Of a stretch of 39,871 nt of DNA, positions 1-39,871 are shown piece after piece (within the stretch, counting starts at the first letter, position 1; every line of letters starts with the position of its first letter). The notes beneath the pieces are model-generated. The model saw nothing but the letters and a program-made list of their open reading frames with translations. It searched no databases and was not told the DNA's origin. The stretch is from NCBI GenBank assembly GCA_025363205.1, contig JANYEI010000154.1:1-39871 (forward strand), in the 5' to 3' direction. A program made the translations under genes and the position numbers. The DNA comes from Frigoribacterium sp. (GTDB lineage Bacteria > Actinomycetota > Actinomycetes > Actinomycetales > Microbacteriaceae).

Positions 1-1
1 G

Positions 2-1582
2 TCAAAGATCTCCCTCGATGCGATCGATGAGCTCCGTGACCGTCCGCGGGCCAAGTATGTCGTCGTCAGCGCAATCACGCCGACTCCACTCGGGTCGGGC
101 AAGACGACCACCGCGATCGGGCTCGGTCAGGGCTTCCGGCATATCGACAAGCTCGGGATCGTCGCCATCCGGCAGCCGTCGATGGGGCCGGTGTTCGGTA
201 TCAAGGGTGGAGCCGCTGGTGGCGGCTACGCCCAGGTGGTCCCGATGGAGGCACTCAACCTGCACCTGACCGGGGACATGCACGCCGTTACCGCGGCCCA
301 CAATCTCTTGTCGGCGATGATCGGCAACCATATCCACAAGGGAAACCGTCTCGGGTTCGATCCCCATGAGATCACCTGGCGGCGTGTCCTCGACGTCAAC
401 GACCGCGAGCTGCGCAACATCATCACCGGGCTCGGCGGTCCTGATGACGGCAATCCGCTGCAGACCGGTTTCGACATCTCTGCAGCGAGCGAGGTGATGG
501 CGTTGTTATCGCTGTGCACGTCGTTGCGGGATCTTCGTGAGCGGATGGGAAGAATCGTCGTCGGCTACAACGGCGATGGCGATCCGGTGACGGCTGAGGT
601 GCTCAAGGCGGCCGGCGCCATGACGGTGATGCTCAAAGATGCCATCAAGCCGAACCTGATGCAGACCGTAGAGCAGACGCCAGTCCTCGTTCACACAGGT
701 CCGTTCGGGAACATCGCTACCGGCAACTCCTCGGTCATCGCCGATCTGATCGGCATCCATTCTGGCGACTACCTCATCACCGAGGCGGGCTTCGGGGCAG
801 ACATCGGCGCGGAAAAGTTCTTCAACATCAAGTGCCGCGCCTCCGGCTTGACGCCGGATGCTGCCGTCATTGTCGCGACCGTGCGTGACCTGAAAACTCA
901 CTCGAGCAAGTACCGGGTCGTCGCCGGTCGGCCGCTGCCCCCCGAGATGCTGGCCGAGAATCCCGACGACATCCTCGCCGGGGCGGTGAATCTACGCCAG
1001 CAGATCGCCAACATCCGACGGCACGGAGTTACGCCGGTCATTGCGGTGAATGCATTTCCGACCGACTATGACAGTGAACATCGGGCGATCATGGACATCG
1101 CGGCAGAGGAGGGTGTGCGGGTGGCAATCAGCCACCACTTCACCGAGGGCGGCAGGGGTGCGGTCGAGCTGGCCGAGGCAGTCGCGGAGGCATGCGCTGA
1201 GCCGTCGAGCTACCACCGGCTCTATCCCGACGAACTCCCCCTGGTAGACAAGATCGATCTGATCGCGCGCGAGATGTACGGCGCGGACGGTGTGGACATC
1301 TCGCCGCTGGCCGCTCGGCAACTCGACAAGTACGAGCGGGCGGGCTTCGGCAACCTGCCGGTGTGCATCGCCAAGACCCACCTGTCCCTATCGGCCGACC
1401 CCAGCATCAAGGGAGCACCCACCGGCTGGCGACTGCCGGTCCGCGAGGTCCGTGCGTCGATCGGGGCCGGGTTCATCTATCCCATCTGTGGAGACATGCG
1501 CACCATGCCCGGTCTCTCGTCTGCTCCGGCGGCCGAACACATCGACATCGACGACAACGGCGAGATCGTCGGATTGTCCTGA
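2..1582 (+). CDS. fhs: Formate--tetrahydrofolate ligase, 5' end cut by the window
   Basis: This enzyme ligates formate to tetrahydrofolate using ATP and gives 10-formyl-THF for one-carbon metabolism in the cytoplasm. The reading frame is open from base 2, so the N-terminus lies outside the window; 526 residues are visible against about 555-560 in the family. The P-loop TPLGSGKTTT lies about 33 residues in and is followed by the family's conserved RQPSMGPVFGIKGGAAGGGY stretch. An internal ATG at 182 would remove the P-loop, so it is not the start. The gene ends in TGA at 1580-1582. It is convergent with the alcohol dehydrogenase 147 bases further on, and I see no clear terminator between them. 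Identity is very secure. Confidence 0.97.
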   Translation, partial: SKISLDAIDELRDRPRAKYVVVSAITPTPLGSGKTTTAIGLGQGFRHIDKLGIVAIRQPSMGPVFGIKGGAAGGGYAQVVPMEALNLHLTGDMHAVTAAHNLLSAMIGNHIHKGNRLGFDPHEITWRRVLDVNDRELRNIITGLGGPDDGNPLQTGFDISAASEVMALLSLCTSLRDLRERMGRIVVGYNGDGDPVTAEVLKAAGAMTVMLKDAIKPNLMQTVEQTPVLVHTGPFGNIATGNSSVIADLIGIHSGDYLITEAGFGADIGAEKFFNIKCRASGLTPDAAVIVATVRDLKTHSSKYRVVAGRPLPPEMLAENPDDILAGAVNLRQQIANIRRHGVTPVIAVNAFPTDYDSEHRAIMDIAAEEGVRVAISHHFTEGGRGAVELAEAVAEACAEPSSYHRLYPDELPLVDKIDLIAREMYGADGVDISPLAARQLDKYERAGFGNLPVCIAKTHLSLSADPSIKGAPTGWRLPVREVRASIGAGFIYPICGDMRTMPGLSSAPAAEHIDIDDNGEIVGLS

Positions 1583-1729
1583 CAGGTGAATGCTGGCAGG
1601 CGGATGCGGTGGGGTGACCGGTGAAGAGGTGATCGGTGACCGGCCGCGAGTTTTGGGCGACGCGTTCTAGCTTCCGGGCAGGGTGTCTGTGTCGATTTTC
1701 GCGGCCACCTGACGAGAGCCGGTCGGAGC

Positions 1730-2737
1730 TCAGTTTTCGAGCACGGCGCGCGAGCGCAATTCTCCGCTGGTGAGCTTCAGCAGAACCTCGGCTGCATCGG
1801 CCATCGGGAAGCGGTCGACCACGGTGCGTATCTTCCCGTCCGCGGCGAGACGCAGCACCTCGTTCATCTGTGCGCGATTGCCGAGGATCGTGCCCATAAC
1901 GGTCTGGCTCTTGTTGAAGGGAAACCCCTCGAGCGTCAGGGGGACACCAGCTACGAGAGTGCCGCCCCACTTCAGCGCGCGGAGTGCGCCAGCGTTCACC
2001 ACGTCGGAGGGCGCGAAGGTGAGCACCGCGTCGAGTGAGTCTTCCAGGTATTCACCCGGGTCGACCTTCGTCGAGTCCACCACCTCCGCCGCACCGAGCT
2101 CTTTCGCTACCTCGAGGTGACCCGCGCTACGACCCACTGCGATGACGTCGGCTCCGGTGAGTACTGCGAACTGCAGGGCCATATGACCAACGCCGCCGAT
2201 ACCAAACACTCCCACGCGCTTTCCGGGCCCGAGGTCGAGCTTTGAAACGGCGCTGAACGCGGTTATTCCCGGGCAGAAGAGCGGAGCCGCGTCAACCAGG
2301 TCGATGGATTCAGGCACGTGATAGCTGTGCGCAGCATACGAGAGCATGAACTCCGCGTATGCGCCGTTTACGTGCTCACCCGTGATTTTGCGCTCATGGC
2401 AGAGTTCCTCACGGCCGGAAAGGCAGAACTCGCACTCCTCGCAGGTCCACCAGAGCGGCTGCACGCCAACCCGATCTCCGATCTGGAATGTCGTCACACC
2501 TTCACCAAGAGCAGCTACCGTACCGGTCGCCTCGTGCCCGGGGATGATGGGGCTGATGGCAGGAACTCCCCCCTCAATCCAATCGCCCTCGATCATGTGC
2601 AAAGTAGAGCGGCACACCCCGCACGCCGCTACTTTGATCAACAGCTGCCCTTGGCCGGGCTCGGAGGTGGCGATCTCGCGCCAGTTGAGTGGATGTTCAG
2701 ACAGCGGGGCAGGAGTATCTAGCTCAATGGCGTACAT
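1730..2737 (-). CDS. Zinc-dependent alcohol dehydrogenase (MDR superfamily)
   Basis: This is a 335-residue medium-chain dehydrogenase, full length for the family. It should oxidise an alcohol or reduce an aldehyde with NAD(P). Catalytic zinc ligands are Cys39, the His68-Glu69 pair (GHEATG) and Cys155. The structural zinc lobe has Cys99, Cys102, Cys105 and Cys113. The Rossmann motif GIGGVG is at 179-184. It resembles the AdhP/AdhA class of NAD-dependent ethanol dehydrogenases, but the substrate cannot be read from sequence. The ATG at 2737 has no Shine-Dalgarno sequence. A TACCGT box sits exactly six bases upstream, so the mRNA is probably leaderless. An IS3 remnant lies just upstream. Confidence 0.93.
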   Translation of the reverse strand: MYAIELDTPAPLSEHPLNWREIATSEPGQGQLLIKVAACGVCRSTLHMIEGDWIEGGVPAISPIIPGHEATGTVAALGEGVTTFQIGDRVGVQPLWWTCEECEFCLSGREELCHERKITGEHVNGAYAEFMLSYAAHSYHVPESIDLVDAAPLFCPGITAFSAVSKLDLGPGKRVGVFGIGGVGHMALQFAVLTGADVIAVGRSAGHLEVAKELGAAEVVDSTKVDPGEYLEDSLDAVLTFAPSDVVNAGALRALKWGGTLVAGVPLTLEGFPFNKSQTVMGTILGNRAQMNEVLRLAADGKIRTVVDRFPMADAAEVLLKLTSGELRSRAVLEN

Positions 2738-2743
2738 CTCTGC

Positions 2744-2749
2744 ACGGTA
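2744..2749 (-). promoter_or_regulatory. -10 box of a probable leaderless promoter (alcohol dehydrogenase)
   Basis: Read on the minus strand the hexamer is TACCGT, a TANNNT -10 element, followed by six bases (GCAGAG) and the ATG. This would place the transcription start at or next to the A of the start codon. Confidence 0.5.
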
Positions 2750-2813
2750 TCAGGTCACGACAGACCCCACCCCGTCTCCGGTCACGTCCCAGTGTCTGAT
2801 GCTCCCATTGCTG

Positions 2814-3095
2814 TCAAGGGCAAGGTGGTGGGGTGATTTCGTCTGGCCTTGACCCCCGGAGAGTGGACACGGGTTGAGCGGAGAGTTGGATCTCTGCGGC
2901 CTGGGATGAGTATTGCATCTCGAAGTCGACGGGTGTGACCTCTCCGATCGAGGAGTGGCGTCGGTGGCGGTTGTAGCGGTCCTCGATCCAGGCCGACACC
3001 TCGCGGATCGCGCGGGCCCGGGTGGGCCAGATCCGGCGGTCGTAGAATTCCGTCTTCACGGTCGCGAAGAAGCTCCCGGCCGTGGCTAGGAACGC
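2814..3095 (-). pseudogene. IS3-family transposase (OrfB) C-terminal remnant
   Basis: The minus strand encodes SFFATVKTEFYDRRIWPTRA and then YNRHRRHSSIGEVTPVDFE, the hallmark end of the IS3 OrfB integrase core. Only about 90 of roughly 280-300 residues remain. The catalytic Glu normally found just before SFF is a Gly (TAGSFF), and upstream of about 3095 the similarity stops (PRHAFLAT in place of the usual DNA-AES stretch). The piece cannot be active. There is no OrfA and no left end, so this is a deletion relic. The right end of the element appears to be the repeat at 2850-2870. It lies between two ordinary chromosomal genes. Confidence 0.8.
2850..2870. repeat. Probable right terminal repeat of the IS3 remnant
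   Basis: The segment beginning TGACCCCCGGAGAGTGGACA looks like the terminal inverted repeat common to IS3 elements of actinobacteria, which read TGTCCAC...GGGGGTCA inward. It lies at the 3' end of the transposase fragment, where a right end should be. No matching left end is present in the window, so the assignment rests on resemblance and position. Confidence 0.5.
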
Positions 3096-3126
3096 GTGCC
3101 GAGGCTCGCGAAGGTAAGAAGAAACA

Positions 3127-3142
3127 CTGCACGACCGTGCAG
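3127..3142. repeat. Perfect inverted repeat CTGCAC-n4-GTGCAG
   Basis: Six-base arms flank GACC in the region upstream of the SDR gene. There is no T-tract, so an operator is more likely than a terminator. It lies about 100 bases upstream of the start codon, in the debris next to the IS3 remnant. Confidence 0.35.
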
Positions 3143-3245
3143 ATGGTCTGCATGATCATCGGGGGCAGCAGGATGTCGGCACGCTCGGCCGGCGCACACC
3201 ACAGCCGCGCTACGGTGGGAGAGGGCTAGACGAGGGAGAGCAGTG

Positions 3246-4034
3246 ATGTCACGACGCGTGGTGGTAACCGGCGCAAGTTCGGGAATCGGGGCGGCGACGG
3301 TTCGCCTGTTCCGTTTGCACGGGTGGGATGCGGTTGGCGTCGCTCGCCGCACGGACCGGCTCGAAGCGCTCGCCGCCGAAACCGGCGCTGATGTCTTCAC
3401 CGCAGACGTCACCGACCAGGCCCAGGTCGACGCGCTCCGGGATTATCTCGCTGCTCTCGGGCCGATCCACGCCCTGGTGAACAACGCGGGCGGTGCGTTC
3501 GGAATGGCGTCCGTCGAGGAGAGTGTTGCCGAAGACTGGGCTCGAATGTTCGAGGTGAATGTCGTGGCGGTCAAGCGTGTCACGGGTGCCCTTCTTCCGC
3601 TGTTGCGAGCCGCTGCTGCGGCACCGGATGCCGACGGTGTCGCCCATGCGGACATCCTCACCGTCACCTCGATTGCCGGCCACATCGCCTACGAAGGCGG
3701 TGGCGGGTACAACGCCTCCAAGTTCGCGGCGCACGCCCTCGTGGCCGTGCTGCGACTGGAGCTTGCCGGGGAACCGATCCGGGTGCTCGAAGTGGCACCG
3801 GGCATGGTGAAGACCGACGAGTTCTCGCTCGTGCGCTTCGGCGGAGACCAAGCGAGGGCAGACGCCGTGTACAACGACGTAGCGAATCCCCTGCACGCCG
3901 AAGACATCGCCGAGGCGATCGTGCACTCCATCGAGCTTCCCGGCTTCGTGAACCTCGACCTCGTGACCATCAAACCGGTAGCGCAGGCGGCGCCGCATAA
4001 AGTCATCCGCGGCGTGCTCACTCCGAAGCTGTAG
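3246..4034 (+). CDS. SDR-family NAD(P)-dependent oxidoreductase
   Basis: This is a classical short-chain dehydrogenase of 262 residues. The cofactor motif GASSGIG is at 9-15, the NNAGG motif follows residue 78, and the catalytic Ser142, Tyr155 and Lys159 (YNASK) are all present. It resembles the YdfG-type serine/3-hydroxy-acid dehydrogenases; the substrate is not known. A GAGGGAG ribosome binding site at about 3232-3238 suits the ATG at 3246 better than the in-frame GTG at 3243. A TACGGT box at about 3211-3216 could be its -10. The gene stands alone. Confidence 0.92.
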   Translation: MSRRVVVTGASSGIGAATVRLFRLHGWDAVGVARRTDRLEALAAETGADVFTADVTDQAQVDALRDYLAALGPIHALVNNAGGAFGMASVEESVAEDWARMFEVNVVAVKRVTGALLPLLRAAAAAPDADGVAHADILTVTSIAGHIAYEGGGGYNASKFAAHALVAVLRLELAGEPIRVLEVAPGMVKTDEFSLVRFGGDQARADAVYNDVANPLHAEDIAEAIVHSIELPGFVNLDLVTIKPVAQAAPHKVIRGVLTPKL

Positions 4035-4065
4035 CGCGCCCGCGGCTTGAGCGAGGTTGTCTTCA

Positions 4066-4098
4066 CGCTCGCCGGCTCTCCCCGGACATTGGCGAGCG
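4066..4098. terminator. Hairpin with perfect 8-bp stem, possible terminator of the SDR gene
   Basis: CGCTCGCC at 4066-4073 pairs perfectly with GGCGAGCG at 4091-4098 across a 17-base loop. It lies 32 bases past the SDR stop and before the next promoter, where a terminator is expected. No U-tract follows, which is common in high-GC actinobacteria but leaves the role unproven. Confidence 0.4.
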
Positions 4099-4141
4099 CC
4101 GGGATGGCGTTGGCCGAAATCTGGCGGCTCCTCTGAGCAGC

Positions 4142-4147
4142 TAACGT
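4142..4147 (+). promoter_or_regulatory. -10 box of a probable leaderless promoter (phosphoribosyltransferase)
   Basis: TAACGT is followed by six bases (GAGGTC) and the ATG at 4154. The GAGG could also act as a weak, very close ribosome binding site, so either mode of initiation is possible. Confidence 0.45.
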
Positions 4148-4153
4148 GAGGTC

Positions 4154-4645
4154 ATGACAATCCACGAGCAGCGCACTCCGGATCGTGAGGTTCTGGGCTG
4201 GCACGAGTTTGGGGAGGCAAGCCGCGAGCTCGCAGCCCAGGTGCACCAGAGCGGATTCGTGCCAGACATGGTCGTGGCCATCGCTCGCGGTGGACTCCTG
4301 CTCGCCGGATCGGTCGCCTACGCTCTCGATGTGAAGAGCTGCGGCGCGATCAACGTGGAGTTCTATACCGGGGTCGACCTGCGACTTGACGAGCCAGTGC
4401 TGCTGTCCCCGATGCTCGATACCCCCTCGGTCGCTGGCCAGAGGGTGCTTCTCGTCGACGACGTGTCAGACTCCGGACGCACCCTCGCGATGGTGCTCGA
4501 GTTGCTGCTCAGCGCACAAGCGGATGTGCGTAGTCTCTGTCTCTACTCCAAGCCGGAGACCCTGCTCGAGCCCGACTACGTCTGGCGCAAGACCTCGAAA
4601 TGGATCGCTTTCCCGTGGTCGTCACTGCCGCCGGTCACCGGGTGA
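4154..4645 (+). CDS. Type I phosphoribosyltransferase
   Basis: This 163-residue protein has the PRPP-binding signature [13 protein letters not shown] at 98-110 and an upstream ARGGLL loop, both typical of the type I PRTase fold. Small actinobacterial members of this kind resemble xanthine or hypoxanthine-guanine phosphoribosyltransferases and should salvage a purine base with PRPP. The exact base is not readable. The stop codon at 4643-4645 is one base ahead of the UDG start, so the two genes are almost certainly cotranscribed and translationally coupled. That links base salvage to uracil excision, though the functional tie is only an inference. Confidence 0.88.
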
Positions 4646-4646
4646 G

Positions 4647-5327
4647 ATGACTGTTCGACCCCTCTCAGAACTCATCGACCCTGGGTGGGCGGATGCGCTC
4701 AAGCCTGTGGCTGGCACCATCGCCGAACTGGGTGAATTCCTGCGCGCGGAGACCGCCGCGGGTCGCGGCTACCTTCCGGCCGGCGAGAACGTGCTGCGGG
4801 CTTTCACTCTGCCGCTCGCCGAGGTGCGCGTGCTCATTGTCGGCCAGGATCCGTATCCGACGCCGGGACATCCCATCGGACTCTCGTTCGCGGTGGATCG
4901 GGCCGTGCGTCCGGTGCCGCGAAGCCTGCAGAACATCTACCGCGAACTCCGCGACGACATCGGAATCGAGCCTCCACCGCACGGCGATCTCAGCGCCTGG
5001 TGCGACCAGGGAGTCATGCTGCTCAACCGGGTGCTCACGGTTCAGCCGGGCAATTCCGGTGCGCACCGCCGCAAGGGCTGGGAGGCGGTCACGGCCACCG
5101 CGATCCATGCGCTTGCCGAGCGGGGCGGTGCTCTCGTCGCGATCCTCTGGGGCCGGGATGCCCTCTCGCTCGAGTCGATGCTGGCGCCCGTGCCGGTGAT
5201 CAAGTCGGTGCATCCGAGCCCGCTGTCCGCATCCGGCGGATTCTTCGGCTCCAAGCCGTTCAGCCGGGCAAACGCGTCCCTCCTGGCACAGGGTGCTGCT
5301 CCAATCGACTGGACCATCCCGGCGTAA
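4647..5327 (+). CDS. ung: Uracil-DNA glycosylase, family 1
   Basis: The protein removes uracil from DNA at the start of base excision repair. It is 226 residues, the usual size. The water-activating motif GQDPYP has Asp68, the LLNRVLTV stretch is at 125-132, and the HPSPLS loop starts with His189. All the active-site residues I can check are present. An open frame extends to 4386, but that part is the neighbouring gene read out of frame. The ATG at 4647, one base after the phosphoribosyltransferase stop, is the natural start. The gene's TAA stop forms part of the -10 box of the next gene. Confidence 0.96.
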
Positions 5328-5330
5328 ACT
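5325..5330 (+). promoter_or_regulatory. -10 box of a probable leaderless promoter (GNAT), sharing the ung stop codon
   Basis: TAAACT is followed by six bases (CCTGTC) and the ATG at 5337. The TAA is at the same time the stop codon of ung, so the promoter core overlaps the upstream coding region. Confidence 0.5.
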
Positions 5331-5336
5331 CCTGTC

Positions 5337-5915
5337 ATGCTCGAGGAGGAATACCAGGCCACGCACCGCCCGCGGGAGGCGCAGCGCAATCTGCCCCCGC
5401 TGGAGGTTCCGTTCGAGTATTCGATCCGGGATGCCCGCCTCGAAGACATGCCTGATGTGCGCGAGATCTACAACCACTACGTCGCGAATTCGACCGTGAC
5501 TTTTGACGAGGTAGCACAGAGCCTGCGGGAGACCCGGTCGAAGTTTCAGCATCTGAAGAAGCTCGGGATGCCGTATCTCGTGGCCGAAAGCCCGAGCCAG
5601 CAAATCCTCGGCTACGCCTATGTGTACCCGTGGAAAGAGAAGGCGGCCTATCGCTTCACCGTGGAGAACTCCATTTACCTGCGTGCGGCGTCCACAGGCA
5701 AGGGTCTCGGCAGGGTGCTGATGGGTGAGCTGATCACCGCGTCCAAGGCGGCCGGTCTCAAGGAGATCATCGCGGTCATCGCAGACAAGGGCGCCGATGC
5801 ATCCATCAAGATGCACCGGGACTTCGGATTCAAAGAGATCGGCCGAATGGGCAAGGTCGGGTACAAGTTCGAGCGCTGGCTCGGCACCGTGCTGATGCAG
5901 AAGTCGCTCAAATAG
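5337..5915 (+). CDS. GNAT-family N-acetyltransferase, phosphinothricin-acetyltransferase-like
   Basis: This 192-residue protein contains a single GNAT domain at about 25-180. The order IRDARLEDMPDVREIYNHYV, TVTFDE, GYAYVYPWKEKAAYR and the acetyl-CoA loop around STGKGLGRVL follows the PAT subfamily, which acetylates amino groups of small amino-acid-like compounds. The N-terminal 25 residues are an extra, charged extension. The true substrate is unknown, and many PAT-like proteins act on methionine derivatives rather than on a herbicide. There is no Shine-Dalgarno sequence; the -10 box lies six bases ahead. The 3' end overlaps the end of the convergent TetR-like remnant. Confidence 0.85.
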   Translation: MLEEEYQATHRPREAQRNLPPLEVPFEYSIRDARLEDMPDVREIYNHYVANSTVTFDEVAQSLRETRSKFQHLKKLGMPYLVAESPSQQILGYAYVYPWKEKAAYRFTVENSIYLRAASTGKGLGRVLMGELITASKAAGLKEIIAVIADKGADASIKMHRDFGFKEIGRMGKVGYKFERWLGTVLMQKSLK

Positions 5916-6096
5916 CGCCGGGTGGTGTCCCGAGGATATCGCGGAGCGCAGTCTCCACCGCGGTGACCGGCACCCCGGCCTCCGCGGCGACCGCACGGTG
6001 GGCAACAGCGCCAGGCCCTCCGACTTCTAGCGCCCGGATCACCGCGTCCTGCAGCGCCGTCCGACGCGCTTCGCCCGTGGCCGTCGCGGCGACCAC
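5908..6096 (-). pseudogene. Truncated TetR-type HTH gene coupled to the SMR gene
   Basis: The 62 codons encode RRTALQDAVIRALEVGGPGA and then AHRAVAAEAGVPVTAV, which is the start of a TetR/AcrR DNA-binding domain as found next to small efflux pumps. Similarity stops inside the recognition helix and the frame closes after ETALRDILGTPPGAI. The ligand-binding domain, normally about 130 residues, is absent. An internal deletion that joined the first 40 codons to the last few is a simple explanation. Its GTG start is one base after the SMR stop. I rate it a decayed regulator; a functional mini-protein is less likely. Confidence 0.6.
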
Positions 6097-6097
6097 G

Positions 6098-6427
6098 TCA
6101 ATGCTTTCCGCCGAGCTCGAGCATCGTGACGCCGCCGATCACGAGCACCATTCCGGCGATCTGCACGAGCGTGAGCGACTCCTTAAAAAAGAGCCAGCTG
6201 ATCACGACCACCAGCACGACTCCCACACCGGCCCAGATCGCGTAGGCGATGCCAAGCGGCACTCCCTTGGCGAGAGACTGGGAGAGCATGGCGAATGCGG
6301 CGACGTAGCCGAGTGTGACGATCACGTAGGGCACGAATTTGTTCGCCCCGTCGCCGGTGGCGAACTTGAGGGCTGTCGTCGCGATCACTTCGGCCACAAT
6401 CGCTGCGGCGAGGAAAAGGTATCCGAT
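6098..6427 (-). CDS. Small multidrug resistance (SMR) family transporter, probable ATC start
   Basis: SMR proteins are four-helix, EmrE-like proton antiporters of the cell membrane. The sequence has the key membrane-embedded Glu in AAAIVAEVIATTALKF, the GIAYAIWAGVG helix 3 signature, and helix 4 ending GGVTMLEL. No ATG, GTG or TTG lies between the upstream stop and the GTG at 6397, which would delete half of helix 1. An ATC codon at 6427 gives 109 residues, the exact SMR length, and has AGGAG six bases upstream. I therefore place the start at 6427 and treat the ATC as a rare initiator. A TetR-like remnant follows directly. Confidence 0.85.
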   Translation of the reverse strand: MGYLFLAAAIVAEVIATTALKFATGDGANKFVPYVIVTLGYVAAFAMLSQSLAKGVPLGIAYAIWAGVGVVLVVVISWLFFKESLTLVQIAGMVLVIGGVTMLELGGKH

Positions 6428-6510
6428 GCTGTTCTCCTAGGATCGGCACAAATGTACTAGAAAATACTGGGCAGCTCAGCGCCGGCGCCAGCGTCTCAGC
6501 GCGTGCGCGC

Positions 6511-6516
6511 TACAGT
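6511..6516 (+). promoter_or_regulatory. -10 box of a probable leaderless promoter (hypothetical gene)
   Basis: TACAGT is followed by six bases (CGGGGG) and the ATG at 6523. It is the same hexamer and the same spacing as at the MshA-like gene. Confidence 0.5.
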
Positions 6517-6522
6517 CGGGGG

Positions 6523-6888
6523 ATGCCCGAAGCGCCTCGCAGCCGCCCTGCGAGCTTCGTGGTACTCCATACCCTGCGTGGGCACGTGCGAGCGCGTCCC
6601 GCGGCGGTATTTGCGGCGATCGACACGCGCTTCCGGCCGAGTAACGAGTCCGGCAGCCTGTACTTCGCGGATCCCTCGGCATTCCTGATCGTGTCCCAGG
6701 GCGGCTGGTGGTACCGAGCCGAGTACCGCGTGGTTCCGGATGAACAGGGCTCGAACGTCGAGCACGTGATGCTGAACGTGGCCAAGACCGCTCGCTCGCT
6801 CGGGCGCTTCTCCGGGCGCAGGGTAGTGGCGGATGCCCCGGCCGCGTTCGAGACGCTGCTGCGGCAGTTGCGCCTCGAGCTCCAATAG
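6523..6888 (+). CDS. Conserved-looking hypothetical protein (121 aa)
   Basis: I do not recognise a named family. The protein has no signal peptide, membrane segment or cysteine. A central part rich in beta-strand residues (GGWWYRAEYRVVP, HVMLNVAK) follows an N-terminal strand-helix (FVVLHTLRGHVRARPAAVFAAI), and there is a C-terminal amphipathic helix (AAFETLLRQLRLEL). This order is reminiscent of a small SRPBCC/START-like binding fold, but that is only an impression. It lies between the divergent SMR gene and the amidase, with its own leaderless-type promoter. Confidence 0.75.
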   Translation: MPEAPRSRPASFVVLHTLRGHVRARPAAVFAAIDTRFRPSNESGSLYFADPSAFLIVSQGGWWYRAEYRVVPDEQGSNVEHVMLNVAKTARSLGRFSGRRVVADAPAAFETLLRQLRLELQ

Positions 6889-6936
6889 CGCGCCTTCGAG
6901 CAATGGGGTTCACGCTTTCGAGCGCTGACCCGTGGT

Positions 6937-6949
6937 GCAGGTCACCTGC
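6937..6949. repeat. Palindrome GCAGGT-C-ACCTGC upstream of the amidase gene
   Basis: Six-base arms flank one central base, 47 bases upstream of the amidase -10 box. The geometry fits an operator for a dimeric regulator. There is no T-tract. Confidence 0.3.
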
Positions 6950-6995
6950 GCGGCCGGCATGTGCCGGGCAGAGCACCGGACATGAGCCCACAACA

Positions 6996-7001
6996 TAGGC
7001 T
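6996..7001 (+). promoter_or_regulatory. -10 box of a probable leaderless promoter (amidase)
   Basis: TAGGCT is followed by six bases (CGGGTT) and the GTG at 7008. It supports GTG as the true start. Confidence 0.5.
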
Positions 7002-7007
7002 CGGGTT

Positions 7008-8423
7008 GTGTTCGAACTCCATCACCTCAGCGCCCAAGAGCAGTGGGACTGGTTGCAGCGCGGTGAGATCACTCCCATCGAGCTCACCCAGCACTACCTC
7101 GACCGCATCGAGCGCCTCGATGGTGCACTCGGAGCCTTCGTCACGGTGACCCCCGAGGCGGCTCTCGTGCGGGCGGAGGGCGTTGCCGCGCAGGTGCCGA
7201 AGAGTGCGCCTCTGTGGGGGTTGCCCATCGGTGACAAAGACCTGGTGAATCGGGCTGGCGTGCGCACCGGCTACGGCTCACGCCTCATGGACGGCTTCAT
7301 ACCCGACCGGTCGGACGCCATTGTCGAGGTTCTGGATGCCGCGGGCTCAGTGAGCCTCGGTAAGACCAGCGCCCCGGAGTTCGGCCTCCCCTCCTACACG
7401 GAAAGCCTCGTCGCTCCGCCCGCGCGCACACCCTGGAACACCGAACTCGGTGCCGGTGGATCCAGCGGGGGAGCGGCGGTCGCTGTTGCGGCCGGACTCC
7501 TGCCGTTCGCTCCTGGCTCGGATGGCGGGGGCTCTGTGCGCATCCCCGCTGCCGCATGCGGGCTTGTCGGGCTCAAGCCCTCGCGGGGGCTAGTGCCGAG
7601 CGGAACGGGTCTCGGCTCCCTTGGCGGCCTTGTCGTACCGGGGCCGCTCGCCCGTTCCGTAGCGGATGCCGCGATGCTGCTCGACGCCCTGGTCGAGGGC
7701 GGCGACTATCCCTTCACTGTTCGCGCCCCGCGCTGGGACGGCGGAGCCTTGCTCAACGCCGCGGTACGCGGAGAGGGTCGGTTCCAGCTCGGCGTGATGA
7801 CCACCTCGCCGTGGGATGACGCGTACGACATCGAGATCGCGCCCGAGGCATCCGCCGCCCTCGCGTTGGCGTTGTCGCAGCTCGACGCGGTCGGGCACGG
7901 AATAGAGGAGTTTGCGCTCGAACCTGACAACTCCTACGCCCCAAACTTTCGAACAATCTGGCAAGCCGGGGCGGCGGGTATTCCCGCCGAGGGTGCCCAA
8001 CTCGATCTGCTCGAGCCGCTCACAAAGTGGCTCGTGCTGCGCGGAAGGCAGGTGTCCGCACGGGAGCTGTCGAGCGCGCTGATTGCACTCGTCGAGTTCG
8101 AGCGCTCGATCATCCGCCAGTTCCGGCGCTTCGATGCGGTCGTCACCCCCGCCCTGGCGATGACACCGCGCCCAGTCGGCTGGTACGACGCGGAGGATGC
8201 CGAGCGTAACTTCGCGCAGCAGGTGCAGTACACGCCGTTCACCTCTTTTGCGAATGTGACCGGGCTGCCCGCTATCACGTTGCCGGTCTACGAGACCCCG
8301 GAGGGCATGCCCATGGGAGTTCAGTTGGTCGGCCGGCCCGGCGGCGAGCACGTGCTGCTCGCGATCGGCGCGCAGCTCGAGCGTCGACTCAACTGGCAGC
8401 GACGGCATCCGCCGCAGTGGTGA
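7008..8423 (+). CDS. Amidase (amidase signature family)
   Basis: This is a 471-residue amidase-signature hydrolase. The catalytic Lys lies in GDKDLV near residue 79, and the Gly/Ser-rich signature GAGGSSGGAAVAVAAG near 150 carries the cis-Ser and nucleophile region, followed by GSDGGGSVRIPA. The protein hydrolyses an amide bond in the cytoplasm. It belongs to the GatA-like branch, but no gatB or gatC is next to it. A stand-alone amidase for a small amide is therefore more likely than a tRNA-dependent transamidase subunit. Start GTG at 7008 is set by the -10 spacing. The secreted GH114-type gene follows 22 bases later. Confidence 0.92.
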   Translation: MFELHHLSAQEQWDWLQRGEITPIELTQHYLDRIERLDGALGAFVTVTPEAALVRAEGVAAQVPKSAPLWGLPIGDKDLVNRAGVRTGYGSRLMDGFIPDRSDAIVEVLDAAGSVSLGKTSAPEFGLPSYTESLVAPPARTPWNTELGAGGSSGGAAVAVAAGLLPFAPGSDGGGSVRIPAAACGLVGLKPSRGLVPSGTGLGSLGGLVVPGPLARSVADAAMLLDALVEGGDYPFTVRAPRWDGGALLNAAVRGEGRFQLGVMTTSPWDDAYDIEIAPEASAALALALSQLDAVGHGIEEFALEPDNSYAPNFRTIWQAGAAGIPAEGAQLDLLEPLTKWLVLRGRQVSARELSSALIALVEFERSIIRQFRRFDAVVTPALAMTPRPVGWYDAEDAERNFAQQVQYTPFTSFANVTGLPAITLPVYETPEGMPMGVQLVGRPGGEHVLLAIGAQLERRLNWQRRHPPQW

Positions 8424-8445
8424 CGCCTCTCGAGCGGTGCCGGTC

Positions 8446-9291
8446 ATGAGAGCCCGTCCAGTGCTCCTGATCCTGGCATCGATGGCATTGATGGCACTGG
8501 TTGTCACCGCCGTCATGTTCGGGATGGGGCTGGGCACGAAATCGACGCGGGCGGCCACGGTGGCATTGCCACCGACGAATGGCCAGTTCGACTACCAGAT
8601 CGGAGGGGCATACCCGCCCCTGTCGTCAGTGTCGATCGTGGATCGCGATCGCAGCGCGAGCCCGGTCGCCGATCGATACAACATCTGTTACGTCAACGCG
8701 TTCCAGACCCAGCCGGATGAGGCGTCGTTCTGGACCTCCGGCCACAGCACCCTGCTGGTGAAGCGCGCAAACGGAACCACCCTGACCGATCCGGACTGGC
8801 CAGGTGAATTCATCCTCGACACTTCGACAGCGGCGAAACGCTCGAGCATCGCGACGATCGTGAACGGCTGGATCGACGGCTGCAAGGCCAAGGGTTTCCA
8901 GGCCATCGAGCCCGACAATCTCGACTCCTGGACCCGCTCGTTGACCAAACTGAGCAAGACGAACAACGTCGCCCTTGCGAAGCTCCTCGCAACCCACGCC
9001 CACTCCATCGGGCTCGCCATCGCTCAGAAAAATACCCCGCAGCTCGGCTCCACCGGCAAGACCTCGATCGGTTTCGACTTCGCCATCGCCGAAGAGTGCC
9101 AGGTCTACGCGGAGTGTGGCAGCTACACCCGCGCCTTCGGGAACAGGGTCATCGAGATCGAATACACGGACACTGCTCGCAGCGCCTTTACAAAGTCGTG
9201 CTCCGCGCGGGGCAAGAACATCTCGGTGATCCTGCGCGAACGCAATGTTGTGGCCAAGGGCCAGGCTGCTTACCACTACGAGTACTGCTAG
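8446..9291 (+). CDS. Secreted GH114-type glycoside hydrolase domain protein
   Basis: The protein has an N-terminal hydrophobic segment (residues about 5-27) that should act as signal peptide or membrane anchor, then a single domain. The pattern FDYQIGGAYPP, NICYVNAFQTQ, WPGEFILDT, GFQAIEPDNLDSW, GFDFAIAEECQVY and VIEIEYTD is that of the GH114/TM1410 fold. Known members are endo-alpha-1,4-polygalactosaminidases that cut galactosaminogalactan. The conserved acidic residues in EPDN and near EIEY are present. An in-frame GTG at 8437 is an alternative start. The stop TAG shares the bases CTAG with the stop of the convergent SDR. Confidence 0.82.
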   Translation: MRARPVLLILASMALMALVVTAVMFGMGLGTKSTRAATVALPPTNGQFDYQIGGAYPPLSSVSIVDRDRSASPVADRYNICYVNAFQTQPDEASFWTSGHSTLLVKRANGTTLTDPDWPGEFILDTSTAAKRSSIATIVNGWIDGCKAKGFQAIEPDNLDSWTRSLTKLSKTNNVALAKLLATHAHSIGLAIAQKNTPQLGSTGKTSIGFDFAIAEECQVYAECGSYTRAFGNRVIEIEYTDTARSAFTKSCSARGKNISVILRERNVVAKGQAAYHYEYC

Positions 9292-10130
9292 AGGCCCACC
9301 ATGGCGGCGCTCGCCGCCCAGAGCTTCCGGCAGAGCACCTCATCGGAGGCAGCCTTCCGTTCCCGGCCATCCGGCTTGAGGCCGTCGAAGTAGGTGCCGC
9401 TCGGCGAGGCGATGTCGCGCTCCGAGGCGAGGTGGATGAGCGGTGCGGCTCCCTGCTCCGGGCTGATCCCGAGCGACCCGCGGCTGACGAACTGGCCGAG
9501 GCGGAGCAGGGCCGAGTCAGCGCCGAAGCCGGTTGCCACAAACCCCGGGTGGAACGAGAACGCGTCGACCCCGGTACCGGCCGTGCGCCGAGCGAGCTCG
9601 CGGATGAACATGATCGTCACAAGTTTGCTCGTGCCGTAGGGCAGCCATCCACCGGCGTAGGCCCGCCGCTTCCAGTCGAGGTCGGTGATCTCGAGCCGTG
9701 AGAACATGTTCGCGCCACTGGCGGTGGAGACCACGCGGCCGGCGCTTTGCGTGAGGCGCTCAAGCAACAGGTTGGTGAGCAGGAACGGCGCGAGGTGATT
9801 GTGCTGCAGGGTTCGCTCGTGACCGTCTGCCGAGAGACCGCGAGTGCTCAGGAGTCCTCCCGCGTTGTTGGCCAGAACGTCGATGCGCGGGTAGCTCGCC
9901 AGCAGCTCATCGGCGAGAGTATGTACCTCGGCGAGACTGTCGAAGTCGGCGATGAACGGGAATCCGCCCACCTGGTCCGCAACGGCTCGCGTGCGCTGCG
10001 CATCACGACCGACAACGGCAACTGTCGCACCCCGGGTCGAGAGCCCAATCGCCGCGGCACGACCGATCCCCGAACTCGCTCCCGTGATCACGATGACCCT
10101 GCCACTCAGCTCTGCGCTGGCTCCGCTCAT
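9288..10130 (-). CDS. SDR-family oxidoreductase
   Basis: This is a 280-residue short-chain dehydrogenase of the retinol-dehydrogenase/WWOX-like branch. The cofactor motif GASSGIG is at 17-23, NNAGG at 88-92, Ser138 in STASG, and the Tyr165-Lys169 pair in YGTSK. It should oxidise or reduce a hydroxyl or carbonyl group with NADP(H); the substrate is unknown. AAAGGG eight bases before the ATG is a good ribosome binding site, unlike several neighbours that appear leaderless. It is divergent from the MshA-like gene across 236 bases. Confidence 0.9.
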   Translation of the reverse strand: MSGASAELSGRVIVITGASSGIGRAAAIGLSTRGATVAVVGRDAQRTRAVADQVGGFPFIADFDSLAEVHTLADELLASYPRIDVLANNAGGLLSTRGLSADGHERTLQHNHLAPFLLTNLLLERLTQSAGRVVSTASGANMFSRLEITDLDWKRRAYAGGWLPYGTSKLVTIMFIRELARRTAGTGVDAFSFHPGFVATGFGADSALLRLGQFVSRGSLGISPEQGAAPLIHLASERDIASPSGTYFDGLKPDGRERKAASDEVLCRKLWAASAAMVGL

Positions 10131-10354
10131 CGGTAGTGCCCTTTCTGTTGTCCTGCTTCTGGATCGAACCGGTTGGGTTGTGCGGCTGGTCCCGCCGCGG
10201 CAATTGCGCTCACCACCCGACGTGCGCCGGGCGCGTTATCGCACGATGGGGCGCCTAGTCGTCGTGGGCATGATTCGTTTCTACACCGTCCCACCTGACT
10301 GCCGGGACCATTCGCCACCCATTCGCTGCCCAGCCGCCGCTCGATCGGCACCCC

Positions 10355-10360
10355 TACAGT
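10355..10360 (+). promoter_or_regulatory. -10 box of a probable leaderless promoter (MshA-like gene)
   Basis: TACAGT is followed by six bases (GGACTT) and the ATG at 10367. No Shine-Dalgarno sequence is present. Confidence 0.5.
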
Positions 10361-10366
10361 GGACTT

Positions 10367-11599
10367 ATGACCGGCACGCTGAATCGAGTCGCGCTCGTAT
10401 CAATGCACACATCCCCCGCGGCTCTCGCGGGCAGCGGAGACTCCGGCGGCATGAACGTGTCCCTGCTCGCCACAGCCACCGAACTGGCGCTGAGGGGCGT
10501 CGAGGTCGATCTGATCACCCGGGCGACCGGGGATGCCGCCGTCACCCAGCTCGCCGATGGTGTAGTTCTGCACGAACTGGCAGCTGGCGCGCGCGGAGTC
10601 ATTGCCAAGGAGCGTCTCGGGGAGGTTGCCGACGAGTTCGGCGAAGCCGTCGCGCAGCTCACCGGGCGCCAGCAGGCGCGCTACGACCTCATCCACGCCC
10701 ACTACTGGCTGAGTGGGCTCGCGACCCTCCCCGTCGCCCTGGAGCTCGGACTGCCGTTCGTGCAGAGCTTTCATACCCTCGCGGCCATGAAGAACGCGGC
10801 CCTCGCGCCGGGGCAGGCGCCAGAGCCCGAGCGCCGACTGCTCACCGAAATGTACCTCGCGAACCAGGCGACCGCCGTCGTGGCTGGGTCATCCGCCGAG
10901 GTCTCCAGCCTCATCGACGACGTGCACGCGCCCGCGGATCGGGTCTGGGTAATCCCGCCGGGAGTGGATGTCGACCTCTTCACCCCGATGCGAGCGAATG
11001 CCGCGGACTCGCGTGTGCGCGGCGAACTCGGTATCGCGCTTACGCGTCCCATCATCGCGATCGTCGGACGCGTGCAGCCCCTCAAGGACCAGGAGCTCGC
11101 GATCCGCGTGCTCAGTGAACTACATGCCCTGCGTGGCTCTGCCCCGGTGCTCGTGGTCGCGGGGGAGGCGACACCCGGCGAAGACGGCTACGCGTCATCT
11201 CTTCAGTCGGTCGCCGCAGAACTCGGCGTGCTCGCCGAAGTACGGTTTGCCGGAGCGCTTTCGCGGGAGAGGCTCGCCGACCTGCTCGCCATCGCCACCG
11301 TTACTCTCGTGCCATCACACTCGGAGACCTTTGGGCTGGTGGCCCTCGAGTCTGCCGCCAGCGGAACCCCGGTGATCGCATTCCGCGGTGGCGGCCTCGT
11401 CGAGTCGGTGTCGCCGGGAGTGTCTGGGCTGCTCATCGACTCCCGTGACCCCCGCGCCTGGGCACAGGCGACTGTCTCTCTTCTCGACGACGCCGCTCAA
11501 CTGGAGCGACTCTCCGGTTGCGCCCGACACTACGCCGAGGGGTTCACCTGGGCGGCGACGGCGACGGCGCTCATCGGAGTGTACGCAAGCCTCGGCTGA
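10367..11599 (+). CDS. mshA: GT4 glycosyltransferase, MshA-like (mycothiol biosynthesis)
   Basis: MshA transfers GlcNAc from UDP-GlcNAc to inositol 3-phosphate, the first committed step of mycothiol synthesis. The 410-residue protein has the two Rossmann-like halves of a GT-B enzyme. The N-terminal GSGDSGGMNVSLL matches the MshA glycine loop that holds the nucleotide and acceptor. IHAHYWLSG follows near 105, and IPPGVDVDLFTP and GRVQPLKDQELAI mark the hinge and C-terminal domain. The donor-binding SHSETFGLVALESAASGTPV carries the two Glu residues. Other GT4 enzymes share these last motifs, so the specific MshA call rests on the N-terminal loop. The gene is convergent with the flavin oxidoreductase, 31 bases away. 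Confidence 0.83.
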   Translation: MTGTLNRVALVSMHTSPAALAGSGDSGGMNVSLLATATELALRGVEVDLITRATGDAAVTQLADGVVLHELAAGARGVIAKERLGEVADEFGEAVAQLTGRQQARYDLIHAHYWLSGLATLPVALELGLPFVQSFHTLAAMKNAALAPGQAPEPERRLLTEMYLANQATAVVAGSSAEVSSLIDDVHAPADRVWVIPPGVDVDLFTPMRANAADSRVRGELGIALTRPIIAIVGRVQPLKDQELAIRVLSELHALRGSAPVLVVAGEATPGEDGYASSLQSVAAELGVLAEVRFAGALSRERLADLLAIATVTLVPSHSETFGLVALESAASGTPVIAFRGGGLVESVSPGVSGLLIDSRDPRAWAQATVSLLDDAAQLERLSGCARHYAEGFTWAATATALIGVYASLG

Positions 11600-11630
11600 G
11601 CTTATTTTGGCGGACAGCGGATTTCGACGG

Positions 11631-13034
11631 TCAGGGGCGGCCGTAGGTCTCCAGTAGCCGCAGCCAAATCTCGTTCATCGTGGGGTAGGCAGGCACCGCA
11701 TGCCAGAGGCGATCGATCGGCACCTCGCCGACGATTGCGGTCGTGGCGGCATGCAACAGTTCCGAGACATCCTGCCCAACGAAGGTGACGCCGAGCACGA
11801 CTTTACGCTTCTCGTCAACGATCATGCGCGCGTGGCCTTCGTAGCCGTCGGCTTGCACCGACGCGCCGGCTACCCCACCGAGGTTGTAGTCCACCACGCG
11901 AATGTCGTAGCCGGCCTTCACGGCAGCCTTCGCGGTGAGTCCCACCGACGCGACCTCTGGGTCGCTGAACGTCACCTGGGGCACCATCTCGTGGTCGGCA
12001 GTCGCCACGTGCTTTCCGAAGCGGTTGTCGTGCACACCCGTGCCGAGGGCACGTGCCACGATCACGTCTCCGGCCGCCCGCGCCTGGTACTTGCCCTGAT
12101 GGGTGAGCAGCGCCCGGTGGTTGACGTCGCCGCAGGCATAGAGCCAGTCGAAGCCCTTCACCAGCATGGTGTCGTCTACGTCCATCCAGTCGCCAGGGGT
12201 CAGCCCGATGTTCTCGAACCCCAGGTCGTTCGTGCGGGGTAGACGTCCGGTGGAGACGAGCACCTCGTCGGCGATGATTGTTGAACCGTCGTTGAGTTCG
12301 AGAGTTATTCCGTCGTCGCCCCGGTGGGCCGAGGTGGTCTCGACCCCGCGCAGCACTGTGACACCGAATTTCTCGAGCGCAGCCGTCACCAGCTCGCCGG
12401 CAAACGGCTCCTCGGCGCCGAGCAGGTTCGCACGGGCAATGATCGTCACCGCGGTGCCAAAGCTCTGGTACGCAGTCGCCATCTCGACGCCGACCACGCC
12501 GCCGCCGATGATCGCGAGCCGCCGGGGGGCGATCTTCGCGCTGGTGGCATCCCGACTCGTCCAGGGAGCGACATCCGCAAGGCCAGGGATGTCGGGAAGC
12601 AAGGGGTCGGACCCGACACTCACCGCGACCGCGTGCCTTGCGGTGTAGACGGTGTCGTCGACAGTGACCTGCTTCTCGCCGGTGATGCGCGCGTGGCCGC
12701 GTACGAACGCTATTCCCGCCGCTTCGACCCACTTCACCTGGCCCGCGTCATCCCAGTTGCTGGTGAAACTATCACGGCGAGCGAAGGTGGCGGCAACATC
12801 CAGTTCGCCGGTCACGGCTTCCCGTGCCCCACCGACAGCCTGGGCGGCGCGCAACACGATGCCGCTGCGCAGCAGGGCCTTCGACGGCATGCAGGCCCAG
12901 TATGAACACTCGCCGCCGACGAGCTCGCTCTCGATGAGCAGGGCGGTGAGCCCGCCTTGAACCGCGCGGTCAGCAATGTTCTCGCCGACGGCTCCAGCGC
13001 CGATCACGATGAGGTCGTAGGTGGTGTCGATCAT
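11631..13034 (-). CDS. FAD/NAD(P)-dependent disulfide oxidoreductase (class I)
   Basis: This is a 467-residue member of the lipoamide dehydrogenase/mercuric reductase family. The FAD motif is GAGAVG (12-17). The redox-active pair is Cys43-Cys48 in GGECSYWACMPSK, a variant of the usual GTCLNVGCIPSK. The second dinucleotide motif IGGGVVGVEMA, the CGDV motif and the C-terminal HAVPAYPTMNE with the base His follow. The variant active site is typical of an actinobacterial subgroup of unknown substrate, so I do not call it mycothione reductase even though mshA is adjacent. The open frame runs back to 13199, but MIDTTYDLIVIGAG with TTGGAG upstream fixes the start at 13034. Confidence 0.9.
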   Translation of the reverse strand: MIDTTYDLIVIGAGAVGENIADRAVQGGLTALLIESELVGGECSYWACMPSKALLRSGIVLRAAQAVGGAREAVTGELDVAATFARRDSFTSNWDDAGQVKWVEAAGIAFVRGHARITGEKQVTVDDTVYTARHAVAVSVGSDPLLPDIPGLADVAPWTSRDATSAKIAPRRLAIIGGGVVGVEMATAYQSFGTAVTIIARANLLGAEEPFAGELVTAALEKFGVTVLRGVETTSAHRGDDGITLELNDGSTIIADEVLVSTGRLPRTNDLGFENIGLTPGDWMDVDDTMLVKGFDWLYACGDVNHRALLTHQGKYQARAAGDVIVARALGTGVHDNRFGKHVATADHEMVPQVTFSDPEVASVGLTAKAAVKAGYDIRVVDYNLGGVAGASVQADGYEGHARMIVDEKRKVVLGVTFVGQDVSELLHAATTAIVGEVPIDRLWHAVPAYPTMNEIWLRLLETYGRP

Positions 13035-13223
13035 GTGCACTCCAAGCGATTCAGTGACGGGGTCGGTGACTACTTCGCAGAGCCGAGCGACGATCTCAGC
13101 CGCATGGTTCCGGGGATCATGGACAGGGAAGAAGACCTTCTCGATAGTCGACCCGTTTGTGATGATCGTCAAGCGGCAGGAGAAAGTCTCTTGGCGCACC
13201 TCGACAGGCGGCAGACGGGTGAC

Positions 13224-14048
13224 TTACCGGCCAACGAACTCTGCGGTGGTTCGTGTGACGAACGCCGTCATACCGATCGAGGCATCTTCACTCCCCATGA
13301 GTCGCACGAGCTCTGGCTGGAGCGCGGCGGCGGCCGCGACATCCCCCTCGCGCAGGGCGAGGCGAGCGTTGGCGAGAGCGGCCTGCACCGCAAGCGGCGC
13401 CTGGGCGGCGATGCGCTGCGCGAGTTCGAGACCGCGCTCATGTTGTGTGCCATCGGGCACCACCTCCTGAACGAGGCCGATACGGTGCGCTTCGGCAGCG
13501 TCGAACAGGTCGCCGGTGAGGATCCAGCGCATCGCATTGCCCCAGCCGACCGCGCGGGGGAGGCGGATGGTGGCTCCGCCGAAGGGCAGGATGCCCCTGG
13601 TGACCTCGATCTGACCGAACCGGGTCGACGCGGCAGCAATCGAGATGTCGCTCGCAAGCATGAGTTCAATGCCGAGCGTGAGACAGGTGCCCTGCACCGC
13701 CATGACGACGGGCTTACTGAGCTGCTGGCCGGAGACCTGCCACGGGTCGATACCGCCGTCTGGCACCGTGTTGAGACCGTTCGGCCCGATTCTCGGGGCG
13801 ACGTCAGCCAGATCCAGCCCACCGGTGAAGTGGTCTCCGTGGGCGAAGACGAAGCCCACCCGCAGCTGCGGGTCTCGCTCGAGTTCACCGTAGGCGAGGG
13901 CGAGCTCTTCCAGCAGGGCGAAGTCGGCCGCGTTGCGCTTGTCCGGCCGGTTGAATCCGATGAGGAGTACGTGCCCGTCGCGCTCGACCGTGATTCTGGG
14001 AGCGGAGATTCTGGGAGCGGAGACCCCGGAGGGATTGGTCATGGTCAA
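13224..14048 (-). CDS. Enoyl-CoA hydratase/isomerase (crotonase) family protein
   Basis: This 274-residue protein should hydrate or isomerise an acyl-CoA thioester. FNRPDKRNA near 32, the oxyanion-hole segment HGDHFTGGLDLADV near 70-83, and the second half GTCLTLGIELMLASDISIAA with the downstream EVTRGILPFGGA are the crotonase signatures, in order. The N-terminus carries the pentapeptide SAPRI twice, from a perfect 15-base tandem duplication. No other fatty-acid oxidation gene is next to it. GAAAGG upstream of the ATG at 14048 serves as ribosome binding site. The exact reaction is not readable. Confidence 0.9.
   Translation of the reverse strand: MTMTNPSGVSAPRISAPRITVERDGHVLLIGFNRPDKRNAADFALLEELALAYGELERDPQLRVGFVFAHGDHFTGGLDLADVAPRIGPNGLNTVPDGGIDPWQVSGQQLSKPVVMAVQGTCLTLGIELMLASDISIAAASTRFGQIEVTRGILPFGGATIRLPRAVGWGNAMRWILTGDLFDAAEAHRIGLVQEVVPDGTQHERGLELAQRIAAQAPLAVQAALANARLALREGDVAAAAALQPELVRLMGSEDASIGMTAFVTRTTAEFVGR
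13992..14021. repeat. Perfect 15-bp tandem repeat in the crotonase N-terminus
   Basis: The unit GATTCTGGGAGCGGA occurs at 13992-14006 and again at 14007-14021. The period is a multiple of three, so the reading frame is kept and SAPRI is doubled. It looks like a recent slippage event in a flexible leader. Confidence 0.85.
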
Positions 14049-14133
14049 CGCTGGCCTTTCGAGAGCTCTTTCGACTGCTGTTGCGCAGGTGCCACAATGC
14101 TAGGCGCTGGAGATGCCGACGGCACTGGCTCGG

Positions 14134-14955
14134 TCAGCGGGCGAGTGCCCCGATGATGCGCAGGATGCTGCCGATATCGTCGGCCGCAGCATCCGGGGAA
14201 GCGGGGGCAAACTCGGTGACGGCCGCCCCTGCGAGAGGAAGCGCAGCCTTTGCCGCCGCGATCAGCGCAAGCAGGTTGGCGAGCGAGATACCGAACGGCT
14301 CGGGATACCCCACCGAGCCGAATTCCGCTGGATCGAGCACATCGAGGTCGATGTGCAGGTATACGGAGGTGGCACCGCTCGCGCTGAGCGCTGCCGTGAG
14401 TGACTCGATATTGAGGGCGTCCGGGGCGATTACCGGGATTCCCGCCGCCTCGATGTAAGCGAGCTCTCCGTCATCGAGTGAACGCGTGCCAGCGAGGATC
14501 ACGCGTCGCGGAGAGAGTGGTGTACCCGCGAGGAGGGCCTCCGGGCCGTCGCCGAGCAGAGTGCGAAGCACCATGCTGTGGAATGCGCGTGACGGTGACT
14601 CCTCGGGAGAGTTGAGATCGGCGTGGGCGTCGATCCAGACCAGGGCCATCGCATCGTTGGACGTCGCGGCATGCTGCACGGAGGCGAGATCGGCTCCGCA
14701 GTCACCACCGATGGTGATCGCGAGTCCGGAGATGCTCTCGAGCGCCGCGAGTTGGGCATCGCGCACTTGGCGAAGGGAACTCAGCCGCAGGACTGTGCTG
14801 CCCTCGTCGGTGCCAGCCTCTGACGGGACAGCGACGACATGGGTCGCGGATGCCGGAAGATCGCCCCGTATCGCCTCAGCGCCATCGGCGAGCCTCATCG
14901 CCCGGGACGAACCCGAGCCCTGCCATTGGGGAACTACGAGAAAAGTGGCGGCCAC
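14134..14955 (-). CDS. Arginase-family (ureohydrolase-fold) protein with altered metal motif
   Basis: The 273-residue protein has the arginase/agmatinase/formiminoglutamase fold. DAHADLN at 109-115 and HIDLDVLDP further on carry most of the two-manganese site. The first motif, normally GGDH, reads GGDC at 83-86, so one histidine ligand is a cysteine. Such variants occur in actinobacterial members of unknown substrate; activity on arginine itself should not be assumed. The start is GTG at 14955. CATACT lies six bases upstream, so it may also be leaderless. It is the fifth gene of a minus-strand run below the sigma factor. Confidence 0.85.
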   Translation of the reverse strand: MAATFLVVPQWQGSGSSRAMRLADGAEAIRGDLPASATHVVAVPSEAGTDEGSTVLRLSSLRQVRDAQLAALESISGLAITIGGDCGADLASVQHAATSNDAMALVWIDAHADLNSPEESPSRAFHSMVLRTLLGDGPEALLAGTPLSPRRVILAGTRSLDDGELAYIEAAGIPVIAPDALNIESLTAALSASGATSVYLHIDLDVLDPAEFGSVGYPEPFGISLANLLALIAAAKAALPLAGAAVTEFAPASPDAAADDIGSILRIIGALAR

Positions 14956-14999
14956 CTGTCAAGTATGGCCGCCACCGGGAGCACGTGGGAGACGAAGGA

Positions 15000-15641
15000 T
15001 CAGACCGTTCGCGGCGCTATGGCGAGGTTGGCCTCGAGTTCCGCAACGTTCTGGCGCACGACATAGGCCGGGCGGTCGCGCTCAACCCGCCAGCTCTCGG
15101 CCAGCGGACCGATGTTCACGCTATCGAACCCGAACTCGTCGTAGAGTTTTGTGACAAAATCCGAGGCGTCGGCGAAGTCTGATGAGGTGGCGAGCGCGCG
15201 GCGCCTTGCGTCTCCGGCGGGGTACGAATCGCCGGTTATGTCTGCGGCCATGATGTGATTGAATCCCTTCGCCACCCGAGAGGTGGGAAGGTGGGCCTGG
15301 AGCATCCCTGACACGGTGGCGGTGCCCTCATCAAGCTCGGCGATGTGACCGTCGCGCTCGAAGTAGTAGTTGTTGGTGTCGATCACGACTTTGCCGGCGA
15401 GTGGCTCAACTGGCACGTCAAGGTAGGCCTTCAATGGCACGGTTACGACGGCGATATCTGCGGCATCCGCGGCTTGGATCGCGCTGCCTGCGGTGGCCTT
15501 CGGACCGAGCTCCGCGACGAGATCCGCGAGGGTCTCTGGCCCGCGAGAGTTACTGATCACCACGTCGTAGCCGTTCTCGACCGCCTTTCGTGCAATCTGG
15601 CTTCCGATGTTTCCTGCTCCGATAATTCCGATTGTTGTCAT
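15000..15641 (-). CDS. NAD(P)-binding reductase, F420H2:NADP oxidoreductase-like
   Basis: The 213-residue protein begins with the Rossmann motif GIIGAGNIGSQIA and continues NGYDVVISNSRGPETL, VVTVPLKAYLDVP and VIDTNNYYFERDG. This pattern is shared by the NADPH-dependent F420 reductase/YqfE-like family. These enzymes move hydride between NADPH and F420 or an unknown acceptor. No other F420 gene is visible here, so the cofactor partner is unproven. The frame extends to 15704, but the conserved start is MTTIGIIG at 15641. I see no Shine-Dalgarno sequence before it. It lies 90 bases after pspA and 44 bases before the arginase-family gene. Confidence 0.82.
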   Translation of the reverse strand: MTTIGIIGAGNIGSQIARKAVENGYDVVISNSRGPETLADLVAELGPKATAGSAIQAADAADIAVVTVPLKAYLDVPVEPLAGKVVIDTNNYYFERDGHIAELDEGTATVSGMLQAHLPTSRVAKGFNHIMAADITGDSYPAGDARRRALATSSDFADASDFVTKLYDEFGFDSVNIGPLAESWRVERDRPAYVVRQNVAELEANLAIAPRTV

Positions 15642-15731
15642 GAGGAGCAATAACCGAAAGAGGGCACGATTTGTTCCCAACGCTCTGCTGGTCGAGCCGG
15701 CCACGGGCAGCCCACTCGACCAGCACGCGGC

Positions 15732-16469
15732 CTACTGCTCGATCGCGGAGGGGGTCGGCGTGCCAGCCTTCAGGGCGGCGAGCCGGGCGTCGAGCTCGAC
15801 CGCGTCGTCCGAGGCATCCAACTGCTCGAACTGGGCATCGAGGCTCGACGCGACGAGCTCCTGTCGGCCGAGAACGGTTGCCTCCTGGCGGCGGATCTTG
15901 TCTTCGAACCGGCTGATCTCGCTTGTGGGATCGGTGAGGTCGATCGACGTGACGGCATCCTGCACCTGTTGCTGGGCGTCCGCCATCTTCGAGCGGGCAA
16001 TGAGCTCGTCGCGCTTTGAGGAGAGCTGGCTGAGTTTCGTGCGCATCGCGTCGAGCCCCCGCTTGAGCTGGCCGACTACCGCGGTCTGGGACGCGATGGT
16101 CGGCTCGGCAACCTTCGCCTCTTTCTCGGAGGCCATTTGGCGTCCGAGTGCGACCTTCGCGAGGTTGTCGAACTTGTCGGCGTCCCCGGCGTTGCCTGCA
16201 GTGCGCAGTTCGTCCCCCTTCTTGCTCGCCGCCAGCGCCTTGCGGCCCCAGTCCGCTGCATTGTCGATGTCTTCGGCGTGGTCCTGCTCGAGTAGACGGA
16301 GGTTGCCGATGGTCTGGGCCACCGCGCTCTCGGCCTCGGAGATGCTGCTCGTGTAGTCCCGCACCATCTGGTCGAGCATCATCTTCGGGTCTTCGGCCGA
16401 ATCGAGCAGTGCGTTGATGTTGGCCTTTGCCATCTGCGCGATACGTCCAAGAATTGACTGCTTTGCCAT
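15732..16469 (-). CDS. pspA: PspA/IM30 family membrane-stress protein
   Basis: PspA forms oligomeric scaffolds on damaged membranes and helps to keep the proton motive force. The 245 residues are almost entirely charged coiled coil. The opening MAKQSILGRIAQMAKANINALLDSAEDPKMMLDQMVRDY is the amphipathic membrane-binding helix and first helix of the family. AAGG-type spacing AAGGAAA precedes the ATG at 16469. It follows the TPM-domain gene by 82 bases, a pairing seen in many actinobacteria, and probably shares its transcript. There is no PspB/PspC partner nearby. Confidence 0.93.
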   Translation of the reverse strand: MAKQSILGRIAQMAKANINALLDSAEDPKMMLDQMVRDYTSSISEAESAVAQTIGNLRLLEQDHAEDIDNAADWGRKALAASKKGDELRTAGNAGDADKFDNLAKVALGRQMASEKEAKVAEPTIASQTAVVGQLKRGLDAMRTKLSQLSSKRDELIARSKMADAQQQVQDAVTSIDLTDPTSEISRFEDKIRRQEATVLGRQELVASSLDAQFEQLDASDDAVELDARLAALKAGTPTPSAIEQ

Positions 16470-16551
16470 TGTGTTTCCTTATCGTTGTGTCCGTTGCATC
16501 TGAAAAACCGGAGGTGCCATGAGCCAAGGAGAGGCCGAGGGCCACAGGGAG

Positions 16552-18558
16552 TTAGAAGCGTCCGCCACTGGAGCTTCCCCCACCGCCGAAGGATCCGCCG
16601 GAGCTGCCGCCGAAACCCCCGCCTCCGAAACTGCCGCCTCCGAAACTGCCGCCGCCGCCGCTCAGCATGCCGCCGATGAGACCGCCGAGGATGGCACCGC
16701 CGAGACCACCGCCGAAGCTTCCGCCCATGCCGCCGCCGATACCGCTTGCGGAGTCGACGTCGTTTTGCGCGAGGGAGAGCGCCTGGGAGGCGAGTGATTG
16801 GGCAAGCGTGGCCTCCACGAGCGCTTGCACGGGGTCGGAGGGTGCGAGACCCACCGCCGTTTCGAGGTGTCGGGTGGCTTCGGAGACCCGCGTTCGAGCG
16901 GTGCTGCCGACTCCGCCCCGGCGCGTTGTGATGAAGTCACTTGCGGCCGAGATCTGGCTGGATGCCGTGCTCATGGCCGTCGGCAACTGGGCCGTCGCGG
17001 ACCGCAGCTTTTGCTGTTCGTCGCGCACCGCGTCGAGCACTCGGTCGAGCGCGGCATTGGCTGTACTGAGCAAGGCGAGGCTGGCCAGTGGATTTGTCGG
17101 GCCGTCCCCGGTCAGTGCCGCGGTGAGTGCGGCGTCCGCCGCGGCGACCTCCGCGGTGAGGGAACCGGATGCGGCGGCCGGCAGCGCACGAGCCGTCGCG
17201 AGATCCTGCTGGGTGTCGGTGACGGCGTCGGCGAGTGCGCCCTGTGCGTGCGCGAGCCCCGACGCGAGCGTGTCGATCGAATCGAGCAACTGGGTGGTCT
17301 GGCCGATGCTGGCCTGCGCCGCGCGCACGTTGATCGCGGCAGCACCCGTATCTCCGTCCCTGATGGCGGCCTGTGCGCTCGAGCCGGCCGTCCCCACGAA
17401 CTCGAGGAGCTTCTCCACCTGCTCAGGGTTGTCGGCGATCGCTGAGAGGGCCGCCGGCGAAAACGAGGCCTGCAGCCTTGCGAGGGTGGCACGCGCGGTC
17501 CCGAGTCGTTCTGTTACGGCTTCGGCATCCGTCACCACCGTCGCGAGCGCCTTGGGTGCATTCTGTTCGAGCTTGCGCAGCTCGTCGAAGGCCTCAGCCT
17601 GGTCGTCGAGTTCTGTGTCGGCTGCCTCGCAGAGTTCGATGATGCGCGAGGTCATCGCGCGCCGGTCTCCTGGTGCCTCCGGTATCGAATCATCAAGTTT
17701 CTGGCGAAGCGTGAATGCGTCTGCCACCTGGGACTTGGCGGTGGCAAGACTCGCGCTGAAGGGGGTGGTGACCTCGGTGCCGAACTGCGCGACGGCGAAG
17801 CCGAGTTCCTGCTCGCTCGTCTTCAGCGAGTCGTCGAGTTGCACGAGCAGGCTGCTTGCCCTCTGGTCAAGCTGCTCCTGGGTCGGTCCCGCGGGGGCGG
17901 CTACCGCACCGCCCGTGCTGCCTCGGCGTCGCCACCGCACGAAGAATACGATTCCGAGTACGACGAGAGCCAGCAGTAAGAGCACGATCACAATCGGCAG
18001 CCCCGAGCCTCCGCTGGAAGTAGCGGGGGCGCCCGTTTCGGATCCGCCACCAGTGCTCCCGCTGGAGACACCGGCGTAGCCGTTCGCCGCGGCAACGGCG
18101 GCCCCCACCCAGTCGTTCTTCTTCAGCGCCGGGATGATGTCGTCGGTTTCGACTGCTTTCCTGCTTGAGGCGTTGGGCGCGGCGTCGCCGTAATGGATCG
18201 AGTAGTTGCGATCCACCGTTGCCACGGCCAACAGGATGTCGTTCGCGCCGAGTCCGTTCCGCTGTGCCACGCCTGAGGCCCACGCGGTCTTGTCGGAAAC
18301 CCCGGTGAAACTGTCGACGTAGACCACGAAGAGCTGGAGTTTTGTCTTCGCGTACAGCGCATCCGTTGCCGCCGTAATCTCGGCCCCGCGCGAGCCGACC
18401 GCGTTGACGGTGTCAACCACATAGCGTCCGCCGAGATCGACCGGTGACTGGGCGTTGGCGGTCATCGGCGACGCGAGCACAGCGACAACCGCAATCGCGA
18501 GCGCGGCGATCAGTCGGGGGAGTCGGGCCGAGACGGTGACGCGAATGACAGGCTCCAT
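16552..18558 (-). CDS. TPM-domain membrane protein with coiled coil and Gly-rich tail
   Basis: The 668-residue protein has a signal peptide (cleavage likely after the Ala in TANA, about 36), then an extracytoplasmic TPM domain (about 40-170, with DILLAVATVDRNYSIHYG). A single membrane helix follows near 190-212 (LPIVIVLLLLALVVLGIVFF), ended by RWRRR. A long Ala-rich helical region fills 230-600, and a Gly/Ser/Phe tail of about 65 residues ends the chain. TPM domains occur in Psb32/YgcG proteins, some with phosphatase activity. By topology the coiled region is cytoplasmic and could dock PspA, which is encoded next. That partnership is an inference from context. Confidence 0.9.
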   Translation of the reverse strand: MEPVIRVTVSARLPRLIAALAIAVVAVLASPMTANAQSPVDLGGRYVVDTVNAVGSRGAEITAATDALYAKTKLQLFVVYVDSFTGVSDKTAWASGVAQRNGLGANDILLAVATVDRNYSIHYGDAAPNASSRKAVETDDIIPALKKNDWVGAAVAAANGYAGVSSGSTGGGSETGAPATSSGGSGLPIVIVLLLLALVVLGIVFFVRWRRRGSTGGAVAAPAGPTQEQLDQRASSLLVQLDDSLKTSEQELGFAVAQFGTEVTTPFSASLATAKSQVADAFTLRQKLDDSIPEAPGDRRAMTSRIIELCEAADTELDDQAEAFDELRKLEQNAPKALATVVTDAEAVTERLGTARATLARLQASFSPAALSAIADNPEQVEKLLEFVGTAGSSAQAAIRDGDTGAAAINVRAAQASIGQTTQLLDSIDTLASGLAHAQGALADAVTDTQQDLATARALPAAASGSLTAEVAAADAALTAALTGDGPTNPLASLALLSTANAALDRVLDAVRDEQQKLRSATAQLPTAMSTASSQISAASDFITTRRGGVGSTARTRVSEATRHLETAVGLAPSDPVQALVEATLAQSLASQALSLAQNDVDSASGIGGGMGGSFGGGLGGAILGGLIGGMLSGGGGSFGGGSFGGGGFGGSSGGSFGGGGSSSGGRF

Positions 18559-18603
18559 TTCCCGCGGGGGATGACACCGGCGATGACGCCCACAATTCTA
18601 CTG

Positions 18604-18626
18604 AAGCCCCTCAGCGTATGGGGGTT
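18604..18626 (-). terminator. Possible terminator hairpin after the putative anti-sigma gene
   Basis: AACCCCC and GGGGCTT (minus strand) form a short GC stem with one mismatch, overlapping the stop codon of the gene ending at 18625. No U-tract follows, so it may be a weak terminator or attenuator ahead of the TPM gene. Confidence 0.3.
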
Positions 18627-19398
18627 ATCGCAGGGTCACCTTGGAGGTGGGCCCGGTCACGAGGTCGGTGCCCAGCACCGAGCCATCCGCATTCTGGCGG
18701 CTAACGTCGAGGGCGGCCGAGACCTGGTACTGCCCCGCGGCCACGTGCGGCAGGTCAGAACGGAAGCTGTCTGCGCTGTCGTCTTGGGTCGCGCAGGACA
18801 CCGGCCGAAACGACGCCTGGAAGGTCACGGATGCCCCGGGAGCCAGGTCGACGACCGCCGCCATCGCGATCATCGGGCCGTTGCTGTGCCACAGCACGAC
18901 CCCGTCCTTCGAGAGGGTGATCGCGGGGGTAGCGGCCGAGGTCCCGGTGATGCGCTCGCTGCCCGAGTTCGTGAGGGTCACCGTGCCCGTGATTCGATCG
19001 GCCGAGGCATCCGCTGTGGCAAAACTGGTGCTGAGAACGAGACCGGCTGCATTCGGGGCGACCTCGGCGAGCGCGCCGCCGCAGAGGTTGATCTTGGCGG
19101 CGGGTGCACGCGTGAGCCCACTGTCCGTTGGCGTGCTCCCGAGTGCGGAGCCTCCTCTGGTCTCGGGTGCATTCGCGGAAGACGCGGATCCCGCGGTGGT
19201 CGACGGCGTGAGACCGCGGATGCCGGTGAATCCGGCGACGCCGATGCCCGCAACCGCCAACGTCGTGGCGCTGCCCACCGCGACCCGTTGCGCGACGCGG
19301 CGGCGGGAACTGCGGCGGAGCACGAGCGAGATGTCGATCGGGCCAAGAGAGGGGCCGGTCTCACTGAACATCTTCTTCAGGTCAGATTCTGTGGACAT
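18625..19398 (-). CDS. Single-pass membrane protein, putative anti-sigma factor
   Basis: The 257-residue protein has a short cytoplasmic N-terminus (1-35, with DLKKMFSETG and an Arg-rich RRSSRRR stop), one membrane segment at about 37-56 and a long outside domain. That domain has two cysteines (one in LCGGAL, one in PVSCATQ) and beta-strand-rich sequence (DRITGTVTLTNSGSERITG) like an Ig-type or DUF4232-like fold. There is no zinc-binding ZAS motif. Its start lies 17 bases inside the sigma-factor gene, so the two are translationally coupled. That position is the reason to propose an anti-sigma role; sequence alone does not show it. Confidence 0.78.
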   Translation of the reverse strand: MSTESDLKKMFSETGPSLGPIDISLVLRRSSRRRVAQRVAVGSATTLAVAGIGVAGFTGIRGLTPSTTAGSASSANAPETRGGSALGSTPTDSGLTRAPAAKINLCGGALAEVAPNAAGLVLSTSFATADASADRITGTVTLTNSGSERITGTSAATPAITLSKDGVVLWHSNGPMIAMAAVVDLAPGASVTFQASFRPVSCATQDDSADSFRSDLPHVAAGQYQVSAALDVSRQNADGSVLGTDLVTGPTSKVTLR

Positions 19399-19975
19399 GG
19401 ATCGCTCCCTGCGTGTCGGTGGTGGTCGTGGCGGATGCGGATGTGCTGGGGTGCGGTTCGTCGGAGAGGGCGACCGCCATCTTGGCGAGGCCGTCGCTGA
19501 GGTAGCGCTTGACCGCGCCAGAGGAGATGCCGAGCCACTCGGCGATATCGTCGACCTTGAGGTCTTCGTAATAGCGAAGCACGATACAGGCGCGCTCCCG
19601 TTGGGTGAGTTTTGCGAGTTCTGCCGAAAGGTCGAGGCGGCTATCGGTGGCCGGGACCGACGACTCCTGGGTTTCTGTTACGGCGGTGAGATGCGCGATC
19701 CGACGCCAGCGGGTGGTGCGACGACCACCATCGAGCCAGGTATTGAGGATGGCGCGGCGCACGTAGGCCTCAGCGCTGGACACAGTGAACCCGTTGCGAA
19801 GCCGACCAAAGGTTTTCACCAGGGCATCCTGCACGAGGTCGGCCGCGTCATCCGTGCTGCCGCTGATCAGCCAGGCGTATCGCGTCAGCGCGTCGCCGCG
19901 CTCAACAACCAGCGTCGCAACGACTGATTGCCAACCCCTGTACGCAGTCTGTTCCTGTGGTGCTGCCGCGGCCAT
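19382..19975 (-). CDS. ECF sigma factor, SigE family
   Basis: This 197-residue protein directs RNA polymerase to a set of stress promoters. Region 2 (ALTRYAWLISGSTDDAADLVQDALVKTFGRL, about 30-65) and region 4 (LTQRERACIVLRYYEDLKVDDIAEWLGISSGAVKRYLSDGL, about 130-175) are both complete. The linker is short, as in actinobacterial SigE-family ECFs. The start ATG at 19975 has GAGGGGAACC upstream, but this sequence is buried in one arm of a large inverted repeat. The putative membrane-bound regulator overlaps its 3' end. pckG lies upstream on the same strand, with only 83 bases between. Confidence 0.93.
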   Translation of the reverse strand: MAAAAPQEQTAYRGWQSVVATLVVERGDALTRYAWLISGSTDDAADLVQDALVKTFGRLRNGFTVSSAEAYVRRAILNTWLDGGRRTTRWRRIAHLTAVTETQESSVPATDSRLDLSAELAKLTQRERACIVLRYYEDLKVDDIAEWLGISSGAVKRYLSDGLAKMAVALSDEPHPSTSASATTTTDTQGAIHVHRI

Positions 19976-19981
19976 CCGGTT

Positions 19982-20032
19982 CCCCTCGCGCGTCTTCTAG
20001 AAGAGTGTCTACCTTCTAAGACGCACGAGGGG
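19982..20032 (-). promoter_or_regulatory. Long hairpin between pckG and the sigma gene, covering the sigma RBS
   Basis: The arms at 19982-20002 and 20014-20032 are complementary over about 19 base pairs, with one mismatch (which a G-U pair could fill in RNA) and a two-base bulge. The loop is 11 bases. On the minus-strand transcript the second arm holds the GAGGGG of the sigma-factor ribosome binding site, seven bases before the ATG. The hairpin could terminate pckG transcription, block sigma translation until opened, or both. No U-tract follows, which argues against a simple intrinsic terminator. Confidence 0.7.
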
Positions 20033-20058
20033 GATTAAACGTTGGGTCGAGCCTCGCG

Positions 20059-21918
20059 TCAGTTTTCGATGGACAGTTTCAGCCGGCGGCGGATGTCGGT
20101 GAGTTGGGTGGTGAGACCCGCCGGTAGCCGATCGCCGAAGGTGGCGAAGAATTGCTCGGTCGCGTCAAGCTCGGCGAACCATGCTTCGGGGTCCACCTCG
20201 AAGAGCTGCTCGAGGTCCCGGCGGGTTACGTCGATCCCGTCGAGATTCAGTCCGCCGTCGACCGGCTTCCACCCGAGGGGGGTGTCGAGTGCAGGGGCAC
20301 GCTGATCGACCCGCTCGAGGATCCACTCGAGCACCCGCGAGTTCTCGGCAAAACCCGGCCAGAGGAAAGAGCCGTCGCTTCCCCTGCGAAACCAGTTGAC
20401 CTGGAAGATCTTTGGCGCCTTTGCTCCGAGCGTGTGACCGATCTTGAGCCAGTGGGACCAGTGATCCGCCATGTTGTATCCGCAAAATGGCATCATCGCG
20501 AAGGGGTCGCGACGCAGTTCGCCGACGGTGCCCTCTGCCGCGGCGGTGCGCTCGGACGAGACCGTGGCTCCCACGAACACCCCGTGCTCCCAGCTGCGAG
20601 CCTCGGTCACGAGGGGCACGTTTGTGGCGCGTCGACCACCGAAGATAATTGCGTCGATCACCACGCCCTGCGGGTCGTCCCAGTCGTCGGCGATCGCCGG
20701 GCACTGAGCCGCCGCGACGGTGAAGCGCGAGTTGGGGTGGGCGGCGGGGGATCCGGATGCCGCGCTCCAGGGATTGCCCTCCCAGTCCGTGAGATTATCG
20801 GGAGCTTTTTCGCTCAAGCCTTCCCACCACACGTCACCGTCGTCCCGCAGAGCCACGTTGGTAAAAATAGTGTTGCCCCAGAGCGTGTCGATGGCCGTCG
20901 CATTGGTGGTGCGTCCGGTTCCGGGTGCCACACCGAAGAATCCGGCCTCAGGATTGATCGCCCGCAGGCGCCCGTCGGGGCCGGGTTGCAGCCAGGCAAT
21001 GTCGTCGCCGATGGTCTCTACTCTCCACCCGGGGATCGACGGTTTGAGCATCGCGAGATTGGTCTTTCCGCAGGCCGACGGGAACGCCGCGACGATGTGG
21101 AACGACTTGCCGCGAGGATTCGTGACCTTGAGGATGAGCATGTGCTCGGCGAGCCAGCCCTCGTCGCGAGCGAGCACCGAAGCGATTCGCAACGCGAATG
21201 ACTTCTTTGCGAGAAGGGCGTTTCCGCCGTAGGCCGAACCGAATGACCAAATCTCTCGGGTTTCGGGAAAATGCGAGATGTATTTTGTCTCGTTGCAGGG
21301 CCACGGCACATCCTTCGCGCCGTCAAGCAGGGGTGCGCCGACGCTGTGGATCGCCGGCACCCACTCGGTGTTTGGACCGATGAGTGCGAGGGCATCCGCT
21401 CCCATTCGCGTCATGATGCGCGTTGAGACGACGACGTAGGGGGAGTCGGTGAGTTGCACCCCGAGCCTGGCCAGCGGGCTGCCGAGCGGTCCCATGGAGA
21501 AGGGCACGACATACATGGTGCGGCCACGCATGCTCCCGGAGAAGAGGCCGGTGAGCCTCGCTCGCATCTCTGTCGGTGCACGCCAATTGTTGGTTGGACC
21601 GGCGGCATCCTCGGATTCGGAGCAGATGAAGGTGCGCGCCTCCACCCGAGCGACATCACTCGGATCGCTTCGGGCGAGGAAGCTGTTGGGGCGGTGCTCG
21701 GCGTTGAGGCGCAGCAGAGTGCCGGAATCGACCATGAGTCGAGTCAGCCGGTCGTTCTCGGCGAGCGATCCGTCACACCAGACCACGGCGTCCGGGGTGG
21801 TGATCACGGCAATGGAGGCGACCCACGCCACGACGCGCGAATCGGCGTTCAGCGGGGGTGCGCCAGCGGCCTCCGGTGTGCCGAGGGCGGTGGCCGGTCT
21901 GGCTGATGTGATGGTCAT
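20059..21918 (-). CDS. pckG: Phosphoenolpyruvate carboxykinase (GTP)
   Basis: This cytoplasmic enzyme converts oxaloacetate and GTP to PEP, CO2 and GDP, and commits carbon to gluconeogenesis. It has 619 residues, the normal size. The nucleotide loop [13 protein letters not shown], the metal and substrate segments GDDIAWLQP and [12 protein letters not shown], and the [17 protein letters not shown] stretch identify the GTP-type family. An open frame reaches 21996, but [13 protein letters not shown] at 21918, with GGACGAG upstream, is the likely start. Its leader holds two 19-base tandem repeats. A RamB-like regulator is divergent from it, which suggests control by carbon source. Confidence 0.97.
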
Positions 21919-21927
21919 GTCTCGTCC

Positions 21928-21965
21928 GTTTCGTATGGAAGGGCTGGTTTCGTGTGGAGGGGCTG
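21928..21965. repeat. Two 19-bp tandem repeats in the pckG leader
   Basis: GTTTCGTATGGAAGGGCTG (21928-21946) is followed at once by GTTTCGTGTGGAGGGGCTG (21947-21965), with two differences. The repeat begins 10 bases upstream of the pckG start codon, so it lies in the leader or over the promoter. It may be a pair of protein sites or a slippage product. Confidence 0.7.
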
Positions 21966-22029
21966 GGTTGACGGGATGTGGCTGGGCAGAGGGCAAGTGG
22001 AGCCGCCTAAGCGCCAGCTTTCAGCTTTT

Positions 22030-22043
22030 AGTCAAGAGTGCGC
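22030..22043. promoter_or_regulatory. Operator-like inverted repeat AAGAG-n4-CTCTT in the pckG/regulator intergenic region
   Basis: Five-base arms flank TGCG. The site lies about 70 bases from the regulator start and 112 from the pckG start, beside a TTGACT -35-like hexamer on the pckG strand. It is a candidate site for the divergent regulator. I do not see the published C. glutamicum RamB motif in this region. Confidence 0.3.
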
Positions 22044-22097
22044 TCTTTTTTGAGAGATTGCCGAAAATATAGGTGGTAAAAAAGCTCGATCTTTCAC

Positions 22098-22103
22098 TAG
22101 TGT
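22098..22103 (+). promoter_or_regulatory. -10 box of a possible leaderless promoter (RamB-like gene)
   Basis: TAGTGT is followed by seven bases and the ATG at 22111, one base longer than the common six-base spacing in this window. No ribosome binding site is visible. Confidence 0.4.
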
Positions 22104-22110
22104 CAAATGT

Positions 22111-23541
22111 ATGACCGATCTCGCGACTCTGGGCCAACGCATTCGCCATTTCCGCAATGAGGCCGGGCTCACCCTCGACCAGCTCGGCGAACGGGTCGGC
22201 ATCGCCGGCAGCCAGCTCTCCCTGATGGAAAACGGTCGACGCGAACCACGGCTTTCGCTGCTGCAGGGAATCGCTGGCACCGTCGGCATTCCGGTGTCGG
22301 AACTGCTCAACGACGCGCCACCCACTCCGCGAGCGGCGCTCGAGATCGAACTTGACCGCATGCAGAAGGCTGCGGTCTACCAGGCACTCGGTCTTCCCGC
22401 CATCCGTCCGTCCCGCACGATGCCGGAGGAGACCCTGGAATCGCTCGTCGGGATGCACCGCGAACTTGCGCGGAGAGCGCGTGAAGCGATTGCAACTCCC
22501 GAGGAGGCCCGTCGCGCAAATACCGAGTTGCGTCAAACCATGCGCACGCAGGACAACTACATGCCGGAGATCGAGGAGCTGGCAGAGGAGGCGGTGCGCG
22601 GGGTTGGCTACGTCGGCGGGGCGCTCACCCACCGGGCGGTCAATCTCATGGCGAAGAAGCTCGGTTTCGAACTGATTTTCGTCAATGACCTTCCCCACTC
22701 CACCCGCTCGGTCACCGACCTCGCGAACGGGCGCATTTACCTTCCACCAGCCTCCATCCCCGGCGGGCATGGCCTTCGCTCGATGGCACTGCAGGCGCTT
22801 GCTCACCGCTTGCTTGAGCATCACGAACCAGAGAGCTACGCCGAGTTTCTGCGCCAGCGACTGGATATCAACTACTTCGCGGCGGCCTGTCTCATGCCGC
22901 TCACGCAATCGGTGGAGTTTCTCAACCGGGCGAAGGCAGAGCGCAACCTCGCGGTCGAGGACTTTCGGGATGCGTTCGGCGTCACTCATGAGGCGGCAGC
23001 GTTGCGATTTACCAACCTCGCCACGATGCACCTCGGTATGCCCGTGCACTTCTTGCGCGTCGGGGAGGACGGCGCCCTTTACAAGGGGTACGAGAACGAC
23101 GGCCTACAGCTGCCGGCGGATGTTACGGGCTCGACCGAGGGCCAGTTGGTATGCCGCCAGTGGAGCGCCCGCACCGCCTTCTGGCGCCCCAATCGCACGA
23201 ACGAGTTCTACCAGTACACCGACACCCCCACCGGCACCTACTGGTGTTCGACCCAGACGGGCACCGCGAGCAACGAGGAGTTCTCCATCACCTTCGGCGT
23301 GCCCTTCGCTGATGCAAAGTGGTTTCGCGGGCGTGACACATCCAACCGAGCGGCGTCACGCTGCCCGGATGCGAGCTGCTGTCGGCGCCCGGACACCGAG
23401 CTGTCCAAGCGGTGGGCGCACAAGGCCTGGCCGAGTGCGAAGCTGCACGCCCACATTCTGGCGCCGCTGCCCTCCGGCACTTTCCCGGGCGTAGACGACA
23501 CCGAGCTATACGCCTTTCTCGAGGCGCACTCCGCCGAGTAG
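22111..23541 (+). CDS. RamB-like XRE-family transcriptional regulator
   Basis: The 476-residue protein has an XRE helix-turn-helix at about 7-61 (LGQRIRHFRNEAGLTLDQLG, GSQLSLMENGRREP), a middle ImmA/IrrE-like domain (about 150-290) and a C-terminal domain with several cysteines (CPDASCCRRP). This layout and length match RamB of Corynebacterium and Mycobacterium, which controls acetate and glyoxylate genes. The peptidase HExxH motif is not kept; the region reads ALAHRLLEHH, so it probably senses and does not cleave. Divergence from pckG suggests that pckG is a target. Confidence 0.87.
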   Translation: MTDLATLGQRIRHFRNEAGLTLDQLGERVGIAGSQLSLMENGRREPRLSLLQGIAGTVGIPVSELLNDAPPTPRAALEIELDRMQKAAVYQALGLPAIRPSRTMPEETLESLVGMHRELARRAREAIATPEEARRANTELRQTMRTQDNYMPEIEELAEEAVRGVGYVGGALTHRAVNLMAKKLGFELIFVNDLPHSTRSVTDLANGRIYLPPASIPGGHGLRSMALQALAHRLLEHHEPESYAEFLRQRLDINYFAAACLMPLTQSVEFLNRAKAERNLAVEDFRDAFGVTHEAAALRFTNLATMHLGMPVHFLRVGEDGALYKGYENDGLQLPADVTGSTEGQLVCRQWSARTAFWRPNRTNEFYQYTDTPTGTYWCSTQTGTASNEEFSITFGVPFADAKWFRGRDTSNRAASRCPDASCCRRPDTELSKRWAHKAWPSAKLHAHILAPLPSGTFPGVDDTELYAFLEAHSAE

Positions 23542-23637
23542 TGCCCATTCGAGCCCGGTCGCTGAACAGTCAGCGTCACTCCCGTTCGGTGCGGGTTCCG
23601 GTGCGAAAGTGACCTCTTGCGCGCGCAGGGGTTCGGT

Positions 23638-24729
23638 TCAGCATTGCTGCGCTGCCGCAGCAGCAGCCCCGGCAGCACGCAGCCAGCGGCACGGATCGGC
23701 CATCGCGTCCTCCGCCGAGCCGGCGAGATCCGCGAGCCCGGATGCCCAGAGCGGGCGGCCGTCGGAGTCGAGCGGCGGCACCGCCAGCTGCCCGGCGATC
23801 ACGGCAACCCGAATTTTGTGCTCGCCCGCCAGGCCGATGAGGGTGCCGACCAGCTTTCCGGTGCCGGATGTCGCATCGAACCGCCCTTCGCCGGTAATCA
23901 GTAGATCCGCCCCAGCGATGGCCAGCGGCACCCCGGTGATGGCGCAGAGGTAATCGGCCCCCGCCTCAATGCGCGCACCCCAGGCCGCCGCAAATCCGTA
24001 AGCGGCACCTCCCGCAGCTCCGGTGCCTGGCCGGCCGGGGTCGGCGCCGAGCAGGCTGGCGAAGTGGGCGAGAGCGGAGTCAAGCAGCGCCACCTCTGCG
24101 GACGACGCACCCTTCTGCGGGCCGAAGACCGCCGCGGCCCCGGTGGGTCCGAGCAGGGGGGCCGAGACATCCGTGAGCAGTGTGACCCCGCCCGGCGGCG
24201 GGGAGATGAGCTGGGAGCGGTCGAGGATCCCGATTGCACCGAGGGCGCCCCCGCCCGCGGTGAGGGAAGCGTCGGCGCGCAGGCCGAGAGCGGCGAGGGC
24301 GCCGGACGCGCCATCCGTCGAGGCCGAACCACCGAGCCCGATGACGAGCCGGGATGCCCCGGACGCGAGAGCGCTGCGGATCACCTCACCGAGCCCCACG
24401 GTCGATGCACCGAGCGGATCGAGGCGTTCCATCAGCGTGATCCCGCACATCTGCGCGAGTTCGACGACGGCCGTGCCATCCGGCAGCGTCAGCCAGGCTC
24501 CGGGCGTCGACCGGCCATCGGGACCGGTGACCAATCCGGCGGTACGCCGCTCCGCACCGGGCACGGACGCCTCCACCGCGTCGAGAGTTCCTTCTCCTCC
24601 GTCGGCCTGCGGGATGAGCGTGAGCGAATCCTCGAGACGCACCGACTCCCAGCCGACGGCGATCGCCCGAGCCACCTCGAGGGCGCCGAGAGAGCCTTTG
24701 AAAGAGTCGGGGGCGATCACGACCTTCAT
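23638..24729 (-). CDS. glxK: Glycerate kinase (GlxK/GarK family)
   Basis: The enzyme phosphorylates D-glycerate with ATP, normally to 2-phosphoglycerate. The 363 residues begin with MKVVIAPDSFKGSLGALEVA, the family signature, and contain PQADGGEGTLDA, VIGLGGSASTDGASGALAALG and LLITGEGRFDATSGTGKLVG in the expected order. GAGGGTGA upstream of the ATG at 24729 is a plausible ribosome binding site, and a TAGCAT -10-like box lies about 24 bases upstream. It follows the BadF-type kinase gene by 76 bases on the same strand and may belong to the same transcript or have its own promoter. Confidence 0.94.
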   Translation of the reverse strand: MKVVIAPDSFKGSLGALEVARAIAVGWESVRLEDSLTLIPQADGGEGTLDAVEASVPGAERRTAGLVTGPDGRSTPGAWLTLPDGTAVVELAQMCGITLMERLDPLGASTVGLGEVIRSALASGASRLVIGLGGSASTDGASGALAALGLRADASLTAGGGALGAIGILDRSQLISPPPGGVTLLTDVSAPLLGPTGAAAVFGPQKGASSAEVALLDSALAHFASLLGADPGRPGTGAAGGAAYGFAAAWGARIEAGADYLCAITGVPLAIAGADLLITGEGRFDATSGTGKLVGTLIGLAGEHKIRVAVIAGQLAVPPLDSDGRPLWASGLADLAGSAEDAMADPCRWLRAAGAAAAAAQQC

Positions 24730-24805
24730 GGGAGAGTGCCCGTCACCCTCACGATGCTAGCGGCGCAGAGAGGGCGAACGAGCGGCGGCTCCAGCCGAAG
24801 GCTTC

Positions 24806-25873
24806 TCATCCCTGTGTCTCATCCAATTGGGTCGTCTCGTCCAATTGGGTTGTCCCATCCAATCGGGCAAATGTCCGGGCCAGCGCGGACCGCGCAGAAA
24901 CCGTGACCTCGAGGGCCGCGCCAGCCGCTTCGAGAGTGAGTAGCGCTGCACCGACGATGGGACGGTCGCGTACGAGCAGTGCCCGGGCGAGCGGACACCG
25001 TCGGCTGAGCTTCTCCTCGATCGCCGCGAGAAACAAAAGGTTTCCGGCAGCGAGCACTCCGCCCCCGAGCACGACGGGAACCGGCACGTCGTCCAGAGCG
25101 AGCCGAGTGATGGCGGCTCCGGCGAGCGCGACGATCTCTTCGGCCTGTCGGTCGAGAATCGATACCGCAATCAGGTCGCCCCCGTCGGCGGCGTCGAACA
25201 CCATCGGCGAGAGGAGCGCGAAGCTCGCCTCGGCAATTCGCCCGAAATGGAGACTCTCAATAACGGCGTGGATATCGGTGAGTCCGAAGAAGTCGGGGAT
25301 GGACCGACTGAATTCCGTTGCGGCGCCGCGACCGTCCGCCGCGCGTGCGGCGTGCCAGAGCGCTTGCTCACCCAGCTGGGATCCACCACCCCAATCCCCG
25401 GAGATCGCTCCCAGCGCGGGAAATCGAGCGGTTTCGCCATCTGCCCGCACGCCGACACAGTTGATGCCCGTTCCACAGACCACCGCGATGGCGTTTGCCT
25501 CCTTGGTGCCCGTTCGAAGGAGGGCGAACATGTCGTTGTCGAGAAGGGAGCTTCCGATCGCGGCCCACGGCAGGGGGGCGATGGCCTCGCGAAAGCTCTC
25601 GATCTCGACCTCGAGGTCGAGTCCGGACAGGAAAACGCCGGTTCCAAGCAGGGGGAGCCCCGCACTCTCGAGCACCTCGGTCACGAGGGAGTCGACCACC
25701 GCAACGGCCACATCCAGACCCTGTGTCTGGGGATTGGAGGCCGCACCGCGAGAGTGTGCCCGCACGATTCCCGAACGGTCGATCGCCACGGCATCGGTCT
25801 TCGAGCCGCCGCCATCGATCGCCACGACAACACCGTGCAGAGGGAGCGCGCCTGCCGGATGGTGGGCGGTCAT
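24806..25873 (-). CDS. BadF/BadG-type sugar kinase (N-acetylglucosamine kinase-like)
   Basis: The 355-residue protein belongs to the ASKHA fold. Phosphate-1 motif VVAIDGGGSKTDAVAIDRSG is at the N-terminus; GTGINCVG and GDWGGGSQLGEQAL follow; a late glycine motif is VLGGGVLAAG. This pattern is that of eukaryote-type GlcNAc kinases and the BadF/BcrA ATPases. The ATG at 25873 overlaps the GH4 stop as ATGA, so the two are translated together. It probably phosphorylates the sugar handled by that pathway. The C-terminus ends in an 18-base repeat (TTQLDE units). An ATG three codons upstream is possible but less likely. Confidence 0.88.
   Translation of the reverse strand: MTAHHPAGALPLHGVVVAIDGGGSKTDAVAIDRSGIVRAHSRGAASNPQTQGLDVAVAVVDSLVTEVLESAGLPLLGTGVFLSGLDLEVEIESFREAIAPLPWAAIGSSLLDNDMFALLRTGTKEANAIAVVCGTGINCVGVRADGETARFPALGAISGDWGGGSQLGEQALWHAARAADGRGAATEFSRSIPDFFGLTDIHAVIESLHFGRIAEASFALLSPMVFDAADGGDLIAVSILDRQAEEIVALAGAAITRLALDDVPVPVVLGGGVLAAGNLLFLAAIEEKLSRRCPLARALLVRDRPIVGAALLTLEAAGAALEVTVSARSALARTFARLDGTTQLDETTQLDETQG
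24821..24870. repeat. 18-bp tandem repeat, nearly three units, at the kinase C-terminus
   Basis: Units begin at 24821, 24839 and 24857, each with TCCAATTGGGT or a close variant. The protein gains DGTTQL, DETTQL and DETQG. The frame is kept. The third copy is shorter and diverged. Confidence 0.75.
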
Positions 25874-27129
25874 CGGGTCCACGCGAGATGTCGACCGTTC
25901 TCGGCGATCAACAGGTCGGTGAGCTTCTCGGCGCGATCGAACTGGCGCACCAGCGGATGGGCGACCATCGCCCGCAGCACGCGGTCGCGGCCGCCGTTCA
26001 CCGCGGCATCGAGAGCGAGGCGTTCGTAGCCCGCGACGTCTGAGATGAGGCCGGCGAGGTCATCCGGAAGTGGGGCGACCGGTAGCGCGGTGAGGCCCGC
26101 CGATCCCACCGTCGCCGGCACTTCGATCACGTGATCGTCGGGCAGGAACGGCAGCGCGCCGTCGTTGCGGATGTTCACCACCTGCACGTCACGCCGGTCC
26201 GAAACAAGAGACGCGATGAGATCCACCGCCGCCTCGGAGTAGTACGCGCCGCCGCGTTTCTCGAGGATGGTCGGCTTGGTGCTCACGTGCGGGTCGGCGT
26301 AAAGACGCAGCAGTTCGGCCTCCACCTCCATGACCGCCTCGGCACGGGTGGGGGAGCCGAGCTGTTCGCGCAGCACCTGGTCGTGGCTGTAGAAGTAGCG
26401 GAGGTAATACGAGGGCACGGACCCGAGCAGCGACAGGAGCTCCGGCGGCAATTCCACCTCCTCGGCGAGGTCGCCGAGGTGGGAGGCGAGCAGTTCTGGC
26501 AGAACGTTTTGACCGCCGACGGTGACTCCGCGTTCCCAGGTGAGGTGATTAAGTCCCACATGATCGAGCTGCACGTCGCGGAAGTCCACGTCGAGCAAGG
26601 CGGCGAACCGTCTCTGGAACCCGATGGCGACGTTGCACAGCCCGACGGCCCGGTGACCGGCGCTGACGAGGGCGCGAGTGACGATTCCGACGGGGTTGGT
26701 GAAGTCGATGATCCAGGCATCCGGCTTGGCGTGCCGCCGAACCTGTTCAGCGATGTCGAGTACCACCGGCACCGTGCGCAGAGCCTTGGCGAAACCACCG
26801 GGTCCGGTGGTCTCCTGTCCAATCACCCCGGCCTGATGCGGCCAGGTCTCGTCGCCGTGACGCGCAGCCTGGCCGCCGATGCGCAATTGGAGCAGCACGA
26901 TATCGGCGTCCTCAACCCCGGCAACGACATCCGAAGTCGCGTGGATCACCCCGGGATGCCCGGTGCGGGCGAACATGCGTCGCGAGACCCCGGAGACCAG
27001 CTCGAGGCGGTGCGCATCCGGATCAACCAGCCAGAGCTCCTCTATCGGCAGTACCTCACGCAGGCGCGCGAAGCCGTCGATGAGTTCGGGTGTGTAGGTC
27101 GAGCCGCCGCCGATGACAGTGAGTTTCAT
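25870..27129 (-). CDS. Glycoside hydrolase family 4 (6-phospho-beta-glucosidase type)
   Basis: GH4 enzymes cleave phosphorylated disaccharides with NAD+ and a divalent metal. The 419 residues start with the NAD loop MKLTVIGGGSTYTPEL; GQETTGPGGFAKALR, IIDFTNPVGIVT, GLCNVAIGFQRR (metal Cys) and LNHLTW (metal His) follow. This set fits the BglT/LicH branch acting on 6-phospho-beta-glucosides. The start at 27129 has AAGGAA upstream; a longer frame to 27228 is only leader. No phosphotransferase transporter is near, so the phosphorylated substrate may come from the adjoining kinase. The 3' end overlaps the kinase start (ATGA). Confidence 0.92.
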   Translation of the reverse strand: MKLTVIGGGSTYTPELIDGFARLREVLPIEELWLVDPDAHRLELVSGVSRRMFARTGHPGVIHATSDVVAGVEDADIVLLQLRIGGQAARHGDETWPHQAGVIGQETTGPGGFAKALRTVPVVLDIAEQVRRHAKPDAWIIDFTNPVGIVTRALVSAGHRAVGLCNVAIGFQRRFAALLDVDFRDVQLDHVGLNHLTWERGVTVGGQNVLPELLASHLGDLAEEVELPPELLSLLGSVPSYYLRYFYSHDQVLREQLGSPTRAEAVMEVEAELLRLYADPHVSTKPTILEKRGGAYYSEAAVDLIASLVSDRRDVQVVNIRNDGALPFLPDDHVIEVPATVGSAGLTALPVAPLPDDLAGLISDVAGYERLALDAAVNGGRDRVLRAMVAHPLVRQFDRAEKLTDLLIAENGRHLAWTR

Positions 27130-27173
27130 GGTGTGTTCCTTAAGCTGTGACGCCGAGCTGGTGCTCGTCCACC

Positions 27174-27207
27174 TTTTCACGGACTCGGGCTTTTCACGGA
27201 CTCGGGC
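27174..27207. repeat. Perfect 17-bp tandem repeat upstream of the GH4 gene
   Basis: TTTTCACGGACTCGGGC occurs at 27174-27190 and again directly at 27191-27207. It sits 45 bases upstream of the GH4 start, in the promoter or leader. An inverted repeat CCTGG-TGG-CCAGG follows at 27211-27223. These are candidate operator sites for a sugar regulator. Confidence 0.8.
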
Positions 27208-27286
27208 TGCCCTGGTGGCCAGGTTCATGGACTCACTGTGACACCGTCGCGGCCGCTTCGAGTCGAGCGGAGTGTATCGTCACGGA

Positions 27287-27292
27287 TAATAT
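27287..27292 (+). promoter_or_regulatory. -10 box of a probable leaderless promoter (cold-shock fusion gene)
   Basis: TAATAT, close to the ideal TATAAT, is followed by six bases (CGATGA) and the ATG at 27299. No ribosome binding site is seen. Confidence 0.6.
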
Positions 27293-27298
27293 CGATGA

Positions 27299-27973
27299 AT
27301 GGTTGACGTGGACGATGGCACTCGCGTCACGGGAACCCTCACCGCATGGAACGACGATCGTGGCTTCGGTTTCCTCACCACCGATGTCGGCGATCGTCGT
27401 GTCTTCGTGCACATCTCGGCCTTCCCTCGTGGCTCTGTGCGCCCGGTGGTCGGCGAATCGGTCAGCTTCGAGATCGAGACCGCCTCCGATGGCCGGTCCC
27501 TGGCACGGCGAGTCACCGGAGAGCGGATGGTGCGCGCTGCTGCGCCGCGGAAAGCTGCCGAGTCACCTCGCCGGCGTTTTGCCAGGCGGATACTCGGGGG
27601 CCGACGCCCGGCATCGTTCGACTATCTCGCGATAGTGGCATTCTTCCTGGTCTACGTGTTGGTGAGCGTCGCCTGGCCGATGCCGCCCTGGGTGCTCGGG
27701 GTCTACCTGGTCACGAGCATCCTCTCCTTTATCGTCTATGCGGTTGACAAGAAGGCGGCCACGAGCGGGGGGTGGCGTATCTCTGAGAGCTCCCTACTCG
27801 CACTCGGCATCATCGGGGGCTGGCCGGGGGCGATCGTCGGGCAACAGGCGTTCCGACACAAGACGCGTAAAGCCGGGTTTCGCTCGGCATTCTGGGGCAC
27901 GGTCATCCTCAATGTGCTCGCCTTCGTCACTTTCAGCGTGGTGCTCTCGATGCGACTTCAGAGCAGTATTTGA
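27299..27973 (+). CDS. Cold-shock domain fused to DUF1294 membrane domain
   Basis: The 224-residue protein has a cold-shock nucleic-acid-binding domain at about 8-72. RNP1-like RGFGFLT is at 21-27 and RNP2-like VFVHIS at 35-40. A basic linker joins it to DUF1294 at about 105-222, which has three or four hydrophobic segments and the DUF1294 pattern VDKKAA, GGWPGAIVGQQ and RHKTRK. This is a known but uncharacterised fusion that should tether an RNA- or ssDNA-binding domain to the membrane. It is divergent from the GH4 gene and has a strong leaderless-type promoter. Confidence 0.9.
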   Translation: MVDVDDGTRVTGTLTAWNDDRGFGFLTTDVGDRRVFVHISAFPRGSVRPVVGESVSFEIETASDGRSLARRVTGERMVRAAAPRKAAESPRRRFARRILGGRRPASFDYLAIVAFFLVYVLVSVAWPMPPWVLGVYLVTSILSFIVYAVDKKAATSGGWRISESSLLALGIIGGWPGAIVGQQAFRHKTRKAGFRSAFWGTVILNVLAFVTFSVVLSMRLQSSI

Positions 27974-27997
27974 TTCCTGTTTCGAGTCGGTGGCGGG

Positions 27998-28014
27998 TAT
28001 AGTTTGCGACTATA
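27998..28014. promoter_or_regulatory. Perfect inverted repeat TATAGT-n5-ACTATA at the promoter of the 60-aa gene
   Basis: The arms flank TTGCG, and each arm is a -10-like TATAGT on its own strand. The site is 42 bases upstream of the small-protein start codon, so it is likely both the -10 region and an operator for that gene. Confidence 0.45.
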
Positions 28015-28055
28015 ACGGTCTACCCCTACTTCTCTGGTGCAAGGACGGTTCGCCC

Positions 28056-28238
28056 ATGACGATCAACGACAAAGTGCAGGCCACCACAGCCGGCGAGAAG
28101 CTCCAAGCCGCCGTCGACCAGGCGGGCGAGCTTTACCAGGCCGGCCCCAATACCCTCAATCGCAAGATCACCGAGGTCGACGCCGTGCTGAGTGCGGCGG
28201 TCGAAGCCATCCAGGAGATCGACGAACGCCTGTCCTGA
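28056..28238 (+). CDS. Small helical protein of unknown function (60 aa)
   Basis: The protein is MTINDKVQATTAGEKLQAAV followed by a Pro at position 31 and a second charged helix ending in EIDERLS. It has no cysteine, signal peptide or membrane segment, and looks like a two-helix, coiled-coil-prone cytoplasmic protein. A good ribosome binding site (AAGGACGG) lies eight bases before the ATG at 28056. The frame is open much further upstream, but that part overlaps the DUF1294 gene. I recognise no family. Confidence 0.72.
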   Translation: MTINDKVQATTAGEKLQAAVDQAGELYQAGPNTLNRKITEVDAVLSAAVEAIQEIDERLS

Positions 28239-28287
28239 TTTCGCGCGATCGACGATTGGCTGATCTGACGATCGGGGCGGCCGCATC

Positions 28288-28758
28288 GTGATCACCGACG
28301 CACTGGAGCCAACGCCGGACCCAGCACTGGTGCCAGAACTCCTGGTTCGAGACGTTGACGCCAGCATCGAGTTCTGGTGCACACTCTGTGGGTTCGAGAT
28401 TCGCTATCAGCGGCCGGAGGAGGGCTTCGCGTACATCGTGCGAGGAACCGCCCACGTGATGCTGGAACAAGCAGGCATCGGAAGAAACTGGCTCACCGGG
28501 CCACTCGAGGCGCCTCACGGCCGAGGCGTCAACTTTCAGGTGACTGTGTCCGACATTGAGCCGATCCTGTCGGAGCTGCGGGCGGCTGGTGTTTCGCTGT
28601 TCATGCCGCCCGAGACGAAGTGGTACCGAGTTGACGATCAGGAAATCGGTGTTCGCCAATTCCTCGTTACCGATCCGGATGGGTATCTGATTCGCTTTCA
28701 AGGCCGTGTCGGTCGGCGAGGCCCAAATCGCGCCCGGGACCTCGATCAATCGAAATAG
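28288..28758 (+). CDS. VOC-family protein, bleomycin-resistance/glyoxalase type
   Basis: The 156-residue protein has one vicinal-oxygen-chelate fold: VPELLVRDVDASIEFWCTLCGF, then GRGVNFQVTVSDIEPILSELRAAGV and VRQFLVTDPDGYLIRF, the two beta-alpha-beta modules in order. Its RGTAHVMLEQ and MPPETKWYRV stretches resemble the drug-binding bleomycin resistance proteins. Binding of a small toxic compound or a glyoxalase-type reaction are both possible. The start is GTG at 28288 with GGGGCGG upstream, 49 bases after the 60-aa gene on the same strand. Confidence 0.87.
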   Translation: MITDALEPTPDPALVPELLVRDVDASIEFWCTLCGFEIRYQRPEEGFAYIVRGTAHVMLEQAGIGRNWLTGPLEAPHGRGVNFQVTVSDIEPILSELRAAGVSLFMPPETKWYRVDDQEIGVRQFLVTDPDGYLIRFQGRVGRRGPNRARDLDQSK

Positions 28759-29110
28759 TTTCTCGCTGCGCGGTAGTTGACCCGCCGTCGCTTCCCATGG
28801 CGGGAGCTACACGAATCACGGGAGCTACAAACTGCCTTCGAGCGCGCGGTGGTGAAAATTGCCCACTGCATGGCGTTCGAGGTCTTAGTCGCCGGCGAGA
28901 CAACATCCTCGACGAGCTGATGTGCCAAGGACCGAACTCTGCGGGAAGCACGGCTACCCGCTCGTCGACAAGTTCGCGCGTGTTCGGCCTCGGACCGATG
29001 CCGGTGCTCACGCGGACAACTTTTTCCACCCCGAGGCACGCGACCAAAGTGCAACACCTGGCATTCTCGCCATACTGGATGCCACGCGGCAGATAAGCGT
29101 GCGCTCAGCT
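28759..29110. other. Gap of about 350 bases with no recognised gene
   Basis: Open frames occur on both strands, for example a minus-strand one starting at 29047 with VEKVVRVSTGIGPRPNTREL. None has a good start signal or a family I know. It could be a decayed gene. No tRNA, strong hairpin or mobile-element end is visible. Confidence 0.5.
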
Positions 29111-29701
29111 TCACTCCCGTTCATAGCTCCGCCACTGCTCTTCGACCTGAAACCCCAGCGATCGCACCAGACCGAGGCTCGCGGCATTCACCCCGGCGCC
29201 ACCTGCCGTGAACACGCGCACTCCCTCCTTCGCGAAAGCAACAATGGATGCCGCTGCGACCGCAGTGCCGAGACCGCGGCCTCGATGGGTACCCAATACA
29301 GAAGCGAAGTCGTTGTTTCCCGTGTCGTCCACAACCTGTCCGACGACCACCGCGACCAGGACGTCGCGATCAAGAGCGCCGAAAATTCTCTTGCCTGATC
29401 TCCACAAGTTACAAATGGCTTCACGCTCGGGCGGTGCTTGAAAGGTTGCGGGAGTGAAGGGGTAGTCGGCGTTGTTGGCCAGTTCGAGTTCGTAGAGCGC
29501 CGTGGCGTAATTCGCCGACAGTTCCAAAATCGTGATGCCAGACACCTCAACCCGATGCACCGCCTGCTCAAGCTTGGTGAGATCTGGCGATTCCGTAAAG
29601 CGCAGCCGCGCACCCCAACTCTCGCCGACCAGACGGTAGCCGTCCGCTTCGAGATCATCCACTCGGGGATCGTCGGCACGCACAATCTGAATGTCACCCA
29701 T
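29111..29701 (-). CDS. GNAT-family N-acetyltransferase
   Basis: The 196-residue protein carries a GNAT domain in its C-terminal two thirds. GALDRDVLVAVVVGQVVDDT is the central beta-strand pair, the acetyl-CoA loop is THRGRGLGTAVAAASI, and TAGGAGVNAASLGLVRSLGFQVEEQW is the end of the fold with the usual Asn and the LGF turn. The N-terminal 70 residues are less typical. The substrate is unknown. No ribosome binding site is seen; TAGGGT lies seven bases before the ATG, and a perfect inverted repeat covers its -35 region, so expression is probably repressor controlled. Confidence 0.85.
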   Translation of the reverse strand: MGDIQIVRADDPRVDDLEADGYRLVGESWGARLRFTESPDLTKLEQAVHRVEVSGITILELSANYATALYELELANNADYPFTPATFQAPPEREAICNLWRSGKRIFGALDRDVLVAVVVGQVVDDTGNNDFASVLGTHRGRGLGTAVAAASIVAFAKEGVRVFTAGGAGVNAASLGLVRSLGFQVEEQWRSYERE

Positions 29702-29708
29702 CGACTTA

Positions 29709-29714
29709 ACCCTA
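29709..29714 (-). promoter_or_regulatory. -10 box of a possible leaderless promoter (second GNAT)
   Basis: On the minus strand TAGGGT is followed by seven bases (TAAGTCG) and the ATG. Confidence 0.4.
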
Positions 29715-29725
29715 AGAGAAATGGG

Positions 29726-29746
29726 CTAAACGAACGGCCCGTTTAG
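29726..29746. promoter_or_regulatory. Operator-like perfect inverted repeat CTAAACG-n7-CGTTTAG
   Basis: Seven-base arms flank seven bases, and a second palindrome, AACGG-C-CCGTT, overlaps its middle at 29733-29743. It covers the place where the -35 box of the GNAT promoter should be. The symmetry and length fit a TetR- or MarR-type repressor site. Confidence 0.55.
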
Positions 29747-29808
29747 TAGCGAAGGAGCCAATTAAGCGGCGGCAAGAAACCCGGGGCGGTCTTGGTTGAG
29801 ACCGCGTC

Positions 29809-30003
29809 CTACTGTGAGTGAACTCGGTCCATCGTTGTGGCGCGATGCTGGGGTAGTCGCTTGTCGATGGGGATCTGTTTGCCGCGCAATGGGAGCTCAT
29901 GGTCTCGCGGTTCGACCACAATTTCTGCATCAGGTTCGCTTGTGCGTGCGGAACGAAAGGGCACCCTGATGGGGCCGGTTTCTCCGAAGAATTGAATTGC
30001 CAT
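29809..30003 (-). CDS. Small hypothetical protein (64 aa)
   Basis: The protein starts MAIQFFGETGPIRVPFRSAR and is rich in charged residues, with a hydrophilic C-terminus and no cysteine or membrane segment. A strong ribosome binding site, GGGAGG, lies six bases before the ATG at 30003, and a TATAAC -10-like box is at about 30019-30024. These signals make it a likely real gene though I know no family. It is divergent from the PLP decarboxylase and precedes the GNAT on the same strand. The frame is open ten codons further upstream, but the signals favour 30003. Confidence 0.6.
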   Translation of the reverse strand: MAIQFFGETGPIRVPFRSARTSEPDAEIVVEPRDHELPLRGKQIPIDKRLPQHRATTMDRVHSQ

Positions 30004-30174
30004 GACGGTCCTCCCTTTGTTATAGCCGGTCACGCTAGGGGCAGGAAATACGCTGTACCGGAATCATTGCGCGCGCGAAAGATTCTGTCAAGAACTCACA
30101 ACCGGATGCTTGGCGCAAAGTCCAGCCTCATCCTTGACGTCAGGGTGGGGGAGACCGAAAGTCAACGACCGTGA

Positions 30175-30204
30175 TTGTTGTCGTGCGCTCGCACTGGCTA
30201 TCAA
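30175..30204 (+). promoter_or_regulatory. Possible promoter of the PLP decarboxylase with operator in the spacer
   Basis: TTGTTG (30175-30180) and TATCAA (30199-30204) are separated by 18 bases. Between them lies a perfect inverted repeat GTGCG-CT-CGCAC at 30183-30194. The predicted leader is about 75 bases. Confidence 0.35.
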
Positions 30205-30284
30205 ACGATGTATCACACGGCGAGGCTTCATCCTGTTGACGACGGCTTGTGCCGTTCCAAGAGAGTGAGACGAAGGAGCTTGCC

Positions 30285-31682
30285 GTGAATGTGAACCCGA
30301 TCGTGTACCGATCAGCATTGGATCTAGCATCTGCCGGTGCGATGAAATGGATCGAATCAATCCCGAGTAGGCAGGTCGCGCCGACAAAGAACGTCGACCA
30401 AATGGTGGAAGTATTCGCTCAACCCCTGCAAGAGAATCCGATCGAGCCAAGCGAGGTGGTGGATGCCCTGGTGAGGCTGGCGGAGCCGGGTCTGATGGCG
30501 ATGTCCTCCGGCCGCTTTTTTGGTTGGGTGATCGGTGGGACTCTGCCCGCACCTCTCGGCGCGGACTGGCTGGTCAGCGCGTGGGATCAAAACGCTGCAA
30601 TGCGTTACGCATCGCCGGCTACCGCGGCCATCGAGCAAGTTGCCGGTGAGTGGCTCCTCGATGTCCTTGGGCTGCCGACGGGATCGGACGTCGGATTCAC
30701 CACCGGGGCGACGATGGCGAACTGGACCGGATTGGCGGCAGCGCGCGCTTACCTGCTCGATCAATGCGGTTGGGATCTCAACACGCACGGGCTGCAGGGT
30801 GCACCGAAGATTACGGTCTTGGCCGGCGAGGAAAGGCACACGTCCATCGACCTCGCCCTCCGCTATCTCGGGCTGGGCGCGCCGACCGTCGTACCGGCTG
30901 ATGACGAGGGGCGGATTCGGATCGACGCACTTCGCACATCGCTGGAAACGGCGGCAGGTCCGATCATCCTGTGCCTGCAGGCGGGCAACCTGCACTCTGG
31001 CGCGTTCGATCCGATGGCCGAAGCAATCGCGATCGCCCATGAGCACGGAGCGTGGGTGCACGTGGATGGGGCTTTCGGTTTGTGGGCCAACGCCAGCCCG
31101 TCGCTTCGCGGCCTGCTTGACGGAGTCGAGACAGCAGACTCCTGGGCGACGGATGCGCACAAGACCCTCAATGTCCCCTACGACTGCGGCGTCGCAATCG
31201 TCGCCCGAGCAGGCGCAACTCGGGCGGCCCTTGGCACCCAGACCGCCTATCTCATCCGTGCGGCGGGCGATGCCCCTGACCCGTACGACCTGGTGCCGGA
31301 GATGTCCCGTCGCGCGCGCGGAGTGCCCGTGTGGGCCGCGCTGAAGCAACTCGGCCGATCCGGTCTCGTCGTAATGGTCGATGGGCTCGTCGCGAACGCG
31401 CAGGCACTCGCGGCCGGGCTTGCACACCTGCCGGGAGTGACGGTCCTCAACGAGGTGGTCTTCACACAGGTGTGCCTGAGCTTTGGATCGGACGAGCGAA
31501 CCCGCGAGGTGACCCGCCATCTCATCGAAGAAGGCGTCGTGTGGATGTCCGGCTCACGATGGAAGGATCGTCGGGTCTTGCGCATCTCCGTCAGCAACTG
31601 GTCGACCGACGCCGCCGACATCACCGCGTCCGTCGAAGCGGTCAGTCGCGCGATGGGGAAGTTATCTGACACTCGCGGATGA
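30285..31682 (+). CDS. Pyridoxal-phosphate-dependent decarboxylase (group II type)
   Basis: The 465-residue enzyme has the fold-type I layout. TTGATMAN at 139-146 binds the phosphate, His185 in EERHTS should stack on the ring, Asp261 in HVDGAFG pairs with the ring nitrogen, and Lys293 in TDAHKTLN forms the Schiff base. It resembles aromatic amino-acid or glutamate decarboxylases; the substrate cannot be read. A GTG at 30285 with AAGGAG eight bases upstream is a much better start than the in-frame GTG at 30249. The tautomerase gene follows 110 bases later on the same strand. Confidence 0.9.
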   Translation: MNVNPIVYRSALDLASAGAMKWIESIPSRQVAPTKNVDQMVEVFAQPLQENPIEPSEVVDALVRLAEPGLMAMSSGRFFGWVIGGTLPAPLGADWLVSAWDQNAAMRYASPATAAIEQVAGEWLLDVLGLPTGSDVGFTTGATMANWTGLAAARAYLLDQCGWDLNTHGLQGAPKITVLAGEERHTSIDLALRYLGLGAPTVVPADDEGRIRIDALRTSLETAAGPIILCLQAGNLHSGAFDPMAEAIAIAHEHGAWVHVDGAFGLWANASPSLRGLLDGVETADSWATDAHKTLNVPYDCGVAIVARAGATRAALGTQTAYLIRAAGDAPDPYDLVPEMSRRARGVPVWAALKQLGRSGLVVMVDGLVANAQALAAGLAHLPGVTVLNEVVFTQVCLSFGSDERTREVTRHLIEEGVVWMSGSRWKDRRVLRISVSNWSTDAADITASVEAVSRAMGKLSDTRG

Positions 31683-31792
31683 CCGGGTTACCTCAGTTTT
31701 TCGCTCGGAGGTGCGCTCACACGCAGCCTCACACGCTCAGCGGGCACCCTCAAGTTGTCCAGTTGTTTCCCGTGTTGTGAAGGAGAAATGTC

Positions 31793-32032
31793 ATGCCGCT
31801 CGTAGAGGTTAAAGTAATCCAAGGAGTGTTCAACTCGGAAGAGAAAAGCGAGATGATTCGCAGAATCACCGAAACCATGGTCGACATCGAAGGCGAGAAT
31901 CTGCGCCAGGTGACGACGGTCCTCGTCGAGGAGGTTCTCAGCGGAGACTGGGGCATCGGGGGCAACGCCCTCACCACCGCGGATGTCCATGCGCTGCAGG
32001 GCCGGGCAACCGCATCGGTTGTCGCGGGCTGA
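31793..32032 (+). CDS. Tautomerase family protein (4-oxalocrotonate tautomerase-like)
   Basis: The mature protein should begin with catalytic Pro1 after loss of Met (MPLVEVKVIQGVF). The pattern SEEKSEMIRRITETMVDIEGENL and TTVLVEEVLSGDWGIGG is that of the 4-OT group, though at 79 residues it is longer than the classic 62. It should keto-enol isomerise a small acid. AAGGAG seven bases before the ATG at 31793 is an excellent ribosome binding site. The SARP regulator begins three bases after its stop, so they form an operon. Confidence 0.88.
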   Translation: MPLVEVKVIQGVFNSEEKSEMIRRITETMVDIEGENLRQVTTVLVEEVLSGDWGIGGNALTTADVHALQGRATASVVAG

Positions 32033-32035
32033 GCT

Positions 32036-33736
32036 ATGAACGCACGGGTGCGGCTTCTTGGACCTCCTCGACTGGAGGGTTTCGCCGAGTCGCACTCGTC
32101 GCCCCGAGGCAAGAAGTCCTGGGCGTTGTTCGCCCGCGTCGCCCTCGCCGAACGCCCCGTGTCACGCCGCGAGCTTGTGGACGAGTTGTTCACCGAAGCG
32201 AACGATCCCCTCGGTGCACTTCGCTGGTGTCTCGCCGACCTTCGCCGGGCGCTCCAGGATCCCGGCCTTCTTCGCGGCGACTTCCTCTCGCTCGCACGCA
32301 CCGGGATGACGGTCGACGCCTGGGAGCTCATCGACGGCACGCTGGATCCCGATGAGATCGGGGGGTATTTCCTCGACGGGGTCAGCGTGCGCGACGCTCC
32401 CGGCTTCGAAACCTGGTTGCTGCTCATGCGGGGACATTTGCGAGCACGATCATTGGACGAGCTTCGACGTGAGGCGCTCGCGCCCCTCGGTGCCGGGCAG
32501 ACGGAGCGTTCGAGCGCCGTTGCTGGTCGGGCAGCGGCACTCGAACCGCTGGATGAGGACGCGCAGGAGCTCTTTTTGCGCGTCCTCGTTGCGGATGGCA
32601 GGTCCGGGCTCGCGGCGCTGCATCTGGCATGTTGTGAAGCGACGTTTGCCCGCGAAGGTCTAGGTATTTCTCCCGCCCTCAGAGCAGCGGTGAGGATCGG
32701 CGACGACCGGCCGCGGGGACGGCTGCAGGCTGGAGTCGTCGCCTCTTCCCTCCTTCGCTCGGGGAGCGACGCGATCGACGCCGGCAGCGTCGACGCGGGT
32801 ATTGAAACGCTCCGGCGGGCCGCGGAAGAGGCCACGATCTCCTCCGATCAGCGTCTCCACATCGACGTGCTGATGACTCTCGGAGCAGCCCTAGTGCACG
32901 CGACTCGGGGTTTCGATGGAGAAGGAGCCATCATTTTGCATCGGGCGATGGCGCTCGCGCGAAATCTTGGCGACGACCTTCGGGTCGCCGAGTGCTTGCG
33001 TGAACTCGCATTCATCGACGTGCAGGCCGGCCGCCATACATCCGCGGAAAGAGCCATTCGTGAAGCAAGAACCCTCGCCGATGCCCGCGGTGATGACGCG
33101 CTGATTGCAGGGGTGCTCGCGATCTCGGGAATGAACGCAGCGGACCAGGGAAGGCATGGCGAAGCCGTTGCACACCTGACCCGATCGGCACTCGTCGCGC
33201 ACGAGGCGACTCGCCCTCGTCAAGAAGCGTGGTCTCTCGGTGTGCTCGCTCGCTCGCTCCAGCTCAGTGGTGACCTGGAAGAATCCCTTGCTGCAGCCGA
33301 TGCAAGTATCCGGCTGTGCGAACGCGAACGGTGGAATGCGTTTCTCCCGTGGCCCCAATCGTGGCGCGCGAACGCGTTGCTTGCACTTGACCGACACGAT
33401 GAGGCAACAGAAATCGCCGAAAAAGCATTCGCGCTCGCATGCGAACTTGGCGATCCCTGTTGGGAGGGAATGGCCGCACGATCGCTCGCCCTGATCTCGC
33501 TCGACGACGGTAACATCTCCTCCGCCCAGGAATGGATCGACGATGCCAGAAGCCGCTGCAACCGAATCCAGGATCGCTATGTGTGGGTCTCCGCATATGT
33601 CGACCTTGCCCACATCCAGATTCTCTCTCACCGCCAGTCGCCACTGGCCGAGTCACTGGCGTCACAGCTGCACGCGGACGCCATTCGCTTCGATCTCCCC
33701 GAGTTCGCGCGATGGGCGCTGACCTATCGCGCCTGA
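32036..33736 (+). CDS. AfsR/SARP-family transcriptional regulator with BTAD and TPR-like repeats
   Basis: The 566-residue protein has an N-terminal winged-helix part (about 1-75; GKKSWALFARVALAERPVSR and LGALRWCLADLRRAL), then a bacterial transcriptional activation domain (about 90-220) and a long C-terminal stretch of helical repeats (about 240-560) like TPRs. No nucleotide-binding NB-ARC domain is present, so it is a small SARP-plus-TPR type. Such proteins activate nearby genes. It starts three bases after the tautomerase stop (GCT then ATG) and has no separate ribosome binding site, so it is translationally coupled. Confidence 0.85.
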   Translation: MNARVRLLGPPRLEGFAESHSSPRGKKSWALFARVALAERPVSRRELVDELFTEANDPLGALRWCLADLRRALQDPGLLRGDFLSLARTGMTVDAWELIDGTLDPDEIGGYFLDGVSVRDAPGFETWLLLMRGHLRARSLDELRREALAPLGAGQTERSSAVAGRAAALEPLDEDAQELFLRVLVADGRSGLAALHLACCEATFAREGLGISPALRAAVRIGDDRPRGRLQAGVVASSLLRSGSDAIDAGSVDAGIETLRRAAEEATISSDQRLHIDVLMTLGAALVHATRGFDGEGAIILHRAMALARNLGDDLRVAECLRELAFIDVQAGRHTSAERAIREARTLADARGDDALIAGVLAISGMNAADQGRHGEAVAHLTRSALVAHEATRPRQEAWSLGVLARSLQLSGDLEESLAAADASIRLCERERWNAFLPWPQSWRANALLALDRHDEATEIAEKAFALACELGDPCWEGMAARSLALISLDDGNISSAQEWIDDARSRCNRIQDRYVWVSAYVDLAHIQILSHRQSPLAESLASQLHADAIRFDLPEFARWALTYRA

Positions 33737-33911
33737 TTATTGCGCCACGCTCAGCCCAGACAATGACCCGTCATGGTGGCGTCCGATAGCGCGGTGCGGG
33801 GAATGAGTTCGAGCGTATCGAGACAGATCAATAACAAATCCACGCGGTGGTTACCAGACGGGACATCGCATCAGTTGGAGACCCTGTGAGACACGGCTGG
33901 AGGTTCGAGGT

Positions 33912-33928
33912 TCAAACGGCAAGTTTGA
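33912..33928. repeat. Inverted repeat TCAAAC-n5-GTTTGA
   Basis: A perfect 6-bp repeat with a five-base centre in the 260-base space between two convergent genes. The arms are AT-rich and there is no T-tract, so its role is unclear. Confidence 0.3.
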
Positions 33929-33977
33929 CTGGCAATTTCAGACGAGAGATCTACTCTTTCATGGCAAGATTTTCCAG

Positions 33978-34017
33978 GGCCACACACCGCGACCGGTTAT
34001 CGAGTTCCGGTGTGGCC
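33978..34017 (-). terminator. Hairpin at the 3' end of the DUF6176-like gene
   Basis: On the minus strand GGCCACACCG (plus-strand 34008-34017) pairs with CGGTGTGTGGCC (33978-33989) with a two-base bulge. The stop codon lies in the loop. The arrangement fits a terminator, but no U-tract follows. Confidence 0.4.
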
Positions 34018-34446
34018 CCACGTCGTCATTGCCGCGAGGATATGGCCGGGTGTCAGCATGAATTTGGGCTCCAATTCTTCCCAGCCCGGTTCCTTGACCC
34101 GGCGAGAGAAAGCGGCATGATCGGCACCGATTTGATGGGACTCGTCCAGGCCGCCACCATTGTCGCCGGTGAGGCTGAGGTGGTAAATCCAGAGGGAACC
34201 ATCCGCTTCTTCATGGCGAAAAGTCGCTTCAAAAACTGATCGCTCAGCAGAGATCGCTGCAAGGCTTTCGTCATAACGGTCGTTGAGCATTTCCATCCAC
34301 TCGCCGAACTCGCCGTCTTTCCCTGCGATGATGCGCGAACGACTCAATTCCAGTCGTAGCCCACTTGGCACGGTCGAAGGCATCGTAAATCCGGAAAAGT
34401 CACGCGGGGTCGGTCGAAACGGTACAAACGGTTTCTCTTCAGCCAT
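33997..34446 (-). CDS. DUF6176-like small protein
   Basis: The 149-residue protein has the pattern LRLELSRSRIIAGKDGEFGEWMEMLNDR followed by ERSVFEATFRHEEADGSLWIYHLSL, SHQIGADHAAFSRRVKEPGW and a C-terminal KFML segment. This matches my memory of DUF6176, a small dimeric alpha-beta barrel-like family of unknown function, at moderate certainty. The frame starts at 34506, but the likely start is MAEEKPFVPF at 34446. It is convergent with the SARP gene and ends in a hairpin. It has no signal peptide or membrane segment. Confidence 0.78.
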   Translation of the reverse strand: MAEEKPFVPFRPTPRDFSGFTMPSTVPSGLRLELSRSRIIAGKDGEFGEWMEMLNDRYDESLAAISAERSVFEATFRHEEADGSLWIYHLSLTGDNGGGLDESHQIGADHAAFSRRVKEPGWEELEPKFMLTPGHILAAMTTWGHTGTR

Positions 34447-34802
34447 ATGGCATTCTTGCGTAACTGATTCTCGCTCGCTAGTTCGCGATATTCGACACCA
34501 TGCCACAGGGGCCCAGCAGTTGTCTGCACACGGAACCGTCAGCGCAACAGAACGAGCGTTAATCGACTTGGCGACCGAGTTCGCCGGTTTTATGTCAAAC
34601 GGGAGTCGTGAGCGCTCGGCCGTCGTAGGGATGAGTTGCCGGTCGATGCCAACATGGATCGTGGTCAGCGACCGGTGATGAAAAGGCTCACAAGTCCTTC
34701 TTCACAAGGGGAGCAGAGGTCGTGCAGGAGAGTCGCTCGCACAGATGGGTGGACCTGTTTCTTAGGCTCGCTAATAGAGGTACAAGTCGATAGGCGCGTG
34801 GG
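34447..34802. other. Gap of about 350 bases with no recognised gene
   Basis: Between the divergent DUF6176-like and methyltransferase genes I see no convincing ORF. The base composition is less GC-rich than in the first half of the window. Only the promoter and inverted repeat at its right end are clear. Confidence 0.5.
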
Positions 34803-34821
34803 GCCCACCTCTAGGGTGGGC
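34803..34821. promoter_or_regulatory. Leaderless promoter with the -10 inside a perfect inverted repeat (methyltransferase)
   Basis: GCCCACC (34803-34809) and GGTGGGC (34815-34821) flank TCTAG. The -10 box TAGGGT (34812-34817) lies inside this repeat and is six bases from the ATG at 34824. A protein bound here would block the promoter. The same palindrome would be a hairpin only if transcribed from upstream. Confidence 0.55.
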
Positions 34822-34823
34822 GC

Positions 34824-35555
34824 ATGCCTGATCCGATTTTCGATGATCCACGTCTGGCGGCAATCTATGACCTTTTCGATGGGCCCCGGGGCGACCTCGA
34901 CAACTATCTACACATTGCTCGTGAACTGCGGGCACGGACGGTGCTCGACGTGGGGTGCGGGACCGGATCCTTTGCTTTACGCCTCGCGTCACTTAAGGTC
35001 GTCGTAACCGGCGTCGACCCCGCAGCGGCTTCTCTCAACGTAGCCCGAGCCAAGCCGGGCGCAAGTCAAGTGACCTGGTTACACGCCGATGCGACAACCC
35101 TGCCCCCGATGCGGATCGAACTGGCAGTCATGACGGGGAACGTCGCTCAGGTTTTCCTGACAGACGCCGCCTGGCATGACGCCCTTACGGGGCTCAGACA
35201 CGCGCTGGTACTCGGCGGGCACCTCGTGTTCGAGACCAGGAATCTCGAGCACCGGGCGTGGGAAAAGTGGGCGAGCGATCCCATGATTGAGTCGATTGAT
35301 ATCGACGGGGTCGGGCTTGTGACGCAGCGCAGAGTCGTGACAGACGTTGCCCTTCCCTTCGTCTCGTTCCGTCACACGTACACGTTCCCGGACGGCACGG
35401 AAATTCCCTCTGATTCCACGCTGCGTTTTCGCGATCCGGACGAAATCGCCGCGAGTCTCGACGCGGCGCGCTTCACCCTCGTTGAGAGGCGCGATGCCCC
35501 CGACCGTCCCGGCGCCGAGCACGTCTACATTGCCCAGAGAGATTCCGCCAGCTGA
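34824..35555 (+). CDS. SAM-dependent class I methyltransferase
   Basis: The 243-residue protein has motif I VLDVGCGTGSFALRLA at 40-55, motif II VTGVDPAA near 60, TWLHADATTLPP (motif III) and a later VLGGHLVFETRN strand. This is a class I Rossmann methyltransferase of the UbiE/MenG-like small-molecule type. The acceptor is unknown. The promoter overlaps a perfect inverted repeat and the mRNA should be leaderless. The next 900 bases hold only mobile-element relics. Confidence 0.89.
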   Translation: MPDPIFDDPRLAAIYDLFDGPRGDLDNYLHIARELRARTVLDVGCGTGSFALRLASLKVVVTGVDPAAASLNVARAKPGASQVTWLHADATTLPPMRIELAVMTGNVAQVFLTDAAWHDALTGLRHALVLGGHLVFETRNLEHRAWEKWASDPMIESIDIDGVGLVTQRRVVTDVALPFVSFRHTYTFPDGTEIPSDSTLRFRDPDEIAASLDAARFTLVERRDAPDRPGAEHVYIAQRDSAS

Positions 35556-35744
35556 GCCCCCCTCGAGCACTTACGCCCACTCGAACCCGCATTACGCGCT
35601 CATGTGTGGGCCGCCGCATCGGGGCGCTGAGGTCGGGCCTAATGGTGAAGTTGGTCCGCGCCCTCGCCATCGCCCCTAAGCCGCACCTTCGGCGCGACAG
35701 GTCGAGCGCCAATCCACGCATCGACGTTGCGTGCCGCCGCTGTG

Positions 35745-35872
35745 TCACTCGGGAACCTCGCTCGGACGGGTTGTGTCTTCGTAGTCGCCTATGGGATCGA
35801 GCTTCTGGGCCGGGGTGAATGTTCGTCGAGGCCCGGGCCGGCGGTGCGGGAGGTCGAGCTGGTGTTGGTCAT
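35745..35872 (-). pseudogene. IS OrfA-type (HTH) transposase remnant with frameshift
   Basis: From an ATG at 35872 the minus strand encodes MTNTSSTSRTAGPG, and then, in another frame, PRRTFTPAQKLDPIGDYED. The latter resembles the start of IS3-type OrfA proteins (TFTPAQKLAHLAAYE). The frame closes at 35745. Two frames are needed, and nothing recognisable follows, so the copy is dead. The identification is by resemblance and fairly short. Confidence 0.5.
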
Positions 35873-35959
35873 AGGTCTGTCGTCGCGCAGAGCCGACAGG
35901 GATGAGCTGGACATGATCGGGTTTTCCTGGTTCTCGCCCTACATCAGACGAAGGACCTG

Positions 35960-36297
35960 CTCTGAGGTGCTGGCCTCATCCAACCTTGATAAGTAGGGCG
36001 GCCCCAATCCGGTCTTACATGGACCCGCTAGGCGATCTCGAGGACGCCGTATTTGCTGGGCTTTAGAAGAGATTGAGCTGCGAGCCCAGCGATGCCGAGC
36101 TCGTCGATCGATATCCGCGGCGCGGTGGCGTCGATGAACTAGCCACTCGCCTTTCTGACCTCACCTGACGCGAGGAAAAGCTCCGCGTCGCGTTTCGTCC
36201 GAAAGCCGCGCTTGTGGGTCTGCGAATAGTCTGGCTTTCGGTACCGCACGCGATAGCGTTTGCCCACTGCGGTGGCATACGCGGTGATCGATCCCAC
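35960..36297 (-). pseudogene. Tyrosine-recombinase (phage-type integrase) N-terminal remnant
   Basis: From a GTG at 36297 (GGAG six bases upstream) the minus strand reads VGSITAYATAVGKRYRVRYR, then KPDYSQTHKRGFRTKRDAEL, which is the arm-binding N-terminus of actinobacterial integrases. TAG at codon 53 replaces the Glu expected before FIDAT, and a second TAG at codon 90 replaces the Trp expected before RVHVRP. Both are single-base changes. After WGRPTYQG the similarity fades, and the catalytic domain is missing. It marks an old integration. No tRNA or att repeat is seen. Confidence 0.75.
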
Positions 36298-36481
36298 AGG
36301 TGCTCCGCACCGCTGTTTGTCCAGTAGGGGATTGGCACTTCACCCAGCTGATCCGCTCTCAGGCCGCTGCTGGTGGTCGCACAGCGCTAGGGGTTCGGGT
36401 CGCATTTTGATCTGTGCTTTAAATCGCGTAAGACTGCGACAACGGTCCATAATTGATCTGAGCAATTAGTTAGGGATAGGT

Positions 36482-37528
36482 GTGACAAATTCTGGGAGCG
36501 GAGCGGATCGGCCGACGGGTCGTGGTCGTCCCGCGCGCAGCGTCATCTACGCAAGATTTGCATCCGCCGTCGACGAACTCCAAAACTACGGCGGATTGCC
36601 GAGCCCACAGGAGTCGCGCCTAATTTGGGACGACATCTGGCATCAGGAAGCCCATAACTCGACCGCGATCGAGGGCAACACACTGGTCTTGCGTGAGGTG
36701 CGCACCCTCCTCGATGAAAATCGGCCAGTGGGAGGCAAGGATCTCAAGGACTATCTGGAGGTGCTCGGCTACGGCGAGGCTGCCAAGTGGGTGTACTCGC
36801 AAGCGCGTAAGCCAGACAGGGAATCCTCCACTCAGCTCATTTCTGTGACGGAAGCGCGAAACGTGCATGAGCTGATGATGAAGCGGGTCTGGGAAATAGC
36901 ACCGCATCCGGAGGCATCCGCTGACGAGCAGCCTGGCTCCTTCCGGCGCCACGACATTCGGCCATTTTCGGGCGGGATGGTTCCACCACCGTGGGTCGAT
37001 GTCTCCCCGCAGTTGACCACGTGGGTCGACAAGGCAAATCAGATTGGCGCAGAGATCGGGGGCGGGAAGCTTGCCTCCGCCGATATCCCCTTGGCTCTTG
37101 CCGACCTGCACTCATCATTCGAGCGAATCCATCCGTTCATCGATGGCAACGGACGCACTGGTCGATTGGTTCTCAACTTGATCTTGGTGCGGCTGGGATT
37201 TCCGCCGTCGATCATCTTCAAGGTAAATCGGAATCGATATCTCACTGCGCTGGACCGTGCCGACAAAGGGGAGCTTGGTCCTCTCGCCGAGTTGCTTGCG
37301 CGATCAGTTATCGACAACTTACACAGGCTCATCATTCCCAACATTGCTGGTCCTGCCCGTTTGGTTCCGTTAAAGGCGCTTGCGACGAGGGAGCTTACCT
37401 ATCAGGCACTTCGACAGGCCGCAGCTCGTGGCCGACTCGAAGCCACCTACGGTGCTGATGGCGCTTGGCGGTCAAGCAAACTGGCCGTCGATGCTTACGT
37501 GGAAAGCAAATACACGCGAACACAATAA
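36482..37528 (+). CDS. Fic family protein, class II (N-terminal inhibitory motif)
   Basis: Fic proteins transfer AMP or another nucleotide part from ATP to protein hydroxyls. The 348 residues carry the full catalytic motif HPFIDGNGRTGR at 217-228 (catalytic His217). An inhibitory helix motif S60-xxx-E64-G65-N66 (STAIEGN) precedes it, which makes this a self-inhibited class II enzyme. The C-terminal 80 residues resemble a winged helix (LTYQALRQAAARGRLEATYG), as found in many stand-alone Fic proteins. There is no antitoxin gene beside it. The start is GTG at 36482 with AGGGA five bases upstream. It sits next to the integrase relic. Confidence 0.93.
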   Translation: MTNSGSGADRPTGRGRPARSVIYARFASAVDELQNYGGLPSPQESRLIWDDIWHQEAHNSTAIEGNTLVLREVRTLLDENRPVGGKDLKDYLEVLGYGEAAKWVYSQARKPDRESSTQLISVTEARNVHELMMKRVWEIAPHPEASADEQPGSFRRHDIRPFSGGMVPPPWVDVSPQLTTWVDKANQIGAEIGGGKLASADIPLALADLHSSFERIHPFIDGNGRTGRLVLNLILVRLGFPPSIIFKVNRNRYLTALDRADKGELGPLAELLARSVIDNLHRLIIPNIAGPARLVPLKALATRELTYQALRQAAARGRLEATYGADGAWRSSKLAVDAYVESKYTRTQ

Positions 37529-37679
37529 GAGCACGCCGCGAGTACTTCGCTCGTTTCGTCGAGTCGACGGACTCGCCCGAAGGCTTTGGCGACAGAATCT
37601 AGATCTTCCAGCCCTGACAGGTAGGCCACGGGCGCTTCATGGCAGCAACCTCGTCTGGTCGTCGGGAGCTGGCAGCATG

Positions 37680-38126
37680 TTAGTCGGAGTGTTCGGCGGT
37701 CGTTGGCCAGCGCTCGTCCTCGAAAAAGGCACTTGCCCAGTAGTACGGGTTCAGTTCTCTGAGCCGACGGCCGCTCCAACCCCGGGGATCCTCGGTATCG
37801 AAGACCCCAACTTCAATATCGGGTCCCCACAGCGCCAATCGCTCCTGGCACAGTCCGCAGGGAGCGAGGACCAGGTCATGCTGGCGATCTCTACTGCGGG
37901 TGACGCAAATAGAGTCGACCACTCTGCGTCCTTCGGTGTACGCCTGAGCGATCGGACCGACTTCGGCGCATAATCCCGCTCCGGAATTAATGTTGTCGAG
38001 TGCGATGCCGACTCGGATGGACCCATCGTCCATCCGCAAGGCTGCGGCCGTGGCCCAGTCGACGGATGCAAGGCGACTCTCAATGAGACCGACGGCAGCG
38101 CGATACAAAACCTCGTCAACTGGCAT
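37680..38126 (-). CDS. Cytidine-deaminase-like zinc protein
   Basis: The 148-residue protein has the deaminase metal site Cys53-Ala54-Glu55 (GLCAEV) and Cys90/Cys93 in APCGLC, with the VEVGAIAQAYTEG-like helix between. CAE with PCxxC is typical of the tetrameric cytidine deaminase and blasticidin-S deaminase group. It should deaminate a cytosine nucleoside or an analogue. An ORF reaches 38255, but MPVDEVLYRAAVGLIE at 38126 is the expected start. It is convergent with Fic, 151 bases apart. Confidence 0.82.
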   Translation of the reverse strand: MPVDEVLYRAAVGLIESRLASVDWATAAALRMDDGSIRVGIALDNINSGAGLCAEVGPIAQAYTEGRRVVDSICVTRSRDRQHDLVLAPCGLCQERLALWGPDIEVGVFDTEDPRGWSGRRLRELNPYYWASAFFEDERWPTTAEHSD

Positions 38127-38176
38127 GACCCAAGCGTGCCATAGGGGTGCAGACCGAACGGTTTTTAATAGAAATG

Positions 38177-38189
38177 AGTTGAAGCAACT
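38177..38189. repeat. Inverted repeat AGTTG-AAG-CAACT upstream of the deaminase gene
   Basis: The site lies about 50 bases upstream of the start, near AT-rich sequence (TCTATTAAAA on the minus strand) that could be the -10. It is a possible operator. Confidence 0.3.
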
Positions 38190-38291
38190 AACTTCTCTCA
38201 CCGGTTCCCTCTCACGGACGATTGACACGAGAGATTCGAGGTCGCTCCACCACACGGTCGAGGTCGCCGACTTTTTGTCTGACGGGAACCT

Positions 38292-39389
38292 CTACCGGGC
38301 GGCTGAAAGGGTCCAACCTTCGTCTTGGTCGTATCCCCAGGCTTGAACGGCTGATTCGTCCTGCGCGACATCCTTGAGCCAAAAGGTTTGGTCAGGGTCC
38401 CAGCCTGCGAGCACGGTCATCTGGTCGCTTTCGACAGGAACCGCGAGTCCGGCAGTGCTCAGGTAGCCGGCCACAGTGAGGTGAACCGCGTCGAAATTTT
38501 GTGCCACTTGCGCCCAGTCAGGGATGACCCAGCGGCCGTTACGGGCGGTGGCGCGGTACCAGTCGTGTCTTCGTGAGGCCGTAACGTCCAGGGGGAAAAG
38601 CCGGCACAAGTGCGCCAAGGCGTCCGGGCTGTCGATCTCGAAGACCCGGCCGTCAGCGGGAACGTGGATCTGGCGGACCGTTGCGTGGTCCCAACCCATG
38701 CTGTCTTCGACGAGCCACAGCCCGGCGGGGCCGCGGGAATTTAGGGCACGTGTGGTTCGCGTTAGGCCAGTGGGCGGCTTCGACCACCAGTTACCGCTCC
38801 ACGCGGCTCGCGGGTCGGCCGGCCGTTCGCGCTGCGCGGCAACTTCCTCGTCAACTTGAGCGGCATGCCATCGCACAAGCGTTTCCGACGCAGTTTTCGT
38901 GATTCCCTGTCCTGCCGGAATGCCTTCGAAGCCGACTTCCCATTGCGTTTCCGGAGCGAGCGGAGTGGCCCACCAGGCGGAGTGGGGCGAGTTCGCGAAA
39001 AGGGTGCTGATTCGAGCGAGCAACTCTCGAAGCTCCGGCGCGGCGGCGAGGACATCCTCACCATCGGGCTCCTGCCAGTAGCGGGCACTATCCACAGTCG
39101 CGACGAGCGTGGACAGCACCGCATGTTCATCTGGATCGGCGAGCGGAACAACTGCAAGAAGGCGCGCAATCGCTTCGGGGGAATGAGGGGGCGGTGAGTA
39201 CTGATCACCATCTGTAGTGGCGAGAATCCTCGAAGTACCTCGGCCGGGGTCCAGATCGAACGCAGCGAAGAAAATCGCGCTACCCAGTTGGTCGGCCTCG
39301 CGCGCATCAACGTCCAGTCCTCGCACGAATTCGAGGCACAGCCGTCGCCCGCGTGGGCCATCAAGCAGCAGGGCTGGATCTACGGTCAT
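38292..39389 (-). CDS. Conserved-looking hypothetical protein (365 aa)
   Basis: I recognise no named family. The protein is cytoplasmic by composition, acidic and rich in Trp (for example WWATPLAPETQWEVGF and WSGNWWSKPPTGLT). The first half reads LCLEFVRGLDVDAREADQLG and continues with a helical part; the second half has strands such as VFEIDSPDALAHLCRLFPLD and a tail DQDEGWTLSAAR. GAGAGGGTGA before the ATG at 39389 is a clear ribosome binding site. It follows the lipoprotein gene by 68 bases on the same strand, so they may be an operon. Confidence 0.78.
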   Translation of the reverse strand: MTVDPALLLDGPRGRRLCLEFVRGLDVDAREADQLGSAIFFAAFDLDPGRGTSRILATTDGDQYSPPPHSPEAIARLLAVVPLADPDEHAVLSTLVATVDSARYWQEPDGEDVLAAAPELRELLARISTLFANSPHSAWWATPLAPETQWEVGFEGIPAGQGITKTASETLVRWHAAQVDEEVAAQRERPADPRAAWSGNWWSKPPTGLTRTTRALNSRGPAGLWLVEDSMGWDHATVRQIHVPADGRVFEIDSPDALAHLCRLFPLDVTASRRHDWYRATARNGRWVIPDWAQVAQNFDAVHLTVAGYLSTAGLAVPVESDQMTVLAGWDPDQTFWLKDVAQDESAVQAWGYDQDEGWTLSAAR

Positions 39390-39457
39390 GCGTCACCCTC
39401 TCTGGAACCGCGTAGCGCTTTGCCGAACTTCTCAAGTCGATGTTCAACGGGCCGCGG

Positions 39458-39871
39458 TCAATCTGAATAGTTGGTGCGGATTGGTTCCCAGCCCGGGGTC
39501 ACCATCGCTGCTTGCCATTGCGCGGAGGTGCTGGTGTTGGTGGCCTCGAGCATGATACCCGTTGCGGTGACAGTGACCGGAAGTCTCAGGGTCGCGCCGC
39601 AGGCAATGTCGGAAGAGGCGAGCACTTTGCTGGGTGATGCGGGGGTCTTGATAGCCATGTGAACGACCCCGGTGCCGGTGCACACGGCAAGCAAATCGTA
39701 TTCACCGTTTGGAACACCGGCCAGTTCGACGCTGCCGCGCGCGCTTTTGGCCCCGCTACCAACTTCGAGACCTCCTCCAGCACCACCCTGCCCTTTGGGG
39801 TCCCTGAGCAGAGCGATCATCCGATCGGACCAGTCGTGGCTGGGCGCCGGTGGTGCCGTGCAGCCAGCCAG
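39458..39871 (-). CDS. Putative lipoprotein, N-terminus cut by the window
   Basis: The frame is open to the last base. Its first visible codons read LAGC, a perfect lipobox, followed by TAPPAPSHDWSDRMIALLRD. The rest is a small beta-rich domain (GSVELAGVPNGEYDLLAVCT, ATLRLPVTVTATGIMLEA) like the Ig-type tails of other actinobacterial lipoproteins. The signal peptide before the Cys is outside the window. It is probably exported and lipid anchored at that Cys. About 133 residues of the mature protein are visible; an internal ATG at 39820 is not the start. Confidence 0.75.
   Translation of the reverse strand: MAGCTAPPAPSHDWSDRMIALLRDPKGQGGAGGGLEVGSGAKSARGSVELAGVPNGEYDLLAVCTGTGVVHMAIKTPASPSKVLASSDIACGATLRLPVTVTATGIMLEATNTSTSAQWQAAMVTPGWEPIRTNYSD

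Follow-up and report, generated by a model that had tools for sequence, protein, structure and literature searches.

The transposase genes of IS10 and IS50 are protected from outside transcription by a fold-back structure, which forms in read-through RNA and sequesters the start site. In phage T4, gene e and likewise soc, 49 and I-TevI have leader hairpins: the longer RNA initiated upstream hides the Shine-Dalgarno (SD) sequence in a helix (accessible part of PMC3014915). In autoregulated promoters of ECF sigma factors, which precede the sigma gene, the -35 element is AAC and the -10 element CGT (PMC8103513, available portion). SigE of Streptomyces is placed in group ECF39 (PMC8999054, in the part accessible).

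The window, which is the whole analysed stretch of 39,871 nucleotides from Frigoribacterium sp., has a hairpin between the gene for GTP-dependent PEP carboxykinase and the gene of an ECF sigma factor. With IS10 and IS50 it shares a predicted fold-back in read-through RNA that would sequester the start site, whereas these two are mobile elements and possess no sigma feedback loop. On paper the hairpin works like that of T4 gene e, with the SD hidden in a helix of a longer, upstream-initiated RNA as judged from folding predictions. Unlike gene e, as far as the accessible part of its description goes, the gene preceded by the hairpin here codes for an ECF sigma factor, stands on the chromosome and follows a metabolic gene; it has an ECF-type promoter, and the arm sequences differ between genera. 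Common to this locus and to the autoregulated ECF promoters are an AAC at -35 and a CGT at -10, placed ahead of the sigma gene; in contrast to what the available portion of PMC8103513 describes for those promoters, spacer and -10 element double here as the RNA arm that masks the SD. The best reading is that a fold-back hairpin like that of gene e guards a chromosomal sigma gene against read-through. Among the listed publications, judged by title or the start of the abstract, none concerned this sigma factor beside pckG.

All three genes of the locus lie on the minus strand. The carboxykinase gene pckG (20059..21996; PF00821/PF17297; NF003253, 959.8 bits) is the co-directional upstream neighbour of the sigma gene (19382..19975, ATG at 19975), whose product is SigE-like and has Sigma70_r2/r4 domains. 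Its best-scoring model is TIGR02983, with 116.1 bits, below the curated cutoff of 141.55 bits. Sigma proteins of the nearest named loci, among the best 80 matches kept, are 88% and 81% identical. The downstream gene (18625..19398) overlaps the 3' end of the sigma gene by 17 nt. It is matched by tblastn in 66 of 114 ortholog loci, several of which end before that place, and no Pfam or NCBIfam profile matches its product. This conserved gene is a candidate for an anti-sigma membrane protein.

Minus-strand RNA from 20032 to 19982 folds into a hairpin in which 22 pairs, interrupted by two bulges of 1 and 2 nt, enclose a loop of 4 nt. Its energy is -34.9 kcal/mol (z -7.29), a stability equalled by 0 of 200 dinucleotide shuffles; for the surrounding 99-nt stretch z is -3.45 and 1 of 200 shuffles was as good. 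The 5' arm occupies 20011..20032 and the loop 20007..20010, followed by the 3' arm (19982..20006), which belongs to the sigma leader and is closed by the SD GAGGGG (19982..19987), 6 nt before the ATG. The original prediction had thus correctly placed a hairpin at 19982-20032, had put GAGGGG into its second arm and had called the structure unlikely by chance. It had also described a stem of 19 bp with one mismatch, and here the longest uninterrupted run proved to be 14 pairs, including one U-G; the arms, said to fill the entire gap between pckG and the sigma gene, account with their loop for 51 of its 83 nt. A dispersed repeat was considered and rejected, since no second copy turned up when the own genome was searched at the DNA level; the ungapped repeat finder does not list it either.

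Of 114 unique ortholog loci, collected at E<=1e-30 from the same genus, from named genomes (best 80) and from a family sample, 80 have an ECF-type promoter, AACSTT-N14-CGTC, ahead of the sigma gene. The strict motif was defined as AACNTT and CGTC 12-16 nt apart, N being G or C in the printed rows, and the actual spacing is 14 nt in 79 of the 80 loci. All of the remaining 34 loci have a looser and less specific CAAC...CGT version. In the window, the predicted promoter consists of the -35 element AACGTT (20038..20043, minus strand), a 14-nt spacer (20037-20024) and the -10 element CGTC (20020..20023), which falls inside the 5' arm. A search of the window that tolerated one mismatch gave 4 matches against 4.61 expected, no enrichment, so the motif owes its support to conservation and not to rarity. 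An AAC -35 and a CGT -10 at fixed spacing upstream of a sigma gene are what autoregulated ECF promoters display, and the sigma gene is probably autoregulated. Transcription would start 7-8 nt past CGTC, in the region 20010..20013; position 20012, at the hairpin loop, was used in the calculations. With the -10 element in the 5' arm and transcription predicted to begin at the loop, RNA made from the gene's own promoter should contain almost nothing of this arm. A sigma transcript beginning inside the hairpin was what the original prediction had regarded as speaking against it, and such a start, near 20012, is what the promoter sequence predicts. Sister lineages (L039, L041-L044, L047, L049, L061, L068, L075, L096, L147 and others) have a GTG or ATG in frame where transcription is predicted to start, 9 nt beyond CGTC; their sigma mRNA may be leaderless and the protein extended at its N-terminus, for example by MTTTTFE.

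According to these models both arms of the hairpin are present only in RNA entering from upstream, where the SD is expected to be part of the 3' arm of a stable helix, as in the gene e type. The computed cost of opening SD and start codon drops from 22.8 kcal/mol for the long RNA to 7.2 kcal/mol if the RNA begins at 20012. The corresponding probabilities that the SD is unpaired are 0.002 and 0.27 at 37 C, and 0.002 and 0.05 at 25 C. In the long RNA the predicted value stays at 0.002-0.009 from 4 to 70 C; on this prediction the helix on the SD does not melt in the growth range as that of an RNA thermometer would, and the read-through form is therefore not expected to act as a thermosensor, contrary to one of the earlier suggestions. 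The short RNA retains a weak CUCUUC/GAGGGG pairing, and its SD, unpaired with probability 0.05 at 25 C, reaches 0.49 at 50 C. That the SD is largely paired in silico even here counts against a clean on/off picture, and the loosening with temperature is the point in favour of an RNA switch, thermosensor or attenuator, on the sigma mRNA itself. We regard such a switch as very improbable, given that the long hairpin is predicted to remain closed up to 70 C, that the promoter -10 is inside the 5' arm, and that an Rfam scan of the window yielded no family at its threshold. What survives of the switch originally proposed is the hiding of the SD in read-through RNA; its assignment to the gene's own mRNA does not fit a -10 element in the 5' arm. 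An SD that is found masked in a genome is not necessarily the sign of a riboswitch or thermosensor.

We propose, with a probability of roughly 0.7, that the hairpin is a fold-back insulation of the sigma gene against read-through from pckG. The computed basis of this proposal comprises the hairpin, the conserved promoter geometry and the SD masking, which in roughly one in two loci abutting pckG goes beyond the controls. In this view a promoter belonging to the ECF sigma gene itself, and probably autoregulated, would directly follow pckG. RNA running on from pckG would contain both arms, fold and bury the sigma SD, and such read-through would yield little sigma factor. RNA initiated at the sigma promoter would start at the loop, lack the 5' arm and be translatable. 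With read-through silenced and the own RNA translatable, the sigma feedback loop would therefore be shielded from metabolic transcription of pckG. A sigma gene under positive feedback is easily switched on by stray transcripts; if the proposal is true, it shows how such a gene stays silent beside an active metabolic gene, with one DNA stretch serving as both promoter and RNA lock.

Insulation predicts that the presence of the lock follows gene distance. Loci were called near, or abutting, if the pckG stop was less than 55 nt from the -35 element. The 34 loci without the strict motif were excluded from the main tests and run later with a relaxed motif, in which run four loci (L086, L089, L146, L155) had no start codon after the motif; removal of two loci with identical arms reduced the main set from 80 to 78. 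Each locus's own upstream segment was compared with segments of the 77 other loci (swap control). Undivided, the 46 pckG-linked and 32 other loci did not differ significantly (p 0.26); the split by distance is therefore post hoc, though mechanistically natural, and both the near/far and the leaderless divisions were set after the data had been seen. In the swap test, SD-led abutting loci had a median z of 2.5, and 12 of 22 reached p<=0.05, against 0 of 9 distant and 2 of 29 pckG-less loci that are likewise SD-led; abutting loci whose start codon coincides with the predicted transcription start gave 0 of 10. SD-led abutting loci differed from all other SD-led loci with p 1.4e-5 (Mann-Whitney). 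After collapse to clusters of 80% identity the comparison was 14 against 21 (p 5.8e-4), while clustering at 75% shrinks the abutting set to 2 clusters. Distance thresholds from 25 to 100 nt gave p from 0.007 to 9e-6, and keeping the leaderless-flagged loci in gave p 6.5e-4.

With dinucleotide shuffling as control, masking reached p<=0.05 in 15 of 22 abutting, 0 of 9 distant and 2 of 29 pckG-less loci that are SD-led, and in 1 of 10 leaderless-flagged loci abutting pckG; when an alignment decided on the start codon, the four classes gave 16/22, 0/9, 2/29 and 2/10. The window itself has z 3.9 and p 0.016 in this control. Summed by hand over the rows with shuffle p<=0.05 of the main, relaxed-motif and held-out sets, with the SD-chosen start, leaderless-flagged loci included and L185/L210 and L080/L166 each counted once, masking exceeded the shuffles in 19 of 38 abutting, 0 of 19 distant and 4 of 69 loci without pckG. 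Little masking was seen in several abutting loci (L116, L141, L160, L011). Where pckG is missing, co-directional and divergent neighbours, as told apart by crude gene calling, made no clear difference.

Pairing of the promoter segment with positions -20 to -5 from the start codon has a probability of 0.73-0.76 in SD-led abutting loci and of 0.52-0.55 after swapping; there is no excess in the coding region of these loci, and the excess at the SD persists without the clade of the window. Distant loci have a smaller excess, 0.05-0.12, around the start. The pairing of swapped segments would suit a complementarity that arises by chance or from G+C content, the spacer being rich in C and the SD in G, as would the borderline swap result of the window itself (z 1.9, p 0.051). 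Such an origin is nevertheless hardly credible: the window hairpin has z -7.3, and the excess over both controls is concentrated in the pckG-abutting loci. Duplex energies with z <= -3.4 were found in 9 of 47 pckG-linked and in 0 of 33 other loci.

Hairpins were also sorted by position, with score cut-offs chosen after the scores had been seen. A strong helix straddling the promoter is present in 11 of 32 near loci, in none of 14 far loci and in 1 of 32 without pckG, whereas a separate hairpin after pckG is present in 0 of 32 near and 11 of 14 far loci; the two kinds do not overlap between loci. This distribution would also be expected if the hairpin were mainly the 3' end of pckG mRNA, a terminator or exonuclease barrier that overlaps the sigma promoter because there is no room elsewhere, with SD masking as a by-product. 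In the window no U-run follows the G+C-rich stem on either strand and the terminator scan does not list the hairpin, so it is no canonical intrinsic terminator; the 11 separate hairpins lack one as well, with 1-3 T among the 9 nt that follow, and U-less 3' hairpins thus seem normal here. Against a pckG 3' end as the main role stand, besides the missing U-run of the window stem, the centring of the excess pairing on the SD and three loci (L014, L084, L090) whose 5' arm lies in the surroundings of -35, the 3' arm still covering the SD; of these, L014 passes the shuffle control (p 0.016), and L084 (0.066) and L090 (0.148) do not. We therefore consider this explanation unlikely, and retain from the earlier idea of a shared pckG terminator that the hairpin, besides insulating the sigma gene, may also terminate pckG transcripts. 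Long hairpins without a U-run directly after pckG and before -35 were seen in L053, L067, L093, L142, L143 and others; that of L093 adjoins the -35 element, and another, in L169, ends 5 nt before it.

In other lineages the masking helix is built from other sequences. In L175/L176, CCGCACCTCCGTCGTC pairs with its complement around a GGAGGTG SD in a 16-bp helix, and in one genus (L148, L154, L189-L191) a long helix joins the spacer and -10 element to the SD GAGGAGGGG. L014, L084 and L090, with their 5' arm near -35, belong here too, the last two without passing the shuffle control. The arms of these lineages have little in common beyond the promoter boxes; what they have in common is the pairing to the SD. 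A DNA palindrome acting as operator for a regulator that overlaps the promoter would agree with a dyad spanning the -10 element and the predicted start site, and symmetry alone cannot separate DNA from RNA hairpins. The dissimilarity of the arms beyond promoter elements, together with the bias of pairing to the SD and to pckG-abutting loci, makes such an operator very improbable. Covariation, proposed originally as a check, was found in part: among 8 relatives of the genus of the window, 2 of 12 consensus pairs have double, two-sided changes, and L011, within the same genus, breaks several pairs of the stem, so that covariation at the level of pairs is by itself modest. More tentatively, and with slightly less than even odds, we suggest that promoter-embedded fold-back hairpins are recurrent and independently evolved in Microbacteriaceae, at those loci where the space between a co-directional metabolic gene and the autoregulated ECF sigma gene directly behind it is too short for a separate 3' hairpin; spacer and -10 element would be co-opted as anti-SD arm, and translation would depend on which promoter made the RNA.

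A held-out set of 43 further loci contained 19 duplicates and 4 loci without the motif, 2 of them pckG-linked; the remaining 20 rows, in which L185 and L210 are the same locus, represent 19 distinct new testable loci. There were no SD-led abutting cases among them, so this class was not replicated. Three abutting leaderless-flagged loci, all of one genus already represented by L148/L154, gave swap p 0.013 each and shuffle p 0.016, 0.033 and 0.082. The single distant locus gave swap p 0.051 and shuffle p 0.18, and of 15 loci without pckG, 2 reached p<=0.05 in the shuffle and 0 in the swap control. These results are in line with masking beside pckG. An exemption of leaderless loci, by which a start codon at the predicted start would need no masking, had been suggested by the 0 of 10 in the swap test; it is weakened by L148 and by the held-out L189-L191, whose masking contradicts it.

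A wider regulon was sought with the strict motif. In the own genome only the sigma site was found, and the reversed control pattern also gave 1 site. Across 398 genomes of the family there were 57 sites against 2 for the reversed pattern; counted by hand from coordinates, 49 of the 57 are just upstream of a listed sigma match and 8 are not. Three sites away from a listed sigma match (G018:C1:3142036-3142071, G245:C2:320486-320521 and G031:C3:347258-347293) are possible regulon members or chance occurrences. In Lacisediminihabitans profunda (L008/L033), about 27 nt of the -10/start region are tandemly duplicated upstream of the sigma gene.
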